64,000 nucleotides of DNA. Source: Roseomonas xinghualingensis (GTDB lineage: Bacteria > Pseudomonadota > Alphaproteobacteria > Acetobacterales > Acetobacteraceae). The position numbers and the translations under genes were made by a program. Positions 1 through 64,000 of this stretch are shown one piece after another; position 1 is the first letter of the stretch, and every line of letters begins with the position of its first letter. The stretch lies in contig NZ_JAOXLP010000021.1 in the NCBI RefSeq assembly GCF_025791835.1, forward strand, positions 1 through 64,000. Reading direction: 5' to 3'. The notes below the pieces were generated by a model. That model was not told the DNA's origin. It saw only the letters and a program-made list of their open reading frames with translations, and did not search any database.

Positions 1-96
1 CAGGAGTACAACAGCGAACGGCCGCATGGGTCACTGGGGAACTTGACCCCACGGGCGTTCGCCGAGCAGGCTCAACGAGCCCGACGAGTTGCGTAG
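1..96 (+). pseudogene. IS3-family transposase, C-terminal end (enters from left edge)
   Basis: The first 31 codons read in frame from base 1 to a TAG at 94-96 and end in the typical IS3 OrfB tail, YNSERPHGSLGNLTP, which follows the last catalytic residue of the DDE integrase core. The rest lies outside the window, so it cannot be told whether the element is intact. No terminal inverted repeat could be assigned downstream. It marks a mobile-element boundary left of the lower-GC exporter/amidohydrolase pair. Confidence 0.8.
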
Positions 97-312
97 CCGC
101 CGGACCAGAGCCGGGGAGCAGACCACCCCTCCGCCACGACTTTGTACCTGCTTCGAAACTAAATCCAACAATCGGTATTCTACTAATACTCGGGTTAAAC
201 CGGGGACATAGCTTTGATGCCTCTGAACCCGTCTGAACCTCATTGCTTCCACAATGCGACTTTTCATTTTGTCATAGTTTCAATCAGGCGATTTTCAGCA
301 CGAGAGGCGGTC
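97..312. other. Intergenic stretch between IS3 tail and MFS gene
   Basis: No convincing gene. The right half is more AT-rich than the surroundings and probably carries the promoter of the transporter; a purine-rich GAGAGGCGG just before 313 is a plausible ribosome-binding site. Some of this DNA may be the non-coding end of the IS3 element. Confidence 0.4.
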
Positions 313-1779
313 ATGGAACAAACAGCTACAACCGAGACCTACCGCGGTAACGACCGACTGTTGTTCGGGATTATTCTGGGGGTCCTGGCATTCTGGCTAT
401 TTGCCATGACAACACTGAACATCGCGCCAATCATGGCCGCCGATCTTCAGGTTGAACAGACCTTCATGAATATCGCCGTTTCGATAACGGCGCTGTTTTC
501 GGGCATCTTCATCGTCGTCATCGGCGGCCTGGCCGATCGGGTTGGGCGGGTGAAGATCATGATGTTCGGCTTCGTCTTCTCTATCGTGGGGTCACTGCTG
601 ATCGGGCTGGCTCCGACGGGGGGCAGCGGCGGCTTCTTCCTGATTCTGGGCCGGATCTGCCAGGGCCTGTCGGCGGCCTTCATCATGCCGTCCTCACTGG
701 CTCTGGTGAAAGCCTATTGGGACGGCGCCGGCCGGCAACGGGCGGTTTCGCTGTGGTCGATGGGCTCATGGGGCGGCTCCGGTTTCGCAGCGCTGTTCGG
801 TGGGTTGATGGCCCAGAACGTCGGCTGGCGCGCGATCTTCATTATCGCCGCGGTGGTCTCACTCGTGGGCATGCTGCTGGTGCGCGGCACGCCCGAAAGC
901 AAGGCTCCACCGAGAGCGGACTACAAGTTCGATCTCGCAGGCGTGCTAACCTTCATGATCACCATGGTCGCATTGCAGATCTTTGCGACACAGGGCGCCA
1001 AAATGGGCTGGACCAGCTTGCCCTCGCTGACGCTGCTGGTGGTGGCCATAGTTTTCGGCATCATCTTCTACCGGTTGGAAAGCAACAACCCGAACGCCTT
1101 CGTGCAGTTCCGGCTGTTCAGGAACCTGACCTTCACCGGAGCAACCATCTCGAACCTGCTGCTGAACGGCACGGCGGGGATCATCATGGTCGCCATGCTG
1201 GTGCTGCAACAGGGTGGCAATATGACGGCGCAGAGAGCCGGCCTTCTGACCATCGGCTATGCCGTCACCATCCTTGCCTTCATCAGGGTGGGCGAAAAGC
1301 TGCTGCAACGCTACGGCCCCCGCAAGCCGATGATCTGGGGATGCCTTATTGTCGGGATTTCGATTCTGCTGCTGATGCCCACTAACCTCTTGCTGGGCAC
1401 CTATACGGTACTGACCGTGATCGCCTTCTCGCTTTTTGGGATCGGACTGGCTTTCTATGCCACGCCGTCAACCGATGCTGCGTTGTCGAACCTACCTGAG
1501 GATCAGGCCGGTGCGGGCGCAGGAATCTACAAGATGGCCTCGTCCCTGGGCGGGTCCTTTGGAATCGCGATCTCGGCCACGATCTATACGGCAATAGCGG
1601 GTACCGCCGGAGGCGTGGAATGGATCGCGGGCGTGATCACCTTCATCGGCAATCAGGAAAACCTCGCTACACGCCAGGCGGCGTTACTCGCCTTCCTCGC
1701 CAATCTGGTGATGGTGGCGGTCGCCATCCTGTCCATCGTTATTACGGTCCCCAAGGGCAAGCAGGCCGGCGACCGTTGA
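313..1779 (+). CDS. MFS transporter, DHA2-like (drug/solute:H+ antiporter type)
   Basis: A 488-residue inner-membrane protein of the major facilitator superfamily. The loop after the second helix carries motif A (GGLADRVGRVKIM, near residue 75), and the length and many hydrophobic stretches fit the 14-helix DHA2 drug-exporter group. The ATG at 313 is preferred over an in-frame ATG at 214 because GAGAGGCGG lies just upstream and the homologous part starts here. It is followed after 64 bases by an M20 amidohydrolase on the same strand, so the pair may export or import an N-acyl/amide compound that the hydrolase acts on (inference). Base composition is clearly less GC-rich than most of the window, and IS remnants flank the pair, suggesting transfer. 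Confidence 0.85.
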   Translation: MEQTATTETYRGNDRLLFGIILGVLAFWLFAMTTLNIAPIMAADLQVEQTFMNIAVSITALFSGIFIVVIGGLADRVGRVKIMMFGFVFSIVGSLLIGLAPTGGSGGFFLILGRICQGLSAAFIMPSSLALVKAYWDGAGRQRAVSLWSMGSWGGSGFAALFGGLMAQNVGWRAIFIIAAVVSLVGMLLVRGTPESKAPPRADYKFDLAGVLTFMITMVALQIFATQGAKMGWTSLPSLTLLVVAIVFGIIFYRLESNNPNAFVQFRLFRNLTFTGATISNLLLNGTAGIIMVAMLVLQQGGNMTAQRAGLLTIGYAVTILAFIRVGEKLLQRYGPRKPMIWGCLIVGISILLLMPTNLLLGTYTVLTVIAFSLFGIGLAFYATPSTDAALSNLPEDQAGAGAGIYKMASSLGGSFGIAISATIYTAIAGTAGGVEWIAGVITFIGNQENLATRQAALLAFLANLVMVAVAILSIVITVPKGKQAGDR

Positions 1780-1843
1780 AATTGGCGGCTACTGCCCCTG
1801 CCACACAGCGGGGCGGCGCCCATTGATACTTAGGAGAAATGAC

Positions 1844-2998
1844 ATGAACGCCATCGTAAAGCATATGGACAGCATCGCGATGAAGGGATGGTTCGAGCAT
1901 ATGCATCGCCATCCTGAACTGTCCATGCATGAGAAACACACCGCCGAATACATCGCAGAGCAGCTACGCGCCATCGGCGGTTATGAGATCGAGACCGGCA
2001 TCGGCAAGCACGGGATCGTCGCCACGCTCAAGGTGGGTGACGGAGACAAGGCGATCGGGCTGCGCGCCGATTTCGACGCGCTACCGATTCAAGAAGAAAA
2101 CGATCTGCCCTATAAATCTACCGTCGGGGGGGTCGCGCATCTGTGCGGGCATGATGGCCATACCGCTATGCTGCTTGGCGCGGCAAAGCATCTGGCAGAA
2201 ACCAGGAATTTCAATGGTACCGTCCGACTGATCTTCCAGCCCGCCGAAGAGACCATGGAGGGCGGTCCGGCGATGATCAAGGATGGCCTGTTCGAGCGCT
2301 TCCCCGTCGATGCCGTCTTCGGCATGCACAACCTCCCCGGTCTCGAAAAGGGAAAGTTCTATTTCCACTCGGGTGAGATGATGTCGGCAGTCGATAACTG
2401 GGAAGTCGAGATCATTGGCAAGGGTGGCCATGGCGGCATCCCCGAACTTACCATTGACCCGGTGGTGGCGGGCTCGTCCATCGTCATGGCGATTCAGTCG
2501 ATCATATCGCGCAACGTCGCGCCAGCCCATCGCGCGGTGGTGACCATCGGCGCCTTCCTATCGGGGAATGCGGGCAATGTAGTGGCCGAAAAGGCGATCT
2601 TACGCTTTTCCATTCGCTCGACCACGCATGAGGACCGCGAGATGATCCTAGGCAACATCCGTCGCATCGTCAGCCATCAGGCACAATCCTTCGGCTGCAC
2701 CTCAGAAATCCGTGAGGGCATTCCCGGCGCGGTGCTGGTAAATGACGCAGGTGAGACCGACAAGGCTGCAAAGATCGCGCAAGCGGCCTTCGGCGAGGAT
2801 CAGGTTGTCAATCCCGGCCCGTCCCTCCTTGCATCTGAGGATTTCGCCTTCATGCTACAGAAGAAGAAGGGCACCTATTGCTTCCTTGGTAGCGGTCCCG
2901 GCAAGATGGTGCACCATCCCGAATATGCCTTCAATGAGGAAATCTTGCCCATCGGTGCGGCCTATTGGGTTGCGCTGGCAGAAGGCTATCTGCGCTGA
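1844..2998 (+). CDS. M20 family amidohydrolase (hippurate hydrolase/N-acyl amino acid deacylase-like)
   Basis: A 384-residue metallopeptidase-fold hydrolase of the M20D group, which cleaves N-acyl or amide bonds of small substrates in the cytoplasm. Visible metal-site motifs are LRADFDALPI, CGHDGHTAMLLGAA and QPAEETMEGG, with FGMHNLPG and a C-terminal HHPEYAFNEE segment that supplies the last ligand. The lid domain lies between. ATG 1844 has TAGGAGA seven bases upstream; an in-frame TTG at 1823 is unlikely. Length matches the family. It probably forms a two-gene unit with the preceding MFS transporter. A hand count of one 60-base line (1861-1920) gives about 52 percent GC, well below neighbours. 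The exact substrate cannot be read from sequence. Confidence 0.9.
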   Translation: MNAIVKHMDSIAMKGWFEHMHRHPELSMHEKHTAEYIAEQLRAIGGYEIETGIGKHGIVATLKVGDGDKAIGLRADFDALPIQEENDLPYKSTVGGVAHLCGHDGHTAMLLGAAKHLAETRNFNGTVRLIFQPAEETMEGGPAMIKDGLFERFPVDAVFGMHNLPGLEKGKFYFHSGEMMSAVDNWEVEIIGKGGHGGIPELTIDPVVAGSSIVMAIQSIISRNVAPAHRAVVTIGAFLSGNAGNVVAEKAILRFSIRSTTHEDREMILGNIRRIVSHQAQSFGCTSEIREGIPGAVLVNDAGETDKAAKIAQAAFGEDQVVNPGPSLLASEDFAFMLQKKKGTYCFLGSGPGKMVHHPEYAFNEEILPIGAAYWVALAEGYLR

Positions 2999-3067
2999 CC
3001 CGCCAACCGTAAGCAGGACTGGGCGGACAAGCCGCGTGGCTGGCGCGCATCAGAGGAACACCTCGAA

Positions 3068-3490
3068 CTACCGGCGGCTGCGCGGCCCGGCGAGCAAGAT
3101 CGTTGCCAGCACCTCATCAAAACGGCGGAACAGCCCCTCCATGGCACCAGCCTGCTTGGGCTGTTCGCGATAGAGCCAGATCGTCTTGGCGTCCGGCACC
3201 ACCTGGTGCAGCCCGAGGCCTGCAAAGCGCATGAAGAACAGCCAGTTGCACAACTGGGACTCGGCCTGCTCGTCGTAGAGGCTGTAGAGCGCCTGCAACA
3301 CCAGGATGTGGAGCATCAGCACGGCATCATACGGAGGGCGTCCGCCACGGCTGCGATCTGACTGCGCTAGCGCCGCATCCAGCACGGGACGAAGTCGGCT
3401 ACCTCTGCAAGCCGCTCCAGCGGGTCGCCCGCCGCCGACAGGGCCGCATACCGCTCATCCACATCAAAGAAGCCAAGATGGCTTGCCGTC
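3068..3490 (-). pseudogene. IS5-family transposase relic (N-terminal half)
   Basis: Reading right to left, the minus strand encodes HLGFFDVDERYAAL...GDPLERLAEV, then after a frame change SDRSRGGRPPYDAVLM...LYSLYDEQAE...FAGLGLHQVVPDAKTIW. This is the N-terminal dimerisation part of an IS5-type transposase. A short deletion near 3380-3395 breaks the frame, and the reading frame ends at 3068 with an unrelated tail, so the catalytic DDE half is missing. With the IS3 tail at 1-96 it brackets the exporter/amidohydrolase pair. Confidence 0.85.
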
Positions 3491-3595
3491 GTCACTACCC
3501 CGCTGTCAGCCCCAGTAAATCAGATCGGTCCCTCAGCCGCGAAGTTTGTCGGAGTGTCCGAGCGCCTTGCTCGTGACCGCTCCAGAGATCTGGCG

Positions 3596-4246
3596 TTACC
3601 TCGGGATGGTGCGATTTGCTCCAACAAGGTTAGCAATGAGTTTGGACCGGGTCTGGCGCTCCTGCTTCCATGCAGGCTGCCCGGGACGGGTGCGCCAGGA
3701 CTCACTGAGCGGGCTGTTGTCGACGGTGTCGAAGCCGAATTGGGCGTATAGTCGTGCCACGATCTCCACGGCCTCGGGAAAATCACTCGATGCTGCTAGG
3801 GCCAGCCGATCAAGAGAGCCGCGCGACCTGCCCCAGGCGATGATACGCGGAGCCTGGATGTGCGTGAAAGCCTTAACCACCTTGGATGCGGGAAGCTGCT
3901 CCTGGCGTAGCTCGTGCTCGGTTTTCTCGCCCGAATCGACGATTGGGTAGTTCCCATCACGCCAGGCCATGTAGTTGTTCGTGTCTATCACGACCTTTCC
4001 CGCGAGTGCTTCCACGGGCATGTCATTCACCAGCCTGAGAGGAACAGCGACGAGAACGAAGTCGCCTGCCGCGGCCGCACCTGCAGCAGTCGATGCGCTC
4101 GCTGATGGCCCCAGTTCCGCGACGAGCCCGCTCAAGGTGCTCGCTTCCCGTGAATTGGCGATGACGACGTCGTAGCCGCTGACAATGGCCGCGCGCGCGA
4201 TATGGCTGCCGACTTCGCCTGCGCCGATGATGCCGATTGTTGCCAT
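3596..4246 (-). CDS. NADPH-dependent F420 reductase-like / NAD(P)-binding oxidoreductase
   Basis: A 216-residue Rossmann protein. The N-terminus MATIGIIGAGEVGSHIARAA is a classic dinucleotide-binding GxGxxG segment, followed by NSREASTLSGLVAELG and a VIDTNNYMAWRDG region typical of the F420H2:NADP oxidoreductase-like (NpdG) family that is widespread in bacteria lacking F420. The C-terminal W-R-x-Q-PGQPAWK segment is also family-like. ATG 4246 starts the Rossmann strand directly; an upstream in-frame start adds an unrelated 34-residue tail. Substrate is unknown. The gene is separated from the SDR to its right by about 150 bases on the same strand and could be co-transcribed with it. Confidence 0.8.
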   Translation of the reverse strand: MATIGIIGAGEVGSHIARAAIVSGYDVVIANSREASTLSGLVAELGPSASASTAAGAAAAGDFVLVAVPLRLVNDMPVEALAGKVVIDTNNYMAWRDGNYPIVDSGEKTEHELRQEQLPASKVVKAFTHIQAPRIIAWGRSRGSLDRLALAASSDFPEAVEIVARLYAQFGFDTVDNSPLSESWRTRPGQPAWKQERQTRSKLIANLVGANRTIPR

Positions 4247-4398
4247 GGGTGGCCGTACCTCAGGGTCTGGATGACTGATGGCGATGGTTTGTCGCTGCTT
4301 CGGATGTCCGCCAGCGATATGAGGCCACAAAGCGTTGTGGTGAGCCACGGGGCTGACTGGGGCCGCCTGCGTCCCAGCCAGCCCCGTGAGGCGCCGAA

Positions 4399-5112
4399 TC
4401 AGGCGCCGAATGCGCCGTCGATGGTGTGCATCGCCCCTGTCACGAAGCCTGCCTCCGGCCCTGCCAGCCAGGCCACCATTCCAGCCACCTCCTCCGGCCG
4501 CCCGTGGCGCTTGATGGCCATGAAGCTGTGCATCAGCTCTTTCATCGGCCCGTCCTCCGGGTTCGCATCGGTATCGATGGGCCCGGGCTGAACGATGTTG
4601 ATGGTGATTCCGCGCGGGCCGAAATCCCGTGCCAGCCCTCGTGCCATCCCCTGCAGGGCGGATTTGCTCAGCGCATAGGATGCCATGCCTGGGACGGGCA
4701 TCCGGTCCCCGTTCACGGAGCCGATCACAATAATCCGCCCGCCCGCCGGCATCCGCCGCGCTGCCTCGACCGCAGCATGGTAGGGAGCATGGACATTGAT
4801 CCGGATCAGCCGGTCCACTGCGTCTGGGTCCAGTTCCAAGGCGTCACCAAAGAGAGCGATCCCGGCATTCACCACCAGCACGTCAAGTGGCCCGCTTTCC
4901 TGCACCCGCGCGATCACCGCGTCCCGGTCCGCGCTGTCCGTCACCACCGCCTTGCTGCCCGTCTCACCAGCCAGCCGCTCCGCCGCCTCGGGCGATCCGG
5001 CATAGGTGAAGGTCACTGTCGCTCCCTCCGCCGCGAAGCGCCGCACAATCGCCGCCCCGATCCCTCGGCTCCCACCGAGCACCAGAACGGACTTACCCTG
5101 GAAACCGGCCAT
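4399..5112 (-). CDS. SDR family NAD(P)-dependent oxidoreductase
   Basis: A 237-residue short-chain dehydrogenase/reductase. It shows the cofactor motif GGSRGIG (residues 12-18), NAG, the catalytic serine in VIGSVNG and the YALSK Tyr-x3-Lys pair, and ends with the usual PEEVAGMVAWLAG...TGAMHTIDGAF segment. The substrate is a carbonyl or alcohol of unknown identity. It is divergent from the TetR-type gene at 5188 with a 75-base shared promoter region, the standard arrangement in which the regulator represses the enzyme gene until a toxic or metabolised compound appears (inference). Confidence 0.9.
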   Translation of the reverse strand: MAGFQGKSVLVLGGSRGIGAAIVRRFAAEGATVTFTYAGSPEAAERLAGETGSKAVVTDSADRDAVIARVQESGPLDVLVVNAGIALFGDALELDPDAVDRLIRINVHAPYHAAVEAARRMPAGGRIIVIGSVNGDRMPVPGMASYALSKSALQGMARGLARDFGPRGITINIVQPGPIDTDANPEDGPMKELMHSFMAIKRHGRPEEVAGMVAWLAGPEAGFVTGAMHTIDGAFGA

Positions 5113-5178
5113 GCGGCCCTCCTTGAGAATTAACTTAGTGAGTGCTACATAAACCCGTCGGAGGCACCGTCAAGGCAT

Positions 5179-5198
5179 TTTGTATCAATGACTACAAA
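5179..5198. promoter_or_regulatory. Candidate TetR operator overlapping the tetR start
   Basis: An inverted repeat TTTGTA-N8-TACAAA spans the start codon of the regulator at 5188. It sits in the short region between divergent SDR and TetR genes, so binding here would block the regulator itself and possibly the SDR promoter. Half-sites are exact over six bases; binding is inferred. Confidence 0.45.
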
Positions 5199-5790
5199 TA
5201 AAGCGCGCCCCCGTGGCCGCCCGCGCGGCTTCGACCCAGACCAGGCGGTCGCCACGGCCCAGCGCCTCTTCCACGCCCGTGGCTACGATGCGGTCAGCGT
5301 CGCAGACCTGACCGAGGCGCTTGGCATCAACCCGCCCAGCTTCTACGCCGCCTTCGGCAGCAAGGCTGGCCTCTACGCCCGCGCTGTCGGGCGCTACGCC
5401 AATGCTGGGGCCATCCCCCTGCCCGAGCTCCTGTGCCCGAACCGCCCCGTGGCGGAATCCCTCGCCGCCGTGCTGGAGGCCGCCGCCCGCATCTACGCCG
5501 CCAATCCCGATGCTGCCGGCTGCCTCGTGCTGGAAGGCACCCGGTGCAACGACCCGGCGGCGCGTGAGACCGCCCGTGCCTCTAACGACGCCGCGGCGGA
5601 CACCATCCGCCGCTTCATCGCCGCCCGCCATCCAGAGGAGGCCGAACGCCTGACCGACTACATGAACACCACCATGGCTGGCCTCTCCGCCAAGGCCCGC
5701 GATGGCTACAGCTTGGACCGCCTGCTCGCGACCGCCCGGCTTGCCAGCCAGGCCATCGCGCAGGCCCTCCCTGCGTCAGCGTCACGGTAG
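5188..5790 (+). CDS. TetR/AcrR family transcriptional regulator
   Basis: A 200-residue one-component repressor. The N-terminal helix-turn-helix is recognisable: FDPDQAVATAQRLFHARGYD, then VSVADLTEALGINPPSFYAAFGSKAGLYARAV (residues about 12-62). The C-terminal half (residues 75-195) is the variable ligand-binding and dimer domain and resembles the YcdC/TetR_C group that controls nearby reductases. Start ATG 5188 overlaps an inverted repeat that could be its own operator. It is divergent from the SDR gene at 4399-5112, its likely target. Confidence 0.88.
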   Translation: MTTNKARPRGRPRGFDPDQAVATAQRLFHARGYDAVSVADLTEALGINPPSFYAAFGSKAGLYARAVGRYANAGAIPLPELLCPNRPVAESLAAVLEAAARIYAANPDAAGCLVLEGTRCNDPAARETARASNDAAADTIRRFIAARHPEEAERLTDYMNTTMAGLSAKARDGYSLDRLLATARLASQAIAQALPASASR

Positions 5791-6134
5791 CCGGCGCAGC
5801 TCATCGCCTTCAGGCTTGCAAAGCCCCGCCCTACCCGTTCAGCCCGCGCGATCGTTCATCAGCGCTGGAAGCGCTTTGGGGACGACCCTTTTGTTGCAGG
5901 CGCGAGGAGGCTGCGTTCGTCCACAAACGCTTACTCTCTGCCTGATGACTTCACGGCGAAGTAGCCCCGTGGCGTCAGCCATCCCCTGCCCTTTTCCCTG
6001 CAGGACAGCTCAAGAGGTCAGTCCAACACTCGCTTTGCTCGGCCCACCTCGATGCGACTCACTCGCCCAGAGTGACCGCCATATCGCTGCGAATCAGGCT
6101 TGTCGGCGGTCCGGGTGCAGCGCTTCAACTCAGG
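5791..6134. other. Intergenic stretch between tetR and the ABC permease genes
   Basis: Convergent genes end on both sides. No coding sequence or recognisable relic was seen. Two AGCGCT units three bases apart (5861-5875), followed by a short T run, could fold into a small terminator-like hairpin for the regulator gene, but support is weak. Confidence 0.4.
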
Positions 6135-6902
6135 TCATGCGGAGTTGCGCTCGACGGCGAGCGCAAGCAGGGCTGACACCAGCACAAGGGCTGCGGTCGG
6201 TGCCGCCCATACCCACCAAGCCCGGCCGGCCAGGGCAAAGCCGGTTGCAGCCATCTGCCCCCAACTCGTTGCCGCGGGATCACCGAGGCCGATGAAGGCA
6301 AGGGACGCCTCTGCGACGACCGCCCCGCCGAAGACGATCGCGCCGGCTGCGGTAACCGGTCCGAGGAGATGCGGCAAAAGATGCCGGCGGGCCACATGCA
6401 CAGGTCCCGCCCCGAGCGCCCAGGCAGCACGCAGGAACTCTCGCCCGAGCAGTGCCTGAACCTCCCCACGAACAATCCGGGCCACCACAGGCCAGCGGGT
6501 GAGGCCGAGAACCAGGGCAAGATTGGTGGTGGATCCGCCGAACAGCGCTGCGACCAACACTGCCACCAGCAGCGCGGGGAGGCTCGCCACCACCTCCGCC
6601 AGTCGCATGGACAACTCGTCCACCATTCCGGATCCGAGACCCGCAAGCAGGCCAAAGGCGAGACCCAGCAGGAGCGCCAGGATCGTCGCAACGCTGGCGA
6701 CTGTGAGCGAGGTCATCCCTCCCTGGAACACTGCGGACAGGAGATCGCGGCCAAGATCATCCGTGCCAAGCGGATGCGTGAAGGAAGGAGCCTGCAGCGC
6801 CAGATCACCCGGAAGGGAAGAAAGGGATCCCCCTGGCGCCAATAAGAGGCAGGCAAGGTACAGTGCGGCGAATGCCGCCAGCGCCAAGCCGCGGACTATC
6901 AT
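6135..6902 (-). CDS. ABC transporter permease, DppC/OppC type
   Basis: A 255-residue inner-membrane permease of the peptide/nickel/opine class. It has the family N-terminal signature HPLGTDDLGRDLLSAVFQGG (about residues 46-65), several membrane helices, and a cytoplasmic EAA-type coupling loop REFLRAAWALGAGPVHVARR where an ATPase would dock, then FIGLGDPAATSWGQM near the end. ATG 6902 is chosen because it overlaps the stop of the upstream permease (ATGA); the longer in-frame extension is out-of-frame sequence of that gene. It is the last gene of a three-gene unit: binding protein, DppB-like, DppC-like. No ATPase gene follows. Confidence 0.88.
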   Translation of the reverse strand: MIVRGLALAAFAALYLACLLLAPGGSLSSLPGDLALQAPSFTHPLGTDDLGRDLLSAVFQGGMTSLTVASVATILALLLGLAFGLLAGLGSGMVDELSMRLAEVVASLPALLVAVLVAALFGGSTTNLALVLGLTRWPVVARIVRGEVQALLGREFLRAAWALGAGPVHVARRHLLPHLLGPVTAAGAIVFGGAVVAEASLAFIGLGDPAATSWGQMAATGFALAGRAWWVWAAPTAALVLVSALLALAVERNSA

Positions 6903-7861
6903 CGCCACGCTGCCCGCAGCCGCGGGTCGAGGAACGGCGCGACGCCGTCGGCCAGCATGTTCGCCAGCCAGGCGGCGACCGCAGCTGTCACGACACAGCC
7001 GATCACCACCGGATGGTCCCGGGCCACCGCTGACGTCACCGCCAACCGCCCGAGGCCAGGAAGGGCAAAGGCTGTTTCGATCACGAGGGCACCGCCGACC
7101 AGACCGCCCAGGCGAGCGGCTGTAAGCGGCGCCAGCGGCAGCAAGGCATTTGGCAGGGCATGGCGCCACCGGGCACCACCGCGCGACATCCCGCGTGCCA
7201 GAGCGGCTGTGACATAGTACTGCCGCATCTGGTCTATCAGTCCGGCACGCACTAAAAGCGCGACGAAGCAGAGCTGGTGCAGCGCCAGCGCCGTCACCGG
7301 CAACACCAGATGGCGTGCCTGCTCGGCCAGCAGCGCCAATCCCCCTGGGGCAGGCTCACGGAGATCGGCGATGCCCTGCACTGGCAACAAACCGAGACCG
7401 AGGGCGAAGGCCGCAACCAGGGCCTGCGCGGCGACGTATCCAGGCACAGCGTGCAACGCTGAGAGCAGGGCCGCAGGCCAGGCTTGCCGTTCCCGCGCCG
7501 AGGCAGCCAGACCGATCAGAGTACCCAGCATCACGGAGAGCGCCGATGCAGCGATCGTCAGCGCCAGGGTGAGTGGCAGGCGTTCCGCGATGAGGGTGGC
7601 AACGGGAGCGCCCTCTCGCCAGGAGGTTCCGAGATCCCCGCGCAGCAGGCGCCCCATCCAGCCCAGCCAGACCTTCCAGGCCGGGAGGTCGAGCCCATAG
7701 CGTGCAGCCACCTCCTCCAGATACCCCGGCGCGCCGTGCTCGCCCGCCAAGCCCACGGCCGGCCCGCCTGGGGCATGCCAGGCCAGCAGAAAGGCAAGGC
7801 TGGCGGCCGCCATGACGACCAGAAGACCGAAGGCGGCACGGCGCAGAAGGAAGGCCAGCAC
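6899..7861 (-). CDS. ABC transporter permease, DppB/OppB type
   Basis: A 320-residue inner-membrane permease. The N-terminus LLRRAAFGLLVVMAAASLAF and the following APGGPAVGL are typical of DppB-like subunits, and the EAA loop is seen at YYVTAALARGMSRGGARWRH followed by ALPNALLPL. It pairs with the DppC-like permease, whose start overlaps its stop by four bases, to form the membrane channel for a peptide-like or nickel-like substrate. The binding-protein gene lies only five bases upstream, so the three are translated as one unit. Confidence 0.9.
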   Translation of the reverse strand: MLAFLLRRAAFGLLVVMAAASLAFLLAWHAPGGPAVGLAGEHGAPGYLEEVAARYGLDLPAWKVWLGWMGRLLRGDLGTSWREGAPVATLIAERLPLTLALTIAASALSVMLGTLIGLAASARERQAWPAALLSALHAVPGYVAAQALVAAFALGLGLLPVQGIADLREPAPGGLALLAEQARHLVLPVTALALHQLCFVALLVRAGLIDQMRQYYVTAALARGMSRGGARWRHALPNALLPLAPLTAARLGGLVGGALVIETAFALPGLGRLAVTSAVARDHPVVIGCVVTAAVAAWLANMLADGVAPFLDPRLRAAWR

Positions 7862-7866
7862 GGGGC

Positions 7867-9441
7867 CTAGTCCCGGCGGCCAGCCCGCTCAGCCACTTGC
7901 CCCGTCCATGGGGCGAAATCAGCGAAGCTGCCGCGCCAGGCAGCAGCGAAATCAGTCTCGATCAGCCACCAATAGGGAAGGTCCCGTGCAAGGATAGATT
8001 GGGCGGCGCGATAGGCCTCGCCGCGCGCGGCCTCATCCTGCAGCGATGCCGCGCGGTCGAAGAGCGCATCAACCTCCAGGTTGCGGTAACCGGCAGCGTT
8101 GGAGAAGGGCACGTTCCCAATGGCGGAGGAGTGAATCATGCGGCGCACGCCGATCTCGGGATCTGTCCCATTGCAATAAGAAACCAGCGCGAGATCGAAG
8201 GCGCGGCGGGTGAAGACCGCCTGGGCGAAGGCGGCCGGGTCGAGTGTTTGTACGCGCAGAGCGATACCCAAGGGGGCAAGTTGCTGGCGCATGATCTCGG
8301 CCCAGCGAGAGAAGGCCGGGAAGAGCAGGAGGTCAAGGCTGGCACGGAGCCCGTCCGCCCCGCGGGCGAGCCCTGCGGCATCCAACCGTCGATTGGCTTC
8401 GGCTATGTCAGGCCGCCAAGCAGCCAATGCCCCAGGCGCGTGCGCCCAGACGATGCCCGAGGCAATCGGCGCCTCGGCGACCCGCCCTTGGTTAAAGGCC
8501 ACTAGTTCAAGCATCCGCGCCCGGTCCAGGCCGAGAGCGAAGGCGTCTCGTAGGGCCTGCTGGCCCGGAACTGGCCGATCAAGGTTGAAGGCGACCGTCA
8601 TGATGCAGTTGGAGCCCCCAGGGGCAGAGCGCGTCTCAACCAGCGACATGCCGCGGCCGCGCAGCCGGTCGGCGTCGGCCGCCGAAACGCGGGCGAGCAT
8701 GTCCACCTCCCCGGCCAGCAAGGCATTCACCTGCGTGCTTGCGTCAGGGACAACGCGGAATACCAGCCGGTCCAGCCGGGGTAGGTCCGGCTTGAAGTAG
8801 GAGGGGTTGCGCGTGAGCACGACGGCATCGTCCCGCCGGTAACTCTCGAAGCGAAAGGGCCCCGTTCCGACCGGGCGCTGGTTGGCCGGGTTTGTGCTGG
8901 GGTCCGTGCCAGTGAAAAGGTGCGCCGGCAGGATTGGCGCCTCCGTCACGTCGAGTTGCCGGAGGAGCGCCGGATGCGGGCGGCGGAGGCGAAAGACAAT
9001 GCCCAGCGGTCCATCCGTCTCAACCGCCTCCACCGCCGGGGCGAGACCAGTTCGGGCACGGGCGTGGAAGCGCAGGAGCACCTCGATGAAGGTGACCCGG
9101 ACGTCCTCCGCGGTGAAGGGCTGTCCGTCGTGCCAGATCACGCCGGGCCGTAGACGGAAGGCGACGCGGAGCCCGTCAGGAGTGACCTCCCAACTCTCGG
9201 CCAAATCGGGCACCGGGTTCCCAGCCTCATCCAGCGCGATGAGGCCGTTGAAGATAGACCCGGCCACGGCATGCAGCGGGCCGGCCGTTGAGATGGCCGG
9301 GTTCAGGTGCCCAGGATCGCCGCTGACAGCGATGATTGCCGCCCCGCCCCGCTGCATCTCCGCCGCGCCCGCTGCCATGGGAAGGGCAAGCATCGCGAGC
9401 AGCAGGGCCCACCTCGCGACGCGGGTTATCGGGCTGGCCAT
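7867..9441 (-). CDS. ABC transporter substrate-binding protein, family 5 (peptide/nickel/opine type)
   Basis: A 524-residue periplasmic binding protein (SBP_bac_5). Residues 1-26 form a signal peptide ending AAGAAE. The mature protein begins with GGAAIIAVSGDPGHLNPA and contains the family segment LAESWEVTPDGLRVAFRLRPGVIWHDGQPFTAEDV (here about residues 80-114). Length fits the family. It would deliver substrate to the two permeases directly downstream. The ligand cannot be deduced: members bind oligopeptides, nickel chelates, opines and glutathione. An AraC regulator gene lies upstream in the same orientation. Confidence 0.9.
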   Translation of the reverse strand: MASPITRVARWALLLAMLALPMAAGAAEMQRGGAAIIAVSGDPGHLNPAISTAGPLHAVAGSIFNGLIALDEAGNPVPDLAESWEVTPDGLRVAFRLRPGVIWHDGQPFTAEDVRVTFIEVLLRFHARARTGLAPAVEAVETDGPLGIVFRLRRPHPALLRQLDVTEAPILPAHLFTGTDPSTNPANQRPVGTGPFRFESYRRDDAVVLTRNPSYFKPDLPRLDRLVFRVVPDASTQVNALLAGEVDMLARVSAADADRLRGRGMSLVETRSAPGGSNCIMTVAFNLDRPVPGQQALRDAFALGLDRARMLELVAFNQGRVAEAPIASGIVWAHAPGALAAWRPDIAEANRRLDAAGLARGADGLRASLDLLLFPAFSRWAEIMRQQLAPLGIALRVQTLDPAAFAQAVFTRRAFDLALVSYCNGTDPEIGVRRMIHSSAIGNVPFSNAAGYRNLEVDALFDRAASLQDEAARGEAYRAAQSILARDLPYWWLIETDFAAAWRGSFADFAPWTGQVAERAGRRD

Positions 9442-9621
9442 GGACGACCGGTCTCCGGGGTTGCTGCAATCTTAGAGCCCGGTAAGACAAACACCAATAA
9501 TTATCACACTCACCATGACCATCTTCGTAATAACTCCCTCGGCATATAGATTACCTCGCGCGGAAGTGAGCCATGATGCAGCGAGCAACCATCCCAGGCA
9601 TCCAGGCTCTACTTACGTGGT
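9442..9621. promoter_or_regulatory. AT-rich region upstream of the ABC binding-protein gene
   Basis: A 180-base gap that is clearly more AT-rich (for example ATAATTATCACACTC at 9498-9512) than its surroundings. It lies upstream of the minus-strand transport operon and downstream of the AraC gene, so it probably holds the operon promoter. No specific boxes were assigned. Confidence 0.35.
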
Positions 9622-10512
9622 TCACACTGGCGCGCCCGCGCAGCGCCGGGCTGCCTCCGCATCCCTGGCCGGAGGCAGACCGAACATCCGGCTGTACTCG
9701 CGGGTGAATTGCGGAACGCTTTCATAGCCGACTGCAAAGGCTGCGCTGCTGGCTGACCGCCCCTCGCCCATCATCAGGCGCCGGGCCTCAATCAGGCGCA
9801 GCTGCTTCTGGAACTGCAGGGGCGACAGGGAGGTGACGTTACGAAAATGCTGGTGGAAGGAGGACGGGCTCATCCCCGCCGCAGCCGCCAGGCTTTCGAC
9901 CGGCAGGGGCTCGGCGAAGCGGGCGCGCAGCACGGCCACGGCCCGCGAGACCCGATGGACATGACCATCCGGCCAGCCCAGCCGGCGGATCGCCGCCCCG
10001 TGCCGTCCCGCGAGGAGCCAGTAGTGCAGCTCACGCATGAGAGAATCCTGTAGCACCGGTAAGGCTGCCGGGCGTTCGATAAGGTGCATGAGCCGGGTCG
10101 CCGCCTCGGTGACCTCGGCCCCGGTCGGATCAACCTGCACCGCGACACCGTCTCCAGTCGCTGCCTTCTCCATCTGCATGCTGAGTTCCGCGATCATGCC
10201 AGGGTCAAGCTCGACGACCAGGGACAGATAGGGCTCGGCCGCACTCGCCCGGGTGATCTGGCTGATGGTGGGCACGTCGGCGGTGATCAGCAGGGAGTCA
10301 CCGGCGCCGAAGGTGAAATCCCTTGTGCCCATGGCGACCCGCTTGCCGCCCTGCACCACCAGGCAGGCGACCGGGCGGGAGATGTCGTGCATCAATCCGC
10401 TGGGCGTTGTCGCATGGACCGCGCTCAGGCCAGGGATGCCGGTGCGGGCGATGCCGTGCGGGTCGGCATGCGCCTCGCCATGGCGACGGACCAGGCCGAG
10501 GAGGCTTCTCAT
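9622..10512 (-). CDS. AraC family transcriptional regulator
   Basis: A 296-residue activator-type regulator. The N-terminal part (about residues 20-160) resembles the AraC_N cupin domain, with GLMHDISRPVACLVVQGGKR and FTFGAGDSLLITADVPT. The C-terminal part has two helix-turn-helix units, LAAAAGMSPSSFHQHFRNVT and a second one containing AFAVGYESVPQFTREYSRMFG. This class frequently controls an adjacent oxidoreductase gene. Here an SDR gene starts 133 bases away on the opposite strand, which makes it the likely target (inference). Confidence 0.9.
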   Translation of the reverse strand: MRSLLGLVRRHGEAHADPHGIARTGIPGLSAVHATTPSGLMHDISRPVACLVVQGGKRVAMGTRDFTFGAGDSLLITADVPTISQITRASAAEPYLSLVVELDPGMIAELSMQMEKAATGDGVAVQVDPTGAEVTEAATRLMHLIERPAALPVLQDSLMRELHYWLLAGRHGAAIRRLGWPDGHVHRVSRAVAVLRARFAEPLPVESLAAAAGMSPSSFHQHFRNVTSLSPLQFQKQLRLIEARRLMMGEGRSASSAAFAVGYESVPQFTREYSRMFGLPPARDAEAARRCAGAPV

Positions 10513-10645
10513 GCGGCTAGGCTAGCAGCGCCGGGCAGCGGCTTCACCCTGCCTCGGAGGATCAGGCAAGCAAATCCCAGGTTCCGGTAAGGACTTCGCG
10601 TGTGCCTGCCCGATGGTCATGGCGGGGTTCGGAAGGAGTTCAGCC

Positions 10646-11401
10646 ATGACCACCATTGCTCTCGTCACCGGCGCCAGCCGTGGGCTCGGCCGCAATACCG
10701 CGCTCAGCATAGCGGCCCGCGGTGGGAACGTCGTCATCACCTATCAGAGCCGCGCCGAGGAAGCCCAGGCCGTCGTTGCCGAGATCGCCGCGATGGGCCG
10801 CAAGGCGGCCGCCCTGCAGCTCGATGTCGGCAACGTCGCCGCCTTCCCAGCCTTCGTCTCCACGCTGCGAGTTGTGCTGGCCGAGACCTGGGGGCGCGAC
10901 AATTTCGACCACCTCGTCAACAATGCCGGGCATGGAGACTATGCGCCGATCGCGGAGACGACCGTGGCGCAGTTCGATCGGTTGGTGGATGTTCACTTCA
11001 AGGGTGTCTTTTTCCTCACCCAGGCGCTGTTGCCGCTGCTATCGGATGGCGGCCGCATCGTGAATCTCTCCTCTGGCCTGACGCGGGTGTCGGCCCCAGG
11101 GTGGGCCGCCTATGCGGCGGTGAAGGGCGCGGTCGAGGTGCTCTCGGTCTACATGGCCAAGGAGCTTGGCGCGCGCGGCATTGCAGTGAACACGGTGGCG
11201 CCGGGTGCGATCGAAACCGACTTCTTCGGCGGTGCGGTGCGCGACACCCCTGAGTTCAACAGCTTCTTTGCCGGGATGACGGCGCTCGGCCGTGTCGGGG
11301 TTGCCGAGGATATCGGCCCGATGATCGCCAGCCTGCTCAGCCCAGAAAACCGCTGGGTCAACGCGCAACGCATCGAGGTGTCGGGGGGTCAAGGCATCTG
11401 A
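10646..11401 (+). CDS. SDR family oxidoreductase
   Basis: A 251-residue short-chain dehydrogenase/reductase with TGASRGLGRN (cofactor binding), NNAGHGDYAP, catalytic serine in VNLSSGLTRVS, the YAAVK catalytic pair and a C-terminal ENRWVNAQRIEVSGGQGI. ATG 10646 is preceded by GGAAGGAG, so the in-frame upstream start at 10613 is rejected. It is divergent from an AraC-family regulator. It likely reduces an aldehyde or quinone, but no substrate can be named. Confidence 0.9.
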   Translation: MTTIALVTGASRGLGRNTALSIAARGGNVVITYQSRAEEAQAVVAEIAAMGRKAAALQLDVGNVAAFPAFVSTLRVVLAETWGRDNFDHLVNNAGHGDYAPIAETTVAQFDRLVDVHFKGVFFLTQALLPLLSDGGRIVNLSSGLTRVSAPGWAAYAAVKGAVEVLSVYMAKELGARGIAVNTVAPGAIETDFFGGAVRDTPEFNSFFAGMTALGRVGVAEDIGPMIASLLSPENRWVNAQRIEVSGGQGI

Positions 11402-11740
11402 CCACCCGTTCGAGGCCAGCGGGCCTGCCATCGCTGCAAAGGCGGCTCATCCGTATCCGAGGAAGAGGCACTCGCGCCCGACCGGACGCAGGTCGCCTTG
11501 GCGCTGATCCCGCCACCGCCTTCGTGAAGACCGCTGTCTGTACCTGCTTCACGGATTATCCCTCCTCCGGTCAGGTGTTCAGCGGTGGCAGGATGACTTC
11601 AGGCCGGGTGATGAGCCTGCTGGCCTATATGCAGGAAGGGGGCGGACACTCCGCCTGCCTGAGACCTTATTGGAGGAGGCGCCGGCACCGAGGCCGCTCA
11701 GGTGTATTACCCGGCGCCCTCGGTCCGCTCCATACGGAGA
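11402..11740. other. Intergenic stretch between SDR and TorF-like porin genes
   Basis: Two genes converge here. No gene, relic or clear terminator hairpin was found on either strand. Confidence 0.4.
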
Positions 11741-12493
11741 TCAGAAGGTTCGGGAGAGGGAGATCATGGCGCGCGCGTCGCATATCTTCTGGGCGCCGAA
11801 GCATCCGGAGCGCGAGAGGTTGGTGTCATAGTAGCCAGCGGTGAAGACAAAGTCCGAGAACTTGTAGGACAGGGTTACGTTCCAGTTGGCGAAGTCGGGC
11901 GCCCCCCAGCGGGTGTTATTCTGGATCCACTGGTAGCCGGCACGTCCGGCGAGCGTCAGGTCATGGGGCAGACCGATCTCGAGGCCGCCCTCGACATAGA
12001 AGCTGTTGCCGGTTTCGAGCTGGTAGTTGGGCGAGTAGTTGAAGGCGGCCAGCACCTTGATAGGCATCGGCGCAGAGGAGACCTCGTAGGACGCCTTCAC
12101 CGCCAGCTCGAAATACTGCAGGTCATACAGGCCCGATCCGGCCGGGTTGCTATAACCCGGATAGGTGTAGGCGATGCCGCCCAGATCGATGCTGACACCG
12201 GCTATGGTGGTGCGCCATCCGGCCATCGCATCCACCTCCTGGCGGGCATTGGTTCCGAGGAAGGCGACATTGGAGATGAAGGCGCCAACATAGAAGCCGG
12301 TGGTGTGCTGGATATCGATCGAGCCCTGCACGGCCGGGCGGTCGCGAGTTTGGCTGACGCCGCGGAACAAGTAGTCGGAGGAAATAGTGGGCGTGATGCC
12401 GATCGTCATTCCAGCATCTTCAAACTCGAAGGCATGGGCCGGTGCGGCAGTCCCGAGAAGAAAAGCGCCGCAGAGAATGTGGTGAATACGCAT
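11741..12493 (-). CDS. TorF family putative outer-membrane porin (Gcw_chp type)
   Basis: A 250-residue protein with a signal peptide (MRIHHILCGAFLLGTAAPAHA) and a beta-rich body: TIGITPTISSDYLFRGVSQTRDRPAVQGSIDI is the diagnostic N-terminal strand region of the TIGR02001/Gcw_chp family, and the protein ends in an aromatic residue (SLSRTF), as outer-membrane barrels do. ATG 12493 directly precedes the signal peptide; upstream in-frame codons overlap kdpC. It lies 28 bases after kdpC in the same direction, so it is probably co-transcribed with the potassium ATPase and may provide an outer-membrane route for ions (inference). Confidence 0.8.
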   Translation of the reverse strand: MRIHHILCGAFLLGTAAPAHAFEFEDAGMTIGITPTISSDYLFRGVSQTRDRPAVQGSIDIQHTTGFYVGAFISNVAFLGTNARQEVDAMAGWRTTIAGVSIDLGGIAYTYPGYSNPAGSGLYDLQYFELAVKASYEVSSAPMPIKVLAAFNYSPNYQLETGNSFYVEGGLEIGLPHDLTLAGRAGYQWIQNNTRWGAPDFANWNVTLSYKFSDFVFTAGYYDTNLSRSGCFGAQKICDARAMISLSRTF

Positions 12494-12521
12494 GGGATAG
12501 TGGTCTTTCAGGGATGTTCGT

Positions 12522-13106
12522 TCAGCGCGCGGCATCGAGCGCGAGGTTGAGGCGCAGCACATTCACGCGCGGTGCGCCGAAGAAGCCGAGGATGGGCGCG
12601 GCAGTGTTCTCAGCCAGGATCGTGCGCACGCGCTCCTCGGACAGCCCGCGGGCCCGAGCCACGCGGGCAACTTGGCGGGCGGCGTTTTCAGGACTGATAT
12701 CGGGATCGAGCCCAGAACCAGAGGATGTCACGGCGTCAGCGGGGACAGGAGCGGACCCAGCCTCCGCCACGCGCTCCTGGACCGCATCCGCCAGCACCTG
12801 GCTGGAGGGGCCGCGCTGCGAGGCGGCGCCGGCGGCGGCGTTGTAAGGCGCGTCTACCGTCTTGCTGCTGTCCTCCGGACCGGTCGCGCTGGTAGCCGAG
12901 GGGCGCGGGTGGAAGTAGCGGTCTTCGGCGAAGTTCTGGCCGATCAGCGCAGAGCCGATGACGCGCCCTTCACGTTCGATCAGGGAACCGCCAGCCCGCG
13001 TAGGCGCCAGCGCACCCGCAAGTTGCGTGAAGGCAGCCGGCACGGCGAGCCCGAGGATGAGGGTAAAACCGACGACCAGGGTCGCGGCGGGGCGAAGGAG
13101 GGACAT
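12522..13106 (-). CDS. kdpC: Potassium-transporting ATPase subunit C
   Basis: A 194-residue KdpC with one N-terminal membrane helix (ATLVVGFTLILGLAVPAAFTQL is too long to be anything else) and a periplasmic domain containing GSALIGQNFAEDRYFHPRPSA and SSGSGLDPDISPENAARQVARVARAR, both strongly conserved. KdpC stabilises the complex and helps KdpA-KdpB potassium transport. It follows kdpB by three bases and precedes the TorF-like porin gene. Confidence 0.96.
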   Translation of the reverse strand: MSLLRPAATLVVGFTLILGLAVPAAFTQLAGALAPTRAGGSLIEREGRVIGSALIGQNFAEDRYFHPRPSATSATGPEDSSKTVDAPYNAAAGAASQRGPSSQVLADAVQERVAEAGSAPVPADAVTSSGSGLDPDISPENAARQVARVARARGLSEERVRTILAENTAAPILGFFGAPRVNVLRLNLALDAAR

Positions 13107-13109
13107 GGT

Positions 13110-15182
13110 TCAGGCGATCCCCAGGAGCTGGAGGACGAGGTCGATAATCTTGATGCCAATGAAGGGCGCGACGATGCCGCCAAGCCCGTAGATGAGCAGG
13201 TTCCGCCGCAGCAGGGCCGCCGCGCCCGAAGGGGTGTAGCGCACGCCACGGAGCGCCAGCGGCACCAGAGCCACGATGATCAGCGCATTGAAGATCACCG
13301 CGGAGAGAATGGCGCTTTCGGGGCTTGCCAGGCGCATGAGGTTCAGAGCCTGCAGCTCCGGATACTGCGTGACGAAGATCGCAGGCAGGATGGCGAAATA
13401 CTTCGCCACGTCATTGGCGATGGAGAAAGTGGTCAGCGCACCACGGGTGATGAGGAGCTGCTTGCCGATCTCCACCACCTCGATGAGCTTGGTGGGATCG
13501 CTGTCCAGGTCCACCATGTTCCCGGCCTCTCGCGCGGCCTGGGTGCCGGTCTGCATGGCCAGCCCAACATCGGCCTGGGCCAGGGCGGGAGCATCATTCG
13601 TGCCGTCGCCCGCCATGGCGACGAGGCGCCCCTCCCCCTGCGCGTCACGGATATAGCGCAGCTTGTCTTCGGGCGTGGCCTCCGCGATGAAGTCGTCCAC
13701 CCCGGCCTCGGTCGCGATTGCCGCGGCGGTCAGGCGGTTGTCGCCCGTCACCATCACGGTACGGATGCCCATCTGGCGCAGCGCTGCGAAGCGATCGCGG
13801 ATGCCGGGCTTGACGATGTCCTTCAGCTCGATGGCGCCAAGCAGCCGCTTGTCCTTCGCCACGACCAGCGGCGTACCGCCCGCGCGGGCGATGCGCTCCA
13901 CCGCCTCACGCAGCGCCGCCGGCACCTCGGCGCCCGTTGCGCGGACGAGGCTGTCCATCGCACCCTTGCGGTAGCTGCCCGCCAGCAGGTCCAGCCCGGA
14001 TATCCGGGTCTGCGCCGTGAACGGCACCACCTTCGCATCGGTCGGCAGGATCGGCGGCACCACACCGTACCGGTCCCGCGCAAAGGCGAGGATGGAGCGT
14101 CCCTCCGGCGTCTCGTCCGCGAGAGAGGAGAGGACGGCGGCCTCCGCCAGCTCGCGCAGCTCCACGCCTGGCGCAGGATGGAGCGCGGCGGCCTGGCGGT
14201 TGCCCAGGGTGACGGTGCCGGTCTTGTCCAGCAGCAGCACGTCCACGTCGCCGGCTGCTTCCACGGCGCGGCCGCTGGTCGCCATCACATTGAAGCGCAC
14301 CAGCCGGTCCATGCCCGCGATGCCAATGGCGGAGAGAAGCCCGCCGATGGTGGTCGGGATCAGCGTGACCAGCAGCGCGGCCAGCACGGGGATGGAGGGC
14401 GGCTGCCCGTTCCAGGAGGCGAGCCCCACCACGCTGGCGACGGCGATCAGGAAGATGATCGTCATGCCGGCGAGCAGGATATCCAGCGCGATCTCGTTCG
14501 GCGTCTTCTGGCGCGAGGCGCCCTCGACGAGCGAGATCATTCGGTCGATGAAGGTGGAGCCGGGAGCGGCGGTGATGCGCACCACGATCCAGTCGGAGAC
14601 AACCATCGTACCGCCCGTGACGGCGCTGCGGTCGCCACCGCTCTCGCGGATCACAGGGGCGCTCTCGCCTGTCACCGCAGCCTCGTTCACGCTGGCGATG
14701 CCCTGCACCACCTCCCCGTCGGAGGGGATGAGATCGCCCGGCTCCACCAGAACGAGATCGCCCACGCGCAACTCGGTGGCGCTTCGCGGCTGCCAGAGTG
14801 CGCGGTCATCGGGCCGGACCAGCAGCTTGGCCTGGGTCTCGGTCCGGGCCTTGCGCAGGCTCTCGGCCCGGGCACGGCCGCGGCCCTCGGCAACCGCCTC
14901 CGCGAAGGTCGCGAAGAGGACGGTAAACCAAAGCCAAAGGGTGATCCCGGCCTGGAAAGCCCAGGGCTCCCCCCGGAAGGCTGCGTGAGCGGCGAGGAGG
15001 GTGACGAGGATCGAGACGACCTCGGTCACGAAGATCACAGGGTTCCGCAGCAGCGTCACGGGATTCAGCTTGCGGAAGGCGTCGCCGATCGCGCGCGGCA
15101 ACAGGGCCGGGTCGAGCATCGGAGGCCGGGCGCGCGTGACCGCGCCGAGCCCGGTCCTCGGGCCGGTGGTGGTGTCGAGCAT
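13110..15182 (-). CDS. kdpB: Potassium-transporting ATPase ATP-binding subunit
   Basis: A 690-residue P-type ATPase, the energy-coupling subunit of the high-affinity K+ pump. It carries the phosphorylation motif [10 protein letters not shown], the actuator motif TGESAPV, the hinge motif [16 protein letters not shown], and seven or so membrane helices with the last ones near the C-terminus. Length is normal for KdpB. It lies between kdpA (11 bases upstream) and kdpC (three bases downstream) in the standard kdpFABC order. Confidence 0.97.
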
Positions 15183-15193
15183 CTTGGCTGGCC

Positions 15194-16891
15194 TCAGAAT
15201 GTCTTGCCGGCGAGCAGGGTGAAGTGCTCGGCGATCGGCCCGAGGAAGAGGGAAGGCAGGAACTGGAGCCCGCCCAGGATGAGGATCACGCCCGCCAGCA
15301 GCCCGGCGAAGAGCGGCCCATGGGTGGGAAAGGTGCCTGCGCTGGACGGCGCCTTCGCCTTGGCGGCCAGTGATCCGGCGATGGCCATCACCGGCACCAC
15401 ATAGGCGAAGCGCCCAAGCAGCATGGCGATGCCCAGCGTGGTGTTCAGCCAGGGCGTATCGGCCGTAAGGCCGCCGAAGGCGGAACCGTTGTTTCCGGCG
15501 GCCGAGGTATAGGCATAGAGCATCTCGGAAAGGCCATGCGGCCCGGCATCCTGGATGGAGGATGCCGCCATCGGCAGCACCAGGGAAACGGCAGTGAAGC
15601 CGAGAATGGTGGCGGGCAGCACGAGCACGGCCAGCATGGCCAGCTTGATCTCCCGCGCCTGTACTTTCTTGCCCAGATACTCCGGCGTACGGCCTACCAT
15701 GAGTCCGGCCACGAAGACCGCGAGTAGGGCGAAGACAAGCATTCCGTAGAGGCCAGATCCCACGCCACCCGGCAGCACCTCGCCGAGTTGGATGAGGAAC
15801 ATGGGCACCATGCCGCCCAGCGGCATGAAGCTGTCGAACATCGCGTTCACCGCACCGCAGGAAACGCCCGTGGTGGTGGCGCTGAAAAGTGCGATGAGCG
15901 GCAGGCCGAAGCGTATGTCCTTGCCCTCCATGTTGCCCATGGAAGGATCGACGCCCAGAGCGGTCAGCAGCGGGTTGCCCGCGGCCTCGGCTGCGTAGAT
16001 GGCGGCGGTGGCGGCCACCACGAAGCCGACCATCACGGCCAGCAGCGCGCGGCCTTGGCGGATGTCGCCCACCATGTGCCCGAAGGTAAGGGCAAGGGCG
16101 AAGGGAATGACCGTCTGGCCCCAGATCTGCAGCGCCGTCGCGATCGCGTCCGGCCCCTCGAAGGGGTGCACGGAGTTCACACCGAAGAAGCCACCGCCAT
16201 TCGTTCCCAGATGCTTGATGGCGATCTGGAAGGCCGCGGGACCGAGCGGGATGACCTGCTCCGTGCCCTCAAGCGTCGTTGCTGTGACGTAGCCCGCGAA
16301 GGTCTGGGGAATGCCGAGCGCAACGAAGGCAGTGCCCAGGACGAGCGCGAGCGGCAGCAGCACATAGAGGGTAGCGCGGGTAAAGTCGGCCCAGAAATTG
16401 CCGAGTTCCCGCACCCCGCCCCGCGCGAATGCCCTGGTGACGGCGAGCGCCAGTGCAATGCCGGTGGAGCCGGACAGGAAGTTCTGCACCGCCAGCCCCG
16501 CCATCTGCGAGAGGTAGGAGGCCGCGACCTCCCCCGAATAGGCCTGCCAGTTTGTATTGGTGACGAAGCTCACCGCCGTGTTGAAGGCAAGCCAGGAGGA
16601 CATGCCTGAGACACCCTGCGGATTCAGCGGCAACACGCCCTGCAGGCGCAGGATGGCGAAGAGCAGGAGGAAGCCCGCCGCGTTGGCTGCGAGCATGGCG
16701 AGGGCATAGCCCTTCCAGTCCTGCCCGCGCGACGGATCGATGCCGCCGGCGCGGTAGAGCAGCGCCTCCACGGGGCGGAGCCAGGCCACGCGGCCATCGG
16801 CCACGGCGGCGATGTAACGCCCGAGCGGCACGGCGGCCGCGACGATGAGCGCGAGGACGAGCGATATCTGCGCCCAGCCGATGAGGGTCAT
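15194..16891 (-). CDS. kdpA: Potassium-transporting ATPase subunit A
   Basis: A 565-residue channel-like subunit that binds and translocates K+. Visible signatures include the pore-loop regions [14 protein letters not shown] and [19 protein letters not shown], and the family C-terminal segment. About ten membrane helices are apparent. It is the first large gene of the minus-strand operon, directly after the tiny kdpF (four bases between the kdpA start and the kdpF stop). Confidence 0.97.
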
Positions 16892-16895
16892 GGGA

Positions 16896-16982
16896 TTACA
16901 GATCCTCGGGGCGCAGCAGCGCCCATAAGAGATAGATCAGGAGGCCGGCGGACACGGCGCCGCCCAGGACGAGTTCGAGCAT
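16896..16982 (-). CDS. kdpF: K+-transporting ATPase subunit F (28 residues)
   Basis: A 28-codon gene below usual ORF cut-offs. It starts [20 protein letters not shown], one hydrophobic helix, and ends ALLRPEDL, matching the length and the C-terminal 'LLRPE' pattern of KdpF, the small membrane peptide that stabilises the KdpABC complex. It stops four bases before kdpA and starts six bases after the 27-codon ORF upstream. Position, size and sequence all agree. Confidence 0.92.
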
Positions 16983-16988
16983 GGCGCG

Positions 16989-17072
16989 TCAGACCCGTTC
17001 GCAACCGGCGACATAGGCGGCCATCAGCGCGAAGGCGCCGAGGCCAAGGCCGAGAAGAAGAACATCGATCAT
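16989..17072 (-). CDS. 27-residue membrane micro-protein at the head of the kdp operon
   Basis: A 27-codon ORF beginning MIDVLLLGLGLGAFALMAAY and ending VAGCERV. An AGGAGG box lies seven bases before the ATG, the strongest ribosome-binding site in the operon. It encodes a single membrane helix with a short charged C-terminus containing a Cys-Glu-Arg. Similar tiny ORFs before kdpF are known to me from other proteobacterial kdp operons but have no assigned function. It could be an extra regulatory or structural peptide of the pump, or a leader that sets translation of kdpF (inference). Confidence 0.75.
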   Translation of the reverse strand: MIDVLLLGLGLGAFALMAAYVAGCERV

Positions 17073-17162
17073 TGTGAGTCCTCCTGCCGGGGAACTGCCG
17101 GCAATCGGCATCTCAATGAGAAGACGCGCGTAAAGAGGCCATTCCGGATCTGGGCCCGGTCC

Positions 17163-17179
17163 GTAAAAAGCGTATAAAT
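17163..17179 (-). promoter_or_regulatory. KdpE-type box driving the kdp structural operon
   Basis: On the minus strand it reads ATTTATAC-GC-TTTTTAC, close to the E. coli KdpE site as I remember it (TTTATAC-TT-TTTTTACA). It lies about 90 bases upstream of the 27-codon ORF and points toward it. A half-site follows 28 bases downstream. Confidence 0.7.
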
Positions 17180-17209
17180 GTGCCGTGCAATCACGGCGTA
17201 GAGCGCCAT

Positions 17210-17226
17210 TTTTATGCGCTTTTTAC
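17210..17226 (+). promoter_or_regulatory. KdpE-type box facing kdpD
   Basis: Reads TTTTATGC-GC-TTTTTAC on the plus strand, the mirror partner of the box at 17163-17179. It suggests that kdpDE is autoregulated by phosphorylated KdpE. A TTTTACGCGCG half-site follows 28 bases downstream, matching the other arm. Confidence 0.7.
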
Positions 17227-17439
17227 GGGCCCGGGGCGAATGGATGATCGCGATTTTACGCGCGCGGGGGCAAAGTGCGGGATGTCCGATGACAAGAGAC
17301 GCCCGACATCTCTGCCACCATCTCGCATCGGCCGGAGGGTTTTGCCGCGGCCCCGGTTCCGCTCCGCTGCCATGGCAGCACGAGCCGCATCTCGCCCTCC
17401 CACTGGGCATTCTCCTGATAGGCCTGACCGCCGGATTGC

Positions 17440-20220
17440 TTGCCGGGACCAGGCTTGGCGAGTGAGGTTCGGTGCGGCGATATCGGCGGGTTTCCCCTTC
17501 CGTTGAGTGCGCGTCCCGGATCGGGATCCGGCGAACCTGCCCGTCCCAGCCCTGATGCGCTCCTCGCCCTTGCCAAGCAGGAAGGGCGCGGGCGGCTGAA
17601 GGTCTTCCTCGGCGCCGCCCCGGGCGTGGGTAAGACTTATGAGATGCTGACCGAGGCACGGCGCCGCGCGCTGGGCGGCGCCGATGTGGTGGTCGGGCTG
17701 GTGGAGGCCCATGGCCGCGCCGAGACCGCCGCCCAGGTCGCCGGCCTGGAGGTGCTGCCCCGAGCACGGCTGGACTATCGCGGCCAGGTGCTGGAGGAGT
17801 TCGACCTGGACGGCGCCCTCGCGCGGCGCCCCGCCATTCTGGTGCTGGACGAACTGCCGCACAGCAACGCGCCCGGCAGCCGCCACCCCAAGCGGTGGCA
17901 GGATGTGGAAGAGCTTCGCGCCGCCGGGATCGAGGTCTGGACGGCGATGAACGTGCAACACCTTGAGAGCCTGTCCGAGGCTGTGGCGCGCATCACCGGC
18001 GTGCGCGTCGCTGAGACCGTGCCCGACCATGTCCTGGCCGGTGCTGACGCGGTGGAACTGATCGACATCCCGCCCGCCGAGTTGCTGGAGCGCATGCGCC
18101 AGGGCAAGGTGTACCGCCCGGACCAGGCGGCGCGGGCGCTGAAAGGCTTCTTCCGCGAGGGGAATCTCGCCGCGCTGCGCGAGATGGCCCTGCGTCGCAT
18201 GGCGGAACGCGTCGATGCCGATGTCACCGGCTACATGCGGGCGAACGCCATCACCGGGCCCTGGCCCTCGGGGGATCGCGTCATGGTACTGGTGGGCGGC
18301 GAGCCCTCCGCCGAGATGGCGGTGCGGCAGGCTCGCCGCATCGCCGATGCCCTGCGCGCGCCGCTGGTCGCATTGCATGTCGAACGCCCTGGTCCTTCGA
18401 AGGGCGACCCAGGCCCCGCGCTCCGTCTGGCGGAGACGCTGGGCGCCGAAACCGAGACGGTGGTGGCGACCGACCTGCCCCGCGCCATTCTGGAGGCCGC
18501 GCACGCGCGGAACGTGACCCACCTCGTCATCGGCCGAGGCCGGCCCAGCCTCTGGCGTCGGGCGACAGGACGCACCCTATCGGCCGTGCTGCTGCGCCGG
18601 GCCTCGGATTTCGTCCTCCACCTGGTCCCAAGCCCGTCCACCGCAGGGCGCCCGCAAGTGATGCTGGAACAGCGCCCCCTCCCCGGATGGCTTGGCTGGG
18701 CAAGCGTCCCTGCCTTCGTGCTGGCGACGACAGGAATCGGCTTCGCGCTGGACGCCGGAGTGACAGATGGCGCGCTGGGCATGATCTACCTGGTGGCGAC
18801 GGTCGCGGCCGCCGTTGCCTTCGGGGCAGCGCATGGCTTCGCCACGGCCGTTCTCTCCTTCCTGCTCTGGAACTACCTCTTCATTGAGCCGCGCTACACC
18901 CTGACCATTGATGGGCCGCAGGAGATCGTTGGCGCGATCGTCTTCGGCCTCGTTGCCTTGCTTCTGGCAGGCACCGCCGGGCGGCTGGGCCGTACGGTCC
19001 GCAGCGCCCAGGCGCGGGTCTTCGGGCTGCGCCGGCTGGTCGAGTTCAGCCGCCGCCTCGGCGCGCCGATGGACCGGGCCACCCTCCTCGCCCTTATCGC
19101 CGAGGAGGCCGAGCGCGTTGCCGGTTGCCCCTGCTGCGTGCTGATGCCGCTCTCGGGCGAGGAGGTGCCGGGCCTGGCCTTGCCACGCGAGCGGCGGCCA
19201 GACGACCCCGACCTGATTATCCGAGCGGCCGCTCCGGCAACCGCGGAGCCGGACGACGCCTCCATGGCCGCCGCGCGCTGGGCCTATGCCAAGGGGCAGG
19301 CAACGGGACGGGGCACGGACACCCTGCCCGCCGTCGGGTGGCAGTTCCAACCGCTGCCGACGGGCCAGGGCTCGGCGGGGGGCGTCGCGGGCCTGGTCGG
19401 CCTGCGCTTCGCGGACCGTGCGGAGCCGCTCGACCCCGACAGGGCCCGCACGCTGGACGCCCTGCTCGACCAGGCGGCGATAGCGCTGGAACGGGCGGAG
19501 CTGATGGAGGAGCGCGCGCGGGGCGCGGTCCGGGCGGAGGCGGACGCGTTGCGCACCACCCTCCTCACCTCCCTTGGCCACGACCTCCGCACGCCGCTGA
19601 CTGGAATCCGCGGATCACTGGAGACGCTACGGACGATGGGCGATGCGCTCACGGCGGAGGCCCGGGCGGACCTCATCCTCGCCGCTGAGGAGGAGACGGC
19701 GCGCCTCGGCCGCTTCGCCTCGAACATCCTCGACATGGTGCGGTTGGAGAGCGGGCAGGTCGCCCTGCGGCGCGAGGCGGTGGACCTGCCCTCCGCCCTG
19801 GAGGCTGCCATAGAGCGGGCAGAACTTGCGACGGGGCGCCGAGTGGAACGGCGCATCGACACGCGGCTTCCAGCCCTGTCGCTGGACCCGGTATTGTTCG
19901 ACCAGATCCTCTCCAACCTGCTCGACAACGCCCTGAAGTTCTCTGGCCCCGGGGGCCAGGTCGCCGTTGTGGCGCGGCGCGACGGCGCAAGTGTTGCCGT
20001 TTCTGTCGAGGATGACGGACCGGGCATCCGGCGCGAGGATCTCGCCCGCATCTTCGACCCCTTCTTCCGTGCCTCCCGCACCGACCGGATCGTGGCCGGC
20101 AGTGGCCTCGGCCTGGCCATCTCACGCGGCCTTGCCCACGCGATGGGCGGTCAGATCACGGCCGAAAGTCCCATCCGGGAGGAACGTGGCACGCGAGTCA
20201 CCGTCCGGTTCACCTCATGA
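17440..20220 (+). CDS. kdpD: Sensor histidine kinase KdpD (osmosensitive K+ channel kinase)
   Basis: Up to 926 residues. Domains in order: N-terminal KdpD domain with Walker A GAAPGVGKT (residues 58-66 from this start) and PAILVLDELPHSN; a Usp-like domain (about 270-400); four close membrane helices (about 415-520); a GAF-like region; HisKA with the phospho-acceptor H714 in SLGHDLRTPLTG; and a HATPase domain with N-box DNALKFSG and DDGPGIRREDL. It senses K+ limitation and phosphorylates KdpE. No ATG precedes the conserved part; TTG codons at 17440, 17455 and 17503 are all possible, so the first 25 or so residues are uncertain. It overlaps kdpE by four bases. Confidence 0.95.
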   Translation: MPGPGLASEVRCGDIGGFPLPLSARPGSGSGEPARPSPDALLALAKQEGRGRLKVFLGAAPGVGKTYEMLTEARRRALGGADVVVGLVEAHGRAETAAQVAGLEVLPRARLDYRGQVLEEFDLDGALARRPAILVLDELPHSNAPGSRHPKRWQDVEELRAAGIEVWTAMNVQHLESLSEAVARITGVRVAETVPDHVLAGADAVELIDIPPAELLERMRQGKVYRPDQAARALKGFFREGNLAALREMALRRMAERVDADVTGYMRANAITGPWPSGDRVMVLVGGEPSAEMAVRQARRIADALRAPLVALHVERPGPSKGDPGPALRLAETLGAETETVVATDLPRAILEAAHARNVTHLVIGRGRPSLWRRATGRTLSAVLLRRASDFVLHLVPSPSTAGRPQVMLEQRPLPGWLGWASVPAFVLATTGIGFALDAGVTDGALGMIYLVATVAAAVAFGAAHGFATAVLSFLLWNYLFIEPRYTLTIDGPQEIVGAIVFGLVALLLAGTAGRLGRTVRSAQARVFGLRRLVEFSRRLGAPMDRATLLALIAEEAERVAGCPCCVLMPLSGEEVPGLALPRERRPDDPDLIIRAAAPATAEPDDASMAAARWAYAKGQATGRGTDTLPAVGWQFQPLPTGQGSAGGVAGLVGLRFADRAEPLDPDRARTLDALLDQAAIALERAELMEERARGAVRAEADALRTTLLTSLGHDLRTPLTGIRGSLETLRTMGDALTAEARADLILAAEEETARLGRFASNILDMVRLESGQVALRREAVDLPSALEAAIERAELATGRRVERRIDTRLPALSLDPVLFDQILSNLLDNALKFSGPGGQVAVVARRDGASVAVSVEDDGPGIRREDLARIFDPFFRASRTDRIVAGSGLGLAISRGLAHAMGGQITAESPIREERGTRVTVRFTS

Positions 20221-20930
20221 GCAACTCCCTTCCTGACCTCGCCCAGCCCCGCGTGCTGGTGGTCGATGACGAGCCGCAGATACACCGTTTCCTGAGCCCG
20301 GCGCTCGCCGCCTCCGGCTATGAGCCGGTGCAGGCAGAGAATGCCATGGCTGGCCTGCGCCTTGCGGCGACGCACGCCCCCGCCGCCGTGCTGCTCGACC
20401 TCGGCCTGCCCGACCTCGACGGGCAGGAGGTAATACCTCGCCTTCGCGCCTTCACCTCGGCGCCGATCATCGTACTCTCCGCCCGCGACGGAGAAACCGC
20501 CAAGGTGGCGGCGCTGGATGCTGGCGCGGACGATTTCGTGGAAAAGCCCTTCGCCCTCGCCGAGTTGCTTGCCCGCCTCAGGGCTGCCCTGCGCCGTGCT
20601 GCCGCCTCTGTGGGACGGGACGCGCCGACGCGGGTGGTCCAGGTCGGCCAGTTGGAGATGGACCTCGTGGCAAGGACGGCGACGCTGGGCGGGACGCCTC
20701 TCAAGCTGACGCCGCGCGAGTGGGGCCTGCTCGCGGCCCTTGCCCGCGCGGGAGCCGGGCGCGTTGTGACGCAGCGCCAGCTCCTTTCCGCTGTCTGGGG
20801 ACCAGGTCATACCGAGAGCCCGCAATATCTGCGTGTCTATATCGGGCATCTTCGCCAGAAGCTCGGCGAGGCGGCCACGCTGATCCGGACGGAACCTGGG
20901 GTCGGCTACCGGCTCGGCCCCACGGAGTAA
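20217..20930 (+). CDS. kdpE: Response regulator KdpE
   Basis: A 237-residue OmpR-class regulator. The receiver domain shows VLVVDDEPQ, the phospho-acceptor Asp in VLLDLGLPDLDG, the Ser/Thr position in IIVLSARD and the Lys in FVEKPF. The C-terminal winged helix contains LTPREWGLLAALARAGAGRVV and TESPQYLRVYIGHLRQKL. It activates kdpFABC when K+ is low. It starts in an ATGA overlap with kdpD. Three candidate target boxes are seen in this window, two between the divergent kdp units and one 17 bases after its own stop codon. Confidence 0.96.
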   Translation: MSNSLPDLAQPRVLVVDDEPQIHRFLSPALAASGYEPVQAENAMAGLRLAATHAPAAVLLDLGLPDLDGQEVIPRLRAFTSAPIIVLSARDGETAKVAALDAGADDFVEKPFALAELLARLRAALRRAAASVGRDAPTRVVQVGQLEMDLVARTATLGGTPLKLTPREWGLLAALARAGAGRVVTQRQLLSAVWGPGHTESPQYLRVYIGHLRQKLGEAATLIRTEPGVGYRLGPTE

Positions 20931-20947
20931 GGGTCAGGCTTCCCGGA

Positions 20948-20964
20948 TTTTATGCTGATTTTAC
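20948..20964 (+). promoter_or_regulatory. Third KdpE-type box, upstream of the Rossmann/DapA pair
   Basis: Reads TTTTATGC-TG-ATTTTAC, the same 8+2+7 layout as the two boxes between the kdp operons. A TTTTATGG element starts at 20992, exactly 28 bases beyond the box, reproducing the geometry of both kdp arms. The next gene starts at 21034, so this is probably a KdpE-controlled promoter for that gene and dapA. Confidence 0.6.
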
Positions 20965-21033
20965 AGGGGCTCGCCCCATTCAGCATCGAGCTTTTATGGC
21001 GGTCCCGTCACCTATGGCGGCGTGGAGGTTCCC

Positions 21034-21576
21034 ATGCCCGCTCTTACCCATTCCGTCGTTTCGCCCAAGCCTGCCCCCTCTGCAGCCGCAAGGCAGGCCA
21101 AGCCGGAGACCGGTGCGACATCCCTCACCTGGCCGCCGAGCCTACGCTCGCACGACGTACGGCCGGGTCGCGACGACCTGCTCGGAGCCGTCTCGGCAGG
21201 GCGTGACGACCGGGTTCTCGTCATCGGTGAGTCGGCGGCCGACACGCTCTGCGATGCCATGCGGCGGGGCTGCCGCGGTGGCTCGGCCTTCCGCACCGCG
21301 CCGGCGCATCCCGATCCCGTGGAGGTCGTGATCGCCCCCGCCATCCGCACTGAGGAAGCCGGGCAGGCCATCGCGGCCTGCGCCCGCCGCGCCCTTCCGG
21401 CGGGCGGGCGCCTCGCCCTGCGCGCGATCGGCCAGGGCGCGCTGGATGTGGCCCGGAAGGTCGCGGCGCGTCTCAGGACTTATGGGTTCGAGCGCGTGCG
21501 GCTGCGAGGGCAGGCCGAGGGTGCCCTTGTTCTCTGCCGCCTGTCCGGTGGCAGCAAGACACGGAAGGCCCGCTGA
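21034..21576 (+). CDS. Rossmann-like protein of unknown function (methyltransferase-like fold)
   Basis: A 180-residue protein that I do not recognise. Residues 1-45 are a low-complexity, Pro/Ala-rich head. Then DDRVLVIGESAADTLCDAMRRG looks like the first strand-loop-helix of a SAM-dependent methyltransferase or other Rossmann fold, VEVVIAPAI the fourth strand, and ARRALPAGGRLALRAIG the fifth. A glycine-rich GxGxG loop is not seen and the protein is short, so catalysis is doubtful. ATG 21034 follows GGAGG by six bases. It sits under the third KdpE-type box and its stop is one base before the DapA-family start, so the two are co-translated. Confidence 0.6.
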   Translation: MPALTHSVVSPKPAPSAAARQAKPETGATSLTWPPSLRSHDVRPGRDDLLGAVSAGRDDRVLVIGESAADTLCDAMRRGCRGGSAFRTAPAHPDPVEVVIAPAIRTEEAGQAIAACARRALPAGGRLALRAIGQGALDVARKVAARLRTYGFERVRLRGQAEGALVLCRLSGGSKTRKAR

Positions 21577-21577
21577 G

Positions 21578-22522
21578 ATGCGCCCTCCTCCAACCCTGCG
21601 GGGTGTCCTCCCCGCGCTCGTCACACCCTTTCGCGCCGACGACTCCGGCGAGTTGGACCTCGCAGCCCTGTCGCGCCTTACGGCACGGGCCGTCTCCCGA
21701 GGCGTGGGCGGGCTGGTCGTCTGCGGCAGCACCGGAGAGGCGCCGGCTCTCACCCCCGTGGAGCACGCCCGCGCGGTGGCCTGCGTAGCGGAGGCGGCCG
21801 GTGGCCTGCCCGTGGTCGCCGGCGTCGGCGCTCCCTGCACCGAGGCAGCCGTGGCACTGGCCGTCGCCGCGGAACATGTCGGCGCGACCGCCCTGCTCGT
21901 TTCCGCGCCACCTTACGTGAAGCCGGGACAAGTGGGACTGCGGGCGCATGTGCGCGCCATCGTGGCGGCAACCGGCCTTCCAGTCGTGCTCTACGACGTC
22001 CCGTCCCGCGCCGGTATCACCTTTGCCGACGAGACGATCGTGCGGCTCTTCGAAGAAGGGCACATCCATGCCTTGAAGGATGCGAGCGGCGACCTTTCAC
22101 GGCCGCCACGCCTCGCGCAGCTCTGCGGACCGCAACTGGTCCAGCTTTCGGGTGACGACGCGACGACGCTCGCCCACCTCGCCATGGGCGGGCAGGGCTG
22201 CGTCTCCGTGACCGCGAACCTGGCCCCTGCCCTCTGCACGATACTGCAATCCGCCTTTGCGGCGCGCGACATGAGCTTTGCGGCCACGCTGCGTGATCTT
22301 CTTGCCCCCCTCAACATCGCGCTCTTCGCCGAGGTGAACCCGATCCCCGTCAAGGCCGGGCTCGGGGTGCTTGGCCTGTGCGCGCCTGGCCTTCGGCTGC
22401 CGCTGACCCGCGCGGAGCAGACGACGGTGGAACGGCTCACCCGGTTGCTGGTGCCCATCATGGAACGGGAGGAAGCGACGGCGGCCTCCCTACAGCCCCG
22501 GCGGGCCAGGCAGGTTGCCTAG
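21578..22522 (+). CDS. DapA family lyase (4-hydroxy-tetrahydrodipicolinate synthase-like)
   Basis: A 314-residue class I aldolase-fold enzyme. It shows VCGSTGEAPALTPVEH (substrate carboxylate loop), the catalytic tyrosine in LYDVPSRAGI and the Schiff-base lysine in HALKDASGD. The family includes DHDPS, N-acetylneuraminate lyase and several keto-acid aldolases; the annotation dapA is not safe, because this copy lies in an accessory operon rather than a lysine cluster. ATG 21578 starts one base after the preceding gene. If the third KdpE box is real, it is induced with the potassium pump, perhaps for a compatible solute or cell-wall precursor (inference). Confidence 0.85.
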   Translation: MRPPPTLRGVLPALVTPFRADDSGELDLAALSRLTARAVSRGVGGLVVCGSTGEAPALTPVEHARAVACVAEAAGGLPVVAGVGAPCTEAAVALAVAAEHVGATALLVSAPPYVKPGQVGLRAHVRAIVAATGLPVVLYDVPSRAGITFADETIVRLFEEGHIHALKDASGDLSRPPRLAQLCGPQLVQLSGDDATTLAHLAMGGQGCVSVTANLAPALCTILQSAFAARDMSFAATLRDLLAPLNIALFAEVNPIPVKAGLGVLGLCAPGLRLPLTRAEQTTVERLTRLLVPIMEREEATAASLQPRRARQVA

Positions 22523-22641
22523 GATGTGCCAGTAGCCGCCGGGCCTGCGGCTCGCTCCCGCATCGGTCCGCGCTGCCGCGCGGGTGCCCAACCCGGTCAA
22601 TGCCACGAGACTTCGCACAGCCGCAAAGCGGATGTCCGAGA

Positions 22642-23298
22642 TCAGGTCGCAGGCCGCTTCGCCAGAGCGAGGCCGATGCCGAGCGCGATCATCGTGCCCC
22701 CCGACGCCTCCCGGAGGCGCCGGATCAGTGCGGGACGTGCTGCGGCGCCCTTTCGGATACCGCTCGCAGCGAAGGCGACAACGATGTCGGCAAGTGTATT
22801 GAGTGCGACCGATACAAAGCCGAGCACCATGAATTGCAGCGCCACATCGCCTTGCATCGGGTCCACGAACTGCGGGACGAAAGCCAGGAAAAAGGCTGGC
22901 GTCTTCGGGTTCAGCGCCTCGACCAGCACCCCTTCGCGGAACGCCCGCCGTGGTCCGACGGGCGGTTCCGCAGGCCGACCATCCAGGGGCCCCCTTGCAT
23001 CCCGTCGGGCTGACTGGAACGCGCGAAAGCCCATCCAGACCAGATAGGCAGCACCAACCAGCTTCAACGTGGTGAACAGCTCGGCGCTGGCAAGCACGAT
23101 GGCGGACACGCCCAGGCTTCCTGCAACGACATGGACCATGCCGCCCAATCCGGTGCCGAAGCTGGAAGCCACGCCTTCCGCCCGGCCGCCAGCAAGAGTG
23201 CGCGCCGCAACGTAGAAGATGCCCGGGCCTGGAGTGATGGCGAGCAGCAATGCCGCGATGGAGTACACGGCAAGTTGGGTCAGATCTGGCACGACCAT
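22642..23298 (-). CDS. LysE/RhtB family amino-acid exporter
   Basis: A 218-residue inner-membrane exporter with about six helices. The N-terminal AALLLAITPGPGIFYVAARTLAGGR is the LysE/RhtB signature, and PKTPAFFLAFVPQFVDP is the second conserved block. Members export lysine, homoserine, threonine or related compounds. It lies next to PaiB-like and MocR-type genes, a frequent trio in which the MocR regulator controls exporters or amine metabolism. It begins 33 bases after the PaiB-like stop on the same strand. Confidence 0.92.
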   Translation of the reverse strand: MVVPDLTQLAVYSIAALLLAITPGPGIFYVAARTLAGGRAEGVASSFGTGLGGMVHVVAGSLGVSAIVLASAELFTTLKLVGAAYLVWMGFRAFQSARRDARGPLDGRPAEPPVGPRRAFREGVLVEALNPKTPAFFLAFVPQFVDPMQGDVALQFMVLGFVSVALNTLADIVVAFAASGIRKGAAARPALIRRLREASGGTMIALGIGLALAKRPAT

Positions 23299-23331
23299 GA
23301 ATCTCGGCTGGAAAGCTGATTCTTGAGTCAG

Positions 23332-23955
23332 TCAGACCGGGATGAGCTTTGCCACGGCGCGCTCCGAGGGCCGCTCGCTCCCGGCCAAGCCAGCGGCCAC
23401 ACCTCGGCGGTCGGCCTCGGACCGATTCTGGCTCATCTTGCGCTTACCCTCTAGGCGCGTGATCGGCAGTCGCAGGCCGACAATTCCCTTGAGCTGCGCG
23501 CGGATGAAGGCCTCCGGCGCGTCGGCCACGGCCCAGGGCTCGGAACGGGGCCGCTCGTGCAGGTTCGTCAGGCGCGTGACAACCTCAAGCAGGCGGTCGG
23601 CATCCTCGAAGAACTCGGCCGGGCCATAGGCATGGACGGCGACGTAGTTCCAGGTTGGCACGACCTTCCCGTTCTCCTGCTTGGAGGGATACCAGGAGGG
23701 ACTGACATAGGCGTCCGGGCCCATGAACAGCGCCATGGCATCGCCGGCCGCCGGCAGCTTCCACTGGGGGTTTGCCCGCGCCAGATGGCCATAGAGCGTG
23801 CCGTAGGGGCCCTCCTCCGGTGCGAGGAAGAGAGGCAGGGGGGTGGCGACCAATCCTTCGGCTGTGGCGGTGACGAGATTCGCCAAACGAGCCTCGCGCA
23901 TCGCCCCGTGCAGAGCGGCAAGGTCGTCCTCACGGAAGGCAGGCGGGACATACAT
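23332..23955 (-). CDS. FMN-binding negative transcriptional regulator-like protein (PaiB family)
   Basis: A 207-residue PaiB-family protein. MYVPPAFREDDLAALHGAMR, the split-barrel segment ATPLPLFLAPEEGPYGTLYG, HLARANPQWK, and PSWYPSKQENGKVVPTWNY are characteristic. The family has a flavin-reductase-like FMN barrel; in Bacillus PaiB acts as a repressor of protease and sporulation genes, but the function in proteobacteria is not settled. ATG 23955 gives the family N-terminus; the longer frame overlaps the MocR promoter. It is divergent from the MocR regulator, which probably controls it through TGGACC repeats. Confidence 0.9.
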   Translation of the reverse strand: MYVPPAFREDDLAALHGAMREARLANLVTATAEGLVATPLPLFLAPEEGPYGTLYGHLARANPQWKLPAAGDAMALFMGPDAYVSPSWYPSKQENGKVVPTWNYVAVHAYGPAEFFEDADRLLEVVTRLTNLHERPRSEPWAVADAPEAFIRAQLKGIVGLRLPITRLEGKRKMSQNRSEADRRGVAAGLAGSERPSERAVAKLIPV

Positions 23956-23976
23956 CGACGTGACTCCTGGGCCGGC

Positions 23977-24039
23977 TTGGACCTTGCCCCGGGTCTGGAC
24001 CATAAGGAATGGCCAGTTTCCCCTGAAAGCACTGGACCA
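23977..24039. promoter_or_regulatory. TGGACC direct repeats between PaiB-like and MocR genes
   Basis: The shared promoter region contains CTGGACCA at 23995-24002 and again at 24032-24039, with a third TTGGACC at 23977-23983. Direct repeats of this kind are typical operators of MocR/PdxR regulators, which bind as head-to-tail dimers. The assignment to the adjacent regulator is inferred. Confidence 0.5.
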
Positions 24040-24049
24040 GTTTGTCGCC

Positions 24050-25528
24050 ATGGCATCAGACGCCCCCGCGCAGACGCGGGTCACCCGGAAGATCTGTGCG
24101 GCGATCAAGGACCAGATCACCTCGGGCCTGCTTGGCCCGGGGGCCCGGCTGCCCTCCACTCGGTCCCTGGCAGCGGAGTGGGGCGTCTCCCGGACAACCG
24201 TCACTGCTGCCTACGAACAACTGATCGCGGAAGGATATCTGGAAACACGGCACGGTGCCCGGACTCAGGTAGCTCAGGGACTTGGCCTTGCGCCTGCGCT
24301 GGACAGTCAGGCGGGATGTTCAGTAACTCCCGACCGGCTTTCTGCCTACGGCCAGCGACTGGCAGACTTCCCCCTCCTGCCCGTGTCCTGCAGGCCGCGT
24401 TTGATGGCAGACTTCCGATATGGGGACCTGGCTGCCGAGGACTTCCCGATGCTGGCCTGGCGGAAGGCGGTCGGCACCGCCCTGCTGCGCCGCCATGGAC
24501 GGCTCCGCTACGGCGATCCCCGTGGCTCCTCCGACCTCAGGGCAGCCTTGCAGGGCTATCTCTGGCGGGCTCGTGGCCTGCGCTGCGAGCCAGAGCGGAT
24601 CATCGTGGTCAACGGCTCGCAGCAGGGTCTCGACCTCTGCGCTCGGCTGCTGCTCGACCCCGGCAACCAAGCTGTGATGGAGAATCCGGGCTACAACCTC
24701 GCCCACCAGATTTTCCTCGCGGCCGGGGCCGATGTGATCCCCGTCACCGTGGATCAGGAAGGCATGCGGACAGACTGCCTGCCATCGGCGCGCCTGGCTT
24801 ATGTCACCCCATCCCACCAGTTTCCGCTGGGCAGCGTCATGTCTGCGGCACGCCGCCAGGACCTCCTCGCCTGGGCGCAACGCATTGGCGCCTATGTCAT
24901 CGAGGACGACTACGATAGCGAGTACCGCTTCGACATCGCCCCAATCCCTCCCCTACAGGCTCTCGATCACGCGGGACGGGTCATCTATCTCGGCACTGTC
25001 TCCAAGACGCTCTCCCCTACCCTGCGCCTTGGTTACCTCGTCGTACCGGCATCATTGTCCGAGGTCTTCGCCAAGGCAAAGCGGCTCGCGGACCGGCACA
25101 CGCCCAGCCTGGAGCAGGAGGCCATGGCGGAGTTGATCGGGAATGGCGCCTATGAGCGGCATGTCCGGCGCATGCGCCGGCGGAATGGCGAGCGACGCGT
25201 GGCGCTCCTGAGTGCGGTGTCGGCTTTTCTGGGCGATATAGTGACGGTGGTGGGCGCGGATGCCGGGCTGCACATCGTCCTCTGGCTTAACCATGTGCCG
25301 AAGGGACAGGAGGATGCAGTCATCGCTCGTGCGCTCGAAGCGGGTATCGGCGTGTACCCTGTCAGTCCCCTCTACGCCCCTGCTTCGGCGGACACCCGCC
25401 CCGATAGGGCGGGGCTGGTGATGGGGTATGCCAGCCTCGATGTGCGGGCCATCAACAGGGGTGTGCAGACGCTCCGGGAGGTTCTCGAAGCCCTCAATAC
25501 CGAGATTGGCGCGAGCAACAGACAATGA
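24050..25528 (+). CDS. MocR/PdxR-type GntR regulator with aminotransferase domain
   Basis: A 492-residue fusion. The N-terminal GntR winged helix (about residues 10-75) reads LPSTRSLAAEWGVSRTTVTAAYEQL. A linker leads to a class I aminotransferase-like domain with NGSQQGLDLCARLLL, FPLGSVMSAARRQDLLAWA, IEDDYDSEYRF and the PLP lysine in GTVSKTLSPTLRLGY. Such regulators sense PLP or an amine adduct and control vitamin B6, GABA or exporter genes. ATG 24050 is the first start that gives the GntR domain without reading through the divergent PaiB-like gene. Its targets are probably the PaiB-like and LysE genes. Confidence 0.92.
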   Translation: MASDAPAQTRVTRKICAAIKDQITSGLLGPGARLPSTRSLAAEWGVSRTTVTAAYEQLIAEGYLETRHGARTQVAQGLGLAPALDSQAGCSVTPDRLSAYGQRLADFPLLPVSCRPRLMADFRYGDLAAEDFPMLAWRKAVGTALLRRHGRLRYGDPRGSSDLRAALQGYLWRARGLRCEPERIIVVNGSQQGLDLCARLLLDPGNQAVMENPGYNLAHQIFLAAGADVIPVTVDQEGMRTDCLPSARLAYVTPSHQFPLGSVMSAARRQDLLAWAQRIGAYVIEDDYDSEYRFDIAPIPPLQALDHAGRVIYLGTVSKTLSPTLRLGYLVVPASLSEVFAKAKRLADRHTPSLEQEAMAELIGNGAYERHVRRMRRRNGERRVALLSAVSAFLGDIVTVVGADAGLHIVLWLNHVPKGQEDAVIARALEAGIGVYPVSPLYAPASADTRPDRAGLVMGYASLDVRAINRGVQTLREVLEALNTEIGASNRQ

Positions 25529-25598
25529 TGTTGGCCGCTTTCATCCGTGGGTGCCCGAAAGTAGCCGGGCCGCCTCCTCGAACTCCGCGGCCGTACCT

Positions 25599-25624
25599 GG
25601 CATTCGGGGTTTCCCCCGAATGCC
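25599..25624. terminator. Perfect hairpin between convergent genes
   Basis: GGCATTCGGGG and CCCCGAATGCC form an 11-base perfect stem around a TTTC loop. It lies between the stop of the plus-strand MocR gene (25528) and the stop of the minus-strand dehydrogenase (25651), so it could terminate both transcripts. No T tract follows on either side, which weakens a classical Rho-independent reading. Confidence 0.5.
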
Positions 25625-25650
25625 GCAGAATCACAGCGCTCCTGTTCTCC

Positions 25651-26688
25651 TCAAAGGCTGTGCTCCCAATGGTCGCGCTGAGGGCACATGTGTCCGCAGT
25701 TACCCCCCTGAACAGTCGGCGAGCCTGACTTGCTCGGCTCGGCCTCGATTTCTCCAATCGTCTTGAGGGCCTGCTTGAGCTGCAGGAGCTTCAGGTCGCG
25801 CTCCCGCATCAGGTCGGCTGGGCTACGCCCGCCATAGTCGTAGAAGCCGCGCCCCGCCATGACGCCGGTGTGACCATCTGCGACCAGCGCATCCAGGCGG
25901 TCACTGCGCCCGCGCACGGGCGGTGGAGTGTAGCTGCGGTTGGTTTGAGCATGCTGGGACATGGCAAGGCCGGTAAAGTCAGCCTTCATGAGGTGCCCAA
26001 GGAGGGGCATCCTCAACGCCAGTCCATACTTCACGGATGCGTCGATTTCGGCGGCATCGGCGACACCGTCATCCAGCAGGCGATAAACCTCCAGGCTGAT
26101 GGCGGCCTGGATGCGGTTCGCGATGAAGCCAGGCACGAATTTCTTCAAAACGACCGGCTTCTTGTCCATTCCTGCATAGAGGTCGCGAAGGGCATGGACG
26201 ACACCAGGGTCGGTCTCAGGGCCGGGGGCTATGTCCACAAGATCGACCAGGTAGGGCGGAGTGTACCAATGCGCGATGGCAGCCCGCTTCTGGCGGCGCG
26301 CCGGGATCAGAGGGAAAACATCAAGATAGGAGGTATTGCTGGCGATGATCGCCTGGTCGGAAGCCGCCTGATCGATTGCCGCGAACACCTGCCGCTTGAT
26401 CTCGGGATCTTCGAATACGGCTTCCACGATCAGGTCAGCGTCCGCCACTGCTTCCGCGAGATCCGGTACGATATGAACCACCCCGGCAAGCCAGGCATCG
26501 TCCTTGTCGGGCCCAGCGGCACCAGCCTCTCGGAGGGTTCGCAGCGCAGTCTGCATGAGCCCTGGGGCACGCTTGAGGGCTTCGGTTGAAACGTCCTGCA
26601 ACCGGATGTCGGCACAACCGCCCAGGGCATGAACCAGGGCAAGGGCATGCCCCATCGTGCCGGCCCCAATGATCGCAATCTTCTTCAT
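25651..26688 (-). CDS. 3-hydroxyacyl-CoA dehydrogenase family protein
   Basis: A 345-residue NAD-dependent dehydrogenase. The N-terminus MKKIAIIGAGTMGHALALVH is the NAD-binding segment, IVEAVFEDPEIKRQVFAAID and IIASNTSYLDVFPL are the family central blocks with the catalytic serine, and AIAHWYTPPYLVDLVDIAPG carries the catalytic histidine. The C-terminal helical domain contains FIANRIQAAISLEVYRLLD. The last 20 or so residues after IGEIEAEPSKSG do not look like the family and may come from inserted DNA. It probably oxidises a 3-hydroxy-acid or CoA ester. It follows the acetoacetate decarboxylase-like gene (35-base gap) in one operon. Confidence 0.9.
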   Translation of the reverse strand: MKKIAIIGAGTMGHALALVHALGGCADIRLQDVSTEALKRAPGLMQTALRTLREAGAAGPDKDDAWLAGVVHIVPDLAEAVADADLIVEAVFEDPEIKRQVFAAIDQAASDQAIIASNTSYLDVFPLIPARRQKRAAIAHWYTPPYLVDLVDIAPGPETDPGVVHALRDLYAGMDKKPVVLKKFVPGFIANRIQAAISLEVYRLLDDGVADAAEIDASVKYGLALRMPLLGHLMKADFTGLAMSQHAQTNRSYTPPPVRGRSDRLDALVADGHTGVMAGRGFYDYGGRSPADLMRERDLKLLQLKQALKTIGEIEAEPSKSGSPTVQGGNCGHMCPQRDHWEHSL

Positions 26689-26723
26689 ACCATGAGGATC
26701 CTTCAGTTTCTCGGTGAACCGGC

Positions 26724-27536
26724 TCAGGAGAGACGCCGCAGGTCCGAAAGGTCTTTGCCGCCCCGGGCGAAGACCAGGCTGGCGCCCCGAGGTTCCAGGA
26801 TAGGCAGGGCCTCGAGCGAGGAGACGATGTGGTGAAGCGTTGGCAGATCCTCCCAACGCCCGGCATGAAAGGTCACGCTCCCCTGCCCGCTGAGCCGACG
26901 CTCCACGGTCAGATTGGGATTGTGAGCCGGAACGACGGTGGCATAGGCGGCATCAGCGACACCGGGTTCATTGGAGGGCACATACTTGTAGTGAAAGAGG
27001 TCCTGAGCCGCCGGCGGCGGACGGGTGTCATCGGTGAGATCGTGGAGTTCAACCTCGGCGAAGGTGAAGCCAAGCCAGTTTGCGGTGTAGTGCCATGATC
27101 CGCCGGAGACGCGTGGTTCCGGGATGTCACACCAGAGCTTTGCGAAGCCGAGCTCTTCTCGACCGCTGATGATAGGGTCTGCGAGGTTTTCCCAAAGGAC
27201 GGTGAGAAACTGTCCCCTCCCCTCATCATGCTGGCCGCGATAGCGAACAGGGAGGCGGATACCGAACATGGCATAGCCACGCCCAGCCAGCCAATCGATC
27301 TCCGTCATGTGGTGCATCTCGACCGTGACCACTGGCTCACCGTCCAGGGTGAAGCCTGGGGGCAGCAGCCGCGCCGCGGCCTCCTCATCCGTCAGATAAC
27401 GGACGGATGCAATTCGGCGTTTCGGAGACTGAGTCAGGTCGCTTGGCTTTCCGGACGGAATCTGCCTGGGCCCCGGGAAAGGCCCGAAGCCGACCGGCAT
27501 GCGGTAGCGGCCGGCACCCAGGTGCGGGTCATCCAT
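26724..27536 (-). CDS. Acetoacetate decarboxylase family protein
   Basis: A 270-residue protein with the ADC fold. The segment ISGREELGFAKLWCDI corresponds to the region of the Schiff-base lysine in acetoacetate decarboxylases, and MHHMTEIDWLAGRGY and WENLADPI are other family-like blocks. True ADC decarboxylates acetoacetate to acetone, but many paralogues act on other keto acids or as aldolase-dehydratases. The neighbour, a 3-hydroxyacyl-CoA dehydrogenase family enzyme, could supply a beta-keto acid (inference). It is divergent from a TetR regulator gene. Confidence 0.85.
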   Translation of the reverse strand: MDDPHLGAGRYRMPVGFGPFPGPRQIPSGKPSDLTQSPKRRIASVRYLTDEEAAARLLPPGFTLDGEPVVTVEMHHMTEIDWLAGRGYAMFGIRLPVRYRGQHDEGRGQFLTVLWENLADPIISGREELGFAKLWCDIPEPRVSGGSWHYTANWLGFTFAEVELHDLTDDTRPPPAAQDLFHYKYVPSNEPGVADAAYATVVPAHNPNLTVERRLSGQGSVTFHAGRWEDLPTLHHIVSSLEALPILEPRGASLVFARGGKDLSDLRRLS

Positions 27537-27673
27537 GCTGTCATCCTCCGTGGCTCACAGAATTAAAACATACGTTCGATTGACTGGCGCCGGCAAGGCA
27601 CCTACCTTCCGGCGGCAGTGGAGCACGCCAGCAAGCGGAGCCTTGCGACAGTCATGGCACAGGCATCAGTTCT

Positions 27674-28396
27674 TTGACTGCCGATGAGGTAGCCCAGGAG
27701 ATCTCCGGGACGCAGCTGCGTATCCTCGACACGGCAGAGCGCCTGTTCGCGGACCACGGGTACAACGGTGTCTCGCTTCGCCAACTGACCCAGGAAGCCG
27801 AGGTCAATCTGGCAGCCGTGAACTATTACTTCGGGTCAAAGGAGGGCCTGCTGCGTGCCGTCTACAGCCGCCGAGCAGGACCTCTAAATTCCGAGCGCCA
27901 TCATCTTCTGGATGGCTGCGAGATCGCGATGCAACGCGGCGAGGTCAACGTCGAAGCGATCCTTGAAGCCTATATCGGCCCCATGGTTCGGCTCAGTCGT
28001 GCATCGGAAGGCGGTCGCTTGTTCACCAAGCTTGTCTCGATTGACTCAGTCGATCCGACGACCGCTGTCCGAAGCATCGGCAAGGCCTTGTACGACGACG
28101 TCGGAAGGCGCTGGGCCAGCCTTCTCGCCCGGGCTTGCCCATGGCTCTCCCCGGAGGACCTGTTCTGGCGCATGACCGCGGCTTTCGGCGCCATGTTCTA
28201 TGCGAGCGCGAATAACGGGCGAGTGGAACGTGTGGTGCCTACGCACCCATCCAGCACCGCGGCTCCGGACGCGCTTGAGCACCTTATCCCCTTCCTGGCC
28301 GCCGGCTTTCTCGCACCGCCGGCGCCATCGACCAAGAAGGGCAAACTCATAAAGAAGGAGAGGAAGAGTGGAACGCCAGCAAGGAACTCCGCGTAG
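27674..28396 (+). CDS. TetR/AcrR family transcriptional regulator
   Basis: A 240-residue regulator. The HTH is LRILDTAERLFADHGYNG followed by VSLRQLTQEAEVNLAAVNYYFGSKEGLL; the C-terminal domain resembles the TetR_C group with 'YIGPMVRLSR'. The only in-frame start near the HTH is TTG 27674; the nearby ATG at 27654 runs into a stop. The divergent gap to the decarboxylase-like gene contains ACATACGTTCGAT (27568-27580), a possible half-operator. The 3' end overlaps the start of the following Bug receptor by 29 bases, so the two are co-transcribed. Confidence 0.87.
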   Translation: MTADEVAQEISGTQLRILDTAERLFADHGYNGVSLRQLTQEAEVNLAAVNYYFGSKEGLLRAVYSRRAGPLNSERHHLLDGCEIAMQRGEVNVEAILEAYIGPMVRLSRASEGGRLFTKLVSIDSVDPTTAVRSIGKALYDDVGRRWASLLARACPWLSPEDLFWRMTAAFGAMFYASANNGRVERVVPTHPSSTAAPDALEHLIPFLAAGFLAPPAPSTKKGKLIKKERKSGTPARNSA

Positions 28397-29357
28397 AACG
28401 CTGTTGGCCACCATGGCGGCCAGCCTTACAATGCCTCAGATCGCGAGAGCTCAGGGGAACAATGCAAAGTTCCCCAACCAGCCGATCCGTCTGATCGTCC
28501 CGTATACCGCGGGCGGCGTGACGGATGTCACGGCACGAGTCATGGCCCAGATCGCAACTCGCCATCTTGGCCAGACAGTGGTCGTCGATAACAAGCCAGG
28601 CGCCTCAGGAACGCTTGGTGCCGTGGCTCTGGCCGCTGGTACCGCGCCGGACGGCTACACAGTTACATTGGCACCGATGCCGGTCTTCCGTCAGCCCTAT
28701 CTGACCAAGGTAAGCTACCATCCAGTGGATAGCTTCACCTACATCGTCGGACTGACCGGCTATCTTTACGGCGTTGTGGTGCGCAAGGATTCCCCCTGGA
28801 GGACCTGGGACGACTTCGTTTCTGAATCCAAACGCAGGCCGGGTGAGCTGACCTATGCCACAACCGGCATCGGCAGCACCCAGCACATCACCATGGAGCA
28901 GGTGGCGGAGAAGGCGGGCACTGAGTTCCTGCACGTGCCTTACAAAGGATCCTCGGAGACCCTGACGGCGCTGCTCGGTGGCCAGGTGGACGCTGTGGCC
29001 GATGCTTCGACGTGGAGACCGCTCGTGGAAGATGGCCAGGTGCGCCTGCTGGTCACCTGGGGAGCCGAGAGGTCGCCGCAGTACCCGGCCATTCCCACAC
29101 TGCGTGAGGTGGGTGTCGATCTGAGCGCAACCTCGCCCTATGGGATGATCGGTCCGCGCGGGATGAACCCAGAGGTCGTGCGCGTGTTGCACGACGCCTT
29201 CCACAAGGCACTCCTTGACCCGGAGCACCTAGCCGCGATGGAGCGCTTCGGACAGGTGCCGAATTATATGAGCAGCAGCGACTATTCTGCCTGGGCCAAG
29301 GCTACCTTCGCAGAAGAGGGAGTTCTGCTGGAGAAGCTGGGACTAAGGACTCAATAA
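28368..29357 (+). CDS. Tripartite tricarboxylate transporter substrate-binding protein (Bug/TctC)
   Basis: A 329-residue periplasmic receptor. A signal peptide (LLATMAASLTMPQIARAQG) precedes FPNQPIRLIVPYTAGGVTDVTARVMAQ, the Bug signature, and VVDNKPGASGTLGAVALA. The GTG start at 28368 has AAGGAGAGG nine bases upstream and lies inside the end of the TetR gene. The family binds carboxylates such as citrate, glutarate or nicotinate. No TctA/TctB membrane genes are in the window; orphan Bug receptors are common in Roseomonas- and Bordetella-like genomes. Confidence 0.93.
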   Translation: MERQQGTPRRTLLATMAASLTMPQIARAQGNNAKFPNQPIRLIVPYTAGGVTDVTARVMAQIATRHLGQTVVVDNKPGASGTLGAVALAAGTAPDGYTVTLAPMPVFRQPYLTKVSYHPVDSFTYIVGLTGYLYGVVVRKDSPWRTWDDFVSESKRRPGELTYATTGIGSTQHITMEQVAEKAGTEFLHVPYKGSSETLTALLGGQVDAVADASTWRPLVEDGQVRLLVTWGAERSPQYPAIPTLREVGVDLSATSPYGMIGPRGMNPEVVRVLHDAFHKALLDPEHLAAMERFGQVPNYMSSSDYSAWAKATFAEEGVLLEKLGLRTQ

Positions 29358-29670
29358 GGCAGAAAGCGCCTTCAAGAAAATGGAGGCTGCCGACCATGTC
29401 ATGGCGGCACCTCCGACCTGATACGGCGGGCTTGGTCAGCCGTCATGATTTGCCGCTCAGCAAGCCTTCGCCGCCAACACCAAGCGATGCCAGAAACATT
29501 GATCCCGGCGGTATCACGCCGGAGACCATGGCACCCGTCGTCAAGAGCTGGCGCTGCCAGCTTCAGCCTGGGTTTGGTGCTATTCAAGGCGGACATGGGC
29601 AGTGTCGCCCTACGTGTCCGTCGCTTCGCCGAGGCTTGGCGGGCGCTGCGGCTGGGCTGAGCCGCCAGGC
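29358..29670. other. Intergenic stretch between Bug receptor and ABC-F genes
   Basis: Convergent stop codons flank this 313-base gap. Reading frames here do not resemble known proteins. Nothing else was seen apart from GC-rich short repeats near 29640-29670 that could act in termination. Confidence 0.35.
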
Positions 29671-31293
29671 TTAGCCGTGCAGGCCGGGTGCCTCCTGCCC
29701 AGTGCGGGCCACGTACTCGGTGTAGCCACCGCCATACTGGTGGATACCCTCCGGCGTCAGCTCCAGCACACGGTTGGACAGGGCGGCTAGGAAGTGCCGG
29801 TCGTGCGAGACAAACAGCATGGTGCCCTCGTATTCCGACAGGGCCGCGATCAGCATCTCCTTGGTCGCCATATCCAGGTGGTTGGTCGGCTCGTCCAGCA
29901 CCAGTAAGTTCGGCGGGTCATAGAGCATGCGCGCCATCACCAGCCGCGCCTTCTCCCCACCAGAGAGCACGCGGCACTTCTTCTCCACCTCGTCGCCTGA
30001 GAAACCGAAGCAGCCGGCCAGGGCCCGCAGCGAGCCCTGCGCCGCCTGAGGGAAAGCATCCTCCAGCGACTGGAACACGGTGCGCTCGCCGTCCAGCAGC
30101 TCCATGGCATGCTGAGCGAAGTATCCCATTTTCACGCTGCCGCCGAGCGATACCGTGCCTTGGTCTGGCGCGGTTGACCCCGCCACCAGCTTCAGCAGCG
30201 TGGACTTTCCGGCGCCGTTGGTGCCCAGCACGCAGCAGCGTTCCTTGCGACGCACCAGGAAGTCCAGCCCCTCATAGATCACCTTGCTGCCGTAGCGCTT
30301 GTGCACACCTTTCAGGTTCACCACGTCGTCACCCGAGCGTGGCGCCTGCCCGAACTCGAAGACCACGGTCTGGCGGCGCTTTGGCGGCTCGACGCGCTCG
30401 ATCTTGTCCAGCTTCTTCACGCGGCTCTGCACCTGCGCGGCGTGGGAGGCGCGCGCCTTGAAGCGCTCGATGAACTTGATTTCCTTGGCCAGCATCGCCT
30501 GCTGGCGCTCGAACTGTGCCTGCTGCTGCCGCTCATTCATGGCACGCTGCTGCTCGTAGAACTCGTAGTCCCCGGAATAGGAGTTCAGCGCGCCGCCGTC
30601 GATTTCCACCACCTTGTTGATGATGCGATTCATGAACTCGCGGTCGTGCGAGGTCATCAGCAGCGCGCCGTCATAACCCTTCAGGAACTGTTCCAGCCAG
30701 ATCAGGCTCTCCAGGTCCAGGTGGTTGCTGGGCTCGTCCAGCAGCATCACGTCCGGGCGCATCAGCAGGATGCGCGCCAGCGCCACGCGCATCTTCCAGC
30801 CGCCGGACAACTTGCCGACGTCGCCCTCCATCATCTCCTGGCTGAAGCCGAGGCCCGCCAGCACCTCCCGCGCGCGGCCTTCCAGCGCGTAGCCGCCCAG
30901 CTCCTCGAAGCGGGCCTGCACCTCGCCGAAGCGCTCGACGAGAGCGTCGAGGTCATCAGCCTGCTCCGGGTCCGCCATGGCGGTTTCCAGTGTTGCCAGC
31001 TCGGCCGCCACGGTGCTGACGTCGCCGGCCCCATCCATCACCTCCGCCACTGGGGTGCGGCCGGACATTTCCCCCACATCCTGGCTGAAGAAGCCAATGC
31101 TGACGCCGCGGTCCACCAGCACCTGGCCCTCATCCGGCAGCTCCTGCCCCGTGATCATGCGGAACAGGGTGGTCTTGCCCGCACCGTTAGGGCCAACCAG
31201 ACCGGTCTTCTCGCCGCGCTGGAGCGCCGCGGAAGCATCGATGAAGAGAAGCTGCTGGCCGTTCTGCTTGCTGATGGAGTCGAGACGAATCAT
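29671..31293 (-). CDS. ABC-F family ATPase (ribosome-associated type)
   Basis: A 540-residue soluble protein with two ABC domains and no membrane segment. Walker A motifs are GPNGAGKTT and GTNGAGKST; signatures are LSGGWKMRVALARILL and LSGGEKARLVMARML, and the Walker B motifs are followed by DEPSNHLD and DEPTNHLD. The linker contains a charged helical pair (AMNERQQQAQFERQQAMLAK) typical of ABC-F proteins that enter the ribosomal E site. The length and MIRLDSISKQNG start fit the YbiT-like branch. ATG 31293 is the conserved start. Its cellular role is translation or stress-related; resistance is not implied. Confidence 0.93.
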   Translation of the reverse strand: MIRLDSISKQNGQQLLFIDASAALQRGEKTGLVGPNGAGKTTLFRMITGQELPDEGQVLVDRGVSIGFFSQDVGEMSGRTPVAEVMDGAGDVSTVAAELATLETAMADPEQADDLDALVERFGEVQARFEELGGYALEGRAREVLAGLGFSQEMMEGDVGKLSGGWKMRVALARILLMRPDVMLLDEPSNHLDLESLIWLEQFLKGYDGALLMTSHDREFMNRIINKVVEIDGGALNSYSGDYEFYEQQRAMNERQQQAQFERQQAMLAKEIKFIERFKARASHAAQVQSRVKKLDKIERVEPPKRRQTVVFEFGQAPRSGDDVVNLKGVHKRYGSKVIYEGLDFLVRRKERCCVLGTNGAGKSTLLKLVAGSTAPDQGTVSLGGSVKMGYFAQHAMELLDGERTVFQSLEDAFPQAAQGSLRALAGCFGFSGDEVEKKCRVLSGGEKARLVMARMLYDPPNLLVLDEPTNHLDMATKEMLIAALSEYEGTMLFVSHDRHFLAALSNRVLELTPEGIHQYGGGYTEYVARTGQEAPGLHG

Positions 31294-31634
31294 GGATACT
31301 CTGTGCCTGGGATCGGCGCGCCACGTCGGCACCGGAAGGAGCCGTCCGAGAACACATCCGATGACCAACCGTCAACCGCCACCAGGACGGCGGGGAGAGA
31401 AGCCTCCTTCGCCCCCACGCCGCCAGCCAGCAGTTACCATCGGTGACACGGCCGCCATCTGCCATGAATTCGGCGGATTCCGTTAAGGCCGTCACGCCTG
31501 TCAGCGGTTCACCGATCAAAGGTAGCCACTCCGGATAGGAACCGCCGCCATCAACGCCTGAGGCGGTCAGTGTTCGCCGTTGTGGGCAGCGACAAGCACC
31601 AGCTGCATGACGACTTGGACGCTATCGGATGCGG
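31294..31634. other. Intergenic stretch upstream of the ABC-F gene
   Basis: A 341-base gap between two minus-strand genes. No ORF or relic was recognised. It should hold the ABC-F promoter. Confidence 0.35.
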
Positions 31635-33002
31635 CTAGCGGCCGGGTGTGTCCTTGACCAGCCGCACAAAGGTTCCGATCAGCCTCGGCATCTCCACGGC
31701 CTTCACGGGCATCCGCTCTGCGGGCAGGTCCAGCCTGTCGAGGAAGCGACCACCCTCGGTGTAGAACGACAGCTCCAGCCCTTCGCCGACGATCTCCAGG
31801 CGGCAGACAACCTCATCTTCCCCAGCCTCGTGCCTAGCCTTGGTGACGAGTTCCACGATCTCCTCGATGCCGCGGGTCTGTGCCCCAGCCTCGTCGAGGA
31901 AGTCCGCAATCTCGGCCACCACTTCGGACGGCGGAACCAGCGCGAGCGGCACGCAGCCCCCGCTCGCCTCGAAGATCGACCCACGCCACCTGTCGAAAAG
32001 GGCAGTCGTGCGGGCCTCTTCCGGCGTCTCACCAGCGTCGTCGTCGTGCGTGTCGAGCGGAAGACCGCCCTCTGCGGCGATATCGTCCCAGATCGGGATG
32101 TCCCAGTCGATCTGCAGGCCGACCAGCACGCCGAAGCCACCCCTCGCCAGCTCGTCCATATCGCCCGGCGGCAGGTCGTGGGGCTGGGTTCCGGCGCCCA
32201 TGTCCAGGAGGACGCGCCGGAGGGCGCCAGGTGAGAGGCCCGCGATGGTCTCCGGTAGAAACCAGAGCGGTAGGAAGCGGACCTCAAGCGCGTCTCCCAG
32301 CGCCCCGGACGCGACCAGCCCCTCGCCGATGGACGCTGCATCCAGCGGCTTGCCCTGGAGAAGGGCCACTGGAAGGGCGACCAACTCGGCCCATCCCGAA
32401 GGCCCGATCGGACCGACCTCGGCCGCCGACAACAGCGCCCCTGCGAGCTCGTCGGCGTTCTGATCTCCGTGACGCTCGGCCGCCTTCCGGATGGCGAGGT
32501 TCAGAACGTCGTCCCGTCCTACCGACAGGAGATCCTGAGTCAGGGAATCAATTTCGTCGGCGTCCCCGGAGACGAAGGCGGCAAGCAGTTGGTCCGCAAT
32601 GGGTCCGGGTTGTTTGCCAAAGCGAGGCTTTGAGGGCGGCGAAACGGCTTGCTCAAGACCGAGCAGCCTGAGGGCGGCGTCACCCCTGAGTAGGCGGCGG
32701 CGGTCGATCCAGCCACGGCGGTTCTCCGGCGTATCCTCCCGCCCCTGCATCCAGCGCCGGAAGGCCGCCCTGTCCGCCCGCTGCACGAGAACTTCGACCC
32801 CCTGCTCGATCATCTCGGCAGCCACGGCCGTGTTCACCGCCTGTACCGTCTCAAGGTCGGTCTCGCCGGGCCGCAGCGTATCGAGTGCCTCAAGGTCGGC
32901 GTAATGCGTGAGGAGCACGGACTCGAGCTCCCCTGTGACCTCCCGCGCCAGCGCGGCAGCCGCTTCGACGATCTCGTCCCTCTGGTCTCTATCATGCGGC
33001 AT
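31635..33002 (-). CDS. Conserved-looking hypothetical protein, 455 residues
   Basis: I do not recognise this protein. It is acidic and mostly helical with no signal peptide or membrane segment. The N-terminus (MPHDRDQRDEIVEAAAALAR) and residues 1-200 look like helical repeats (GDADEIDSLTQDLLSVGRDD is an example); the middle is LPLWFLPETIAGLSPGALRR; the C-terminal 70 residues read as a small alpha/beta unit. Codon use is normal for the window, so it is very likely expressed. It starts 21 codons inside a longer frame because the ATG at 33002 directly precedes the acidic head. It is 179 bases downstream of rpoD in the same direction. Confidence 0.75.
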   Translation of the reverse strand: MPHDRDQRDEIVEAAAALAREVTGELESVLLTHYADLEALDTLRPGETDLETVQAVNTAVAAEMIEQGVEVLVQRADRAAFRRWMQGREDTPENRRGWIDRRRLLRGDAALRLLGLEQAVSPPSKPRFGKQPGPIADQLLAAFVSGDADEIDSLTQDLLSVGRDDVLNLAIRKAAERHGDQNADELAGALLSAAEVGPIGPSGWAELVALPVALLQGKPLDAASIGEGLVASGALGDALEVRFLPLWFLPETIAGLSPGALRRVLLDMGAGTQPHDLPPGDMDELARGGFGVLVGLQIDWDIPIWDDIAAEGGLPLDTHDDDAGETPEEARTTALFDRWRGSIFEASGGCVPLALVPPSEVVAEIADFLDEAGAQTRGIEEIVELVTKARHEAGEDEVVCRLEIVGEGLELSFYTEGGRFLDRLDLPAERMPVKAVEMPRLIGTFVRLVKDTPGR

Positions 33003-33145
33003 GGCGTGTTTCCTGGGTCCGGCCGGGTTATGCCCGCCGATGCCCCCAATCCTCAATCGCGCGGAAGGGCACGCCGCCTGCGAAGCCTTCCGGATGACCC
33101 GGCCGCCATGCCTGCTGCGGTGGCTCCCGGCGGGCTCCGCAAGGT

Positions 33146-33171
33146 GGGGCGGGAGACGCCAGTCCCGCCCC
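33146..33171. terminator. Hairpin downstream of rpoD
   Basis: GGGGCGGGA and TCCCGCCCC pair perfectly around an eight-base loop just after the rpoD stop (33182). It may end the rpoD transcript before the hypothetical gene. There is no T tract. Confidence 0.45.
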
Positions 33172-33181
33172 TCCCCTAGCC

Positions 33182-35104
33182 TCAGGTGCCGTCCAGGAAG
33201 CTGCGGAGCTGCTTGGACCGGGTCGGATGCTGGAGCTTCTTGAGCGCCTTCGCCTCAATCTGGCGGATGCGTTCGCGGGTGACGTTGAACTGCTGTCCGA
33301 CCTCCTCCAGCGTGTGGTCGGAGTTCACGCCGATGCCAAAGCGCATCCGCAGGACGCGCTCCTCGCGGGGGCTCAGCTCGGACAGCGCGCGGGTTGCCGC
33401 GTCGCGCAAGCCCGCATGCACCGCGACATCGAGCGGCATGACGGCGTTGTCGTCCCGGATGAAATCTCCGAGGTGGCTATCCTCCTCGTCACCAATCGGG
33501 GTTTCCAGGCTGATCGGCTCCCTGGCGATCTTCTGCGCCTTGACGACCTTGTCGATGGGCACGCCCAGCTTTGCAGCGAGTTCCGCAGGCGTCGGCTCCC
33601 GGCCGAGTTCGTGCATCATCTGCCGCGACGTGCGATTGAGCTTGTTCACCGTCTCCGTCATGTGGACCGGCACGCGGATCGTGCGGGCCTGGTCGGCGAT
33701 GGCACGGGTGACAGACTGACGGATCCACCAGGTGGCATAGGTCGAGAACTTGAAGCCGCGGCGGTACTCGAACTTATCCACCGCCTTCATCAGCCCGATA
33801 TTGCCCTCCTGAACCAGGTCGAGCAGCTGCAGGCCACGGTTGGTATATTTCTTGGCGATGGAGATCACGAGGCGGAGGTTCGCTTCCGTCATCTCCTTCT
33901 TGGCCCGGTTCATATCGCGCTCGCCCTTCGCGACCACGGCCTGGACGCGGCGGAACTCGTCCACGGGCATACCCGCCTCGGCAGCGAAAGTCAGGATCGC
34001 AGAGCGGGCCTTCTCGGCCTCCTCGGCGTGCCGGGTCGCAAGGGCCATCCACCCCTTCCCCTTGCGATTGGCGAGGCCTGCGATGAACTCGGGGGACGAG
34101 CCCTCAGCGCGGTAGACCGCCAGGAAGTCGTCGCGCTTCACACCTGCGCCCTCAGCGATGCGCAACAGCCGCCCCTCGGCGGCGGTGAGCCGCTTGTTGA
34201 GGTCGCGCATGCGGTCCACGAGTTCGGCAATACGATTCGCGTGCAGGTACAGCTTGCCAACCAGCGACACCAACTCGCCGCGCAGGCGGACATAGTCCGC
34301 CTCGTCCTCGCGCGACAGGGATGCGCCATCGGCGTAAGCCGCCATCCGGCGCGACTGAAGGCCCTTCAACCCGTTGTAGGCCGCCTCAATGGCGGCGAAG
34401 GCGGCAAGCGCCTCGGGCTTGACCTGCTGCTCCAAGACCGAGGGGGAGGTCGTCCCGGACTGGCCCTCCGCCTCGTCCCGCTCCTCGTCCTCACCGCCCT
34501 CGCCGTCGTCCAGCGGTCCCTCTCCGGCACCCGCAGTCGCATCGAGGTCGAGCACGTCGCGCAGGAGCATACGCTCCCCGCGGACGGCCTCCGCCCAGTC
34601 CAGGATGGCATCGAGCACCAGGGGGGCCTCGCACAGCCCCTCGATCATCATGGCCCGCCCGGCCTCGATGCGCTTGGCGATCGCGATCTCGCCCTCGCGG
34701 GTGAGCAGCGTCTTCTCGCCCATGTCGCGCAGGTACATCCGGACGGGGTCGGCGTTGATGCCAGCCTCGGCCCTGATGTTGCCGGTGGCCTCCTCGTCCT
34801 CCTCCGCGGCCGCCCCGGGCTTGCCCGCGACCCCGGCCTCGGCATCCTCAGCCTCGTCGGCATCGTCCTGGTCCGCCACCTCGACGCCGAGGTAGGCCAG
34901 GACACGCAAGGCATCCTCGATACGGTCGGACGAGATCTGCTCGCTGGGCAGTGCTGCCTCGACCTCGGCGTGGGTGACGTGGCCGCGGCTCCGGGCGGTC
35001 GCCGCGAGCTGCCGCAAGGCCTGGCCCTCGGCCTCGGGCAGCGCGGCAAGCAGGGCCTCCTCGCGCTCGTCCAAAACCAATACGTCCGCGTCCGTCGCCG
35101 CCAT
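33182..35104 (-). CDS. rpoD: RNA polymerase primary-type sigma factor RpoD
   Basis: About 640 residues. In order: an acidic N-terminal region 1.1-like part, region 1.2 with [29 protein letters not shown], a long acidic non-conserved insert, then the region 2 core ([42 protein letters not shown] for promoter -10 recognition), [24 protein letters not shown] (2.4/3.0) and region 4 with [26 protein letters not shown]. This is a full group 1 sigma factor. The start is uncertain: ATG 35104 or ATG 35131. The usual neighbour dnaG is absent, so this may be a second RpoD paralogue. Confidence 0.93.
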
Positions 35105-35559
35105 GCCAAGCCCCGCCGAAAAAGACCCCATCCCTGGACGCCCGGGAAGGGCGCCCCGCGCGGGGGAGGCGCCCATCTGGGGCCTGCGCCCACGGATGCC
35201 TAGGGCTGATCGCAGAACGTTGCCTTCTCCTGCCGCATTGCCGCCCCGCGCGCTTGGCATTTGTAACGGCACCAGCAACGCCGTCGAGGCCCATCGGGCA
35301 GCCCCGCTGCCTTCGGGTGAGCCCAGATGGAAGTGCCGCAGACGAAGGCCATCCCATTCCTGGCGTCACTTTCCGGCACCATCGGGGGCTGCTTACGGCC
35401 ACACCCTGCACCCTCACCTCAGCGATTTCCCTGGCAACGCCCGGGCAAGGTTGAGTGGCGGGACTGACCTTGTGCCGGAAGGGATCCTCTGCGAAAAAGA
35501 TAAGAACTATTCGCATTATCATCCCTCCCGATGATGGGCTGCCCGTAAGGACCGATTCA
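35105..35559. other. Gap between rpoD and the first Liv operon
   Basis: A 455-base divergent intergenic region. Its left part could include extra N-terminal codons of rpoD. The right part is AT-richer near 35490-35520 (AAAGATAAGAACTATTCGC) and is the likely promoter area of the binding-protein gene. No gene was recognised. Confidence 0.4.
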
Positions 35560-36804
35560 ATGCGTTCAATGCAGGAATTTGGCCTATCCAGACGCGCGGT
35601 GCCTCAAGCCACCCTCTCAGCCCCGGGCCGCCGCCAACTTCTGGCCGGATTCGCCGCCGTCCCCCTCTTGGGGACACTGGCGCGCCCGGCTCTAGCTCAG
35701 GGCATGCCTCCGCTCCGCCTCGGCATGGTGGCATCTCTTTCTGGCCCCTTCACCCAGCTTGGCGAAAGCATGAGGGCAGGAATGCAGCTCTTGCTCGCCC
35801 AATCCGGGAACATCATGGCCGGGCGCGCGGTGGAGTTCCTGGTGGAGGATGACCAGGCGAGGCCGGAAGAGGGCGTGCGCAAGGCCCGCAAGCTGATCGG
35901 CCAGAACAAGGTGGACATCCTGTGCGGGGTGATCAGTTCAGGCGTGGCGCTGGCATTGCGCGACGTGGTGACGGAGGCAAAGGTTCCGACCTTCCTCCTG
36001 GGTTCCGCCAACGACCTCGCCCGCAAGGCGGCCAGCCCCTATATCGTGCGTCCCACCAAGACGAACTGGATGCTCGGCCATACCGCCGCGCGCTGGACCC
36101 ATGGGAAGCTGCCCCAGGCGCGGGCGCTGACCGTCGCCTCCGACTATGCGGCAGGTCGGGAATTCGTGGGCGACTTCGCCGATACCTACCGGCAACTTGG
36201 CGGCCAGCTCGGCAAGCAGATCTGGACGCCGCTCGGCAACGCGGATTTCGGCCCGCTGATGACCTCCATCGCGATGGAGCGGCCCGATGTCGTCTACGGC
36301 TTCTTCGCCGGCAGCGATGCGGTGCGCTTCCTGCGCCAGTGGAAGGAATACCGCCTCAACGGACGCATACCCCTGATCGGCACGGGCGCCTTCTTCGACC
36401 AGGAGGACGTGCTGCCGGCGGTGGGTGATGCGGCACTGGGCACCGTCAACACCTTCCAGCAGTCGCCCACCGCGCCCGCCAGCGCGGCGTTCAACCAGGC
36501 CTATATGGCGACCGGCAAGCCCCTGCCGGGCGAGTTCAGCACCAGCGGCTATGCCTGCGGCCAGGTCATCAAGGCCGTGCTGGAGCGCATGGGGGGTGAC
36601 ATCTCCGACTGGGAGAATGCGCGCCAGGCCCTGTTCGCCAGCCCGGTCGAGACGGCGCTGGGCCATATGCCCTTCGATCCGCGCAACGGGCAGGCCATCC
36701 TCGATATCCATGTGAACGAGGTGCGGCGTGGCCAGGGCGGCAAGATGATCAACACCGTCGTGCACACTTATCAGGCGGTGCGCGATCCGGGACCGGCCAC
36801 CTGA
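35560..36804 (+). CDS. Branched-chain amino acid-type ABC transporter substrate-binding protein
   Basis: A 414-residue periplasmic binding protein (Peripla_BP_6, LivJ-like). A long signal sequence contains GRRQLLAGFAAVPLLGTLARPALAQ, possibly Tat-type because of the RR pair. The mature part starts LRLGMVASLSGPFTQLGESMRAG, the classic family opening, and contains EDDQARPEEGVRKARKLI. ATG 35560 has GTAAGGA upstream. It is the first gene of a five-gene Liv operon. The group takes up leucine-like amino acids, amides or aromatic acids, and the ligand is unknown here. Confidence 0.92.
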   Translation: MRSMQEFGLSRRAVPQATLSAPGRRQLLAGFAAVPLLGTLARPALAQGMPPLRLGMVASLSGPFTQLGESMRAGMQLLLAQSGNIMAGRAVEFLVEDDQARPEEGVRKARKLIGQNKVDILCGVISSGVALALRDVVTEAKVPTFLLGSANDLARKAASPYIVRPTKTNWMLGHTAARWTHGKLPQARALTVASDYAAGREFVGDFADTYRQLGGQLGKQIWTPLGNADFGPLMTSIAMERPDVVYGFFAGSDAVRFLRQWKEYRLNGRIPLIGTGAFFDQEDVLPAVGDAALGTVNTFQQSPTAPASAAFNQAYMATGKPLPGEFSTSGYACGQVIKAVLERMGGDISDWENARQALFASPVETALGHMPFDPRNGQAILDIHVNEVRRGQGGKMINTVVHTYQAVRDPGPAT

Positions 36805-36820
36805 GCCGGTAGGCGCCACA

Positions 36821-37690
36821 ATGGGCTATGCTCTCGTCCAGATCCTGAACGCCCTCTCCTTCTCGGCACTGCTGCTGCTGACCGGGCTTGGCCTTTCAGT
36901 CGTGCTGAGCCTGATGAACTTCATCAACCTGGCCCATGGCTCCTTCTACCTGCTGGGGAGCTATGTCGCGGTGTATTGGTTCGCCTCCGGCGCGCCCTGG
37001 TGGCTGGCCTTTCCCATGGCCTTCGCGGCAGCAGCGCTGGCGGGTGCATTGCTGGAGCGCTTCCCCTTCCGGGGCTTCTACGCGCGCACGCATCTCATGC
37101 AGGTGCTGCTGACCTATGGCCTGTCGGTGATCTTCGCCGACCTGATGCGCTGGGGCTTCGGAGCGCAGATCCTCTCGCCCGAGTTGCCTGAGGCGCTGCA
37201 AGGCGTGGTCTTCCTGCTCGATATCCCCTTCCCGCTCTACCGCCTCTTCATCATCGCCGCGGGCCTCGTGCTGGGCGTGCTGCTCTGGCTTCTGCTGGAC
37301 CGCACGCTCTGGGGCGCGGTGGTCCGCGCTTCCGTTTCCGACCGCGGCATGGTGGAGGCCCTGGGCATCGACACGCGGCGCGTCTTCGCCGCGGTGCTCG
37401 TACTTTCGGCGGGGTTGGGGGGGATCAGCGGCGCCCTGGGCGCGGGAATGCTGGCCGCCTATCCCGGGCTGGACGAGGAGGTTCTGGTCCTTGCCCTCAT
37501 CACTGTGGTGGCGGGCGGGCTCGGCACGTTCCGCGGCACGGTGGCCGGCGCGCTGGTGGTCGGCTTTGCCCTTACCTTCAGCAAGCTGTGGTTCCCCGAA
37601 TTCGCGAATGCGGCGGCCTTCTCCGCCATGGCCGCGTTACTTCTGCTCCGGCCGAACGGGTTGGTTGCACCGCGGCAGCGGCAGGTGTGA
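36821..37690 (+). CDS. Branched-chain amino acid ABC transporter permease, LivH type
   Basis: A 289-residue inner-membrane permease. Family marks are GLGLSVVLSLMNFINLAHGSFYLLG near the N-terminus and the coupling loop around SVSDRGMVEALGIDTRRVF. About eight helices are apparent. It follows the binding-protein gene by 16 bases and pairs with the LivM-type permease, which starts five bases after its stop. Confidence 0.93.
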   Translation: MGYALVQILNALSFSALLLLTGLGLSVVLSLMNFINLAHGSFYLLGSYVAVYWFASGAPWWLAFPMAFAAAALAGALLERFPFRGFYARTHLMQVLLTYGLSVIFADLMRWGFGAQILSPELPEALQGVVFLLDIPFPLYRLFIIAAGLVLGVLLWLLLDRTLWGAVVRASVSDRGMVEALGIDTRRVFAAVLVLSAGLGGISGALGAGMLAAYPGLDEEVLVLALITVVAGGLGTFRGTVAGALVVGFALTFSKLWFPEFANAAAFSAMAALLLLRPNGLVAPRQRQV

Positions 37691-37695
37691 GGCGC

Positions 37696-38697
37696 GTGTC
37701 CATCTCCCGGCATCCTTCCTCGCCCCAGCCGATGCTCCTCGCCCACAGGCCCGCCGCGGCAGGCCTCGTCGCGGTGGCGATCGCCCTGCCCGCTTTGTGG
37801 GCGGGGGAGTTCCATCTGCGCTTCCTGGCGGAGATCCTTATCATCGGCACGGCGGTGATGAGCCTTGACCTTCTGGTGGGATTCGGCGGGCTCGTCTCCC
37901 TTGGCCATGCGGCGCCCTTTGGCCTGGCCGCCTATGCGGCAGCGATCGCCTCCCAATCCCTGGGCGGCAACCTGCTCCTTGTCCTTCCCCTGGGCGCCGC
38001 CACCGGCATGGCCGTGGCGGCCGTGATGGGGGCGGTCATTCTCCGCACCAGCCATCTCTTCCTGCTGATCCTCACCCTGCTGCTCGGAAAGATCGCCTGG
38101 GAGATCGTCTTCCACTGGCGCGAGGTGACGGGCGGCGCAGACGGGCTGCGCGGGCTGCCGCCGCTCTCGCTCGGGCCCTGGGAGCTGAGCGATGCGCGCT
38201 CCCTCTACCTTCTGGCGGCCGGGCTGGCGCTGGCCGCCACCACAGCCGCGCGCTCCTTCGCCGCCGCCCCGCTCGGGCGCGCGCTGATTGGCATCCGGGA
38301 ACAACCGCTTCGCATGACTGCGCTGGGCTACAGCATCCCGCGTATCCGCTTCAGCGCGATGCTGGCCGCCGGCGCCATCGCGGGGGCAGCGGGGGCCCTC
38401 TACCCCTTCGTGAACCTCTATGTTGGCCCTCAGAGCGTTCACTGGACCCTTTCGGCCACCATGATCGTGATGCTGGTGATCGGCGGCGTCGGTTCCCTTT
38501 GGGGGGCCTTTCTGGGCAGTGCCGCCTATCTCACCGTCCAGACCTATGTCAGCTCATACACGGATCGCTGGCAGCTCTTCGTCGGGCTCGTCTTTGTGCT
38601 GACCGTTCTACTGCTGCCAGCCGGCATCGCTGGCGGTCTCCGCAGCCTCGTCGGCGGCTGGGCGCATGGAAGGAACGGGAATGACCGCGGTGCTTGA
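37696..38697 (+). CDS. Branched-chain amino acid ABC transporter permease, LivM type
   Basis: A 333-residue permease. It contains LDLLVGFGGLVSLGHAAPFGLAAY, the LivM signature, and the EAA-like segment LIGIREQPLRMTALGYSIPRIRF. The start is taken as GTG 37696, five bases after livH; ATG 37732 is an alternative that removes 12 residues. Longer in-frame upstream codons overlap livH. It overlaps the LivG-type gene by 17 bases. Confidence 0.9.
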   Translation: MSISRHPSSPQPMLLAHRPAAAGLVAVAIALPALWAGEFHLRFLAEILIIGTAVMSLDLLVGFGGLVSLGHAAPFGLAAYAAAIASQSLGGNLLLVLPLGAATGMAVAAVMGAVILRTSHLFLLILTLLLGKIAWEIVFHWREVTGGADGLRGLPPLSLGPWELSDARSLYLLAAGLALAATTAARSFAAAPLGRALIGIREQPLRMTALGYSIPRIRFSAMLAAGAIAGAAGALYPFVNLYVGPQSVHWTLSATMIVMLVIGGVGSLWGAFLGSAAYLTVQTYVSSYTDRWQLFVGLVFVLTVLLLPAGIAGGLRSLVGGWAHGRNGNDRGA

Positions 38698-39433
38698 GAT
38701 CGCCGGCGTCAGCAAGCGCTTCGGCGCCTTCCAGGCTCTGACCGATGTGAGCTTCGAGGTGCAGGAGGGCGAGACGCTTGGGCTGATCGGCCCGAACGGG
38801 GCCGGCAAAACCACCCTGTTCAACCTCATCAGCGGCTTCCTCAGCCCGGACACGGGAAGCCTGCGTTTCATGGGGGAGCCGATCAACGGCCTGCCACCGG
38901 CCCGTCGCGCCGCGCGCGGACTGGTGCGGAGCTTCCAGAAGCCCATGGTCTTCCCCGCACTGACGGCGCGGGAGAACATCGCCATGGCCGCGCGGCAGCG
39001 CGCGGGCGATGGGCTGCGCTGGCTCGGCGCCCGCCGCGCCCTGGAGGCGGCGGAGGCACGGGCAAACCGGCTCCTGGCCGAGAGCGAGCTGGGCCGGCGC
39101 GGCGGGGAGCGCATGGCCGACCTCTCCCATGGTGAACAGCGCATGGTGGATGTGCTGATGTCCCTCGCCCTGGAGCCGCGCCTCCTGCTGCTGGACGAGC
39201 CGACGGCGGGGCTGGCCAGGGCCGAGGCAGAGCGGCTGCTGGAGATGGTGCGCCGCCACGACGCCCGAACCGCCGTTGTGCTCATTGCCCATGACATCGA
39301 GATCGTCTTCGGCGCCTGCGACCGCATTGCCGTGCTGGATCTCGGGCGGGTGCTGTGCTGCGGCGCGCCGGAGATGGTGCGGGCCCATGCCGCGGTCCGC
39401 ACCGCCTATCTCGGGGCACTGGCCGATCCATGA
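38681..39433 (+). CDS. ABC transporter ATPase, LivG type
   Basis: A 250-residue ATPase with Walker A GPNGAGKTT, the LivG signature region LSHGEQRMVDVLMSLALEP, Walker B LLLDEPTAGL and the C-terminal family segment IGLV-like 'DLGRVLCCGAPEMVRAHAAV'. It drives substrate import together with the LivF-type subunit. GGAAGGAACGGG precedes ATG 38681. It ends in an ATGA overlap with the next gene. Confidence 0.93.
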   Translation: MTAVLEIAGVSKRFGAFQALTDVSFEVQEGETLGLIGPNGAGKTTLFNLISGFLSPDTGSLRFMGEPINGLPPARRAARGLVRSFQKPMVFPALTARENIAMAARQRAGDGLRWLGARRALEAAEARANRLLAESELGRRGGERMADLSHGEQRMVDVLMSLALEPRLLLLDEPTAGLARAEAERLLEMVRRHDARTAVVLIAHDIEIVFGACDRIAVLDLGRVLCCGAPEMVRAHAAVRTAYLGALADP

Positions 39434-40161
39434 GCGCCGCCCGCGATCCGGCGGCCCAGCCGGTCCTCTCCCTCTCCGGCGTCTCCGCCCATTATGGGGC
39501 GGTGGAAGTGCTGCGCGGCATCAGCCTGGATGTGGCGCGGCACGAGGCGGTGGCCGTGCTTGGCCGCAACGGCGTTGGCAAGACTACGCTGGTCCATGCC
39601 CTGTTCAATCTCGGCCCCAGCCTTGGCGGGCGCGTCCGGGTGATGGGGCAGGATGTCGCGGGCTGGCCCACCCACCGTATCGCCCGGCTCGGGGTCGGGC
39701 TGGTGCCGCAGGGCCGGGGCATCTTCCCGAATCTGACCGTGACGGAGAACCTGCGCCTTGCCACGGTCCGGAGGCGTCCCGGCGCATGGACGCTGGACCG
39801 CATCTTCGAGACCTTCCCGCGCTTGGCCGAGCGCCGCGCCTCCTTCAGCGGCACTCTCAGCGGGGGCGAGCGGCAGATGCTGGCCATCAGCCGCGCCCTG
39901 CTCACCCAGCCAGAGCTGCTGGTGCTGGACGAGCCGAGCGAGGGGCTGGCTCCGCTCATGGCTGAGGAGATCATCCTTGGGACGCTCGGAAAGCTCGCCG
40001 CCGAGGGGCTGACCGTGCTGCTGGTCGAGCAGAATCTCACCCTCGCCTTGCGGCTCTGCCCGCGTGCCGTGGTCCTGGCAGAGCACCGCATCGTGTTCGA
40101 CGGGATGTCCAGCACGCTCCTGGCCGACCGGAGCCTCGTGTCAGACTATCTTGGCGTGTGA
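39430..40161 (+). CDS. ABC transporter ATPase, LivF type
   Basis: A 243-residue ATPase with Walker A GRNGVGKTT, the signature LSGGERQMLAISRALL, Walker B LLVLDEPSEGLAPLM and the H-loop replaced by the family VLLVEQN. It completes the five-gene Liv operon, with the start overlapping LivG by four bases. An IS5-family element is inserted 60 bases downstream and does not damage the operon. Confidence 0.93.
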   Translation: MSAARDPAAQPVLSLSGVSAHYGAVEVLRGISLDVARHEAVAVLGRNGVGKTTLVHALFNLGPSLGGRVRVMGQDVAGWPTHRIARLGVGLVPQGRGIFPNLTVTENLRLATVRRRPGAWTLDRIFETFPRLAERRASFSGTLSGGERQMLAISRALLTQPELLVLDEPSEGLAPLMAEEIILGTLGKLAAEGLTVLLVEQNLTLALRLCPRAVVLAEHRIVFDGMSSTLLADRSLVSDYLGV

Positions 40162-40221
40162 GCTCCCGCGAAGTCCGCACCGCTCCGAATCCAGGCACGG
40201 CGCGGTTCGCACCCTATACTA

Positions 40222-40239
40222 GAGGCTGTTATGGACCTG
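40222..40239 (+). repeat. IS5 element left inverted repeat
   Basis: GAGGCTGTTATGGACCTG, identical to the complement of the right end at 41057-41074. A TA dinucleotide lies just outside each end. Confidence 0.85.
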
Positions 40240-40558
40240 GGGTGAGTTGAGCGGCCTGCTTGAGCATGAGGCAGGCGAAGGCGACGAGGTGAAGGTCGGC
40301 GAGGGTGCTGGCGTAGCGCTCATAGTCCTTCACCAGTTGCCGGAAGCGGGTGGCCCAAGCGAAGGAGCGTTCGACCACCCAGCGCCTGGGCAGCAGGACG
40401 AAGCCGCGCTTGGCCTCGGCCAGCTTGACCACCTCGAGTTCGATACCTTGTCTCTTGGCGTCATCAGCAGCCTTTTTGCCGGTGTAGCCCTGATCGACAT
40501 AGGCCAGGTTCACGCTCTGCCCGGTGGAGGCCTGCACCGCCTGGGCCAGGGTCGCCAC
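40229..40558 (-). CDS. IS5-family transposase, C-terminal frame
   Basis: A 109-residue frame with the second Asp in LAYVDQGYTGKKA and the Glu in RRWVVERSFAWATRF, completing the DDE triad. The IS427 group commonly uses two overlapping frames, but no slippery homopolymer is visible at the junction: the sequence there looks like the loss of one base in a GCCGGCC run, giving GCCGCC. It may be translated from an internal GTG at 40558 or by ribosomal frameshift. Confidence 0.8.
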   Translation of the reverse strand: MATLAQAVQASTGQSVNLAYVDQGYTGKKAADDAKRQGIELEVVKLAEAKRGFVLLPRRWVVERSFAWATRFRQLVKDYERYASTLADLHLVAFACLMLKQAAQLTPGP

Positions 40559-41034
40559 CGCGGAACGGTCGTCGGTGCTGGCGGCGTGACGTGGAGCGCC
40601 AGCAGGTGGCCCAGCGTATCGACCGCGAGATGCAGCTTGGATCCCTTCTTGCGTTTGGCGCCGTCATGGCCTGCGCGGGTCCCGCTCTCCGGCGAGGAGC
40701 GCAGTGTCCGGCTGTCCAGAATGGCTGCGCTCGGCTGAGCCTTGCGCCCCGCGGCCAGGCGCAGCACCGCCCGCAGATCCTCGGCAAGCGCCTCGAAGCA
40801 CCCTGCCGCCAGCCAGCGCTGCGCCTGCTGGTACACTGCCGCCCAGGGCGGCAGGTCATGGGGCATCCAGCGCCAGGGCGCGCCGGTCTTCACCACATAG
40901 CGCAGGCCGTTGAACACCTCGCGCAGCGAGTGCTCCCGCTGTCCAGCATCCTCGGGCAAAAGCGTCAGGTAGGGCGCAACCAGCGCCCATTCCTCGTCAG
41001 ACACATCGGACGGGTAAGGCTTGCGAGAAGGCAT
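40510..41034 (-). CDS. IS5-family transposase, N-terminal frame
   Basis: A 174-residue frame encoding the DUF4096-type N-terminal domain (MPSRKPYPSDVSDEEWALV, YVVKTGAPWRWMPHDLPPW) and the first catalytic Asp in AAILDSRTLRSS. It loses the transposase frame near 40587, after LLALHVTP, and continues as Pro/Arg-rich nonsense. The remaining catalytic residues lie in the next frame (40229-40558), so function needs a frameshift or the gene is broken. Confidence 0.85.
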   Translation of the reverse strand: MPSRKPYPSDVSDEEWALVAPYLTLLPEDAGQREHSLREVFNGLRYVVKTGAPWRWMPHDLPPWAAVYQQAQRWLAAGCFEALAEDLRAVLRLAAGRKAQPSAAILDSRTLRSSPESGTRAGHDGAKRKKGSKLHLAVDTLGHLLALHVTPPAPTTVPRWRPWPRRCRPPPGRA

Positions 41035-41056
41035 CCCCAGCAGATGAGCCCACCCA

Positions 41057-41074
41057 CAGGTCCATAACAGCCTC
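41057..41074 (-). repeat. IS5 element right inverted repeat
   Basis: Exact complement of the left end at 40222-40239; TA follows immediately at 41075-41076. Confidence 0.85.
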
Positions 41075-41241
41075 TAGGCTAGCCTGCCGCGCCGCACATG
41101 GAACATGCAGGCTGGGGGCATGCAGGCCGGCGGCCATCATAGGCTTCGGAACGGCGACTTTCGGATAGTGGAGAGGACAAGGCAAACATCACCGCCGGCC
41201 GGATCGTTCTATTGCTCTCCCAAGCAAAGAGAGGGACCACA

Positions 41242-41964
41242 ATGGACGTGTCAGAAGGCCAGCACCCTCAGGAGCAGAAGCGTGGAAGCTCGGGAGGGAT
41301 CCGACTGCCCGAAACCCCGGGTGAGGCGATTACCGTTCTCGCGCATTTCCACCGCGCCGAGATGGGCCGCATGACTGGGTGGAGGGACCGGATAGATCTA
41401 ACGACGAACTGGGCCATCACGGTGGTGGCCGGGATGCTTTCCGTCTCGCTCTCGACGCCTTCGGCGCATCACGGCGTACTTCTCTTCGCAATGGTGCTGG
41501 TGATGCTCCTTCTGTTCATCGAGGCGCGGCGCTACCGCTTCTTTGACGTGTACAGGACGCGTGTGCGGCGGCTTGAGCGGAACTACTACGCGCAGGTCTT
41601 CGCGCCGCGGGGACATACAGAGGACTGGGTGAGGCAGATGGGCGAAGATCTGCGTGAACCCCACTTCTTCATCTCTCTGAGATCCGCGCTCTCACGCCGG
41701 CTGCGGCGGAACTATTTCTGGATGTTCCTGGTTCTGCTGGCAGCCTGGATCCTGAAGATCTCCTCTTCCTGGCTCCTGCAGGACGAGGCCCCGGTAGATC
41801 CGGCGAAGCCGGTGCCGGGCCTGATTCAGAACTTAGCGCTCGGCCTTGTCCCAGGCTGGGCCGTGCTGATCGCGGTTTGCGCGTTCTATTGCTGGCTTAC
41901 TTACGCCACCTTCCGGCCGCGCCAGAAGGCCGGCGAACTGGCGCATGGCGATGTCCATGTCTGA
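41242..41964 (+). CDS. DUF2270-like integral membrane protein
   Basis: A 240-residue protein. The N-terminal 45 residues are soluble and contain AITVLAHFHRAEMGRMTGWRDRIDLTTNWA, the family opening. Two helices follow at about residues 62-100, then a cytoplasmic segment rich in Arg (RRYRFFDVYRTRVRRLERNYYAQVF), and two more helices in the C-terminal half. No function is known for the family. ATG 41242 follows an AGAGAGGGA stretch. It stands alone after the IS element. Confidence 0.75.
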   Translation: MDVSEGQHPQEQKRGSSGGIRLPETPGEAITVLAHFHRAEMGRMTGWRDRIDLTTNWAITVVAGMLSVSLSTPSAHHGVLLFAMVLVMLLLFIEARRYRFFDVYRTRVRRLERNYYAQVFAPRGHTEDWVRQMGEDLREPHFFISLRSALSRRLRRNYFWMFLVLLAAWILKISSSWLLQDEAPVDPAKPVPGLIQNLALGLVPGWAVLIAVCAFYCWLTYATFRPRQKAGELAHGDVHV

Positions 41965-42111
41965 GCCTGGCCCGCTACAGCTCGGCTAAGGTGCGGAACC
42001 GAGATGGCATGGTACGTTCGCGCCTCCGCCCACCTCGGCGAGCGGCACGATAATCAGTTAGGCTGCCACCTTCACGATCATTGCAATGATGCTTGGGGAT
42101 GCGGCCCAGCA

Positions 42112-43248
42112 TCATAGCTTCAACGAGCGCGCGATCAGGTTGCGCTGGATCTCGGAGGTGCCCTCACCGATGACATAGACCAGCGCGTCGCGATGAATGC
42201 GCCCGACAGGATATTCCCGCATGATCCCGGCGCCACCATGGATGCGGATGGCGGCTTCCGATACCCGCACGGCGCATTCGGAGGCGACCAGCTTCACCTT
42301 GGCCGCCGTGGCTGCGTCCAGCGTGCCCTGATCCACCCGCCATGCTCCGTAATAGACGAGCCAGCGTGCCGCCTCGATCTCCGCTGCCATGTCGGCCAGC
42401 TTGTGCGCAATGGCCTGGAACTGCCCGATCGGCCGCCCGCGCACCTGGCGGCTGCGTGCATAATCGAGCGCCGCCTCGAAGGCGCCCTGTGCCATGCCGA
42501 GGGCATTGGCCGCCACGCCGACGCGGTTCTCCGAGAGGCTTTCCAGAATCACCGGATAGGTGGCGGTCCGCCCTCCCAGCAGGGCCTCATCCGGCACGAA
42601 GGCGTCGTCGATATGCACCAACCCGGTATCGGAGGCACGGATGCCTTCCTTCTTGAGCCGGCTGACCTCGATGCCCGGGTTTGGCAGTTCGACGAGGAAG
42701 AGGCTGACGGCATCAGGCGTCAGCTCCGGCGCCGTGCGTGCCGCGAGGGTAAGGAAATCGGCGATCGGGGCATTGGTGATGTAGAGCTTGGAGCCTTTGA
42801 GGCGCCATCCGCCTGGAACCTTCTCCGCGCGCGTTCGCATGGCGCGGATATCCGATCCGCCATCGGGTTCCGACAGGGCGAAGCCCGCGATCTTCTCGCC
42901 CCGTAGGGCCGGCTGGAAAAAGCGCGCCTTCTGCTCGGGCGTGCCCGCCTTCCAGATGGGCCAGATCGCCAGATGGCTATGTCCGGACCAGGAGGAGGAG
43001 AAGGATTGGCAGACCCGCGACATCTCCTCACGCAGGATGCAATCGGACACCTTGTCGAAGCCCGCCCCACCATCCTCCTCCGGGTAGCGAACGCCGATCA
43101 GCCCCAGTTCGCCGAAGCGACGGAACAACTCCTTAGGGAAGCGCTCCTCCTCCTCCGCCGCGTGGACGAGAGGGGCCATCTCGGTCTCGGCGAAGCGGCG
43201 CACCGTGTCCCGTAGTGCTTCCTGTTCCGGAGTGAAGGCAAAGTCCAT
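42112..43248 (-). CDS. Acyl-CoA dehydrogenase
   Basis: A 378-residue flavoprotein that introduces a C2-C3 double bond into an acyl-CoA. Signatures seen are FALSEPDGGSDIRAMRTRAE (FAD/substrate region), the central LPNPGIEVSRLKKEGIRASDT, and the C-terminal GEGTSEIQRNLIARSL, which holds the catalytic Glu. It begins MDFAFTPEQEALRDTVRRFA. A decayed gene with its own ribosome-binding site and an IclR-type operator lies upstream on the same strand, so this gene was probably the second of that operon. Confidence 0.93.
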   Translation of the reverse strand: MDFAFTPEQEALRDTVRRFAETEMAPLVHAAEEEERFPKELFRRFGELGLIGVRYPEEDGGAGFDKVSDCILREEMSRVCQSFSSSWSGHSHLAIWPIWKAGTPEQKARFFQPALRGEKIAGFALSEPDGGSDIRAMRTRAEKVPGGWRLKGSKLYITNAPIADFLTLAARTAPELTPDAVSLFLVELPNPGIEVSRLKKEGIRASDTGLVHIDDAFVPDEALLGGRTATYPVILESLSENRVGVAANALGMAQGAFEAALDYARSRQVRGRPIGQFQAIAHKLADMAAEIEAARWLVYYGAWRVDQGTLDAATAAKVKLVASECAVRVSEAAIRIHGGAGIMREYPVGRIHRDALVYVIGEGTSEIQRNLIARSLKL

Positions 43249-43602
43249 GAGTTCCTCAATTCATGAAAGGAAAAGGCTTCAGTCGCGGGCAGGCCCATCA
43301 ACCGGACGATGGCGCGGAGCTGGGTCTTCCAGCGTTCCACCGTCACCAGCGCCACCAGCTCATTCATGACCGGCCGTTCTTTCGTCAGGCACCAGCCCCG
43401 CCGGCATGCGGCACAGCCTGCGTCACCACCTGACTGGCGAGCGGCTTGGCCGAGGAGATGCCGAGGATGATGCCCTCCGCCGACGCGCGGGGTCCCAGAA
43501 CAACGCGGCACGATCAGGTGTTTCACCGCCTCGATCTCCGCATGGGGTGGAATTCTACCGCGTTGACCGAGTTGCCCGGCATTTGCGCGAAGCTTCGCTC
43601 AT
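43249..43602 (-). pseudogene. Decayed gene upstream of acyl-CoA dehydrogenase
   Basis: The minus strand has a strong GGGAGGAG site and an ATG at 43602, but the frame stops after 15 codons. Downstream, other frames carry protein-like pieces with normal codon bias: AEIEAVKHLIVPR around 43515 and EGIILGISSAKPLASQVVTQ at about 43460-43400. These indicate a short gene broken by several frameshifts. I could not identify the family. A palindrome at 43634-43649 sits in its promoter position. Confidence 0.5.
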
Positions 43603-43633
43603 GAGCTTTGCTCCTCCCTGGCACATCCGGATT

Positions 43634-43649
43634 ATTCTTTATAAAGAAT
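43634..43649. promoter_or_regulatory. Palindromic operator ATTCT-N6-AGAAT (copy 1)
   Basis: ATTCTTTATAAAGAAT is a perfect 16-base palindrome just upstream of the decayed gene and acyl-CoA dehydrogenase. The same half-sites and spacing occur at 44589-44604 before the IclR gene. A further ATTCTCGTAT (43653-43662) matches the complement of that second copy. It is therefore a likely IclR site. Confidence 0.6.
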
Positions 43650-43748
43650 TTTATTCTCGTATGATGAGGCTATGGGGCCTACGCTAGCCTGTCAAATATA
43701 TCGGCACTCCCTCCGGAGGGATGGAGGAGAAATGAATGCCTTGAGAGG

Positions 43749-44567
43749 TCAGCTGGGGGAGCGGACCGTACGGCGGTGCGTGGGCTCTGCCTCCTGGGCA
43801 ATCTCGCCGGCGATCGCGACACTCAAGGCCGCCGCGCAATCCCTCACCCCCGCAGCGAGCACGGCGAGGCTGACAGGCGAGAACTGCCCGCTGAAGCAGA
43901 TGGCACTGACGGCCATGACGGGCCTGCCCCCATCGCCGAAGACAGGGGCGGCAACGGTGGTCACGCCTCGCACATAACGGTCGGCATCAATGCCATAGCC
44001 GGAACTCCGCGCCGCACGGACCTCCTCCAGCCAGGTCTCGAAGGAAGGCGGGTCCTGCCAGCGCAGTGTGGCAAAGACCTTGCGGAGCTCCGCCTCAGGC
44101 CGCTCGTCATGCACCGCCATGCAACGACCGAAGGCGCCGATCAGCATGGGCAGGCGCTGGCCGAGATTCATATGCACGCGGATCGTTGCGTCATTGTCTG
44201 CGCGCTCCACCAGTACCATCCGGTCCTCGCCAGCCCGCTGCCAGAGAGTCATCGTCACGCTGAAGCTGGCAGCAAGCGCATCCAGATGCGGCCGGGCCAG
44301 GCGGGCAAAGCTGGCTTTTTCCAGCGAGCCCTTCGCGATCTCCACGAATCCCAGGCCGATCGCGTAGGTCTTGCGGACAGGATCGAAGGTCACGACCCGC
44401 TCGTGAACCAGCGTCCTTAGAATGTTGAAGCAGGTGCTCGGGTTCAGGTCGGTTTCCCGCGCCACCTGGTTCACACCTAACGGCCCCTTGGCGCGTGCTA
44501 GGTGCCGCACGACCTTGAAGCCGCTGACCACCGCGCCAACCAGCTTGCCGGAAGCCGCCTCGTCCAT
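43749..44567 (-). CDS. IclR family transcriptional regulator
   Basis: A 272-residue regulator. The winged HTH covers about residues 12-75 (VVRHLARAKGPLGVNQVARE, then LNPSTCFNILRTLVHERVV), and the C-terminal ligand domain contains DNDATIRVHMNLGQRLPM and GVTTVAAPVFGDGGRPVMAVS. IclR proteins control catabolic operons, often as repressors released by the substrate or a CoA ester. ATG 44567 is the conserved start. A palindrome of the form ATTCT-N6-AGAAT lies 22 bases upstream, and a second one before the acyl-CoA dehydrogenase unit. Confidence 0.9.
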   Translation of the reverse strand: MDEAASGKLVGAVVSGFKVVRHLARAKGPLGVNQVARETDLNPSTCFNILRTLVHERVVTFDPVRKTYAIGLGFVEIAKGSLEKASFARLARPHLDALAASFSVTMTLWQRAGEDRMVLVERADNDATIRVHMNLGQRLPMLIGAFGRCMAVHDERPEAELRKVFATLRWQDPPSFETWLEEVRAARSSGYGIDADRYVRGVTTVAAPVFGDGGRPVMAVSAICFSGQFSPVSLAVLAAGVRDCAAALSVAIAGEIAQEAEPTHRRTVRSPS

Positions 44568-44588
44568 CGTCACCGAAGCCCCACATTC

Positions 44589-44604
44589 ATTCTTATACGA
44601 GAAT
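44589..44604. promoter_or_regulatory. Palindromic operator ATTCT-N6-AGAAT (copy 2)
   Basis: ATTCT-TATACG-AGAAT, 22 bases before the IclR start codon. It shares half-sites and spacing with the palindrome at 43634-43649, which implies autoregulation plus control of the downstream unit. Confidence 0.6.
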
Positions 44605-44623
44605 AGAATTCCCTTACACGCTG

Positions 44624-45544
44624 TCAATCTCCGCCATGCAGATTCAGGGCTCCCTCCTTCCGGGCGAAGGAAGTCTCCATGAAATCAAGAAAAACCCGGA
44701 CACGCTGCGCGAGGTGGCGCCGGCTTTGGTACACGGCGTAGACCGTGTCCGCCATCTGGCGCTCATGCTCGGGGAAGAGCCGAACGAGGCGGCCACAGGC
44801 CAGGTCCTGCCGGATCTGGAAATCGGCGAGCCGGGCGATGCCCGTCCCGGCGCGAGCGAGGGCCATGAGCATCTCGCCCTGATTGGCGGTGACGCTACCG
44901 TCCGCCCGGATGCGGTGGACCGAGCGATCGACATCGCGAAAGGTCCAGGTTCGCCAAGGCATCCGCTTGTTGAAATTCAGGCACTCGTGCTCAGACAGTT
45001 CGGAAGGGCTGGAGGGTGTGCCGTGCCGCTCCAGATAGGAGGGCGTGGCACAGATCACCCAGTGCATCTCCATCACCGGCCTTGCGACGAGCGAGGAGTC
45101 TGGCAGTTCGCCGATGGAGATGGCCAAGTCCACTCCGCCCTCCAGCAGGTTTCCAGGCTCGTTGCCGAGCATGAACTCGAGCCGCAGCGCCGGATTCTGC
45201 TCGCGGAAAGCAGGCACAAGAGGCGCCAGGCAGTGGATCGCGAAGGTCGGCACGGAGCGGATACGCAGCACGTCACGCACGCGCAGGCTGGCGAAGGACA
45301 GCGCCTCCGCCTCCTCGGCCGCCGCAATCGCCTGGCGGGCGGCAGGGTAGAAGGCCTCGCCTTCCGGAGTCAGAGCCAGGCTGCGCAGGGAGCGGTTGAA
45401 CAGGGCCACACCCAGCCGGTTCTCCAGCCGCGCGATGGCCTTGCTGATGGCGGAGGGCGAGAGGGACAGCGAGCGCCCGGCCGCGGAGAAGCCGCCGTCC
45501 TCGACTGCCCGGATGAAGACCTGCATGTCCCTCAGGCGGTCCAC
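44624..45544 (-). CDS. LysR family transcriptional regulator
   Basis: A 306-residue LTTR. The N-terminal HTH is MQVFIRAVEDGGFSAAGRSL followed by SPSAISKAIARLENRLGVALFNRS; the effector domain fills residues 90-295. It is divergent from the monooxygenase/esterase pair, and a T-N11-A palindrome lies in the gap. It most likely activates that pair when the ketone substrate or a derivative is present (inference). Confidence 0.92.
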   Translation of the reverse strand: MDRLRDMQVFIRAVEDGGFSAAGRSLSLSPSAISKAIARLENRLGVALFNRSLRSLALTPEGEAFYPAARQAIAAAEEAEALSFASLRVRDVLRIRSVPTFAIHCLAPLVPAFREQNPALRLEFMLGNEPGNLLEGGVDLAISIGELPDSSLVARPVMEMHWVICATPSYLERHGTPSSPSELSEHECLNFNKRMPWRTWTFRDVDRSVHRIRADGSVTANQGEMLMALARAGTGIARLADFQIRQDLACGRLVRLFPEHERQMADTVYAVYQSRRHLAQRVRVFLDFMETSFARKEGALNLHGGD

Positions 45545-45596
45545 CTATCCCCCTTGTGAAAGACATTCACCTCAGCTTGTCACCATGGGAAATTGC

Positions 45597-45615
45597 CGGT
45601 CTGCGGGCAAGACCG
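45597..45615. promoter_or_regulatory. LysR-type box upstream of the monooxygenase gene
   Basis: CGGTCT-GCGGGCA-AGACCG is a perfect interrupted palindrome that contains the T-N11-A core (T at 45600, A at 45612) of LysR recognition sites. It lies between the divergent LysR gene and the monooxygenase start. Confidence 0.6.
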
Positions 45616-45676
45616 TAGCGTGCCCACAAGCGCCAGGCCTCATGAGCCGAGGCAAGAATGAATGGGAGCGACACGG

Positions 45677-47341
45677 ATGGCCAAGCTGCAGCCCGCCTCG
45701 GAACAACTCGATGCCCTGGTGATCGGAGCAGGCTTCGCCGGGCTCTACCAGCTGCACACGCTTCGCGACAAACTCGGCCTGCGTGTGCGGGTGCTTGAGG
45801 CGGGCAGCGGCGTCGGCGGCACCTGGTACTGGAACCGCTATCCCGGCGCACGCTGCGATTCCGAGAGCTACTACTACTCCTTTTCCTTCTCAGACGAACT
45901 GCAGCAGCAATGGGGCTGGAACGAGCGCTACCCCGAGCATGGGGAGATCCGCCGCTACCTGAATTTCGTCGCCGAGAAGTTCGACCTGCGGCGGGACATC
46001 CGCTTCGACACGCGCGTCACCAGCGCCGCCTTCGACGACGAGGCCAATCTCTGGCATGTCGAGACCGAAGACGGGCAGCGTCTGTCGGCACGCTTCCTCA
46101 TCACTGCGGTGGGCTGCCTCTCCTCGGCCAATATCCCGAAGATCCCGGGCCTGGAAAGCTTCCGGGGCGAATGGTACCACACCGGCCGTTGGCCGCATGA
46201 ACCCGTGGACTTCACCGGCAAGCGCGTCGGGCTGATCGGCACGGGCTCCACGGGCATCCAGGCCACGCCGGTCATCGCGGAACAGGCGGCCCATCTCACG
46301 GTGTTCCAGCGCACCGCCAATTACAGCATCCCCGCGCGGAACGGCCCCGTCCCGGAGGAAGAGCAGCGCGCGATCAAGGCGGATTACGCGGCCATCCGCG
46401 AGTTGGGGCGCAAATCCCAGAACGGGCACCCCTTCCTGGTTGCGCCGGAATCCGCGCTGGACGTGACGCCGGAGGAGAGGCTGGCCCGTTACGAGGCGGC
46501 CTGGGAGCGCGGCGGACTGCGCTTCCGCGCGGCCTTCCGGGACCTGCTGATCGACAAGGCGGCGAATGACACGGCTTCGGATTTCATCCGCGCGAAGATC
46601 CGCAGCATCGTCAAGGATCCGGTCACGGCGGAGAAGCTGACGCCGAAGGACCATCCCTTCGCCACCAAGCGGCCGCCGATCGACAGCAACTATTTCGAGA
46701 CCTTCAACCGCGACAACGTATCGCTGGTCGATATCAAGGCCTCGCCTATCATCGAGATCACGCCGGCCGGCATCCGCACGCAGGATGCCGAGTATGAGCT
46801 GGACATAATCGTCTTCGCCACTGGCTTCGACGCGATGACCGGCCCGCTGCTGTCCATTGATATCCGCGGACAGGACGGGCTGACGCTCAGGGAATCCTGG
46901 GCGGCGGGACCACGCACCTATCTCGGCCTGCAGGTCGCGGGCTTCCCCAACATGTTCACCATCACTGGTCCCGGCAGCCCCTCCGTGCTGACCAACATGC
47001 CGGTTGCCATCGAGCAGCATGTGGATTGGATCACGCGTTGCATCCAGGACATGCGGGACCAGGGGCTGACCCGCATCGAGGCCGATCCAGCGGCGGTGGA
47101 ACGCTGGGTCGCCCATGCGAATGACGCGGCGAATGCGACGCTACTGCCGCAGGCCGGTAGTTCCTGGTACCTGGGCGCCAATGTACCGGGCAAGCCGCGG
47201 GTCTTCATGCCCTATGCCGGCGGCATGGCGAACTATGCCGCGATCTGCGAGCAGGTCACTGCCAAGGGTTATGAAGGCTTCATCCTGAGCGCCCCCAAGC
47301 CTGTCGGACAGGAGGCCGGCCAAGGCGCCGTGGTGGGCTAG
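45677..47341 (+). CDS. Flavin-containing monooxygenase, Baeyer-Villiger type
   Basis: A 554-residue FAD- and NADPH-dependent monooxygenase. The FAD site is VIGAGFAGLYQL (residues 15-26), the Baeyer-Villiger fingerprint FxGxxxHxxxW is seen as FRGEWYHTGRWPHE, and a second Rossmann motif GLIGTGSTGIQ binds NADPH. Such enzymes insert oxygen next to a ketone, giving an ester or lactone. GGGAG lies eight bases before ATG 45677; the ATG at 45662 is an alternative. The alpha/beta hydrolase that follows after six bases would open the ester or lactone, so the pair makes sense as a ketone degradation step. Confidence 0.92.
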   Translation: MAKLQPASEQLDALVIGAGFAGLYQLHTLRDKLGLRVRVLEAGSGVGGTWYWNRYPGARCDSESYYYSFSFSDELQQQWGWNERYPEHGEIRRYLNFVAEKFDLRRDIRFDTRVTSAAFDDEANLWHVETEDGQRLSARFLITAVGCLSSANIPKIPGLESFRGEWYHTGRWPHEPVDFTGKRVGLIGTGSTGIQATPVIAEQAAHLTVFQRTANYSIPARNGPVPEEEQRAIKADYAAIRELGRKSQNGHPFLVAPESALDVTPEERLARYEAAWERGGLRFRAAFRDLLIDKAANDTASDFIRAKIRSIVKDPVTAEKLTPKDHPFATKRPPIDSNYFETFNRDNVSLVDIKASPIIEITPAGIRTQDAEYELDIIVFATGFDAMTGPLLSIDIRGQDGLTLRESWAAGPRTYLGLQVAGFPNMFTITGPGSPSVLTNMPVAIEQHVDWITRCIQDMRDQGLTRIEADPAAVERWVAHANDAANATLLPQAGSSWYLGANVPGKPRVFMPYAGGMANYAAICEQVTAKGYEGFILSAPKPVGQEAGQGAVVG

Positions 47342-47347
47342 CGCCCG

Positions 47348-48292
47348 ATGCAGGCCGTTCACCCCGACGCACTCCTGCTGCTGGACCAGATCCGGGCGGC
47401 TGGTAGCCCGACCTATGAAAGCCTGCCGCCCACCGAGGCACGACTGGCCCATGCGGCGCGCGGGCGGGCGCTGCAATCCGGACCTGATCCCATGGCCGAG
47501 ATCCGGGACATGGAGGCCTGGGACGGCAAGCACCGCGTGCCGGTACGCCTCTACCGTCATGCAGAAGCGGCACCGGGCGCGCTCATGCCCTGCCTCCTCT
47601 TCCTCCATGGCGGCGGTTGGGTGCTGGGGAGTCTGGAGACGCATGACTGGGTCTGCCGTCGGCTGGCGCGGGAGAGCGGCGGATGCGTGCTCTCCGTCGA
47701 TTACCGGCTGGCTCCGGAGCACCCCTTCCCTGCCGCGGTAGAGGACGCCCTGGCCGCGTTGCGCTGGCTGGCGAGGGAGGCCGAGGCACTCGGCATCGAT
47801 CCGGCACGCATTGCGCTAGGGGGCGACAGCGCCGGGGGCAATCTCGCCGCCGTTCTGGCGCTGATGGGGCGGGACGGCACGGCCCCGCCCAGCATCTTCC
47901 AGGCCCTGCTCTACCCCGCGGTGGACCTGGCCGTGGCGGAGGGCGGATACGGCCCGCGCACTCCCGGCATGGTCCTGACCGCCGAGACGATGCACTACTT
48001 CATCGGCCATTACCTGCCTGATCCCGCCATGCGGTTCGACTGGCGGGCCTCTCCATTGCGGGCGCCCAGCCTGCGCAGCACGCCGCCGGCGCTGGTGCTG
48101 ACCTGCGGGCACGATCCGCTGGCCCGCGAGGGGCGGCTCTATGCCGAGCGACTGGAGCGGGAGGGGGTGCGCGTGACGGCGCTGCACCTGTCGGACCTGC
48201 CCCATGCCGTGCTGACCATGGACAAGGCGATCGGCCCGGCGGCGGCGCTGCTGGGCTTCGTGGCGGCGATGCTGCGGGATGCTTGGCGCTGA
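47348..48292 (+). CDS. Alpha/beta hydrolase (HSL family esterase)
   Basis: A 314-residue serine esterase of the hormone-sensitive lipase group. It shows the oxyanion-hole motif HGGGWVLGSLETHD, the nucleophile elbow GGDSAGGNLAA, the acidic residue in TCGHDPLAREG and the histidine in LSDLPHAVLTM. It is placed directly after the Baeyer-Villiger monooxygenase, whose ester or lactone product it would hydrolyse (inference). The start ATG at 47348 is six bases after the monooxygenase stop. Confidence 0.93.
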   Translation: MQAVHPDALLLLDQIRAAGSPTYESLPPTEARLAHAARGRALQSGPDPMAEIRDMEAWDGKHRVPVRLYRHAEAAPGALMPCLLFLHGGGWVLGSLETHDWVCRRLARESGGCVLSVDYRLAPEHPFPAAVEDALAALRWLAREAEALGIDPARIALGGDSAGGNLAAVLALMGRDGTAPPSIFQALLYPAVDLAVAEGGYGPRTPGMVLTAETMHYFIGHYLPDPAMRFDWRASPLRAPSLRSTPPALVLTCGHDPLAREGRLYAERLEREGVRVTALHLSDLPHAVLTMDKAIGPAAALLGFVAAMLRDAWR

Positions 48293-48295
48293 GGC

Positions 48296-48402
48296 TTAGC
48301 CGGAAGGCAAGCTGACCGCCAGTTCCTCCCGTAGCACGCGCTTGAGCATTTTGCCCGAGGGGTTCCGGGGCAGCGCCAGTTCAGCCTCACGGGTGGTTAG
48401 CA
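48296..48402 (-). pseudogene. AMP-dependent acyl-CoA synthetase, C-terminal remnant
   Basis: The minus strand encodes EAELALPRNPSGKMLKRVLR and EELAVSLPSG before a TAA at 48296-48298. This is the A10-type tail of acyl-CoA synthetases, with the catalytic lysine in PSGK. The rest of the enzyme (about 500 residues) is missing; the Liv-type operon begins right after. So an acyl-CoA synthetase gene was deleted here, perhaps when the present neighbours were joined. Confidence 0.75.
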
Positions 48403-48440
48403 TCATCCTGATCAGCGAAATGCTGTCTGTCATTCCGGAT

Positions 48441-49160
48441 TCACACCTGTAGATATCGGCTCTGCACCGTAGGGTCGGCCTGGAACTGCGCGACATTGCC
48501 GCTCCAGACGATGCTGCCCTTGTCGATGACGGCCACACGGGTCGCGACGGCCAAGCAGAAGCGGCTGTTCTGCTCGGCCAGGACAATGGTGGTGCCGGCG
48601 GCGCGAAGTTCGCGGATCAGGCGGCCAATCTCGGCCACGATCAGCGGCGCCAACCCTTCCGAGGGCTCGTCGAGCAGAAGCACGGCAGGGTTGCCCATCA
48701 ACGCGCGGGCGATGGTGAGCATCTGCTGCTCCCCGCCGGAAAGGCGCCCGGCCAGGCGCCGGCGCAGCGGCACCAGAAGCGGGAAGCTGTCGAAGGCACG
48801 GGCCACGCTCCAGCCCACCCCGCCATCCAGGCCACGCTTCTGCGCGATCTCCAGGTTTTCCTCCACCGTGTGCTCGGGGAAGACCTGGCGGTCCTCCGGC
48901 ACATAGGCGACGCCACACCGGGCAATGCGATAAGGCTTGCGTCCCGCCACATCATCCCCGCGCAGGCTGACTCGGCCGGCGCGCGGGGGCAGCACGCCGG
49001 CGATCGCCTTGAAGGTCGTGCTTTTGCCCGCGCCGTTGCGTCCCATCAGCGCCAGTGTCTCGCCGCGCCCGACCTCGAATGAAACGCCGAAAAGCACCTG
49101 GCTGGTGCCATAGGCAGCGTCCAGCCCGTCCACGGCAAGTTCGGAGACAGGCCCGCTCAC
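48441..49160 (-). CDS. ABC transporter ATPase, LivF type (second Liv operon)
   Basis: A 239-residue ATPase with Walker A GRNGAGKST, signature LSGGEQQMLTIARAL, Walker B LLLDEPSEGLAPLIV and the VLAEQN segment. It is the last gene of the second Liv operon; its start overlaps the LivG-type stop by four bases. Confidence 0.92.
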   Translation of the reverse strand: MSGPVSELAVDGLDAAYGTSQVLFGVSFEVGRGETLALMGRNGAGKSTTFKAIAGVLPPRAGRVSLRGDDVAGRKPYRIARCGVAYVPEDRQVFPEHTVEENLEIAQKRGLDGGVGWSVARAFDSFPLLVPLRRRLAGRLSGGEQQMLTIARALMGNPAVLLLDEPSEGLAPLIVAEIGRLIRELRAAGTTIVLAEQNSRFCLAVATRVAVIDKGSIVWSGNVAQFQADPTVQSRYLQV

Positions 49161-49927
49161 GACACCATCTCCAACGGTTGCTCGGTGCCGAGATAGGCTT
49201 CGATAACGGCGGGATCCCGCCGGATCGCCTCCGGCGTCCCCTGCGCCAGCACCGCGCCATAGCGCAGCACCCGCACCGTCTCGGCAATGCGGAAGACAAT
49301 GTCCATGTCGTGCTCGATAAAGATCAGGGTCATCCGGCGTGCCTGCCAGAGGCCGTGGACACGCTCGATCATGCGCCAGCGCTCATCCGGCCCCATGCCC
49401 GCAGTCGGCTCGTCCAGCAGCAGCACCTTCGGGTCGAGCGCAAGGGCCAATGCTATGTCGAGCAGCTTCTGGTCGCCATGCGAAAGCTGGCGCGCGACCG
49501 TGCCGGCCAGGTGGCGCAAACCACACAGCTCCATCACCTCCTCAGCCCGCAGGGCGACATCGCGTGGCGGGAAGGCTCGGAACAGGTTCGCTGTGCGACC
49601 CTCATGCGTCAGAATGGCCGCAGCCAGGCTCTCGGCCACGGTGAAGCTGGGGAAGAGATTTGCCACCTGGAAGGCGCGCCCGATGCCCCGGCGGACGATG
49701 GCCTGCCGGTCAAGGCCGGTGATGTCCTGGCCGTCCAGCAGCACGCGGCCAGCGCTCGGCGCGATCATCCCCGTGATCAGGTGGAACAGGGTGGTCTTGC
49801 CTGCGCCATTCGGCCCGATGATCGCGGAGAGCGAGCCGGCTGTGAAATCGAGCGTGACGTCATTGGTCGCCACGATCCCGCCGAAGCTGCGGCGCAGCCC
49901 CTGCAACGCAAGCGCGCCGCCTCTCAT
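49157..49927 (-). CDS. ABC transporter ATPase, LivG type (second Liv operon)
   Basis: A 256-residue ATPase with Walker A GPNGAGKTT, the LivG signature SHGDQKLLDIALALALDP, Walker B LLLDEPTAGMGPDE and an H-loop FIEHDMDIVF. ATG 49927 overlaps the SDR gene stop by four bases (ATGA), so it is translated right after that enzyme; the longer frame upstream is out-of-frame SDR sequence. Confidence 0.92.
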   Translation of the reverse strand: MRGGALALQGLRRSFGGIVATNDVTLDFTAGSLSAIIGPNGAGKTTLFHLITGMIAPSAGRVLLDGQDITGLDRQAIVRRGIGRAFQVANLFPSFTVAESLAAAILTHEGRTANLFRAFPPRDVALRAEEVMELCGLRHLAGTVARQLSHGDQKLLDIALALALDPKVLLLDEPTAGMGPDERWRMIERVHGLWQARRMTLIFIEHDMDIVFRIAETVRVLRYGAVLAQGTPEAIRRDPAVIEAYLGTEQPLEMVS

Positions 49928-50739
49928 ACCCCTCCCCCTTCCGCCGTTACATTCCCGCGCGGGCCAGGCAGCTCGCCATAGGTCGACCAGGACCCGGCAA
50001 CGAGCCAGCCGGCATCCACCGGCAGGTTGATGCCAGTGATCGCCCCGGCGGCATCGGAAGCGAGGAAGCAGACGGCCTCGGCGATGTCCTCCGGCGTCAC
50101 CATGCGGCCGAGGGCGCTCGTTCCCTCCAGCCGCGACACGTCGCGCTCCCCACGGTCGATCTGGGCCTGCAGCCCCGGCGTGCGGGTGAAGCCCGGCGAG
50201 ACGGCGTTGACCCGCACGCCCGAGCGGCCCCATTCGGTCGCCAGACAACGTGTCATCTCGATCACGGCGGCCTTGGCAGGGGAATAGGCGTGCAAGGGCA
50301 TGGAGCGGATGCCCGCGATAGAGGCGATGGTGATGATGGAGCCTCGCCCTCGCATTGCCATGCGCCGCCCGAAGGCCACGGCCGAGTTCCAGGTGCCGAT
50401 CTGGTCCACCCGGATGACGCGCTCCACCTCCACCTCGTCCAGCGCCTCGGCGCGGAGCGGACGCTGGAGGACGCCCGCGCAGGCCACGAGGATATCGGGC
50501 GCGCCGAGCATTGCCTCGACCTCGGCGGCGGCCGCCTCGTTCATATCCATCCGCCCGACATCAAGCGCGAAGGCGCTGCCCTTCAGTTCATCGGCCAGCG
50601 CCGCCGCGCGCGCCTCATCGATATCCAGTACGGCAACCCGGGCGCCGCGCTCGGCCAGCATGCGGCAGCAGGCGGCTCCGATGCCGCTGGCGCCGCCCGT
50701 AACGGCGGCGATGCGCCCGGAGAGAGGAGTGTTGCTCAT
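49924..50739 (-). CDS. SDR family oxidoreductase embedded in a Liv operon
   Basis: A 271-residue short-chain dehydrogenase. It shows TGGASGIGAACC, ACAG in place of the usual NAG, catalytic serine in ITIASIAGIRS, the YSPAK catalytic pair and a C-terminal GITGINLPVDAGWLV. Four-base overlaps on both sides tie it to LivM and LivG, so it is made in step with the transporter. The simplest reading is that it oxidises or reduces the imported compound (inference). The C-terminal 20 residues are longer than usual. Confidence 0.88.
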   Translation of the reverse strand: MSNTPLSGRIAAVTGGASGIGAACCRMLAERGARVAVLDIDEARAAALADELKGSAFALDVGRMDMNEAAAAEVEAMLGAPDILVACAGVLQRPLRAEALDEVEVERVIRVDQIGTWNSAVAFGRRMAMRGRGSIITIASIAGIRSMPLHAYSPAKAAVIEMTRCLATEWGRSGVRVNAVSPGFTRTPGLQAQIDRGERDVSRLEGTSALGRMVTPEDIAEAVCFLASDAAGAITGINLPVDAGWLVAGSWSTYGELPGPRGNVTAEGGGV

Positions 50740-51704
50740 GCCTTATGCCTTTCCCGCCGGCTGCGCCATGCCTCCACCGCCCAATCCAGCATGCCTTTTC
50801 GCAGGCCGAGGACTAGCAGCAGCAGCACGGCGCCGAAGAACAGCCCGTGATGCTCTGTGAAGGCGGTGATCCGGTCGCTGATGAAGAGGAAAGTTGCCGC
50901 GCCGAGCAGCGGGCCAAGGAAGGTTCCGATGCCACCCAGCATGATCATGAACAGCGCCTCGCCCGAGGTGGTCCAATAGAGGAAGGTCGGGAAGGCGCCG
51001 GAGACATAGAGCGACATCAGCACGCCCGAGAGCCCCGCGAAGGTTCCGGCAATGACGAAGGCACCCAGGCGATAACGGAAAACCGAGAGGCCCAGGAAAG
51101 CAGCGCGTTGCGGGTTGTCACGCAGCATCCGCAGCGCCACGCCGAAGGGAGAGCGGATCACCTGCCGCAGCAGCACCGCAGATACGGCCAGGCAGGCGGC
51201 GGCAAAGAGCGCGAGATGCGTGGGCCGTGCCAGCTCAATGCCCAGGAAGGGAGGCTTGGGAACGCCGCCCATCAACCCCTGGTCGCCCCCCGTTAGGGAA
51301 ACCCAGGATATAACCATGGAATGGATCAGCATCTGGAAGGCAAGCGTCAGGAAGGCAAAATAGATTTCTGACAGGCGCACACAGAGCGCCCCGATGGCCA
51401 GGGCGAGCAGCGCGCTCCAGAGCAAGGCCGCGAGAATGGCAGCCGGGACCGACCAGCCACCCGATTGCATCAACAGCCCGAAGGCATAGGCTCCGCTGCC
51501 GAAGAAGGCCGCATGACCGAAGGAGACGAGCCCCGCTGTTCCGATCAGCAGGTTCAGGGACAGCACCAGAAGGCCGAAGATCCCGAAGCGGATGATGAAG
51601 TCCACCAGCCCGTTCGAGCCGAGGCCGAGCACAAGTACGGCGGCAACGAGAAGCGCGCCGAGAGCAGCTAACACGTCGCCACGCCAGCCGGAGAGGCGCC
51701 TCAT
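50736..51704 (-). CDS. Branched-chain amino acid ABC transporter permease, LivM type (second operon)
   Basis: A 322-residue permease with LNLLIGTAGLVSFGHAAFFG, EIYFAFLTLAFQMLIHSMVI and the coupling loop ALRMLRDNPQRAAFLGLSVF. About eight to ten helices are present. It overlaps both neighbours by four bases. Confidence 0.92.
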   Translation of the reverse strand: MRRLSGWRGDVLAALGALLVAAVLVLGLGSNGLVDFIIRFGIFGLLVLSLNLLIGTAGLVSFGHAAFFGSGAYAFGLLMQSGGWSVPAAILAALLWSALLALAIGALCVRLSEIYFAFLTLAFQMLIHSMVISWVSLTGGDQGLMGGVPKPPFLGIELARPTHLALFAAACLAVSAVLLRQVIRSPFGVALRMLRDNPQRAAFLGLSVFRYRLGAFVIAGTFAGLSGVLMSLYVSGAFPTFLYWTTSGEALFMIMLGGIGTFLGPLLGAATFLFISDRITAFTEHHGLFFGAVLLLLVLGLRKGMLDWAVEAWRSRRERHKA

Positions 51705-52603
51705 GCCAGGTGCTTCCCGGCCAGGCCGCTCGGTTTCACGAGCAGGATGGCGGCCATCATCAGGAACATCAGCCCCTCTGTGAACAGGGGGAATCCAATG
51801 GAACCGAAGGACCGAGTGAGGCCGATCAGCAACGCAGCGGCCAACGCGCCGCCGATCGATCCCATGCCGCCGATCACGGTCACGATGAAGCTCTCAATCA
51901 GTATCGAGACGCCCGCACCTGGCACCACGGAGCGGATCGGCGCAGACAGCGCGCCCGCAAGTCCCGCCAGCCCCGAACCGACGGCGAAGACCGCCGCAAA
52001 GACGAAGCTGGTATTCACCCCCAGTGAGGCCACCATGGCCGGGTTGACCGCCGCGGCGCGCACGGTGCGGCCGAAGCGCGTCCGGCTCATTCCCAGCGCG
52101 AGAAGCAGCGCCACGGCGAGTGTGATGCCGAAGAGCACGAGATAGAAGAGTGGGACGATGCCGCCGCCGATCAGAAGTGGGGGCCGCCGGAAGGTCTCCG
52201 GCATGTCCATCTTCAGGAAGTCGCCACCCCAGACGATCTTCACCACATCGTCCATGATAAGGATGACGGCGTAGCAGACCAGGAGCTGCATCAGCACGTC
52301 CGCACCATAGATGCGGCGGAACAAGGTGCGCTCCATGAGCAGGCCGAAGACTGCTACGCCAAGTGTTCCGGCGAGCGTCGCCACCAGGAAGCTTTCAGTC
52401 AGCTCATAGGCAGAAAGGGCGAAATAGGCGCCCAGCATATAGAGCGTGCCATGGGCAAAATTCACCAGCCCCAGCACGCCGAAGATCAATGTGAGGCCGG
52501 AAGCCACAAGAAAAAGAAGAAGGCCGATGGTAAGGCCCGCCGAAACTTGTGTAATCACGCAAGGAAGTGAGCCCATACAGGCCGCGAGTTCGCCGAGATC
52601 CAT
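51701..52603 (-). CDS. Branched-chain amino acid ABC transporter permease, LivH type (second operon)
   Basis: A 300-residue permease with VASGLTLIFGVLGLVNFAHG and the coupling loop RTVRAAAVNPAMVASLGVNT. ATG 52603 gives the family start; the longer frame includes the spacer after the binding-protein gene. It follows that gene by 59 bases, a gap in which mRNA processing or weak termination could favour binding-protein excess. Confidence 0.92.
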   Translation of the reverse strand: MDLGELAACMGSLPCVITQVSAGLTIGLLLFLVASGLTLIFGVLGLVNFAHGTLYMLGAYFALSAYELTESFLVATLAGTLGVAVFGLLMERTLFRRIYGADVLMQLLVCYAVILIMDDVVKIVWGGDFLKMDMPETFRRPPLLIGGGIVPLFYLVLFGITLAVALLLALGMSRTRFGRTVRAAAVNPAMVASLGVNTSFVFAAVFAVGSGLAGLAGALSAPIRSVVPGAGVSILIESFIVTVIGGMGSIGGALAAALLIGLTRSFGSIGFPLFTEGLMFLMMAAILLVKPSGLAGKHLA

Positions 52604-52662
52604 GAGGTCCGCTCCAGGCAGAAAGGCGAAGGGCCGCGCGCGACGCGGCCCCGGGTAAAGGC

Positions 52663-53928
52663 TCAGGCCCAGCCCTTGCCCTTCTTCCATTCCTGCTCAA
52701 GCTGGGTGATCTGGTTCCAGTCGGCCGTCTTGATGCCCTCGACATAGGGCTCGGCGGGAATGGTCGTGCCCCAGCCAATGGCGTAGCCCACCAGCGTCTG
52801 GTCCTCGGCCCGCATGGTCACCTTTCCATCGGCGCCAAAGGGGCTGTCGATGGTCAGGCCGCGCAGCGCCGACGCCAGCTGGCGCGGGTCGGTGCTGCCC
52901 ACCTTCTTCAGCGCGGCGGTGGTCAGATGCACCGCCGTCGCGGCCTGCCAGGCCCAGTTGGTGGGGTAGTTGTTGTAGCGGCGCTGATAGTCCCGTCCGA
53001 ACGCCGCATTGGTAGGCTGGGCCGGGTAGCTGGACAAGTAGCGGTTGCCGGAATGCACGCCGCGCGGCAGCTGCTTAATCTGTTTCAGCGTGGTGTAGTC
53101 CGCCATGTTGACAGCGAAATACTGCGACTGGCTGAACAGCCCATATAGCGCGGCCTGTTCCACGAAGGCGACGAGATCGCCAGCCCAGAGGCAGGAATAC
53201 ACGGCCTGTGGACGTCCCTGGGCAAGGCGCGTCACATTCTCTGTGTAGTCCGGCTGGAACAGCTTCGGCCAGGTTTCTCCGACCACCTGCACGTCCGGCG
53301 TGAAGTACTTCAGGTACTCGATGAACTCGGCCGTGGTATCGCGGCCATAGGCATAGTCCGGCGAGACGGTCATCCAACGGCGAAGGTTCTTCGCCTTAAC
53401 GATTTCTGCCGCATAGACGCCGCCCGCAATGGAATCATGGATGCCCTGTCGCGCGATACGGAAGGCATTCCAGAAGCGCTGCTTTGGATCGGCGCTCATC
53501 GCCGATGTTTCGGTGTTGATGTGCAGGGTCAGCGTGCCCGTCTCGCGCACCACCTCATGCACGGCGAAGCCGCCGGATGAAGGCTCGCCGTCGAAGAGAA
53601 TATCCACGCCGTCGCTGATCATCTCGCGCGCCAGCCGCGCCGCTTCCGCTGGCACGCCACGGCTGTCACGCACGATCACCTCGATCGGCCGGCCGTCCAG
53701 CCCACCCTCGGCGTTGAACTTCTCCACCTCCATCAGCACCGCATCGCGGGAGGAGATGCCAAGCTGCGCGACGCGTCCGGAAAGGATGGTCGGCATGCCG
53801 ATGCGGATGGGTCGTCGCCCCTGGCTTCGGGCAACCATGGGGAATCCCGTGATTGCAGCGGCGCCCATTCCCGCCGATGCCGCAAGAAGGCCGCGGCGGC
53901 TCGCGCCACCAGGATCGGTTTTGGACAT
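52663..53928 (-). CDS. Branched-chain amino acid-type substrate-binding protein (second operon)
   Basis: A 421-residue periplasmic binding protein. The N-terminus has a Tat-like signal (SRRGLLAASAGMGAAAITGF). Then RPIRIGMPTILSGRVAQLGI and LDGRPIEVIVRDSRGVPAEA mark the Peripla_BP_6 family; this branch includes receptors for amides and aromatic acids as well as leucine-like amino acids. GGGAGAGAGA lies just before ATG 53928. It heads the operon: receptor, LivH, LivM, SDR, LivG, LivF. Confidence 0.92.
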   Translation of the reverse strand: MSKTDPGGASRRGLLAASAGMGAAAITGFPMVARSQGRRPIRIGMPTILSGRVAQLGISSRDAVLMEVEKFNAEGGLDGRPIEVIVRDSRGVPAEAARLAREMISDGVDILFDGEPSSGGFAVHEVVRETGTLTLHINTETSAMSADPKQRFWNAFRIARQGIHDSIAGGVYAAEIVKAKNLRRWMTVSPDYAYGRDTTAEFIEYLKYFTPDVQVVGETWPKLFQPDYTENVTRLAQGRPQAVYSCLWAGDLVAFVEQAALYGLFSQSQYFAVNMADYTTLKQIKQLPRGVHSGNRYLSSYPAQPTNAAFGRDYQRRYNNYPTNWAWQAATAVHLTTAALKKVGSTDPRQLASALRGLTIDSPFGADGKVTMRAEDQTLVGYAIGWGTTIPAEPYVEGIKTADWNQITQLEQEWKKGKGWA

Positions 53929-54035
53929 TCTCTCTCCCTCGGGCCCAGCTTTCCGCCAGTGCCATGGGCGCTTCGAGCGCCGCGAAGGAAGGCTAGGTGC
54001 CACGCGGTTCGAGCGTCAACGAGAAAGCTGAGCGG

Positions 54036-54641
54036 TCATTCATTTCTGTCCTGCCTCTTTACCAACTCAGGGCCGCCACCGGTCAGGCCGTTGCGAATCA
54101 GCTTGGCATAGGCGCTCCAAAGCGCATCGGGACGACGCTTGGCCTGCCCATCATCGGCATAGGCGTAGCGCATGCTTGTGTAGCTATGCATGGCCATAAG
54201 GAGGAAAACTAGCGGCTCCAGTTCATCCTCCATGAAACCGGGCAGCGTGCCGCGCGCACGAGCATTGCGAAGCGCGGCCAAGCAGTCATCGGCGATGTTC
54301 GCGAAATGCTTCCGGAATCCCTCTGGCGCAAAAAGCTCCGCCCCATTCAGGATCCTGAAGAAGGCCGGGCGCTGCTGCAGAAATCCGAAGAAGGCCGCGA
54401 AGCACTGCTCCTCCCGATCGACCTCCCCGGTCACCCCGTGAACTTCCCTCGCGATATGCGCCAGCATCTCCTAGCCCCGAGCCGGTAGGAGCTGATCGAG
54501 GAAATCCTGCCGCGAGGCGAAGTAGTTGTAGAAGGTGCCCTGCGCCACGCCGGCAGCCTCGGTGCTCCGTGCGATGGAGGCCTCCGCATAGCCGAACTCG
54601 CCAGCCACACGCGCCGCCGCATCGAACAGGGCGCGGCGCAC
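54036..54641 (-). pseudogene. TetR family regulator interrupted by an amber codon
   Basis: One frame encodes a complete TetR pattern: GRVRRALFDAAARVAGEFGY, then ASIARSTEAAGVAQGTFYNY FASRQDFLDQLLP, then a TAG (54471-54473), then EMLAHIAREVHGVTGE and the rest of the ligand domain to 54036. The stop falls after the helix-turn-helix, where homologues continue. No ATG precedes the HTH in frame; GTG 54641 is the only nearby start. The gene is probably dead, or the second half restarts at ATG 54467. It lies upstream of a Liv operon it may have controlled. Confidence 0.75.
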
Positions 54642-54828
54642 ACGCCCGCTGTTCTGCTGCCACTTGCCGCGGGGATGCGCCGTCTTGGGGGCCCGGAATG
54701 CCGGTCAGCCACGGTCGCGCAGGGCTCCGGCTTGCGGACGGGCGGCGCACGAAGGGCGACGCCGGAGCATGCGGAATCTCCAGGAAGCGGGCAGCAAAGC
54801 CCGAGGCGCACCGATCAGGCGCGCCGGG

Positions 54829-55815
54829 CTAGGTTGCGTCGATCTGTACCCCCTCGCGCCGCACCACTGCGCCCCATTTCTCGATCTCGTTATTGATGAA
54901 GGCCGTGAACTCCTCAGGCGTGCCATAGGCAGGCGTGCCAGCCATTTCATCGAAACGGGCCCTGGCCTCTGGCGTCGCGAGCAGTGCCTTGATCTCCAGG
55001 TTCACCGCCTCCAGCGCGGGGCGTGGCACGCCGGTGGGGGCGACGATGCCAAACCAGGAATTCATCTCGTACTCGGCCAGCTCCGGCATGGTTTCGCGGA
55101 GCGCGGGGATGTCAGGCAGGCGCAGATTGCGCTCCACGCTCGTGACGGCAAGGGCCTTCACCTTCCCGTTGCGGACCTGCTGGATCGCCGTAGAGAGATT
55201 GTCGAACATGAACTGGATGTTGCCGGCCATCAGGTCCAGCATGGCGGGTGCCGAGCCGCGGTAATGCACCGCTGCGGCCTCAGTACCCGTGAGCTGGCTG
55301 AACCAGGCGCCGCAGACATGCGGGGACTGTCCGACACCCGCAGTGCCATAGGTCATCTTGCCCGGGTTGCGGCGGAGATAGGCGACAAGTTCCGGCACGG
55401 TGGACGCCGGCACCGACGGATGCAGCACCAGCACATTCGCTGTGCGGATCATGTTCGAAACGGGCTGAAAGTTCTCAGGCTTGTAGGGAAGGTTGCGAAA
55501 CAGCGAATAGGCGATGCTCTGCGGGCCTATATTGGTGCTCAGCAGCGTCAGCATGTCCGGCGCTGCGCGGGCGACCTCGGCCGCCGCGATGGTGCCGCCG
55601 CCGCCCCCCTTGTTCTCCACCACCACGGAGGCGCCCCAGCGGGACTGCAGATGTGCCGCAAGCAGCCGGGCCATGATATCCGTGGTGCCGCCTGGTGCCG
55701 CGGCGACGATCAGCTTGATCGGCTGGCTCGGCCGCCAGTTGCTCGCCCGTGCGGTGGCGGGCAGCAGGCCTGCAAGGGACGCCATGAGCGCGACGCGGCG
55801 CGGAAGAACGATCAT
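54829..55815 (-). CDS. Tripartite tricarboxylate transporter substrate-binding protein (Bug/TctC)
   Basis: A 328-residue receptor with signal MIVLPRRVALMASLAGLLPA ending at ARAS, then QPIKLIVAAAPGGTTDIMARLLA, the family opening, and VVVENKGGGGGTIAAAEVAR. ATG 55815 gives a normal signal peptide. It is the last gene of the minus-strand acyl-CoA operon and may supply a carboxylate degraded by it (inference). Confidence 0.93.
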   Translation of the reverse strand: MIVLPRRVALMASLAGLLPATARASNWRPSQPIKLIVAAAPGGTTDIMARLLAAHLQSRWGASVVVENKGGGGGTIAAAEVARAAPDMLTLLSTNIGPQSIAYSLFRNLPYKPENFQPVSNMIRTANVLVLHPSVPASTVPELVAYLRRNPGKMTYGTAGVGQSPHVCGAWFSQLTGTEAAAVHYRGSAPAMLDLMAGNIQFMFDNLSTAIQQVRNGKVKALAVTSVERNLRLPDIPALRETMPELAEYEMNSWFGIVAPTGVPRPALEAVNLEIKALLATPEARARFDEMAGTPAYGTPEEFTAFINNEIEKWGAVVRREGVQIDAT

Positions 55816-55899
55816 CGGACTGTTTCCATCCTGTGTTGTTGTTATGCTTCGTTCACTGCGCGGCGGGCGGGCCTCTTCCAGGTCCGCCGGCATGTCCCC

Positions 55900-56328
55900 C
55901 TAACGCTGCACCGGGTCCTCTTCGGCATAGGGCAAGGCGATGATATGCGCCCCCCCGGGCGGGCCGAAGCGGATCCGCAGCGCCCCCCCTATCCGCGGCT
56001 CCGCCGCCGCCACGCCACGGAGATTCACCATGATCCGCGGCCCTTCCTCCAGCGCCACCAGCGCCACCACATAGGGCAGGTCCGGCTTGAAGGCCGGCGA
56101 GGGCGGGCGGTGCACGCGCGTGTGGCTCACCAGCCGCCCGCGCCCGCTTGCCGCCTCCCAGGCAGGGGCCGGCGCGTGACAATGAACGCAGATGGCGCGC
56201 GGCGGAAACTGGGCCTGGCCGCAGGCGGCGCAGCGTTGCAGCCGCAGCTCGCCACGCGCGGCGCCCTCCCAGAAGGGTGCGGTATCCGCATTGGGCACCG
56301 GAAGCAGTCTGGCAGGGTCCTCCGCCAT
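55900..56328 (-). CDS. Zn-ribbon/OB-fold protein (DUF35 family), thiolase partner
   Basis: A 142-residue protein with four cysteines in two pairs (RCAACGQ at about 32 and CVHCHAP at about 48) that form a rubredoxin-like zinc ribbon, followed by an OB-fold with GRGRLVSHTRVHRPPSPAF and PYVVALVALEEGPRIMVN. DUF35 proteins form complexes with thiolase-like enzymes and MaoC-like hydratases, as in the ChsH2-Ltp2 steroid side-chain system. One base separates its start from the thiolase-like stop, so they are co-translated. Confidence 0.88.
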   Translation of the reverse strand: MAEDPARLLPVPNADTAPFWEGAARGELRLQRCAACGQAQFPPRAICVHCHAPAPAWEAASGRGRLVSHTRVHRPPSPAFKPDLPYVVALVALEEGPRIMVNLRGVAAAEPRIGGALRIRFGPPGGAHIIALPYAEEDPVQR

Positions 56329-56329
56329 C

Positions 56330-57487
56330 TCAGCTCCTTCCCAGCACGAGCGAGCAATGGGCGGAGAGGATGCCGCCATCGCCATGGACGAAGGCCAGTT
56401 CCGCATCCGGCACCTGCCGCGCCGCCGCTTCTCCGCGAAGCTGCCGTACCGCCTCCACGACGTGGAACAGGCCGCCCGCCGCTCCGGAATGCGCGTAGGA
56501 CATCAGCCCGCCATGGGTGTTGCAGGGCAACCGTCCACCGAGGTCAAGCGCTCCGTCCAGCGCCGCCGGGCCTGCCTCTCCCTTCTCGAAGAAGCCGATG
56601 GACTCCAACTCAACGAGCAAGGTGACGGTGAAGCTGTCATAGATCTCGGCCACATGGATGTCGGCGGGCTTCACCCCAGCACGGGCGAAGGCCTGCGCCG
56701 CGCTCTCGCGGCAGCCGAAATTGGTCAGGCTCGGGGCGGCAACCAGATGCTCATGCGTGTTCTTCTGCCCGGCGCCCAGCAACGTGACCGGCCGCTGCGC
56801 CGTATCCCGTGCCGCATCCGGCGCGCTGATGACCAACGCCGCGCCGCCATCGGAGATCAGGCAGCAGTCTAGCAGCCGCAGTGGCTCCGCGATCGGCAGG
56901 CTGGCCAGCACGTCAGCCACCGTGATCGGCACCCGCATCTGCGCCTTCGGATTACGCACCGCATGGGTGCGGCTGGCCACCGCCATGGCAGCCAGATGCT
57001 CGGGCGTCACGCCGTATTCATGCATGTAGGCGTGCGCCACCAGCGCATAAAGGGCGGGAACCGTCACGCCGAAGGGCCGCTCGAACTGCGGGTGCCCGAC
57101 CTCGGACAGCGCCGCCACGGCGCGGTCGCGCGAAAGCCCGGTCAGGCGGTTATCACCCGCGACGACAAGCACATGCCGACAGATTCCCGCCTCCACCAGC
57201 GCGGACGCCTGCATAATCATGATGCAGCCCGTGGCCCCGCCCGCCTGGATCGCGGCGGAGTAGGCAGGCTGGATGCCGAAATACTCGCAAAAGACGGAAG
57301 CGAGCATCAGATGCGGTTCGCTGAAGGAATAGGCGCAGAGCACGCCATCGATGTCGCCGGGCCGCAGCCCTGCATCGGCCAGGGCGAGCCCGGCCGCCTC
57401 GGCATGCAGCCCCATGCAGGTCGATCCGGGCAGTTCGCCCACCGCCGTATCGGCGGCTCCGGTGATAACGGCACGGCCAGGGCTCAT
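56330..57487 (-). CDS. Thiolase-like protein (lipid-transfer/Ltp2 group), catalytic Cys absent
   Basis: A 385-residue thiolase-fold protein. Sequences such as AAGLALADAGLRPGDIDGVL, the C-terminal HVAEIYDSFTVTLLVELE and LPCNTHGGLMSYAHSGAAGG match the SCP-x/lipid-transfer group. Where thiolases have CxSG, this protein reads AIQAGGATGCIMIMQ, with glycine in place of the nucleophilic cysteine. The same change occurs in Ltp2-type retro-aldolases, which cleave a 3-hydroxy acyl-CoA together with a DUF35 partner. With the DUF35 gene and two MaoC-type genes next door, aldolase function is more likely than thiolysis (inference). Confidence 0.85.
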   Translation of the reverse strand: MSPGRAVITGAADTAVGELPGSTCMGLHAEAAGLALADAGLRPGDIDGVLCAYSFSEPHLMLASVFCEYFGIQPAYSAAIQAGGATGCIMIMQASALVEAGICRHVLVVAGDNRLTGLSRDRAVAALSEVGHPQFERPFGVTVPALYALVAHAYMHEYGVTPEHLAAMAVASRTHAVRNPKAQMRVPITVADVLASLPIAEPLRLLDCCLISDGGAALVISAPDAARDTAQRPVTLLGAGQKNTHEHLVAAPSLTNFGCRESAAQAFARAGVKPADIHVAEIYDSFTVTLLVELESIGFFEKGEAGPAALDGALDLGGRLPCNTHGGLMSYAHSGAAGGLFHVVEAVRQLRGEAAARQVPDAELAFVHGDGGILSAHCSLVLGRS

Positions 57488-57660
57488 GCGGCGCCCTCCT
57501 CCCTCATCCCCGCCGTGACGTTGGCAATCTCCGGGTGCATGTGGGCGTTCAGCACGTTGCGCCTCTCCGGGTAGTGGAGGGTGAGGGTTCCGATCCCATC
57601 ATCCCTGGCCCAGCCAACGGCCTCGTAGCCATCCCTCTGCGGCTCATCCTCTCGCCTCAT
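57484..57660 (-). CDS. 58-residue crotonase N-terminal mini-protein
   Basis: This reading frame encodes the first beta hairpin of an enoyl-CoA hydratase: VGWARDDGIGTLTLHYPERR NVLNAHMHPEI, then stops where homologues go on for another 200 residues. Yet its start overlaps the MaoC stop and its stop overlaps the thiolase-like start, both as ATGA. It is either a remnant of a crotonase gene cut out without breaking translational coupling, or a functional short peptide. It cannot be a hydratase because the CoA pocket and catalytic glutamates are missing. Confidence 0.65.
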   Translation of the reverse strand: MRREDEPQRDGYEAVGWARDDGIGTLTLHYPERRNVLNAHMHPEIANVTAGMREEGAA

Positions 57661-58055
57661 GCCGGATAACCCTCCACCGTCCCCTCCCCGCCAGGAATGG
57701 CCACGCCGGTGATCACGGCCTCGCCGGTCTCGTCGCGGACCCATACCTCATAGCCAGGCCCGTCGCTGCGTGCTGCCCCGCCCGAGGTGACCCGCATGCC
57801 CATCAGCACGGGCCGCACGAAGCGGATATCCATGGAGACCGGCACCCCGCTGCCCAGAGCCTGCCGGAGCGACTGCCAAATGAGGTTCAGCGACAGCATT
57901 CCATGCGCAATGGGCCGGCCGAAGGCCGTGGTGGCGGCGAAAGCCTCGTCCACATGCACGGGATTGAAGTCATCGGTGATCGCAGCATAGGCGAGCACCG
58001 CCTCACGATCGACATGGAGGCTCACCGCAGGCAGCATGGCCAGGGTGGGAGTCAT
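57657..58055 (-). CDS. MaoC family dehydratase (hydratase 2 domain)
   Basis: A 132-residue hot-dog protein. The hydratase 2 motif is present: AYAAITDDFNPVHVDEAFAA, then FGRPIAHGMLSLNLI, with the catalytic Asp and His. It hydrates an enoyl-CoA. It is probably paired with the neighbouring MaoC-like protein that lacks the motif, as in ChsH1/ChsH2-type heterodimers. Four-base overlaps link it to genes on both sides. Confidence 0.9.
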   Translation of the reverse strand: MTPTLAMLPAVSLHVDREAVLAYAAITDDFNPVHVDEAFAATTAFGRPIAHGMLSLNLIWQSLRQALGSGVPVSMDIRFVRPVLMGMRVTSGGAARSDGPGYEVWVRDETGEAVITGVAIPGGEGTVEGYPA

Positions 58056-58501
58056 GCCGCCCACAGCACGGTCATCCGCCCGCTGAAGAGAAATCCTTCC
58101 TCGCCTCGCGTCTCCATTGCCAATGTAACACGCCGCCGTTCACGCCGGATCTCCTTGGCGGTACAGGACACGGTCGTCACTAGGTCTCCGCCGATGCGAG
58201 GAAGCCGGAACAGGGCGAAATGCTGGCTCGCATGGATGTTGCCGGGCGGACGGTGGGGAACCACCTCGCCATAGGCTCGCATGGAGACGACCGCGACCAT
58301 GCCATGCGGCATCAGCTCGCCCAGATCATCCGCTGGGAAGAGGCGGCGCCACTGCGCGATCACCGAGGGATCGAGCCTGTAGGGCGCGCTGCCCAGCAGC
58401 CGGCCAGGCACAAAATCCTCATAGAGGGTTGGGGATTCGTTCCCCAGCGGCGCCTGCTGAGCAGCGTACCCGGTGTCTGTCTCCAAGGCCCCCCCATTCA
58501 C
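58052..58501 (-). CDS. MaoC-like N-terminal dehydratase (FAS1-like hot-dog, non-catalytic half)
   Basis: A 149-residue hot-dog protein without the Asp-His hydratase motif. FVPGRLLGSAPYRLDPSVIA, PPGNIHASQHFALFRLPRIG and GDLVTTVSCTAKEIRRERRR resemble the N-terminal, substrate-binding half of two-domain MaoC hydratases. It heads the operon (MaoC-N, MaoC, mini-crotonase, thiolase-like, DUF35, Bug). The start is GTG 58501, which overlaps a CATTCAC palindrome; no Shine-Dalgarno is visible, so translation may be leaderless or start at a nearby codon. Confidence 0.8.
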   Translation of the reverse strand: MNGGALETDTGYAAQQAPLGNESPTLYEDFVPGRLLGSAPYRLDPSVIAQWRRLFPADDLGELMPHGMVAVVSMRAYGEVVPHRPPGNIHASQHFALFRLPRIGGDLVTTVSCTAKEIRRERRRVTLAMETRGEEGFLFSGRMTVLWAA

Positions 58502-58512
58502 GTCTGTGAATG
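58495..58512. promoter_or_regulatory. Palindrome at the head of the MaoC/thiolase-like operon
   Basis: CATTCAC-GTCT-GTGAATG, a perfect 7-base inverted repeat around four bases, covering the GTG start of the first gene. It is a candidate repressor site, possibly for a TetR-type protein. The flanking TGCTTATTTTATTTC is the AT-rich promoter area. Confidence 0.5.
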
Positions 58513-58555
58513 CTTATTTTATTTCCGGCAGACTAGGCTGCCCGCGTCACCGACG

Positions 58556-60703
58556 TCAAACAGCTCCTGGTACAGAGACGACCAGCGCGTCGAGCGCGAC
58601 GACTCCCTCGGCCCGCACGAGGAGCGGGTTGATCTCGATCGAACGGATCTCCGCCGGGCGCGAAGCCGCCAACTCCGAAACCCGGCACAGCGCTGCGACC
58701 AGCGCATCTCGGTCGAGCGGCGGGCTGCCGCGCCATCCCTTGAGCAGTTGAGAGGCGCCGCGCACTTGGTCGATCAGGCGCGCGGCGCGGGCTGGCGAGA
58801 GCGGCGCGGAGCCGAAGGAGATATCCTGGAACAACTCTACGGCGATGCCGCCCAGCCCGAACATTATCATGGGGCCGAAGACCGGGTCCTGCTGAACGCC
58901 GATGATGGTTTCCAGCCCCTTGCCCGCCATTGGTGCGATAAGCACGCCATCGATCCGAGCCGTGGGCGCATGCGCCCGCGCCCGCTCCATCAGCGTCTGG
59001 AAGCCCGCCGCGACCGAGGCCGCATCCGCCAACCCGAGCAGGACGCCGCCGATCTCCGTTTTATGCGGTATGTCCTCCGACAGGATCTTCGCAACAACCG
59101 GGTAGCCAACGGCCTGGGCGGCCGCCACGGCCCCGGCCGCATCGGTCACGACGCGCTCCGGAAGAACCGGGACGCCGACGGCGGCCAGCAGCGCCTTGGC
59201 GCCTGCTTCGTGCCGCGTATCGATCGCTTCGCCATGGAGTGGCGGCACGGCCAGCAGCACCTCGGCGGCGGCCTGGAGCCCCGGTAGGGCGGCGCCCGCC
59301 CCCAGCGCGCGTAAAGCGCGGGAAGGATCGTCGAAGACAGGAATGCCGATCTCCCCCAGCCGGTCCCTCACCGTCTCGTCCAAAGTGGCGACGACAATGA
59401 GGAGGCGATCTGGATAACGCTGCCGCAGCCGCCGGAAGCCCTGCTCCACCTTCGCAAACAGCGCCGGATTTCGCAGCGTATGGGCAAAATAGGTGACGAT
59501 GGTCGGAATAGCCGTGCGCTCCAGTGCGCTGCCGATCAGCGTCTCCACTGCATCCATCCGCGGGATCGCGTTGGCCGTGGTGTCCACCGGGTTTACCCCA
59601 GCCGCGGCGGGCAGGCTTTCAATCACCGCACCGAGCACCTCCGGCGGAAAGGCCGGCAGCGATAGACCGGCGGCGCTCGCAGCATCGGCCATCAGCACGC
59701 CGATCCCGCCGGAGATGGACACGATGCCCACCTCCCGCCCGCCCGGCATGCCGCCCAGGCTGCAGAGCTGGGCGATGTCGATCATCTCCTCGATACTCTG
59801 GGCACGCCAGGCACCGCCCTCGCGTAGCACGGCGTCGTAGACGCGGTCCTCGCCAGCAAGGGAACCCGTATGCGTCGCCGCCGCGGCCGCCCCCGCCTCG
59901 CTGGCGCCCACCTTCATTACAATTACCGGCTTGCCCGCCTGTGCTGCCTTCAGCAACGCCGCGCGCAGCCTCGCACCGTCCCGGCACCCCTCCAGCGCCG
60001 CGCAAATCACCGAGGTGCCCTCGTCATCGGCCAACAGGGCAATGCATTCCGCCACGTCCAGGTCGGCCTCGTTACCGGTTGCGACCGCACGGCTCATCCC
60101 GATCCCACGCAGATGCGCGCAGGCATAGGCATGGGAGGCGAAGGCGCCGCTCTGTGTCACGAAGGAAACGCGGCCGGGCCGGAAGCGCATGCTGTCCAGC
60201 GTGGTGGTGAAGGTCGCGAAAAGCCCATCAGGCACGCTGACAGAGCCAAGCGCATTCGGCCCGGTAATGCGAATGCCCGCTCGGCGCGCTACGGCCAGGA
60301 TCCGCTTCTGTCGCACGGCACCCTCCGGCCCCTCCTCGGCAAAACCGGAGGAAAGCACTTGTACCAGCCGGATTCCCCGCGCGGCGCAGGCCTCCAGCGC
60401 CGGCTCCACGGCCTGGGCCGGCACGATCACCAGGGCTTGGTCTGGCGTTTCAGGAAGGTCGGCGACGCTGCGAAAGGCTGGAAGCCCCTGCACCACCTCG
60501 CCAGAGCCATTCACCGGATAGATCCGCCCGGCGAAGCCGAACCTCTTCAGGTAATCCACCGGACGCCCGCCGAGCTTCGCAGGATCCGAGGAGGCGCCAA
60601 TGATAGCGATAGAATCAGGCTGGAACAGGGCCCTGCGGAGCCATGCCTGGCCGCCGGAGCCATCGGATGGCCGGGAGCATCGGGGCAGGGTCATGACGGA
60701 CAT
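58556..60703 (-). CDS. NDP-forming acyl-CoA synthetase (acetate--CoA ligase family, fused alpha-beta)
   Basis: A 715-residue enzyme. The N-terminal CoA-binding domain reads FQPDSIAIIGASSDPAKLGG RPVDYLKRFGFAG; the ligase_CoA/succinyl-CoA synthetase-like middle has VSFVTQSGAFASHAYACAH and the phospho-histidine region TGSLAGEDRVYDAVLRE; the C-terminal ATP-grasp domain contains GYPVVAKILSEDIPHKTEIG GVLLGL. It activates a carboxylate to its CoA ester with ATP giving ADP. ATG 60703 has GGAG at a good distance; ATG 60715 is an alternative. It probably makes the CoA ester consumed by the MaoC/thiolase-like operon directly downstream. Confidence 0.92.
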   Translation of the reverse strand: MSVMTLPRCSRPSDGSGGQAWLRRALFQPDSIAIIGASSDPAKLGGRPVDYLKRFGFAGRIYPVNGSGEVVQGLPAFRSVADLPETPDQALVIVPAQAVEPALEACAARGIRLVQVLSSGFAEEGPEGAVRQKRILAVARRAGIRITGPNALGSVSVPDGLFATFTTTLDSMRFRPGRVSFVTQSGAFASHAYACAHLRGIGMSRAVATGNEADLDVAECIALLADDEGTSVICAALEGCRDGARLRAALLKAAQAGKPVIVMKVGASEAGAAAAATHTGSLAGEDRVYDAVLREGGAWRAQSIEEMIDIAQLCSLGGMPGGREVGIVSISGGIGVLMADAASAAGLSLPAFPPEVLGAVIESLPAAAGVNPVDTTANAIPRMDAVETLIGSALERTAIPTIVTYFAHTLRNPALFAKVEQGFRRLRQRYPDRLLIVVATLDETVRDRLGEIGIPVFDDPSRALRALGAGAALPGLQAAAEVLLAVPPLHGEAIDTRHEAGAKALLAAVGVPVLPERVVTDAAGAVAAAQAVGYPVVAKILSEDIPHKTEIGGVLLGLADAASVAAGFQTLMERARAHAPTARIDGVLIAPMAGKGLETIIGVQQDPVFGPMIMFGLGGIAVELFQDISFGSAPLSPARAARLIDQVRGASQLLKGWRGSPPLDRDALVAALCRVSELAASRPAEIRSIEINPLLVRAEGVVALDALVVSVPGAV

Positions 60704-61063
60704 GGTGTTCTCCATCCATCTCGCCGCCTCTGGCCACGTGGCTTGCATTCGGAAGCAAGAATTTTCTTTCTTTGATAAGAATGATACTAAGGCGGTTTCC
60801 AGGGGCATGTCAAAGACAAGGGAGGGCGCCTGACGGTACCGTGCCGGGTCTGATCGATGCTCCTGCTGGCGGCAGCCAAGGTCATGGGGCCGCATGGCTT
60901 GTGGGCGCAGATGGCTGGCCAGCGTATCTTCCGCATCAAGCGATGCGGACCAGATGGTCATGGCACGCAGCGGCCGATGCGTGCACCGGGGGCGGCGTCT
61001 CCAGCATCTGATACACGGCATTTTTGCTTTATGGGCAGGCAACGCGCCTCCCCGCGGATACCT
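60704..61063. promoter_or_regulatory. Gap upstream of the acyl-CoA synthetase gene
   Basis: The left third (60745-60800) is strikingly AT-rich, with AAGAATTTTCTT (a 12-base palindrome at about 60759-60770) and a second AAGAAT nearby, and is likely the promoter and operator of the synthetase. The rest holds no recognised gene. Confidence 0.45.
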
Positions 61064-62035
61064 TCAATCGAGCGCGAGCTTGCCTTCGCGCACCACCTGG
61101 CCCCATTTCGTGAGTTCCGCCTCAAGCTTGGCGCGGAATTCGGCCGGCGTGGATCCGACCGGCTCGCTGCCTTCTGTAGCAAGGCGAGACACGATCTCGG
61201 GACCAGAAACGGCCTTTCGCATCTCTTCGTTCCAACGGGTGAGGATCGGCTCCGGCAGCCGGGCCGGCGCAACCAAGCCCGTCCAGTTCATTGCCTCGAA
61301 GCCGGGGAAGCCCTGCTCGGCAACCGTTGGCACCTCCGGAAAGGCGCGGGTGCGCGCCGCCGAAGTCACGGCAATGGCGCGGACTTCGCCCGCCTGCAGC
61401 ACTCCCTTCACCGAGAGTGGATTGGCCGAATAAACATCGAGCCGCCCTGCGAGAAGGTCGGTCACCACCGTGCCAGCGCCCCGGTAAGGAACCTGGGTAA
61501 TCTGGACACCTGCCAAGCGGTTCAGCACTTCGCCGGAGAGGTGGCCAACGGTGCCGTTGCCCGGATGTCCGGCGGAAAGGTGGCCAGGCTGCGCCCGTGC
61601 CGCGGCAAGAAGATCGCTGAGGCTTTGCACTGGCGAGTGCTTCCCGACCACGATGATGTTTGGCTGCTGGGCCACCAGCCCGATCGGCGTGAAGTCTCGA
61701 AGCACGTCATAGGGCATATTGCGGTAGAGCGCGGGGTTGATAGCGAGGTTCGCAGTCTGGCCCATGCCGATGGTGTGGCCGTCCGGTGCTGCCTTCGCCA
61801 CTGCGTCAAGGCCGATGTTACCGCCCGCCCCCGGGCGATTGTCCACAACCACCGTCCAGCCGGTCGCTGCGGCGACACGGGTGCCGATCTCGCGCGAGAT
61901 CATGTCTGTACCGCCACCGGGCGGAAAAGGGACAATGAGGCGAATTGGCCGCTCGGGATAGCCGGTCTGGGCGCGTGCGAGATGCGGCGTGGCGAGCGCC
62001 ATGCCAACGCCGGCAAGGAGAATGCGACGGTCCAT
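61064..62035 (-). CDS. Tripartite tricarboxylate transporter substrate-binding protein (Bug/TctC)
   Basis: A 323-residue periplasmic receptor. The signal peptide is MDRRILLAGVGMALATPHLA up to RAQ; then YPERPIRLIVPFPPGGGTDM and VVVDNRPGAGGNIGLDAVAK show a textbook Bug protein. The AT-rich stretch 62041-62085 upstream, with TAATAT on the minus strand, is the likely promoter. It faces a decayed dehydrogenase and the duplicated-domain protein on the other strand, so a carboxylate catabolism cluster probably stood here. Confidence 0.94.
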   Translation of the reverse strand: MDRRILLAGVGMALATPHLARAQTGYPERPIRLIVPFPPGGGTDMISREIGTRVAAATGWTVVVDNRPGAGGNIGLDAVAKAAPDGHTIGMGQTANLAINPALYRNMPYDVLRDFTPIGLVAQQPNIIVVGKHSPVQSLSDLLAAARAQPGHLSAGHPGNGTVGHLSGEVLNRLAGVQITQVPYRGAGTVVTDLLAGRLDVYSANPLSVKGVLQAGEVRAIAVTSAARTRAFPEVPTVAEQGFPGFEAMNWTGLVAPARLPEPILTRWNEEMRKAVSGPEIVSRLATEGSEPVGSTPAEFRAKLEAELTKWGQVVREGKLALD

Positions 62036-62256
62036 CCTGGTGCTTCCTCATGAATTATTTTCTGATTGGATATTAGGCTCAGGCCTCATTGACCCAGAAG
62101 AAGACAGTGGCGGCAAGGCAGAAGACGGACATGAAGATGTGTGCACAGCGATCGCGGCGCATGGCGTGCACATATGCGCATGGTGAAAGCCGGCGAGGCG
62201 ATCCCCGTTCTGGTCAAACAAGCTGAGGCCGTTCATCTCGAGGAAGGTGGCGCGGC

Positions 62257-62463
62257 ATCACGGGCGCGGAAGTCGGCTCGCTGACCATCATCGCCTCGGG
62301 CCCGATGCCGCCTAGCTGGCCGCAGTCCAGCCAACCACACCTATTGCCGCCAGCTCTACCGCGCCGGGCAGGGCTCCACGGCGAAGCTGATAAAACAGCT
62401 CCTCATCGCGATCCATATCGCGCTGATCGCGGAGGCTCCGGGCTTGGCTCAAGGAGCAAAACG
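62257..62463 (+). pseudogene. 3-hydroxyisobutyrate dehydrogenase family relic
   Basis: Two pieces in different frames: ITGAEVGSLTIIASG (62257-62301), the strand region that begins 'GxxxAExGxLtixvgG' in this family, and GQGSTAKLIKQLLIAIHIAL IAEAPGLAQGAK (62366-62461), the start of the all-helical C-terminal domain with the catalytic lysine position. The sequence between them is shortened and shifted by one base. The N-terminal NAD domain and the rest of the helices are absent. Confidence 0.75.
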
Positions 62464-62529
62464 GGGGTGCTTTGCATGTACCAATCCCTCGGCACGTCCG
62501 ACGTCGCCGAGCTTGCAAAGAGGCCCGGC

Positions 62530-63351
62530 ATGAACACCGAGATCACGACCATCCCCATCATCACGGCGGACACGATTACGAAGTTGCCGCCGGAGGCGAA
62601 CGGCGCCGTCATCCTCTCCGGCTCGCATGGTGGACGCTATCCAGGCTACCTGACGGCCAAGGCCAATGCCCGCGCCGTGATCCTGAACGATGCCGGGTTG
62701 GGCAAGGAGGATGCGGGGATCGGCTCCCTGCCCTATCTGGAGGCGCTGGGCATCGCCGCCGCCACCGTCTCCCATCTTTCCTGTCGGATCGGCGACACGG
62801 CCGACATGCGGGCGCGTGGCGTCATCAGCCACGCGAACGCACCCGCCCGCGCCGTGAGCGTCGCGCCGGGGATGAATTGCGACGCTGCGGCGGGACTGCT
62901 ACGGAAAGCGCGGCATGTCCGCACGACCGCGCCGGTCCTCGGCGAGGCGCGCGGCGAGGTGCCGGTTCCGGGTGGGGCGCGGCGCATCCTGCTGCTGGAC
63001 TCCGCATCTCTCGTCCTGCCGGAGGATGCGGGGCAGATCATCGTCACCGGATCTCATGGAGGACTGGTGGGCGGCGTCCCCTCCATGGCCTTGCGGGTAG
63101 AGGGCTTCGCGGGCGTCTTCCACGACGCGGGGATCGGCATTGAGGATGCCAGGACCACGCGCCTTCCCGCACTCGACGGGCGTGGTATCGCCTCCTTCAC
63201 CGTCTCCGCCACCTCCGCTCGTATCGGCGACGCCGCCTCCGTCTTCCATGACGGAGTCATCTCCGTGGTGAACGAGACAGCCCGCCGGCTTGGTGCGGCG
63301 CCGGGCATGCACGCTTCCGAGGTGCTGCTCAACTGGGCGCGCCGGTCCTGA
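62530..63351 (+). CDS. Unknown protein made of two tandem copies of one domain
   Basis: A 273-residue protein of no family I know. Residues 12-126 and 157-268 are homologous repeats: (S/T)GSHGG at 30-35 and 173-178, DAG(L/I)G at 54-58 and 199-203, RIGD at 86-89 and 231-234, and APGM at 112-115 and 257-260, so the offset is 143-145 residues throughout. A polar linker (about 127-156) joins the copies. The GSHGG and DAGxG loops look like ligand or catalytic sites. No signal peptide. ATG 62530 follows AAAGAGG; an in-frame ATG at 62476 would add 18 residues. It lies next to decayed 3-hydroxyacid dehydrogenase and aldolase genes and is divergent from a Bug receptor. Confidence 0.8.
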   Translation: MNTEITTIPIITADTITKLPPEANGAVILSGSHGGRYPGYLTAKANARAVILNDAGLGKEDAGIGSLPYLEALGIAAATVSHLSCRIGDTADMRARGVISHANAPARAVSVAPGMNCDAAAGLLRKARHVRTTAPVLGEARGEVPVPGGARRILLLDSASLVLPEDAGQIIVTGSHGGLVGGVPSMALRVEGFAGVFHDAGIGIEDARTTRLPALDGRGIASFTVSATSARIGDAASVFHDGVISVVNETARRLGAAPGMHASEVLLNWARRS

Positions 63352-63362
63352 TGGGAACTCCA

Positions 63363-63707
63363 TGACCGCTGCAGCCCGGTTCAAGGCGAAGCCTGCCACG
63401 AAGGAGAGCCCCCTCCTGCTCAACCCGAACTATCCGTCACCGGGGCTTGTGGAGTTCTCGCGGCGGCCTTTTTCATCGGCGTTGACCTCGCCAAGAGCAT
63501 GGGCTTTGCCGGCGGCTACACAGGCCGGAGATGGTCCGGACGATCAAGGAGACTACTGTCCGGAACCACCGTGCCGGCAAGCCCGCAGGCATGATGCTGA
63601 AGCCACATGACATCGAGGCATGGAAGGTGCCCCCCATGCTCTACGCCCATGTCTATGACTTCCTCGTCATGGGCGCGAAGGAGTGGCAGGCGCGGACGGG
63701 GCTGTAG
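63363..63707 (+). pseudogene. HpcH/HpaI aldolase-like relic with internal deletion
   Basis: It starts with ATG 63363, MTAAARFKAKPATKESPLLL NPNYPSPGLVEF, which resembles the head of HpcH/HpaI aldolases. A gap of roughly 130 residues follows. The reading resumes with FFIGVDLAKSMGFAGGYTG (the GxxDLaxxMG loop), loses one base near 63526, and continues from 63531 as MVRTIKETTVRNHRAGKPAG MML... to a TAG at 63705. Only about 110 of the usual 250 residues survive. Family assignment is from motif resemblance only. Confidence 0.6.
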
Positions 63708-64000
63708 AACCTCCGGTCGTGTCCAGCCGCCCTGCGATGGCCGTTGCCTCCTCCTCCAGCCAGGCGACCAGCTGGGCGCGGCGTTCCGGCTGCATCCGGC
63801 CCTCGATGGCCGCTATGCTCAAGGCGCCGGCCACCTGGCTCCCGCCCGTGCGGACAGGTACGCCCACCGCCATCATGCCCTGCAGCACCATGCCGGGATT
63901 GGTGGCATAGCCCTCCGCGCGAGTGCGCTCCACCAACTCCCGCAGCTTTGCGGGGCGAAAGGCGGTGTAGGACCGCAGGCGGTCAGCATTCCCGGTGATC
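63667..64000 (-). CDS. IclR family transcriptional regulator, C-terminal part (runs off right edge)
   Basis: The minus strand from the window edge reads TGNADRLRSYTAFRPAKLRE LVERTRAEGYATNPGMVLQG MMAVGVPVRTGGSQVAGALS, the end of the IclR effector domain, and stops at 63667 after a Ser/Thr/Pro tail. The DNA-binding half is outside the window. It overlaps the aldolase relic by 41 bases and may have regulated the decayed cluster to its left. Confidence 0.85.
   Translation of the reverse strand, partial: ITGNADRLRSYTAFRPAKLRELVERTRAEGYATNPGMVLQGMMAVGVPVRTGGSQVAGALSIAAIEGRMQPERRAQLVAWLEEEATAIAGRLDTTGGSTAPSAPATPSRP

Follow-up and report, generated by a model that had tools for sequence, protein, structure and literature searches.

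Near the end of the 64,000-nucleotide window of Roseomonas xinghualingensis DNA lies a forward-strand gene (P0001, positions 62530-63351) with an uninterrupted translation of 273 amino acids, which we identify as a duplicated DUF1805-related protein from its intact open reading frame, the length of its relatives, the score of one half against the other and a structural model. An alternative in-frame start further upstream would give an open reading frame of 348 amino acids (62305-63351); six of the seven nearest relatives share the length of 273 amino acids. The protein has one match in its own genome, and its AlphaFold2 model has high confidence scores (mean pLDDT of 96.1, pTM of 0.92).

The gene is flanked on the same strand by the remains of two others. 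A relic of a 3-hydroxyisobutyrate-dehydrogenase-type gene, with recognizable pieces in two frames, occupies approximately 62258-62470, and a shortened and frameshifted relic of an HpcH/HpaI aldolase gene occupies 63362-63707. On the reverse strand lie a gene for a TctC/Bug receptor of a tripartite tricarboxylate transporter (61064-62035), with 35% identity to the Pfam-confirmed TctC of the related locus L004, and an IclR-family regulator gene (63667-64000, running off the window to about position 64389 on the contig), with 52% identity to the Pfam-confirmed IclR of L046. All the neighbors named in the original prediction are therefore present. In L004, an intact HIBADH-type gene (PF03446 and PF14833) is directly upstream of the homolog and an intact HpcH/HpaI aldolase gene (PF03328) directly downstream, in the order HIBADH-type gene, homolog, HpcH aldolase, IclR on the other strand, TPP enzyme and TctC. 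The window genome retains an undamaged gene for the protein within a decayed operon.

It is unlikely that the protein is itself a decaying, functionless leftover. Its two partner genes survive only as relics, and a search of the window genome for a close relative of the TPP enzyme gave at best matches with 29-32% identity. Against this, the open reading frame is intact with all motifs present, and the pairwise dN/dS with the nearest relative (L002) is 0.14, comparable to the 0.15-0.17 found among the intact relatives L002-L004 (up to 0.24 with L040), although decay could be too recent to show in these ratios. The flanking relics, the missing close TPP-enzyme relative and the intact gene together imply that the decay was recent or that the protein still serves something else. 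An apparent CoA-type cluster next to the gene, at window positions 55900-61042, judged by eye from translations to contain a thiolase-like, an OB-fold-like and two MaoC-like open reading frames and a large acyl-CoA synthetase-like protein, does not seem to be connected with the operon of the protein.

Internal duplication and a remote relationship to DUF1805

The protein is a clean duplication with one set of motifs in each half. The N-terminal domain (approximately residues 5-127; 62542-62910, forward strand) carries GSHGG at residues 31-35, DAGLG at 54-58, RIGD at 86-89 and N103, and the C-terminal domain (approximately residues 146-272; 62965-63345, forward strand) carries GSHGG at 174-178, DAGIG at 199-203, RIGD at 231-234 and N248. 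APGM recurs at residues 112 and 257. The offset is 143 residues for GSHGG and 145 for DAG, RIGD and APGM, exactly the spacing claimed in the original prediction. The local score between the halves is 195 over about 120 aligned residues, whereas 500 composition shuffles gave a mean of 32.8 (s.d. 5.8) and a maximum of 60, and a domain profile made from such halves matches both. Members of the tandem family have a pair of homologous domains that each carry S-H, D-A-G, R-I-G and N motifs, as the window protein does.

The AlphaFold2 model has the same order of predicted strands and helices in both halves at an offset of 143-145 residues. The predicted strands pair as 10-13/153-156, 27-33/170-176, 49-53/194-198, 76-80/221-225 and 98-102/243-247, and the predicted helices as 59-64/204-209, 66-72/211-217, 90-96/235-241 and 117-124/262-271. 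GSHGG, DAG-x-G and S-x-RIGD each lie directly after a predicted β strand, which makes a shared pocket in each half a reasonable expectation from the model. Across the family, conservation in N-terminal, C-terminal and single domains, respectively, is 1.00, 1.00 and 1.00 for S32/175; 0.99, 1.00 and 1.00 for H33/176; 0.93, 1.00 and 1.00 for D54/199; 0.90, 0.93 and 1.00 for R86/231; and 0.99, 1.00 and 1.00 for N103/248. With these five residues kept at 0.90-1.00 in both halves, neither half of the main lineage looks like a dead copy. In ten domains from five divergent members, conservation of the histidine and arginine is down to 0.60.

The window protein falls below every family cut-off in profile searches, scoring 13.6 bits against Pfam DUF1805 (PF08827), whose gathering cut-off is 29.5. 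The initial view that it matches no family does not hold once its relatives are considered. DUF1805 is matched by 74 of 91 relatives at E ≤ 0.01 (best 1.7e-8), the relative L074 exceeds the gathering score (31.7 versus 29.5), and among fold matches the DUF1805 protein TA1206 (1QW2) alone stands out. TA1206 matches DUF1805 by sequence (E 1.2e-11) and is assigned to DUF1805 in the available text of PMC9425974. Some copies in databases already bear the name 'YunC (DUF1805 family)', and a precomputed PF08827 label is attached to 31 of the 120 relatives among the matches listed. The tandem family thus appears, from sequence similarity, to be distantly related to DUF1805, and would form a previously unrecognized offshoot of that fold. 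In the parts of the openly licensed literature available to us, we found no function for any DUF1805 protein or for the tandem SHGG/DAG/RIGD family, and a paper on TA1206 itself was not found in that literature.

The three proteins of the DUF1805/YunC/COG3377 family that were compared (PF08827; structure TA1206, 1QW2) are single short domains that lack the DAG-x-G strand-helix unit. In contrast, the domains of the window family are longer and usually in tandem, each with a DAG unit, and the window protein has two such domains. It is improbable that the protein is merely a divergent DUF1805/YunC protein that performs the job of YunC with no special catabolic link. Such a reading would account for the relationship in sequence and fold, but it sits poorly with the absence of the DAG unit from the DUF1805 proteins compared, with the finding that only one of the 12 members with a listed comparison to the cut-off passes the Pfam DUF1805 gathering score, and with the recurrent gene neighborhood of the tandem family described below.

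A strand-helix segment of the form G-V-I-S-x-x-N-x-x-A-R-x-x-G, found at 62815-62874 and 63250-63309 of the window and in relatives, resembles Y-family DNA polymerases. The Pfam IMS profile (PF00817) is matched by 49 of 91 members at E ≤ 0.01 (best 5.2e-9), and the segment superposes over 24-25 columns at 0.6-0.9 Å in Foldseek. For the window protein itself, membership of the Y-family polymerases was rejected at 14.4 bits against a cut-off of 23.2, with 33 of 148 profile positions covered. The likeness is probably a local coincidence, and some database entries carry a PF00817 label that misleads.

Distribution and origin of the tandem form

At E ≤ 1e-3, 5930 of the 7999 scored candidates pass. 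With the own genome counted and weak matches included, copies are present in 28 of 147 related genomes, 49 of 385 genomes of the class and six of 398 genomes of the phylum. Thirteen plasmid records contain a match, from Rhizobium, Ponticoccus, Methylovirgula, Aminobacter, Rhodococcus and haloarchaea, and ten of the 13 plasmid matches were taken into the locus set. Database names among the matches listed are mostly 'hypothetical' or absent.

Two domain matches were found in 78 of 88 loci (in L083 they are in two frames), one full domain in nine (L084-L087 and L144-L148) and no domain in L009. The single-domain relatives share the GSHGG-, DAG-, RIGD- and N-type motifs and are not duplicated. Because these half-size relatives exist, the pseudo-dimer that was originally suggested for the window protein is the best reading of its architecture. 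Neighbor seeds were matched near six of the nine single-domain relatives: PGDH_C (L084), an OiaK-type kinase (L085), HpcH (L144 and L145) and SDR/TctC (L086 and L148); the 18 seeds used in tblastn gave no match near L087, L146 and L147.

A phylogenetic tree was built from 59 of 157 domains, after removal of the incomplete or frameshifted L082, L083, L075 and L133 and of the weakly matching second piece of L145. The N domains of the main lineage group in one starred clade and its C domains in another (99/99), with 19 of 20 in each case and L080 as the exception, and the single domains branch outside the two clades. This is the pattern expected from the fusion of an ancestral homodimer, and the single-domain forms would then represent a clear case of a homodimer turning into a fused pseudo-dimer. 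Alternatively, read without a root, the tree may reflect loss of one half in the single domains. In L145 (5202-7280), a single-domain gene is followed by a decayed second copy and then by an HpcH aldolase gene, an arrangement that may represent a stage preceding or following the tandem fusion. In the divergent two-domain members L073, L074, L143, L149 and L150, a group defined after the first tree was seen, N and C domains were intermixed in that tree. A second independent duplication in this group was not upheld, since the AU test does not reject a topology that unites all N domains (p 0.405).

Gene neighborhoods and a proposed enzymatic role

Gene neighbors were surveyed in 87 loci by tblastn with 18 seed proteins, and counts were taken from these seeds because the gene calls contain antisense frames. 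Seed families were named by Pfam or plasmid annotation, except for one CoA transferase named by eye, and the 87 loci include several per genome, close relatives and some short stretches. An acetolactate synthase (ALS)-like TPP enzyme is encoded in 39 loci (median identity 64%), E1alpha in 37 and E1beta in 37; 46 loci have any of the three and 30 have all three. SDR was found in 26 loci, TRAP DctM in 15, TctC in 12, IclR in 12, an OiaK-type kinase in nine, HpcH in nine, a RuBisCO-like protein in eight, PGDH_C in seven and an HIBADH/6PGD-type protein in four. Any carbon-carbon-cleavage or kinase seed was matched in 57 loci and none in 30. Luciferase-like monooxygenase, FAH and sulfatase, which by eye had given the impression of recurrent neighbors, were discarded when their seeds gave no more than four of the 87 loci. 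The tandem family often adjoins enzymes that degrade small organic acids, and the carboxylate catabolism proposed at the outset agrees with the carboxylate or sugar-acid catabolism neighborhood seen in many loci.

A TPP-enzyme match less than 120 bp from the domain and on the same strand was found in 16 of the 87 loci, downstream in 15 of them. Linkage to the TPP enzyme, seen in the 39 loci, is frequent, not universal, and is absent from the window locus. The TPP enzyme (E ≤ 1e-120) is present in 20 of 147 related genomes, 18 of which also have the tandem protein, versus ten of the 127 genomes without the TPP enzyme (Fisher p 3.9e-14, a value inflated by shared descent); the two 147-genome surveys were taken as the same set, and their handles agree where listed. 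Pfam confirms the neighbors as acetolactate-synthase-type TPP enzymes and PDH-type E1 alpha/beta pairs. The L055 E1beta passes the NCBIfam PDH E1beta subfamily cut-off (325 versus 321), whereas that of L045 does not (302.5), and the five ALS-like enzymes scanned are below the cut-offs of the 25 models listed for each. Two E2 seeds, used with no positive control, detected no E2 in the 87 loci (37 with E1) at E ≤ 1e-6. The ALS-like scores and the lack of a detected E2 suggest that the TPP enzymes and E1 pairs may differ from standard acetolactate synthases and dehydrogenase complexes.

Acetolactate synthases have small regulatory subunits, and the close same-strand linkage and strong co-occurrence would also suit an accessory or regulatory subunit of the ALS-like TPP enzyme that is not an enzyme in its own right. 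We regard this as quite unlikely. The haloarchaeal copies sit with a RuBisCO-like protein and a kinase, and the haloarchaeal stretches covered lack such a TPP gene, as do 48 of the 87 loci, some of them short. Two of the 20 genomes with the TPP enzyme, both less than 90% complete, have no detected tandem copy, and the conserved residues of the tandem protein would seem to resemble active sites rather than an interface.

In all five haloarchaeal plasmid regions, a RuBisCO-like protein is encoded directly downstream of the tandem protein, followed by a four-carbon-acid-sugar kinase; the order is TRAP transporter (4/5), aldolase (4/5), SDR, VOC, tandem protein, RuBisCO-like protein and kinase. 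In L070, the single haloarchaeal locus scanned, these neighbors match the D-apionate enzymes OiaX and OiaK (NCBIfam NF042437 and NF042436) at 512 and 448 bits, respectively, under the equivalog cut-offs of 700, and the locus also has a TRAP transporter, PGDH_C and an SDR above the NCBIfam glucose-1-dehydrogenase subfamily cut-off. RuBisCO-like and kinase genes are also found near the homologs of L004, L006 and L080; in L004 they are 5.6-6.9 kb from the homolog, beside the TPP enzyme. By analogy, the haloarchaeal pathway may be like D-apionate breakdown, perhaps not identical to it.

The available text of PMC11747546 names five D-apiose enzymes, a lactonase among them, and none of these evidently corresponds to the tandem protein, apart from the possibility that it stands in for the lactonase. 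As a hydrolase opening a sugar-acid lactone, the protein would occupy the position of D-apionolactonase in D-apiose catabolism: its substrate would come from the haloarchaeal SDR sugar dehydrogenase, and the later steps would fall to the oxidoreductase, kinase and RuBisCO-like protein. The serine and histidine conserved in both halves and the frequency of SDR among the loci are compatible with this, as is L070, which has no annotated lactonase among 14 features beside its SDR, PGDH_C, OiaK-like, OiaX-like and TRAP genes, although plasmid annotation is incomplete and a missing gene is therefore weak evidence. However, the TPP-linked loci are the commoner setting, where a lactone is not expected, and a lactonase is rather unlikely.

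The tandem protein is probably a metabolic enzyme. TPP lyases, HpcH aldolases, RuBisCO-like proteins, HIBADH-type reductases and carboxylate transporters are encoded nearby, and a small hydroxy- or oxo-acid substrate would therefore fit. Our tentative proposal, a guess as regards the reaction and held with somewhat less than even confidence, is a fused homodimer of enlarged DUF1805-type domains that acts as a soluble enzyme, each half holding one site, and catalyzes a cofactor-independent, isomerase-type reaction. Each of the two copies would be an α/β domain of about 125 residues, a distant and enlarged relative of DUF1805 (YunC/TA1206) in which an added strand-and-helix unit carries the DAG motif. 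The GSHGG, DAG-x-G and S-x-RIGD loops would line one putative pocket per half, where glycine and serine amides and the arginine (86/231) could hold a carboxylate while the histidine (33/176), with the aspartate (54/199), moves a proton. The reaction might be isomerization, epimerization or tautomerization of a hydroxy- or oxo-acid, which would prepare the product for a carbon-carbon-cleaving enzyme of the same operon. The candidate partner would be the ALS-like TPP enzyme in many proteobacteria, the kinase plus the RuBisCO-like protein in haloarchaea, and the HpcH aldolase and TPP enzyme in Roseomonas relatives.

It is possible, and more doubtful, that the fused enlarged-DUF1805 dimer represents a widespread class of cofactor-free enzyme that provides a catabolic step in proteobacteria, actinobacteria and haloarchaea, feeding a dedicated TPP enzyme and E1 pair in one branch and a RuBisCO-like protein in another. 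If so, this would be the first catalytic role for the DUF1805 fold and an enzyme class not described in the literature found. Its linkage to a recurrent TPP partner, and in haloarchaea to a RuBisCO-like protein and kinase, makes the family, with thousands of database copies, a candidate missing step of small-acid catabolism that is open to direct testing. The linked ALS-like enzyme (L122, L055 and other TPP-linked loci) is a well-conserved subfamily; relative to that of L055, identity is 59-70% in 18 of 20 genomes and 89% in G027, the twentieth being the genome from which the L055 enzyme comes.
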